Positions 1-12,695 of a stretch of 12,695 bases of DNA are shown piece by piece (position 1 is the stretch's first letter; each line of letters begins with the position of its first letter). The stretch covers positions 1 through 12,695 of the forward strand of contig JACQVT010000677.1 of the NCBI GenBank assembly GCA_016209665.1. The letters are read 5' to 3'. The notes under the pieces were generated by a model that made no database searches, had not been told where the DNA came from, and saw only the letters and a list, made by a program, of their open reading frames with translations. The stretch comes from Planctomycetota bacterium. GTDB lineage: Bacteria > Planctomycetota > Phycisphaerae > UBA1845 > PWPN01. Made by a program: the position numbers and the translations under genes.

Positions 1-1054
1 CGATGAACCGAGCCACGTCCATCTCGTGCATGTACGCCACACCGTTCAGTTCGCCTCCGGCCCCGCAGCCGAGGCCCAGCACGTCAACGCCCCCAAGCCG
101 CGACCCGTTGTAGGTGCGGGTCTCCACGCCTTCGCGTCCGTAGTGGAAAGGCAACATCCGCCGCCAACCCGGCCGGCCGAGCAGCGCTCGATCCGCCTGC
201 CGGTGCAGGTAGTACTCGACGTTTATGCCGCCGAGCGGCGGCTCCTGCCCGGCCGCGATTGCCCGGCACAGTCCGCTGTTGGGAAACGGGATCAAGCCAT
301 ACACGCTGGCCCCGCTCGCCGGCGTGGATGCGAGGCACCGCAGATCGTCCGCCCAGGTGGCCTCGGTCTGGCCGGGCAGGTTATAGATCAAATCGACGCT
401 GATGCTGCCGAAGCCGAGCCGGCCGGCGGCATCGAGCGTGCGCAGAATTCCATCGTGGTCCACCACGCGGCCGATCCGCCCCCGGATCTGCGTGTCGAAC
501 GTCTGCACGCCGAAGCTGACGCGGTTGACCCCGGCGTCGCGCAGGCAAGCGAGGTAGTCCTCATCCACGCCGTCGAACCGCGCTTCCACCGTGAACTCGC
601 ACGTCGGGTCGAGCGGAAACCGCTCGCGCACCTGCCGAACCAGCCCGACGAGTGAGTCCGCATCGAGGACCGTCGGCGTGCCGCCCCCGAAATAGACGGC
701 GGCAAATGGCCGGGCCCGGCTCCACCGCCGCCGGGCGACGGCGTCGATCTCGCGGCCCAGTGCCGCGACGTAGGGATCGATCGCCGGACTCACCGCCTGG
801 CGGATGAACGCGCAGAACGTGCAGATGCGCCGGCAGAATGGCACGTGCAGGTAAAGCACCCGCGGCCGATCGCTGTGGGTCTCGTCGAGCACGGCGGCCA
901 GGCGGCGGCAGGCGGCGTCACCTCGACACATACGTCCGCCCAGGCCCGCGGTGGCCTCCTGGTGCGTCCGGACCCGCCGGTCGAACCACTCCCAAACCGG
1001 CCGGCCCGCCCGTTTGCGGCGCAGGGCCTCGTGCACTTGGAGCGCGGAATTCAT
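1..1054 (-). CDS. hutW: Radical SAM heme-utilization protein HutW/ChuW-like, 3' end cut by window edge
   Basis: The open frame runs from ATG at 1054 to the window edge (351 codons) without a stop, so the C-terminus is missing. The radical SAM cluster motif is CRRICTFC (C74, C78, C81) after LYLHVPF, followed by GGGTPT at 123-128, then EFTVEARFDG and NRVSFGVQTFDTQIRGRIGR, and later DLIYNLPGQTE. The CTFC form and the FGVQTFDTQIR block fit the HutW/ChuW branch better than HemN (CYFC) or HemW (CxYCDF). In E. coli O157:H7 the relative ChuW opens heme anaerobically to anaerobilin using SAM, releasing iron. The start is supported by GGAG seven bases upstream, inside the end of hutX; the gap to hutX is only 4 bp, so the two are probably translationally coupled. 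The residue after the third cluster Cys is Ala where Gly is usual (CTFCGF). A generic HemN-like protein is the alternative, but the hutX neighbour argues for HutW. Confidence 0.88.
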   Translation of the reverse strand, partial: MNSALQVHEALRRKRAGRPVWEWFDRRVRTHQEATAGLGGRMCRGDAACRRLAAVLDETHSDRPRVLYLHVPFCRRICTFCAFIRQAVSPAIDPYVAALGREIDAVARRRWSRARPFAAVYFGGGTPTVLDADSLVGLVRQVRERFPLDPTCEFTVEARFDGVDEDYLACLRDAGVNRVSFGVQTFDTQIRGRIGRVVDHDGILRTLDAAGRLGFGSISVDLIYNLPGQTEATWADDLRCLASTPASGASVYGLIPFPNSGLCRAIAAGQEPPLGGINVEYYLHRQADRALLGRPGWRRMLPFHYGREGVETRTYNGSRLGGVDVLGLGCGAGGELNGVAYMHEMDVARFI

Positions 1055-1058
1055 GGCG

Positions 1059-1616
1059 TCACTCCGAGACACCGCCGCCGGCGAACGCCTGCCGCAGTTC
1101 TTCGAACATCGCCCGCCGTTCCGCCGGCACCTCCTTGCCACCGAAACTCAGGAACACCTTGAACACCGAAGCCCCCTGGCGATCGTAGAACTGAAACGAC
1201 AACACCTTGACGCCGTCCATGTGGCTGGGCTTGGTCACCGCGAAAACTGCGGCGACGGCCTCCTCGCGGATGTGCATGTCCAGCGACGGCGTCTGCACGT
1301 TGAGATAACCGCCCCAGTTGCTGAACTTCCCGAACTCGCCGTGGCATTCGAGCGTCGCCCCGGCGCTGTTGACGACGACGTGGGTCTTGCCGAACCGTTC
1401 GAACTGGCGCACCAGGTCCTGCCACTGCGAGGCGTCCAGTTCCGTGACCTGCTCGGCGGGCAGGGCCCGAATCACATGGACCTCGGCGACGTTCAACTCG
1501 CGGGCCAGTTGCGAGGTCATCTTGTGCGGCTCGCGGGCCAACGCCTCGCGTACCCGCTCCTGAACGCCGGTGTCCGCCGTTGCCGATGGTTTCCGATCGA
1601 TCAATTCCGTCCGCAT
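1059..1616 (-). CDS. hutX: Heme utilization cytosolic carrier protein HutX/ChuX-like
   Basis: This 185-residue protein matches the size and layout of the HutX/HuvX/ChuX family, which binds heme in the cytoplasm and hands it to the degrading enzyme. Residues about 18-53 form a helix-turn-helix-like N-terminus (TSQLARELNVAEVHVIRALP). The following alpha/beta part has family-like blocks: THVVVNSAGATLECHGEF (78-95), WGGYLNVQ (101-108), HIREEAVAAVFAVTKP (115-130), LSFQFYDRQGASVFKVFLSF (139-158). The ATG at 1616 is preceded by a strong GGAGG seven bases upstream. A much longer reading in the same frame exists further upstream, but it lies inside the pilin gene and has no ribosome site of its own. 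The gene sits 35 bp after the pseudopilin and 4 bp before hutW, so it belongs to the same transcript. The family assignment is by recalled motifs, not alignment. Confidence 0.87.
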   Translation of the reverse strand: MRTELIDRKPSATADTGVQERVREALAREPHKMTSQLARELNVAEVHVIRALPAEQVTELDASQWQDLVRQFERFGKTHVVVNSAGATLECHGEFGKFSNWGGYLNVQTPSLDMHIREEAVAAVFAVTKPSHMDGVKVLSFQFYDRQGASVFKVFLSFGGKEVPAERRAMFEELRQAFAGGGVSE

Positions 1617-1651
1617 GAGTGGTCCTCCAATCTGGACGCCTGGTTCCTTGT

Positions 1652-2470
1652 TCAATATCCCGGCCAATGCTGCTGCCAGTACCGCGTGAAGTAGATGTCC
1701 ACGCGGTCGCCGTCGGCGTGCAGCTCGTGATAGGCCGGTTTGGGGCCGTTCCCCAGCGTGTTGGCCTCGAACTGCGAGCGGGCGTTGCCCAGATCGTAGC
1801 GCACGTTCGGCGCCCCGAAGTGGGGGTAGATCGGTTTGCCCAGGGCGGGCTGACCACCCAGGGCCTCGGCGACGATCGCCCGCCTCACGTTCCACCAGCC
1901 CTTTTTGTTTCGGTTGAGGGCGGGTGCCTGGACGTACCGCCGGCCGTCGAGCAGCCGCAGCGGCCGGCCGTCGAAATGTGTGTAGTTGCTGACCGCCGGG
2001 TCGAAAACGCCGCCAGTGTTGGCACTCACGTTTCGATCGTAGGGCACGCCCTGCCCGATCTTCCCGGCCGAGCTGAACGTGTACGTCAGCTTCCATCCGC
2101 CGCAGCCCGCGTTGGCCGGAAACCCCGCCGACGCCGACGGGCATCGCCAACTCCCCGGCTGCACGTACCGCGTCAGTACCCGGCCCGCGGTCGTCGGATA
2201 CCGCGGATCGAACGGGTCCGCGTTGGGCTGCGACAGATTCACGTCTTCCAGGAACGGCAGACGCTCCTTGAATTGCAGCGTGTACGCCAGGATGCCCGTC
2301 CAGATGCTCCGCAGGTTGTTGCGGCACACGAGCTGGCGGGACCGCTCGCGGGCCTGGGCCAGCGACGGCCACAGGATGCTGACCAGCAGGGCGATCACGG
2401 CAATGACCACCAGCACCTCGATGAGCGTGAAGCCCCTGCGATTGCCATTCCGATCGCGTCGTGTCTGCAT
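1652..2470 (-). CDS. Type IV pilin-like (pseudopilin) protein with prepilin cleavage signal
   Basis: This is a 272-residue protein. The N-terminus carries a class III signal: basic residues, then [22 protein letters not shown]. Cleavage by prepilin peptidase is expected after G13, leaving F14 to be methylated, and the mature Glu5 (E18) is present. One hydrophobic helix (about 14-34) is followed by a globular domain with cysteines near C49 and a C-terminal [18 protein letters not shown] stretch. That tail recalls the H-X9-DG tail common in planctomycete pilin-like proteins, but I could not fit the exact spacing. ATG 2470 was chosen because GAGGTG lies eight bases upstream; an alternative ATG at 2488 overlaps the stop of the preceding gene and would add MSEVTP. 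Planctomycetes encode many such proteins, often beside dockerin-like secreted proteins, and their roles are mostly unknown. Here it sits between a secreted protein and the heme genes, suggesting a cell-surface or periplasmic role in the same process. Confidence 0.85.
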
Positions 2471-2480
2471 GGGTGTCACC

Positions 2481-3638
2481 TCACTCATCGCAGTGCGGCT
2501 GCGGGTCGTTGCCCGGCCCGCTGGAACACCGCTGCCACGCGGCGAAATCCGTTGAGTCCACATCCAGATCGTTATCGAAGTCCGCCCGCTCGCATCCGGT
2601 CGCGGGCGGACCCAAGCCCGGCCCGGTTTGGCAGACCTCGAATGCGTCCAGGTCGTCCTCGTCCACGTCGCAATCGAAATCGAAGTCCGGGCCGACCGGC
2701 TGACAGGCGTCGATGTCCAAGCGAGCCGCCTTGGCACCGGGGTCCAGCGACAGCCCCTCCTTCATGAAGAACGCCGGGAGCTGCGGCCCTGAGCCGAACA
2801 TCAGGGCCTCCCGCAGGGATGTCACGTAGACGGCCACGCGCCCGGCGTTCAGTTGCTCCCGGAAGTACCACCGGACGCTGCCGCCGCTCAGGCCGAGATC
2901 CACGTCGAAGGTCACGTCGAACGGTGTCGGCTGACTGCCCGGTGTGTACTGCTGGGGATTACCGATTGCCCACGGCTGTGGCGTGAACTGGTACACGCCC
3001 AGCCCCGCGTTGTGCAGCCCCTTGACGTTGTCCTCGACGTGCAATGCGTCGGGGCCACCGCCCAGGAACACGAACGGGAACGGATCGCGCGGCAGGTCCG
3101 ACACACTGTCCGAGCCGACGTATAGACTCGTCTCGGTCCAGGTTTGCAGCGTATACGTTGGGCCGAAACCGGCCCCGAACAGCTCGATCGGCCGGCCGGC
3201 ATCCGCGTCGTCGCTTTCGCCGTCGAGGTCGCCGGGCTCGCCCCGAGCCACGCCATCCGCGTTGAGCTGGTCGTCACCGTTCACGTCGTAGGTGAACCAC
3301 TCGTCCACGGTCGTGTCGATCTGCCAGGTGGCGTCTTTCGGGTTGGTCAGCGTGACGCGGACCGACCGCACGCCGTAGGCTTCCACGCCGAGACCGGCGG
3401 GCAACAGCGCCCCGGTGTTCCAGACCACGACCACGCAGCCGTCCCGATCGTTGAACGCCGCCGAGCCCGCCGCGCCGAAACAAGTGGCCACCGACCGCGT
3501 GCCCGGCGTGAAGCTGAACGGGTAGTGCCAGCGATCATACATCGGCGTCGCGGAACTGAACGGCTCCCCGCGCGCGGGTCTCGTGACACCGATCCCGACA
3601 AGCATCAGGCAACACATCACGTAGCGCATCATCGTCAT
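2481..3638 (-). CDS. Secreted protein with dockerin-like C-terminal repeats, function unknown
   Basis: This is a 385-residue protein. An N-terminal signal peptide ([24 protein letters not shown]) is followed by a globular region of about 285 residues that I do not recognise as a named domain. It contains [15 protein letters not shown] (34-48), an acidic calcium-loop-like segment [12 protein letters not shown] (118-129), and [13 protein letters not shown] (147-159). I recall similar YDRW...P and GRPVELFGAGF wording from other planctomycete proteins. The C-terminus has two dockerin-type calcium-loop repeats, about 318-336 and 352-371, each ending in Cys and a TGPG or SGPG turn (CQTGPG, CSSGPG). 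Such tails are common in planctomycete secreted proteins and may mediate surface attachment. The start is uncertain: ATG 3638 lies only three bases after GGGGG, whereas ATG 3632 gives better spacing (eight bases). The stop overlaps the alternative ATG of the pilin gene. A 12-bp hairpin lies just before the ribosome site. Confidence 0.82.
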
Positions 3639-3645
3639 GACCCCC

Positions 3646-3687
3646 GGGGCGAACGTGGCCGTGCTGCCGCACAGACACGTTCGCCCC
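3646..3687. repeat. 12-bp inverted repeat next to the ribosome site of the dockerin-like gene
   Basis: The arms GGGGCGAACGTG (3646-3657) and CACGTTCGCCCC (3676-3687) are perfect complements, with an 18-base loop that can form a small inner GTGC/GCAC stem. It lies 18 bases after the PEP-CTERM stop codon, and on the minus strand its 3' arm directly abuts the GGGGG ribosome site of the next gene. There is no T-run on either side, so it is not a standard intrinsic terminator. It may set the ratio of the two surface proteins by processing, stability or translation control; this is inference. Confidence 0.75.
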
Positions 3688-3705
3688 AGCGCTCGTTTTC
3701 CTCGG

Positions 3706-4413
3706 TCACGCCGTACCTGCCCGCCGGCGAGCACCACACAGCACCATTCCGAGGCCAAGCAGCGATGCCATCACCGGCTCGGGCACCGGGTTGGGCTCGG
3801 GCAGGTACGTCGGCCCGGTGATGCTGTCCACCGCCACGCGGTCCAGGCTCATGTGCGGACCGGTTGCCGCGAACTCAACGGTGAACGACGGAGCCGAGTA
3901 GGGCAGGTGAAACTTGAACCAAGTCTCGACGGCATAGCCGCCTGGTCCGCCGAGTGCCTCCCTCAGCAACTCGCCCTGGTCCACCGGCGTAACGCCGCCG
4001 ATGTTCATCGTGCCCATGTTGATCTCGGCGCCCAGCGTGCGCGTCTGAAGGATGACCGTTGTGACGCTGCTCCCCGCCGCGTAGTCGGGCACGGCCACGT
4101 CGATGTCCAGCGGGCCGAACGGCGAATAGATGTTCTCCCCGCCGGCGATAAAGCCGTCGGTCGCGTTGGTCACCGTGGCCGTGCCGTTCGGATTGAACGA
4201 CCCCACGTCCGGCGAGTTCGGCGCCGTCGCGCTGGTGAACACGTTCCATTCCTGGTACGTCGTGCCCGCCTGCCCGCGCGTCCACGTCGCCGGCGCGTTG
4301 AACGCCGCCTGGGCCGACGCCGCTATCACCGCCATTGCCGTGGCGCCGGCCATCGTCAGCCAGCCATTCATTCCCGTTCCACCATTCCCGCAAGTCCTCA
4401 TCGTGCGAACCAT
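3706..4413 (-). CDS. PEP-CTERM sorting domain surface protein
   Basis: This is a 235-residue protein. A long N-terminal export signal ends near AASAQAAF (about 31-38). The middle, rich in Thr, Ala, Gly and Asn, looks like a beta-rich extracellular domain of unknown function. The C-terminus is a clear PEP-CTERM signal: VPEP (210-213), the hydrophobic helix VMASLLGLGMVLCG, and a basic RRR end. In the family, exosortase recognises this tail and the protein is processed at the envelope or released into extracellular matrix; no exosortase gene is in this window. ATG 4413 was chosen because AGGAG lies nine bases upstream; a later ATG at residue 15 (MNGWLTM) would also give a good signal peptide. 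It is the first gene of the predicted five-gene heme operon, about 400 bp after a Fur-box-like palindrome. What it binds cannot be told from the sequence. Confidence 0.82.
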   Translation of the reverse strand: MVRTMRTCGNGGTGMNGWLTMAGATAMAVIAASAQAAFNAPATWTRGQAGTTYQEWNVFTSATAPNSPDVGSFNPNGTATVTNATDGFIAGGENIYSPFGPLDIDVAVPDYAAGSSVTTVILQTRTLGAEINMGTMNIGGVTPVDQGELLREALGGPGGYAVETWFKFHLPYSAPSFTVEFAATGPHMSLDRVAVDSITGPTYLPEPNPVPEPVMASLLGLGMVLCGARRRAGTA

Positions 4414-4555
4414 GACACGTTTCTCCTCATCAAAAACCATTGGTTTCATTTCCCGGTCCGTGCTTGGACCTCTCTGTTCACGTCACGACACTCAGCGGCT
4501 TCACATCCCGTGCGAATCTCGATGTATCGAACTCGCCGGCCACCTCCTGACAAAC

Positions 4556-4654
4556 GGCTGAGCGGCGGCCGGGAGACGGGCGATCGCCCGAGGACTCCGG
4601 CGCGCCGCCTGCGGGGAATGGCGAACCCCCCACACGGCGAACCGCCGCTCAGCC
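4556..4654. repeat. 13-bp inverted repeat enclosing nested palindromes, in the leader of the heme operon
   Basis: The arms GGCTGAGCGGCGG (4556-4568) and CCGCCGCTCAGCC (4642-4654) are perfect complements 73 bases apart. Between them lie a 14-base palindrome CGGGCGATCGCCCG (4577-4590), an 8-base palindrome GGCGCGCC (4599-4606) and two direct copies of GGCGAACC (4620-4627, 4636-4643). As RNA this could fold into a multi-branched structure closed by the long stem. It sits 142 bases upstream of the PEP-CTERM start, within the predicted minus-strand leader. No ribosome site or plausible reading frame was found in it. Confidence 0.7.
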
Positions 4655-4685
4655 AAGCCAAATCTCAACCGGGAAGGGAATTTCC

Positions 4686-4714
4686 TTGCGGAAAGGTGTC
4701 GCGGGTGGGATAAT
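4686..4714 (+). promoter_or_regulatory. Candidate plus-strand promoter
   Basis: The sequence TTGCGG (4686-4691), a 17-base spacer and GATAAT (4709-4714) resemble a sigma-70 type promoter, with the -10 box matching TATAAT at five of six positions. Transcription would start near 4721 and read toward the intrinsic terminator at 4868-4889. No protein gene lies downstream on this strand, so it would make a non-coding RNA. The match is modest, and such matches arise by chance. Confidence 0.32.
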
Positions 4715-4751
4715 GCCACCAGCGGCGGCCTTCACCGGTTGTCGCCAACAT

Positions 4752-4791
4752 TGGGCGGTCAGGAGACTTTTTCGAGGACTCTGACCGCCCA
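4752..4791. repeat. 11-bp perfect inverted repeat (hairpin)
   Basis: TGGGCGGTCAG (4752-4762) and CTGACCGCCCA (4781-4791) are perfect complements separated by 18 bases. Reading on the plus strand, the stem is followed by ATTTCTTTGGTTTTCC, which is T-rich but interrupted, so it is at best a weak plus-strand terminator. On the minus strand it would be a hairpin about 45 nt into the predicted leader of the heme operon. The sequence CGAGGACTC in its loop (4773-4781) recurs at 4589-4597. Confidence 0.7.
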
Positions 4792-4813
4792 TTTCTTTGG
4801 TTTTCCACGCAAA

Positions 4814-4828
4814 TGAGACTGAGTCTCA
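4814..4828. promoter_or_regulatory. Fur-box-like operator (7-1-7 palindrome)
   Basis: TGAGACT-G-AGTCTCA is a perfect inverted repeat around one central base. The classic Fur box, in its 7-1-7 form, is TGATAAT-N-ATTATCA, with TGAnAAT-N-ATTnTCA variants in many bacteria. The geometry and the TGA...TCA ends agree; the inner A/T to C/G change at one symmetrical pair does not. It lies at about +7 to +21 relative to the start predicted from the minus-strand promoter, a typical place for repression. The heme genes hutX and hutW downstream make iron control sensible. Another dimeric repressor could use the same site. Confidence 0.55.
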
Positions 4829-4841
4829 ATTGCCACGGCCT

Positions 4842-4869
4842 ATTCTAGCCTGCTTCTTGGGGGATGCAA
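4842..4869 (-). promoter_or_regulatory. Candidate promoter of the PEP-CTERM-hutXW operon
   Basis: On the minus strand, TTGCAT (4869-4864) and TAGAAT (4847-4842) are separated by 16 bases. The -10 box matches TATAAT at five of six positions; the -35 box matches only in TTG. The start would be near 4835, giving a leader of about 420 nt before the ATG at 4413. The position directly upstream of the Fur-box-like palindrome supports it. A promoter closer to the gene was looked for and not seen. Confidence 0.4.
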
Positions 4870-4889
4870 GCCCTTTTTGGGCTTTTTTT
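4868..4889 (+). terminator. Intrinsic terminator, plus strand
   Basis: AAGCCC (4868-4873), a TTTTT loop and GGGCTT (4879-4884) form a hairpin followed by five more T (seven in a row in total, 4883-4889). On the minus strand the stem is followed by GCAT, so it would not terminate the protease transcript. All recognisable genes in the window read the other way, so a terminator in this direction needs a plus-strand transcript to explain it. Confidence 0.6.
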
Positions 4890-5067
4890 GCCCGGTTCGG
4901 GGCGGAATCCCGCTCGCGGGCGAGTTGAGGAGCCTCCACGACAGCACAACCTGGCGAGCCGAAGCCCGGACGACCCGCCCGGCGCTGGCTTGACGGGGGT
5001 CATTCTGCTCAGAGGGGCACTCGCTTGCGCTTCGTGCTGGTGAAAGGCACGATCGGGCGCCGTGGTG
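4890..5067. other. Gene-free stretch downstream of the Deg-like protease
   Basis: This is the rest of the 654-bp region between the protease stop and the PEP-CTERM start (4414-5067); the other part is described in the separate regulatory and repeat entries. It holds the short repeat at 5016-5040 and small GC-rich palindromic pieces around 4908-4921, but no clear minus-strand terminator with a T-run for the protease. The frame that can be read through here has no recognisable protein content and probably only reflects the repeat. Confidence 0.6.
5016..5040. repeat. Planctomycete-style short intergenic repeat (AAGCGCAAGCGAGTG type)
   Basis: Read on the minus strand, this is CACGAAGCGCAAGCGAGTGC with short flanks. 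I recall near-identical strings scattered between genes in planctomycete genomes, but could not check this. It can fold as GCAC...GTGC with an inner CGC-TT-GCG stem (5017-5037). It lies just downstream of the protease stop codon. Only one copy is in the window, so its repeat nature rests on memory. Confidence 0.4.
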
Positions 5068-6555
5068 CTACTTGCAGATGTCCTTGAGGTCATCCGACCA
5101 AGCGGCCGGGATGTTGTTGTTCGCAAGGATCTCCGGCATGTGCTCGGCGACGCGCTTGGGGCTCAGGACGATCTTCTCCTCCCAGTCGTTCTCGAACCGC
5201 AAGATGATGAACTCGTCCTTGCAGTCCTGAATGAGCTTGATCATCTGGCGAAGGTTCCGGACCGGCTGATCGTTGACGTGGGTGAGGACCGACATCGGCG
5301 TGACGCCGTAGCCCTTGGTCAACTTGTGAGGAATGATCGGCGAACAGGCGACGACGACCTCGTCGTCCTTGTTCTCGCGGTTCTTGCGCATGTATTGCGA
5401 CAACAGGCCGCCCCTGGCGGCGATGTAGGCCCACCAGCCGCCGCCGGCGGCCTGCACCATCTCCGTAGTCACGGGGGCGAAGACCAAGCCCCCGAAGATG
5501 AAGTAGGTCGGCCGCTTGCCGGTCATGGGCTGGATGAAGGAGTCGCTGGTGGTCACCGTGGCGACGTCGAGATCCAGCTTCTCGCCCTTGCGGAAGATCT
5601 TGAGCTGGACCTTGCTCCCGGCGGGCTTGCGGGTGATGAGATAGCCCATGTGGACGCGATGGCCGCTCGCGATCGGGACCATGCCGAGGTTGTCCACGGC
5701 GACCCCGTCGACTTCGAGCACCACGTCGTCGACCTTGAGCACATCCTTGAGGTCGGGCCGGTCGATGCCGAAGATCAGCGAGCCGGTGGTGGCCCGGTCG
5801 AGCTGAAGGTAAGCCCGCATGTCGGGGTTCTCGAGGGTGGCGGCCCGGACGCGCAGCCGCGGGAAGCCGTCGTACTTGCCGTCCTTCCAGTCGTCGAGGA
5901 AGTGCCGGACGACCTCGGCGGGGATCAGGTAGCCGATGTTCTCGCCCTCGGGGAACTTGCTGAAGACGATGCCGGCGATCTGCCCGTCGATGATCCCCGG
6001 GCCGCCGCTGTTGCCGGGGTTGACGGCGGCGTCGACCTGGATCCGCAGGGCCGACGTGTCGTAGTAGTACGGGCTGTACTCCACGCGGGAGACGACGCCC
6101 TCGGTGACCGACAGGGTGTCGCCGCCGGTCGGGTAGCCCAGCACGTTGATCTTGGCCTTGAGTTCGGGCAGCTTGTCGCTCAGCGGCACCGGCTCGAGGT
6201 CCTGGATGTCGGCCGGATCGTCGAGCTTGAGCGTGGCCAGGTCGCAGTCGGGCGAGAGCCACTCGATTTCCGCGTCGAGCTTGTCCGATGACTCGTAGGG
6301 CTGGACGTAGATCTGCTGGGCCCAGTTGACCACGTGGGCGTTGGTGAGGATGCGGCCGCCCTCCAGGATCACGCCGGAGCCCGTCACCTCGTTGGGCGTG
6401 GTGATCTTCCAGGGCATGAACATGTTCGGCGGCGATTGCGAGGCGAAGACCTTGACCACGGACTTCTGGACCTCGTCGGCGGCCAAGGCGGTGAGGCCGG
6501 GAGCGACGACGGCGGCCAGAGTGACGAGCCCCGTCGCGGTTCTGGTTCGGCGCAT
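5068..6555 (-). CDS. Exported Deg/HtrA-type trypsin-like serine protease with PDZ regions
   Basis: This is a 495-residue protein. A signal peptide (MRRTRTATGLVTLAAVVAPGLTALA) precedes a trypsin-like domain with a complete catalytic triad: H74 in TNAHVV, D105 in DCDLATLK, S183 in NPGNSGGP. The region after about 235 looks like two PDZ-type modules, the first with VLKVDDVVLEVDGVAVDN (272-289) and the second beginning near TYFIFGGLVFAPVT (350-363). That last motif recalls the Deg2/Deg9/Deg10 class of plants and bacteria rather than E. coli DegP. The family degrades or chaperones misfolded envelope proteins. ATG 6555 was chosen because AGGAAGGA lies just upstream and the signal peptide starts cleanly; the frame extends upstream without sense. 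It stands alone, with 175 bp before it and 654 bp after it, and its link to the neighbouring blocks is unclear. Confidence 0.9.
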   Translation of the reverse strand: MRRTRTATGLVTLAAVVAPGLTALAADEVQKSVVKVFASQSPPNMFMPWKITTPNEVTGSGVILEGGRILTNAHVVNWAQQIYVQPYESSDKLDAEIEWLSPDCDLATLKLDDPADIQDLEPVPLSDKLPELKAKINVLGYPTGGDTLSVTEGVVSRVEYSPYYYDTSALRIQVDAAVNPGNSGGPGIIDGQIAGIVFSKFPEGENIGYLIPAEVVRHFLDDWKDGKYDGFPRLRVRAATLENPDMRAYLQLDRATTGSLIFGIDRPDLKDVLKVDDVVLEVDGVAVDNLGMVPIASGHRVHMGYLITRKPAGSKVQLKIFRKGEKLDLDVATVTTSDSFIQPMTGKRPTYFIFGGLVFAPVTTEMVQAAGGGWWAYIAARGGLLSQYMRKNRENKDDEVVVACSPIIPHKLTKGYGVTPMSVLTHVNDQPVRNLRQMIKLIQDCKDEFIILRFENDWEEKIVLSPKRVAEHMPEILANNNIPAAWSDDLKDICK

Positions 6556-6730
6556 TGTGTCCTTCCTGGGTATCTGAGCGTCGTTGACCTGGCCCGGCAA
6601 CCGGCCGGCACCAGCCAAGGACATGCAGATGATCCGACAGACCGGCTTGAAGATCAAGTATGGAAGGGCCCCCGGGGACAACCCGTGCCCGGGATGGAGC
6701 CTTCGGATGGGTGTCTCATCACGGCCGAAG

Positions 6731-7711
6731 TCAGATGACCCGACTGCGCAAAGGGCCGCCTGCCAGTGCGCTGGCGACTTCGCGGGCGGCCTTGGATCGC
6801 ATCTCAGCCAGTGAGGCCTCCGAGTAGAAAGCGCTGTGAGGCGTCAAGACCAGGCTGATCGGTGGGTCGGCATCGGACTGCCACAGTCGGACCAGCGGCG
6901 ACGCAGCTTCCGGCGGCTCATGAGGCAGGACATCGATGCCCGCCCCGGCCAGACGGCGTTTCTGCAGGGCGGCGGCAAGGGCCTCGACGTCCACGACCGC
7001 CCCCCGGGCCGTATTGATCAGAATCGCGGTCGGCTTCATTTGGGCCAACGCCCGGGCATCGATCATAGCCCGGGTCTCTTCGGTCAGGGGAACGTGCAGG
7101 GAGACGACGTCGCTCCTCCTGAGAAGTTCCTCCAGGCCGACGAGTGTTACGCCCAGGGCCTTGTCGACCCCTGGCCGAACGTAAGGATCGCACGCCAGCA
7201 CATTCATCTTCAGGGCCTTGCACCTCAACGCCATCGCCGTTCCAATTCGCCCCAGCCCGATGATCCCCATGATCGCGTCGGCCAGCCGGAACACCGGGGC
7301 CACGGCCCGGTAGTCCCAGGGGGATAGGCTTGCCCGCAGCCTCCGCTCCGTCTGGACGATCCCGCGCTGGCACGCCAGCATCAGGGCCATCGCGTGGTCG
7401 GCGACCTCATCGACGCCGTAATCCGGCACGTTGCACACCATGATGCCCCTGGCCCGTGCCGCGTCGAGATCGATGTTGTCGAAGCCCGCACCGGCCCGGA
7501 CGATGATGCGACACCGTGCCAGTACCCCAATGACCTCGGCGGGAATAGATATCTCGTGGAAAACGATCAACGCGTGGGCGTTCTCGATCTGGCCAAAAAG
7601 CTGCCGGAACGATCTGGCCTGCAAGCACCGGAGCCTGGCCAAGCCGCCGAGCACTTGTTCTTCGATGTCCGCGGGAGGGGCAATGTAGTCGGTGATCACG
7701 ACGTCGTACAT
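6731..7711 (-). CDS. D-isomer-specific 2-hydroxyacid dehydrogenase (CtBP-like)
   Basis: This is a 326-residue NAD(P)-dependent oxidoreductase that interconverts a 2-keto acid and a D-2-hydroxy acid. The nucleotide motif is GLGRIG (152-157). The catalytic triad is seen as R236 (INTARGAVVD), E265 (PHEPP) and H292 (TPHSAFYSE). The TPHSAFYS ending is typical of the CtBP-like branch. ATG 7711 is used, but GGAG is 12 bases upstream; TTG 7717 has better spacing (six bases), and the frame is open to GTG 7744. It follows the SDR gene by 107 bp on the same strand, so it may be the last gene of the sugar-acid block or have its own promoter, though none was seen. A phosphoglycerate dehydrogenase is less likely because there is no ACT or C-terminal regulatory domain. 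The substrate is unknown. Confidence 0.88.
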   Translation of the reverse strand: MYDVVITDYIAPPADIEEQVLGGLARLRCLQARSFRQLFGQIENAHALIVFHEISIPAEVIGVLARCRIIVRAGAGFDNIDLDAARARGIMVCNVPDYGVDEVADHAMALMLACQRGIVQTERRLRASLSPWDYRAVAPVFRLADAIMGIIGLGRIGTAMALRCKALKMNVLACDPYVRPGVDKALGVTLVGLEELLRRSDVVSLHVPLTEETRAMIDARALAQMKPTAILINTARGAVVDVEALAAALQKRRLAGAGIDVLPHEPPEAASPLVRLWQSDADPPISLVLTPHSAFYSEASLAEMRSKAAREVASALAGGPLRSRVI

Positions 7712-7818
7712 AGACAAGAAAAACTCCACCTTTTGCAAACCCACCGGCGTCGCCCCGTCCGCGGGTCAGTCGCCCGCGCCGGCGTTTTCCATCTGCGCGG
7801 AGCGATCCGCCACAAACG

Positions 7819-8634
7819 TCATCGGTCCGTCCTGTCCAGCCTGGTGACGGCTTGAGCGCTTTCTCCGATCAGCATGGCCGTCATGCCGCCATCCGTCATG
7901 ATGCTGGCCCCCGTGATGTAGGAGGCCTCATCCGAAGCCAGAAAGGCCACCAGATTGCCCACTTCCTCCGGCTGCTGAACGCGTTTGATGGGGATGTGTG
8001 CCATCCAGAACGCCTCCGCCTCTTTCGGGTCACTGGCCGCCCGCTTGATGTCCGACCATATCTGCGTGTCCGTCAGACCCGGATTCACCACGTTGATGCG
8101 AATGCCCAGAGGGGCAAATTCGATGGCCATCGACTTGGTCATCGCCATCACGCCCCCCTTGGCGGCAGCGTAAGGCGCCGCCGCCGGCAGCGTGGCGTGG
8201 CAGTGCACGGACGCGATGTTGATGATCGCGCCCCCCTTTTGCCTGGCCATCTCTCGCAGGGCGGCCTGACTGCAAAGGAACGTCCCCTTGAGGTCGACGC
8301 TGATCACGCGCTCCCAGTCCGCCTCGTTCATCTCCAGGGTCGGCTTGACAAAGTTGACGCCGGCGTTGTTGACCAGGATGTCCAGCGATCCGAAACTGGA
8401 GACCGTTCGCGCCACCATCTCGCGGACCTGCGATTCGGAGGACACGTCGGCCTTGATGAACAGGCACTGATGGCCCCGCTCGGTGAGGGCGGCGGCCACC
8501 CGTTTCCCGTTGGCCTCGTGAACGTCGTTCACGACGACCACGGCGCCGCATCGAGCGAGCACGCGGGCGATCCCCTCCCCGATCCCCGAACCCGCCCCGG
8601 TGACCACGGCAACTTTGTTCTTCAGTTCTGGCAT
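7819..8634 (-). CDS. SDR family oxidoreductase (sugar dehydrogenase-like)
   Basis: This is a classical short-chain dehydrogenase of 271 residues. The cofactor motif is TGAGSGIG (12-19), with D37 after the second strand suggesting NAD preference; NNAG is at 89-92. The active site is S142, Y155 and K159 (Y-A-A-A-K). The C-terminal YITGASIMTDGG block is also present. The ATG at 8634 is preceded by AAAGGA, and the gene overlaps the end of the amidohydrolase gene by 13 bp, a sign of coupling. Beside a lactonase-like hydrolase, a sensible role is oxidation of a free sugar at C1 to a lactone, as in L-fucose or galactose dehydrogenases, or oxidation of a sugar acid. The sugar itself cannot be read from the sequence, and generic 3-oxoacyl reductase activity cannot be excluded. 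Confidence 0.88.
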   Translation of the reverse strand: MPELKNKVAVVTGAGSGIGEGIARVLARCGAVVVVNDVHEANGKRVAAALTERGHQCLFIKADVSSESQVREMVARTVSSFGSLDILVNNAGVNFVKPTLEMNEADWERVISVDLKGTFLCSQAALREMARQKGGAIINIASVHCHATLPAAAPYAAAKGGVMAMTKSMAIEFAPLGIRINVVNPGLTDTQIWSDIKRAASDPKEAEAFWMAHIPIKRVQQPEEVGNLVAFLASDEASYITGASIMTDGGMTAMLIGESAQAVTRLDRTDR

Positions 8635-9518
8635 GGCGTTCGTCCTTTCATCTCATCAGCACCTCGGTTCAGGCGATAGAACGAAATGGCGTTTTCGCGG
8701 AACACTTTGCGAAGCTCGGACTGCGAGCATCCATCGAGTGCCCGGCAAAGCGTCTCCACCCAGCGCGGATACGTGGTGGCCTGAAAGGCCACCGGCCAGT
8801 CGCCGCCATACATGACACGGTCCACGCCGAAGCACGACAGGACGTGGTCAAGATACGGCTTCAGATCCTTCGGAGTCCACCGCTCCATGTCGGCCTCCGT
8901 GACCAGGCCGGACAGCTTGCAGTGGACGCTCGGGAACCGGGCCAAGTCCTCGATCTGGGTCATCCACGGCTCGAACACCTGCTCCTTGATGTTCGGCTTG
9001 CCGATGTGGTCAAGGATGAAGCTGACTTCGGGACACTGGCGCACGAACTCGATCGTGTTGGCCAGATGGTGGTGAGCGATGCAGATGTCAAAGGAAAAGC
9101 CGAACCGGGGAAGCTGGCGGACGCCCTCGATGAACGCCGGTCGGAGACAGAAGTCGGGATCAGGCTCGAATTGGATGATGCGCCGGACGCCTTTGACAAG
9201 GGGATTGCGGGCCAGGTGCTCGAGCCGCGGGCATACCGCTTCACCCTTCTCCAGCGGAGCCCACGAGACCAGGCCCTCGATCCGCGGATCCTCACCGGCC
9301 AGGTCCGTGACCCACTGGGTCTCCCGTTCATATTGCTCGGGCGCGCACTCGCACTGCACGAACACCATCTTCTCGACCTGGATCGAACCGCAGGTGCGGT
9401 CAAAGTCGCCGAGCAGATACGGCTTGTTCAACAGGGGGATGCCGTCCAGCCAGGGGTAACGCAAATGAGATGGATCCCACAAATGCAAATGAGTGTCGAC
9501 AATGGGGAATTCAACCAT
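8622..9518 (-). CDS. Amidohydrolase family protein, L-fuconolactonase-like
   Basis: This is a 298-residue TIM-barrel amidohydrolase of the COG3618 type, which includes L-fucono-lactonase and 2-pyrone-4,6-dicarboxylate lactonase. The motifs are VDTHLHLWDP (H10, H12), AHHHL (148-152), LDHIGKP (169-175; D170, H171), CKLSGL (200-205) and YGGDWPV (237-243; D240), all in the expected order. It probably opens a sugar lactone to the aldonic acid in the cytoplasm; there is no signal peptide. ATG 9518 is supported by GAGG nine bases upstream. It is 21 bp after the LamG/propeller gene and overlaps the SDR gene by 13 bp, so the three are almost certainly co-transcribed. The pair dehydrogenase plus lactonase fits the non-phosphorylating oxidation of a sugar; L-fucose is a guess based on the family name only. 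Confidence 0.85.
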   Translation of the reverse strand: MVEFPIVDTHLHLWDPSHLRYPWLDGIPLLNKPYLLGDFDRTCGSIQVEKMVFVQCECAPEQYERETQWVTDLAGEDPRIEGLVSWAPLEKGEAVCPRLEHLARNPLVKGVRRIIQFEPDPDFCLRPAFIEGVRQLPRFGFSFDICIAHHHLANTIEFVRQCPEVSFILDHIGKPNIKEQVFEPWMTQIEDLARFPSVHCKLSGLVTEADMERWTPKDLKPYLDHVLSCFGVDRVMYGGDWPVAFQATTYPRWVETLCRALDGCSQSELRKVFRENAISFYRLNRGADEMKGRTPCQN

Positions 9519-9539
9519 GGCCCGCCACCTCGTTCCCCG

Positions 9540-12254
9540 TCACTCTGACGGTCCTGCATCCTTGAACTGAAACGCGTAGAGTTTCGCGGACGCCATCCTG
9601 AAGTGCAGTTTCAGCGGCCTGCCCCGAAAAGCGGCCAGATCGCCGCTGCCCTGCCATCGGACCTCCCAGGCGACGTCGTCGCACGAGATCTCCTCGCAAT
9701 CGGCCAGCGAGTAGCCGGGGATGGGCTCATCGTTGAGATCACGCAGTTCCACGAAGATCGTGCCCTGCCCGCCGCACTGATGATTCAGGTAAAGGCGATT
9801 TCCGCTGAACGTGATGGGCGGGGTCGTGATCCATCCACCCCGGTAGTCGACCTCCGCCGACACGAAGCCGTCCAGACGTTGGCACACGGCGATCAGCCCC
9901 GACCGATTCGGCATCGGAGGCATGTCGTCCCGCAGCAGCACCGAGTCGTGCAGGTTGCCCGTATACCAGTAGTACTGGTACAGATCGTTGCCCGCGCGGA
10001 CCATGCCCAGGCCGGTCATCGTTCTCATGCGATCTTCCTGGTCGTTTCGGCCCATAGGGACGTAGGCGGAGCGATCGACGCGGTCCCAATGGATCCCGTC
10101 GCGGCTGACGGCGAGAACCGTCTCCAGCGGCCCGTTGGCGTCGTCGAACCGCGGAAACCACGGCTGGCGCGAAGGATGGAAATGCCGGAAGAAGGTCGGA
10201 AACATCAGGTACACGTCCTGGGCATAGGGGTAGATGACGGGGGCATCGGTGTAGAAATCGGCAAACCCGTCCCATCCATCGGCCCAGAAGACCATCTTCA
10301 CCTGGTTGGCGGTGGCATACAACGTCTCCTGTTCGGCGTTGGCCGCCACGGGCCAGGGCTTGAGCAGATCGTCGGTCTCGATGCGGCCGACCGCCCTGAG
10401 GTTCTCGAGCCCCGCAGCGAACATGTTCTCGGGGCCGACGGCCTCCACCCACCCCTCCGGCTTCTCGGACGAGTACCCATACTTGTAGAAGAACTGATTG
10501 CCCTGGATGGCGGTCAGGCCCCCGACGCCCGGGCCCGCGTTCTGCACGCGAAACCAGACGACGTATTTGCTGATGTTGGGATCCCAGTAGGGCGCCGGCG
10601 TCGTGAACTCGGGCAAAATGGGCAGGACCCGGCCCGCGGTTTTGAAGCGAAGACCATCGGCCGAGTAGAAAGCGTATACTCCGACCAGCGAACGCTTGTC
10701 CTTGCCGCCGGCGAGAGAAACCAGTTCCTGGCCCTCGGCGTCCAGGGCATGATAGTTGAGTTCCTGGAACGCCTTATACCGGCGCTGCGGCGCGTCGACC
10801 GGGTCGTACATTACGACCGTCCCGAAGTCGAGCGGCACAAGCCGGCCCTTGTCCCTTTCCGACTCGTAGCCGATATGGCCCGGACCGAACTGGGTCCAGT
10901 GAATCCCGTCGCCGGATTCCGCGTGCTGCAACCGGGCGAAGGGTGAGTAATACATGCGCCACACCTTTCGCCCCTCATCATAGATGATGTTCCTGGGGTA
11001 ATGGGCCCCCGGGAAATCGACCTTGATCTTCTGGGGTTGGTTGGCCCGCAGCCTGAGGTTGTGGCTGGCCTCGATGAAACGGCGGTCAATGAAGAGTTGC
11101 TTGCGGTCGGAAACGTCCCGGACATCGGTGGCCACGGTCAGTTTCACGGGCACCTCGACCCCATCGAACGTACCTGCCCGCACCTTCAGGTTCACCGTGT
11201 AATGACCCGGCTCCAGAGTAGCGGCGGACACCCCCACCACCACCGTTTGACCCTCGCCGGTCAGGGTTCCCTGGCTTCGATCCAGAGAGAGCCACTCGGC
11301 CTCTTCGTGAATCGCCCAGGGTATCGACGGCAGGTTGGAGGAGATGGTCATCCTGCATTCGTCCGTGAGCCCCTTGCCTCTCACAACGACGGCGCTGAGC
11401 ATCGGCGGCCAGACGCGCAAAAAAGGTCGGGCGAGACTGCCGGGGGGCTCGAAGTTATCGTGATACAGCGCTTCGTCGGAGAACCGCATCTCATCAATCA
11501 GCCCCTGAAACTTCTTCATGTGCCGTTCGTGTGAGTGCAGCTCGTGATGGTCCCACTGCTGGTGGGCATCACGCATGCCGATCTGCAGCATGGGGTAATG
11601 CGGCGGAAAGACCACGTCGCGATAAGGCGGTTCACCGATGACCACCTGTTTCCACACGCCCTTGGCGGTGAATTGCCGCCGTCCGTCGAAGTAGTGTCGC
11701 AGTTCATGACGCGCTGAATCATAGACCACGGCGAAATGGTGATACTGATCGTCGGCCTTCAGGTCGCCGGTCGGCTTGTTCCACGCCCGTGGCCCGTCAA
11801 TGGGCAGGAAGCGGCGGGCGATATAAAGACCGACCGGGTTGTCTCCTCGCCCATAGTCGATGTAGTTCACGCCGGACAGGCCCCAGATGCGGTTGTCCGC
11901 CCGCATGTCGGCCCGGGCCTTCAGCCAACATTCCAGCGTCCAGTTTGCGTCACCGGGGTTCAGCGCGTCCTCGGCCTTGTACCGGTAAGCTCCCAAACCA
12001 TCGCGGGGGGTGGCGTCGGGGTTGAGGGCATGGCCGAACTTGCCCCCCTCCACGATAGCCGCATCGGGACCGAGCGCGAGATGGAAGCCGTGGCCGCTCG
12101 AATCCACCGCAACCTCGGAACCGGGCGGATCATCAAACAGCCACAGGGCCACCGTCGCCGCCCACACCGGCAGGGGATGCAGCACCATCGCAAACAACCA
12201 CGCCCCGCCAGGCATGGCCCACCGCGCGGCCTTCCACCTTCGTTCACCATCCAT
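9540..12254 (-). CDS. Large secreted LamG / beta-propeller protein (possible glycoside-active)
   Basis: This is a 904-residue protein. The signal peptide ends near VWAA (about 30-33). Residues about 34-265 form a LamG/concanavalin-A-like domain (VALWLFDD, DANWTLECWLKA, HHFAVVYDS, GLIDEMRFSDEAL). Residues about 280-375 look like an Ig or BACON-like beta-sandwich (EWLSLDRSQGTL, LEPGHYTVNLKV). From KQLFIDRRFIEAS (386-398) to about 790 there are repeated propeller-blade phrases such as SGDGIHWTQ, SADGLRFKTA, APYWDPNISKYVVWFR and SRDGIHWDRV, recalling GH32/GH43-like five-bladed propellers. The tail (about 800-900) is another beta-sandwich (DLAAFRGRPLKLHFRM, KLYAFQF). I could not identify a catalytic acid pair, so enzymatic activity is unproven; a carbohydrate-binding role is possible. 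ATG 12254 has GGAGG upstream and gives a good signal peptide; the frame runs further upstream but that part overlaps the symporter gene. Confidence 0.8.
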   Translation of the reverse strand: MDGERRWKAARWAMPGGAWLFAMVLHPLPVWAATVALWLFDDPPGSEVAVDSSGHGFHLALGPDAAIVEGGKFGHALNPDATPRDGLGAYRYKAEDALNPGDANWTLECWLKARADMRADNRIWGLSGVNYIDYGRGDNPVGLYIARRFLPIDGPRAWNKPTGDLKADDQYHHFAVVYDSARHELRHYFDGRRQFTAKGVWKQVVIGEPPYRDVVFPPHYPMLQIGMRDAHQQWDHHELHSHERHMKKFQGLIDEMRFSDEALYHDNFEPPGSLARPFLRVWPPMLSAVVVRGKGLTDECRMTISSNLPSIPWAIHEEAEWLSLDRSQGTLTGEGQTVVVGVSAATLEPGHYTVNLKVRAGTFDGVEVPVKLTVATDVRDVSDRKQLFIDRRFIEASHNLRLRANQPQKIKVDFPGAHYPRNIIYDEGRKVWRMYYSPFARLQHAESGDGIHWTQFGPGHIGYESERDKGRLVPLDFGTVVMYDPVDAPQRRYKAFQELNYHALDAEGQELVSLAGGKDKRSLVGVYAFYSADGLRFKTAGRVLPILPEFTTPAPYWDPNISKYVVWFRVQNAGPGVGGLTAIQGNQFFYKYGYSSEKPEGWVEAVGPENMFAAGLENLRAVGRIETDDLLKPWPVAANAEQETLYATANQVKMVFWADGWDGFADFYTDAPVIYPYAQDVYLMFPTFFRHFHPSRQPWFPRFDDANGPLETVLAVSRDGIHWDRVDRSAYVPMGRNDQEDRMRTMTGLGMVRAGNDLYQYYWYTGNLHDSVLLRDDMPPMPNRSGLIAVCQRLDGFVSAEVDYRGGWITTPPITFSGNRLYLNHQCGGQGTIFVELRDLNDEPIPGYSLADCEEISCDDVAWEVRWQGSGDLAAFRGRPLKLHFRMASAKLYAFQFKDAGPSE

Positions 12255-12336
12255 CGCCCAACCCCTCCCTGCAACCCGGCTCGGCCCAACGCCGATCGCC
12301 CGGCGCCCGGTTCGGCAGCCGGCAGTGAGAGACCGT

Positions 12337-12695
12337 TCACACCCCAAGTCGCTCGGGGCACGTGCGCCCCGCCGCGGGACCCGTCGGGGGCACCCACGCA
12401 CTCTCTGAGAGCCGACCGGCCTGGGTCTCCTCGGCAAGCTCAGTGGCCGTGATCGCGAACCAGTTCCACCGCTTGGCGGCATCGGTGATGGGCCAGGGGA
12501 GTCCAATCAGGTATCCCACGATCAGGGCTGAGGCGAACGCGAAGACGGCCGGCCACAGAAAGCTCAGCGAACTGAAGAACGCCACGTACACGCCGACCGC
12601 CGTCCCCACCATGCCCCCGGAAAAGGCACCGATGCTGTTGGCTCGTTTCGTGAACATTCCCAGCCAGAAGATCGCGAGCATGGGACCGGTGAACG
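12337..12695 (-). CDS. Sodium:solute symporter family protein, C-terminal part only
   Basis: The frame is open through the right window edge, so only the last 119 residues are visible. It begins FTGPMLAIFWLGMFTKRANS, followed by IGAFSGGMVGTAVGVYVAFF: the GP...FxLGxFxxRxN...GA...G pattern near the C-terminal helices of SSS transporters. Two more hydrophobic segments (about GTAVGVYVAFFSS and WPAVFAFASALIVGYLIGL) are followed by a 45-residue polar tail. The family uses the sodium gradient to import sugars, sugar acids and similar solutes. It precedes the LamG/propeller gene by 82 bp on the same strand, so it probably supplies the substrate of the sugar-acid genes downstream. Confidence 0.82.
   Translation of the reverse strand, partial: FTGPMLAIFWLGMFTKRANSIGAFSGGMVGTAVGVYVAFFSSLSFLWPAVFAFASALIVGYLIGLPWPITDAAKRWNWFAITATELAEETQAGRLSESAWVPPTGPAAGRTCPERLGV

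What the first reader, a model, noticed from the sequence alone, without database searches (positions are those of the whole stretch)
1..4413. Heme operon joining HutXW to planctomycete surface proteins of unknown function
The sequence shows five minus-strand genes with small gaps (67, 10, 35 and 4 bp): PEP-CTERM protein, dockerin-like secreted protein, pseudopilin-like protein, HutX, HutW. HutX and HutW/ChuW are known heme carrier and heme-opening enzymes in Proteobacteria, where they go with a TonB receptor. Here the partners are a PEP-CTERM protein, a dockerin-like secreted protein and a pilin. The inference is a different kind of heme capture or delivery at the planctomycete surface.
Basis: partly seen in the sequence, partly recalled or inferred. 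Interest (0 to 1): 0.72.

Follow-up and report, generated by a model that had tools for sequence, protein, structure and literature searches.

The report
Probably iron-controlled planctomycete surface genes
A little-studied planctomycete bacterium keeps two heme-using genes in one apparent iron-controlled operon with three secreted or surface proteins of unknown role; some related bacteria keep the same surface genes beside other iron genes, which points to a possible undescribed way of obtaining iron.

Summary
In detail: five minus-strand genes with gaps of 67, 10, 35 and 4 bp, ending in hutX and a contig-cut hutW. The reading needs changing. hutXW is not the constant partner. The conserved unit is dockerin protein plus pseudopilin (31 of 32 loci), usually behind a PEP-CTERM protein; the dockerin protein's core is in 30 of 114 genomes of the order. 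Partners are exchangeable iron genes at five loci: hutXW (window), CbiX-type protein with PepSY (G007), heme oxygenase (G031), a borderline CbiX-like protein (L119), DtxR-FeoA plus FeoB (G491). A rare upstream palindrome (TGAGACTGAGTCTCA here) recurs at 7 other cassettes and precedes feoB and heme oxygenase, so it is very probably a Fur box; 24 loci lack it. Two database contigs seem to carry both hutX and the dockerin gene. That protein's core models as a carbohydrate-binding jelly roll; direct heme binding is unsupported. Unexpectedly, 25 of 30 loci (not this one) begin with an undescribed membrane leader ending in RAPP-like residues, with two invariant histidines in membrane spans. Best reading: an iron-repressed surface capture or attachment module with exchangeable iron-release genes. 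Functions are inferred.

The parts
4814..4828 (-). Fur-box-like perfect 7-1-7 palindrome TGAGACTGAGTCTCA (1 mismatch to the 17-bp form TTGAGAMTSAKTCTCAA)
   Evidence: sites of the same rare motif precede feoB in four genomes (1-2 mismatches) and heme oxygenase in G030 (0 mismatches); present at the closest relative's cassette (L040)
4757..4786 (-). Hairpin between box and first gene, shared only with the closest cassette (G007) among six genomes searched
   Evidence: one copy each in G000 and G007, none in G001, G003, G010, G030 at up to 3 mismatches
4450..4756 (-). Structured stretch before the first gene with a long GC-rich stem; no RAPP-tailed ORF here
   Evidence: fold of 4450-4830 has z -4.96 against 100 shuffles; the stem stretch 4545-4665 has no other copy in G000 and none in G001 or G007; three-frame translation
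3706..4413 (-). Secreted PEP-CTERM protein, first gene of the apparent operon
   Evidence: relatives precede dock in L169 and a pilin in L063
2481..3638 (-). Secreted protein (dock): CBM-like jelly-roll core (about 21-315) plus C-terminal dockerin (about 311-378)
1652..2470 (-). Prepilin-like (pseudopilin) protein, near-constant partner of dock
1059..1616 (-). hutX, cytosolic heme carrier ChuX/HutX family
   Evidence: PF06228 97.7 bits; solved relative 5exv E 4.9e-15
2..1054 (-). hutW/chuW-like radical SAM heme-opening enzyme, cut by the contig end
   Evidence: TIGR04107 E 4.2e-82 over model positions 11-325 of 419; CxxxCxxC motif

Best explanation
This is an iron-repressed operon. When iron is low, Fur leaves the box at 4814-4828 and one transcript makes three exported proteins and a heme-use pair. 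The exported set (PEP-CTERM protein, carbohydrate-binding-module/dockerin protein, pseudopilin) forms a surface assembly that holds iron- or heme-bearing polymer or particles at the cell. HutX then carries heme in the cytosol to HutW, which opens it without oxygen and frees iron. In some relatives the same surface set is joined to other iron-release or iron-import genes (heme oxygenase, CbiX-type protein with PepSY, FeoB). Shown by sequence: gene order, the conserved dockerin-pilin pair, the box and its genomic context, the partner genes, the CBM-like model. Inferred: a single transcript, Fur binding, surface assembly, what is captured, and how heme crosses the membranes (no transporter gene for it was seen on the contig). 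The HutX and HutW roles rest on established knowledge of those families.
For: Box at 8 of 32 cassette loci with at most 1 mismatch in 17. Only 3-10 sites per genome in five relatives at up to 2 mismatches in 17, and 7 in G000 for the 15-base form; backward control 0. Sites of the motif precede feoB in G000, G007, G056 and G059 and heme oxygenase in G030. Iron or heme genes joined to the cassette: hutXW (window), CbiX plus PepSY_TM-like (L040), heme oxygenase (L052), CbiX-like (L119, 20.9 bits against 22), DtxR-FeoA plus FeoB (L169). Two contigs that appear to carry both HutX and dock relatives. dock core in 30 of 114 order genomes. Heme oxygenase is somewhat commoner in dock-bearing genomes, 15 of 30 against 24 of 84, p 0.04. 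The window genome has no heme oxygenase and no TonB plug domain found, at 77.6% completeness.
Against: 24 of 32 loci show no Fur box within 3 mismatches in the 4.5 kb upstream of dock, or the part held. 27 of 32 loci show none of the partner genes searched for. The same-genus genome G001 (100% complete) has neither dock nor hutX, and only G007 of the 12 other family members has dock. Heme oxygenase and dock occur together in 15 genomes but are neighbours in only 1. G030 has hutX on one contig and four dock genes on two others. The dock core resembles alginate- and chondroitin-binding modules, not a hemophore. The L119 dock frame holds a stop codon (same contig as G484:C331). No expression or binding data; hutW is incomplete.
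Confidence: 0.53

Rival explanations
1. The surface trio is an adhesion or biofilm module switched on by iron shortage. It attaches the cell to polysaccharide particles and does not handle iron or heme; hutXW merely shares the iron-controlled promoter.
Against: Four kinds of iron or heme gene at five loci, two of them starting within 100 bp of the pilin stop (window 35 bp, L040 80 bp), suggest more than a shared promoter.
Confidence: 0.3
2. The cassette serves a metal in general (copper, manganese or iron depending on the regulator), and iron is only one case.
For: 20 loci have a RAPP-like leader but no Fur box; the RAPP-tailed uORF CruR senses copper and heads TonB receptor plus PepSY_TM operons (PMC9426467, passages read); other palindromes stand at L045, L047, L109 and L051.
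Against: The metal-related genes that I identified joined to the cassette are iron or tetrapyrrole genes (only a selection of neighbours was run through Pfam); the 21 aligned leaders have no column with Cys in 8 or more, and none matches DUF2946.
Confidence: 0.11
3. Adjacency of hutXW to the surface genes is a local accident without functional meaning.
For: No hutX or hutW match near the other 31 cassettes.
Against: Gaps of 35 and 4 bp; two further contigs seem to carry both HutX and dock relatives; heme oxygenase, another heme-opening enzyme, sits just upstream on the same strand in G031.
Confidence: 0.06

Closest known systems
hutWXZ / chu heme utilisation operons of Proteobacteria
   Same: HutX carrier and HutW-type radical SAM enzyme encoded side by side; Fur-type site upstream (hut/chu side recalled)
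   Different: No HutZ, TonB receptor or heme ABC transporter seen on the contig; instead three exported proteins that I do not know from hut operons
Bacteroidota hmu operon (HmuS de-chelatase; PMC12583661, abstract and outline seen)
   Same: Anaerobic iron release from heme as a dedicated operon; a chelatase-family protein also stands by the cassette in G007
   Different: Radical SAM HutW here; the relative's protein is CbiX-type, not the CobN-like HmuS
CruR/DUF2946 copper-responsive RAPP leaders (PMC9426467, passages read)
   Same: Small membrane-targeted first ORF ending in RAPP, then a long gap, then exported genes, metal-related in CruR's case
   Different: About four predicted membrane spans, two invariant His inside them, no conserved CXXC, no DUF2946 match in 21 of 21; Fur box upstream in five leader-bearing loci; the leader is absent from the window itself
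Alginate- and chondroitin-sulfate-binding CBMs (7vbo, 8wab)
   Different: 13-14% identity; ligand unknown; carries a dockerin; apparently under iron control

Membership tests
ChuX/HutX heme carrier | PF06228 domain above the curated cut-off | tested here: met
   97.7 bits against 25
ChuX/HutX heme carrier | NCBI HutX equivalog cut-off (TIGR04108) | tested here: not met
   91.3 bits against 110; so called HutX at family level only
HutW/ChuW radical SAM methyltransferase | CxxxCxxC radical SAM motif and closest to the HutW model rather than HemW/HemN | tested here: met
   CRRICTFC; TIGR04107 276 bits against 146 for HemW
HutW/ChuW radical SAM methyltransferase | TIGR04107 equivalog cut-off | tested here: inconclusive
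   276 bits against 400, match ends at model position 325 of 419 where the contig ends
hut/chu heme uptake operon | TonB-dependent heme receptor with the operon | tested here: not met
   None on the contig side that is held; no plug domain found in G000, 77.6% complete; genes beyond hutW unseen
Fur-regulated operon | Fur-type inverted repeat upstream, shared with known iron genes of the same genome | tested here: met
   Window box; 2-mismatch variant TGAGACTCAATCTCC upstream of feoB in G000
Fur-regulated operon | Fur binding and iron-dependent expression | not testable with these tools
   needs bench work
PEP-CTERM/exosortase substrate | PEP-CTERM sorting domain above cut-off | tested here: inconclusive
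   TIGR02595 15.2 against 16; VPEP, hydrophobic stretch and RRR present by eye; exosortase not searched for
Dockerin | Type I dockerin domain | tested here: inconclusive
CruR/DUF2946 (for the leaders of relatives) | PF11162 match and CXXC | tested here: not met
   0 of 21 at E up to 1; no column with Cys in 8 or more of 21
RAPP-like arrest peptides (for the leaders of relatives) | C-terminal RAPP-like motif on a short membrane-targeted first ORF | tested here: met
   25 of 30 loci with upstream DNA; 6 other ORFs with the motif among the 2,613 scanned
RAPP-like arrest peptides (for the leaders of relatives) | Ribosome arrest in a translation assay | not testable with these tools
   needs bench work

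The most novel reading that the evidence does not exclude
The cassette's usual first gene is a new kind of sensor: a nascent multi-span membrane protein that stalls its own ribosome at RAPP and binds heme (or iron) with one histidine in helix 1 and one in helix 3, so that translation or read-through into the surface genes follows heme supply, the heme or iron counterpart of the copper leader CruR. The surface genes would then be a TonB-independent heme or iron capture system of Phycisphaerae.
Probability: 0.22. Interest if true: 0.88.

Novelty: new variant of a known kind. Interest (0 to 1): 0.68.

Why it matters
How Planctomycetota obtain iron seems little described: no held paper has all of the terms planctomycet-, Fur box and iron uptake, and none has three of planctomycet-, dockerin, PEP-CTERM, iron limitation. 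A recurring surface set, Fur-linked in part of its range and with exchangeable heme or iron enzymes, gives candidate genes for it and a testable function for PEP-CTERM, dockerin and pseudopilin proteins of this group. The leader family, if it stalls ribosomes, would extend RAPP arrest peptides to iron or heme control.

Tried and rejected
A RAPP-tailed leader in the window itself: translation of the three minus-strand frames of the upstream region showed none, and the closest relative G007 also has none; they share a hairpin instead. A dispersed repeat as the source of the hairpin or of the long stem: not supported, one copy each in the genomes searched. A common RNA structure between leader and next gene: stretches at 21 loci folded, z from -3.6 to +0.4, no consistent signal. 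Rfam: no match in the window. Cassette as a replacement for TonB receptors in general: plug domain in 16 of 30 dock-bearing and 35 of 84 other order genomes, p 0.29; the six genomes of the order with a Fur-box cassette (G000, G007, G030, G056, G059, G503) have none against 16 of 24 other dock-bearing genomes (p 0.005), but this split was made after seeing the data. The leader model (mean pLDDT 70.6) has no convincing PDB match, best E 4.1. A Fur box at every locus: rejected; in the 27 upstream stretches examined the best match has either at most 1 mismatch (8) or at least 5 (19). The leader belonging to DoxX: only 2 of 21 match, best E 0.0023. Pfam was not obtained for some neighbours (the 509- and 291-aa genes of L045, the second M16 gene of L049, the second PEP gene of L169). 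The searches of phage, plasmid and E. coli records and of viral contigs were not used.
Full report
What is there. The window is a whole contig of an unnamed planctomycete genome (G000:C593; 940 contigs, 77.6% complete). Five minus-strand genes with gaps of 67, 10, 35 and 4 bp run from 4413 down to the contig end: PEP-CTERM protein, dockerin protein (dock), pseudopilin, hutX, hutW. HutX meets PF06228 and misses the stricter NCBI equivalog cut-off. HutW fits the HutW/ChuW model best but is cut off.

The conserved unit is not hutXW. dock relatives over the core were found in 14 of 61 relatives and, with a core-only profile at E up to 1e-30, in 30 of 114 genomes of the order. They are patchy: in the window's own family only G000 and G007 have it, and the same-genus genome G001 has neither dock nor hutX. 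A genome-collection scan gave 25 loci, all titled as planctomycete MAGs, mostly Phycisphaerae or Phycisphaerales. Several are close kin (same genus, or two loci in G030), so they are not independent. A pilin relative follows dock in 31 of 32 (all but L123). A PEP-CTERM relative of either type lies upstream in 24 of 32, and downstream in L105. The dock family has 40 invariant columns besides the start among 28 sequences; a profile search gave 248 proteins at E up to 0.001 among 7,997 candidates scored, a capped set. None of the other 31 loci shows a hutX or hutW match in the fetched DNA (some stretches are short). hutX occurs in 3 of 61 relatives and 11 of 392 genomes of the phylum, some of these weak.

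Two further contigs probably do link them. In the protein database the best outside HutX (P0134, 75% identity) and a dock protein of 64% identity (P0029) both have a longest contig of 285,690 bases and the same source labels. The next HutX (P0135, 72%) and dock P0089 (53%) both sit on a contig of 8,225 bases. The match rests on contig length and source label only, among the 120 rows listed of each search; gene order there is unknown.

Iron control. A perfect palindrome, TGAGACTGAGTCTCA, lies at 4814-4828, about 400 bp before the PEP start at 4413. In G000 and five relatives the motif is rare (7 sites in G000 for the 15-base form, 3-10 in the others for the 17-base form, each at up to 2 mismatches; backward control 0). 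Reading the genes beside the sites shows feoB downstream in G000 (2 mismatches), G007 (2), G056 (1) and G059 (1), and a heme oxygenase in G030 (0). It is therefore very probably the Fur box of these bacteria. It also precedes cassettes in the window, L040, L041, L042, L043, L044, L110 and L123 (8 of 32), with 0 or 1 mismatch of 17; the other 24 have no match within 3 mismatches in the 4.5 kb upstream of dock or the part held. Other sites lie before a Kelch-repeat protein (L095, L097, and at cassettes L041, L042, L110), before a lone pilin beside a mutY-like gene (L072, L100), near a ferritin-like gene but not upstream of it (L090), and at places with no clear iron gene (for example L092, L094, L099, L101, L102).

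Iron and heme partners. hutXW (window); CbiX-family protein (54.1 bits against 22) and PepSY_TM-like protein after the pilin (L040, gaps of 80 and 2 bp); heme oxygenase before the leader (L052); a CbiX-like protein just below cut-off (20.9 against 22) after the pilin (L119, whose dock frame holds a stop codon); a DtxR-type regulator fused to FeoA, then FeoB, before the PEP genes (L169). These are 5 of 32 loci. Heme oxygenase gives one match in each of 39 of 114 order genomes; 15 genomes have both it and dock, and they are neighbours only in G031. The window genome and the 12 other members of its family show no heme oxygenase, so hutXW may take that place in the window genome. L118 has a periplasmic-binding protein (PF01497) on the opposite strand.

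A leader in most relatives. In 25 of the 30 loci with enough upstream DNA, the cassette is preceded by a short ORF whose C-terminus is RAPP, or in seven of them HAPP, NAPP, RGPP, RPPP or RDPP. Only 31 of 2,613 distinct six-frame ORFs of 90 aa or more in the loci scanned have such an end, and 25 of these are the leaders. Twenty-one aligned leaders share an invariant Trp, two invariant His and the final Pro-Pro, and no conserved Cys. In the six leaders profiled for hydrophobicity, five show four spans and one three, with one invariant His in the first and one in the third; the one model has four main helices but modest confidence, mean pLDDT 70.6. Both His also stand in 15 of 16 added sequences; the sixteenth, L127, is cut and shows only the second (some of the added records come from the same genomes as the first 21). 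None of the 21 matches DUF2946. RAPP and RGPP have been shown to arrest ribosomes, and HAPP is counted among RAPP-like ends (PMC12992588 and PMC10987492, passages read); NAPP, RPPP and RDPP are my extension. CruR is a copper-sensing case that heads TonB receptor and PepSY_TM operons; its paper reports a few DUF2946 proteins in Planctomycetes (PMC9426467, passages read). PMC12992588's main text has no occurrence of PEP-CTERM, prepilin or iron. That the two His could hold heme b is my inference. The window and G007 lack the leader and share a hairpin in its place.

Verdict. The finding is real and its general direction is strengthened, but its core claim (a hutXW-surface heme operon as a type) is refuted as a rule and replaced by: a Phycisphaerae surface cassette, under apparent iron control in at least part of its range, joined in five loci to exchangeable iron or heme genes. 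Function of the surface proteins stays inference. Literature searches for prior description; the listings, some of them capped, showed none on such a cassette.

Noticed in passing
L041:4485-5054, L110:6462-7007 and 23 further loci: Undescribed multi-span leader ORF with a RAPP-like C-terminus and two invariant His in membrane spans upstream of the cassette; absent from the window.
   Followed up: partly
L072:3765-3779 (G000:C334) and L100:about 5481 (G001:C62): Fur-type box (0 and 2 mismatches) upstream of a lone prepilin-like gene beside a mutY-like gene in two genomes of the same genus.
   Followed up: no
L095:5686-7968, L097:3290-5521, L041:9799-12027, L110:4438-6444: Large Kelch-repeat exported proteins directly behind Fur-type boxes, next to the cassette in some genomes and elsewhere in others (Pfam run on three of the four).
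   Followed up: partly
L051 upstream of 6494; L169 upstream of the DtxR-FeoA gene: Similar palindromes (GTTTTGCCTAAGGCAAAC and GTTCGCCTAGGCGTAC), perhaps a DtxR-type operator replacing the Fur box.
   Followed up: no
L045, L047, L109, about 19 bp before the leader start: Shared palindrome ATGCAACTTGCAT just behind a promoter-like sequence; possible operator of another metal regulator. The three loci are close kin.
   Followed up: no
window:6731-12254: Minus-strand run of hydroxyacid dehydrogenase, SDR, fuconolactonase-like amidohydrolase and a large exported protein; looks like a sugar-degradation cluster.
   Followed up: no
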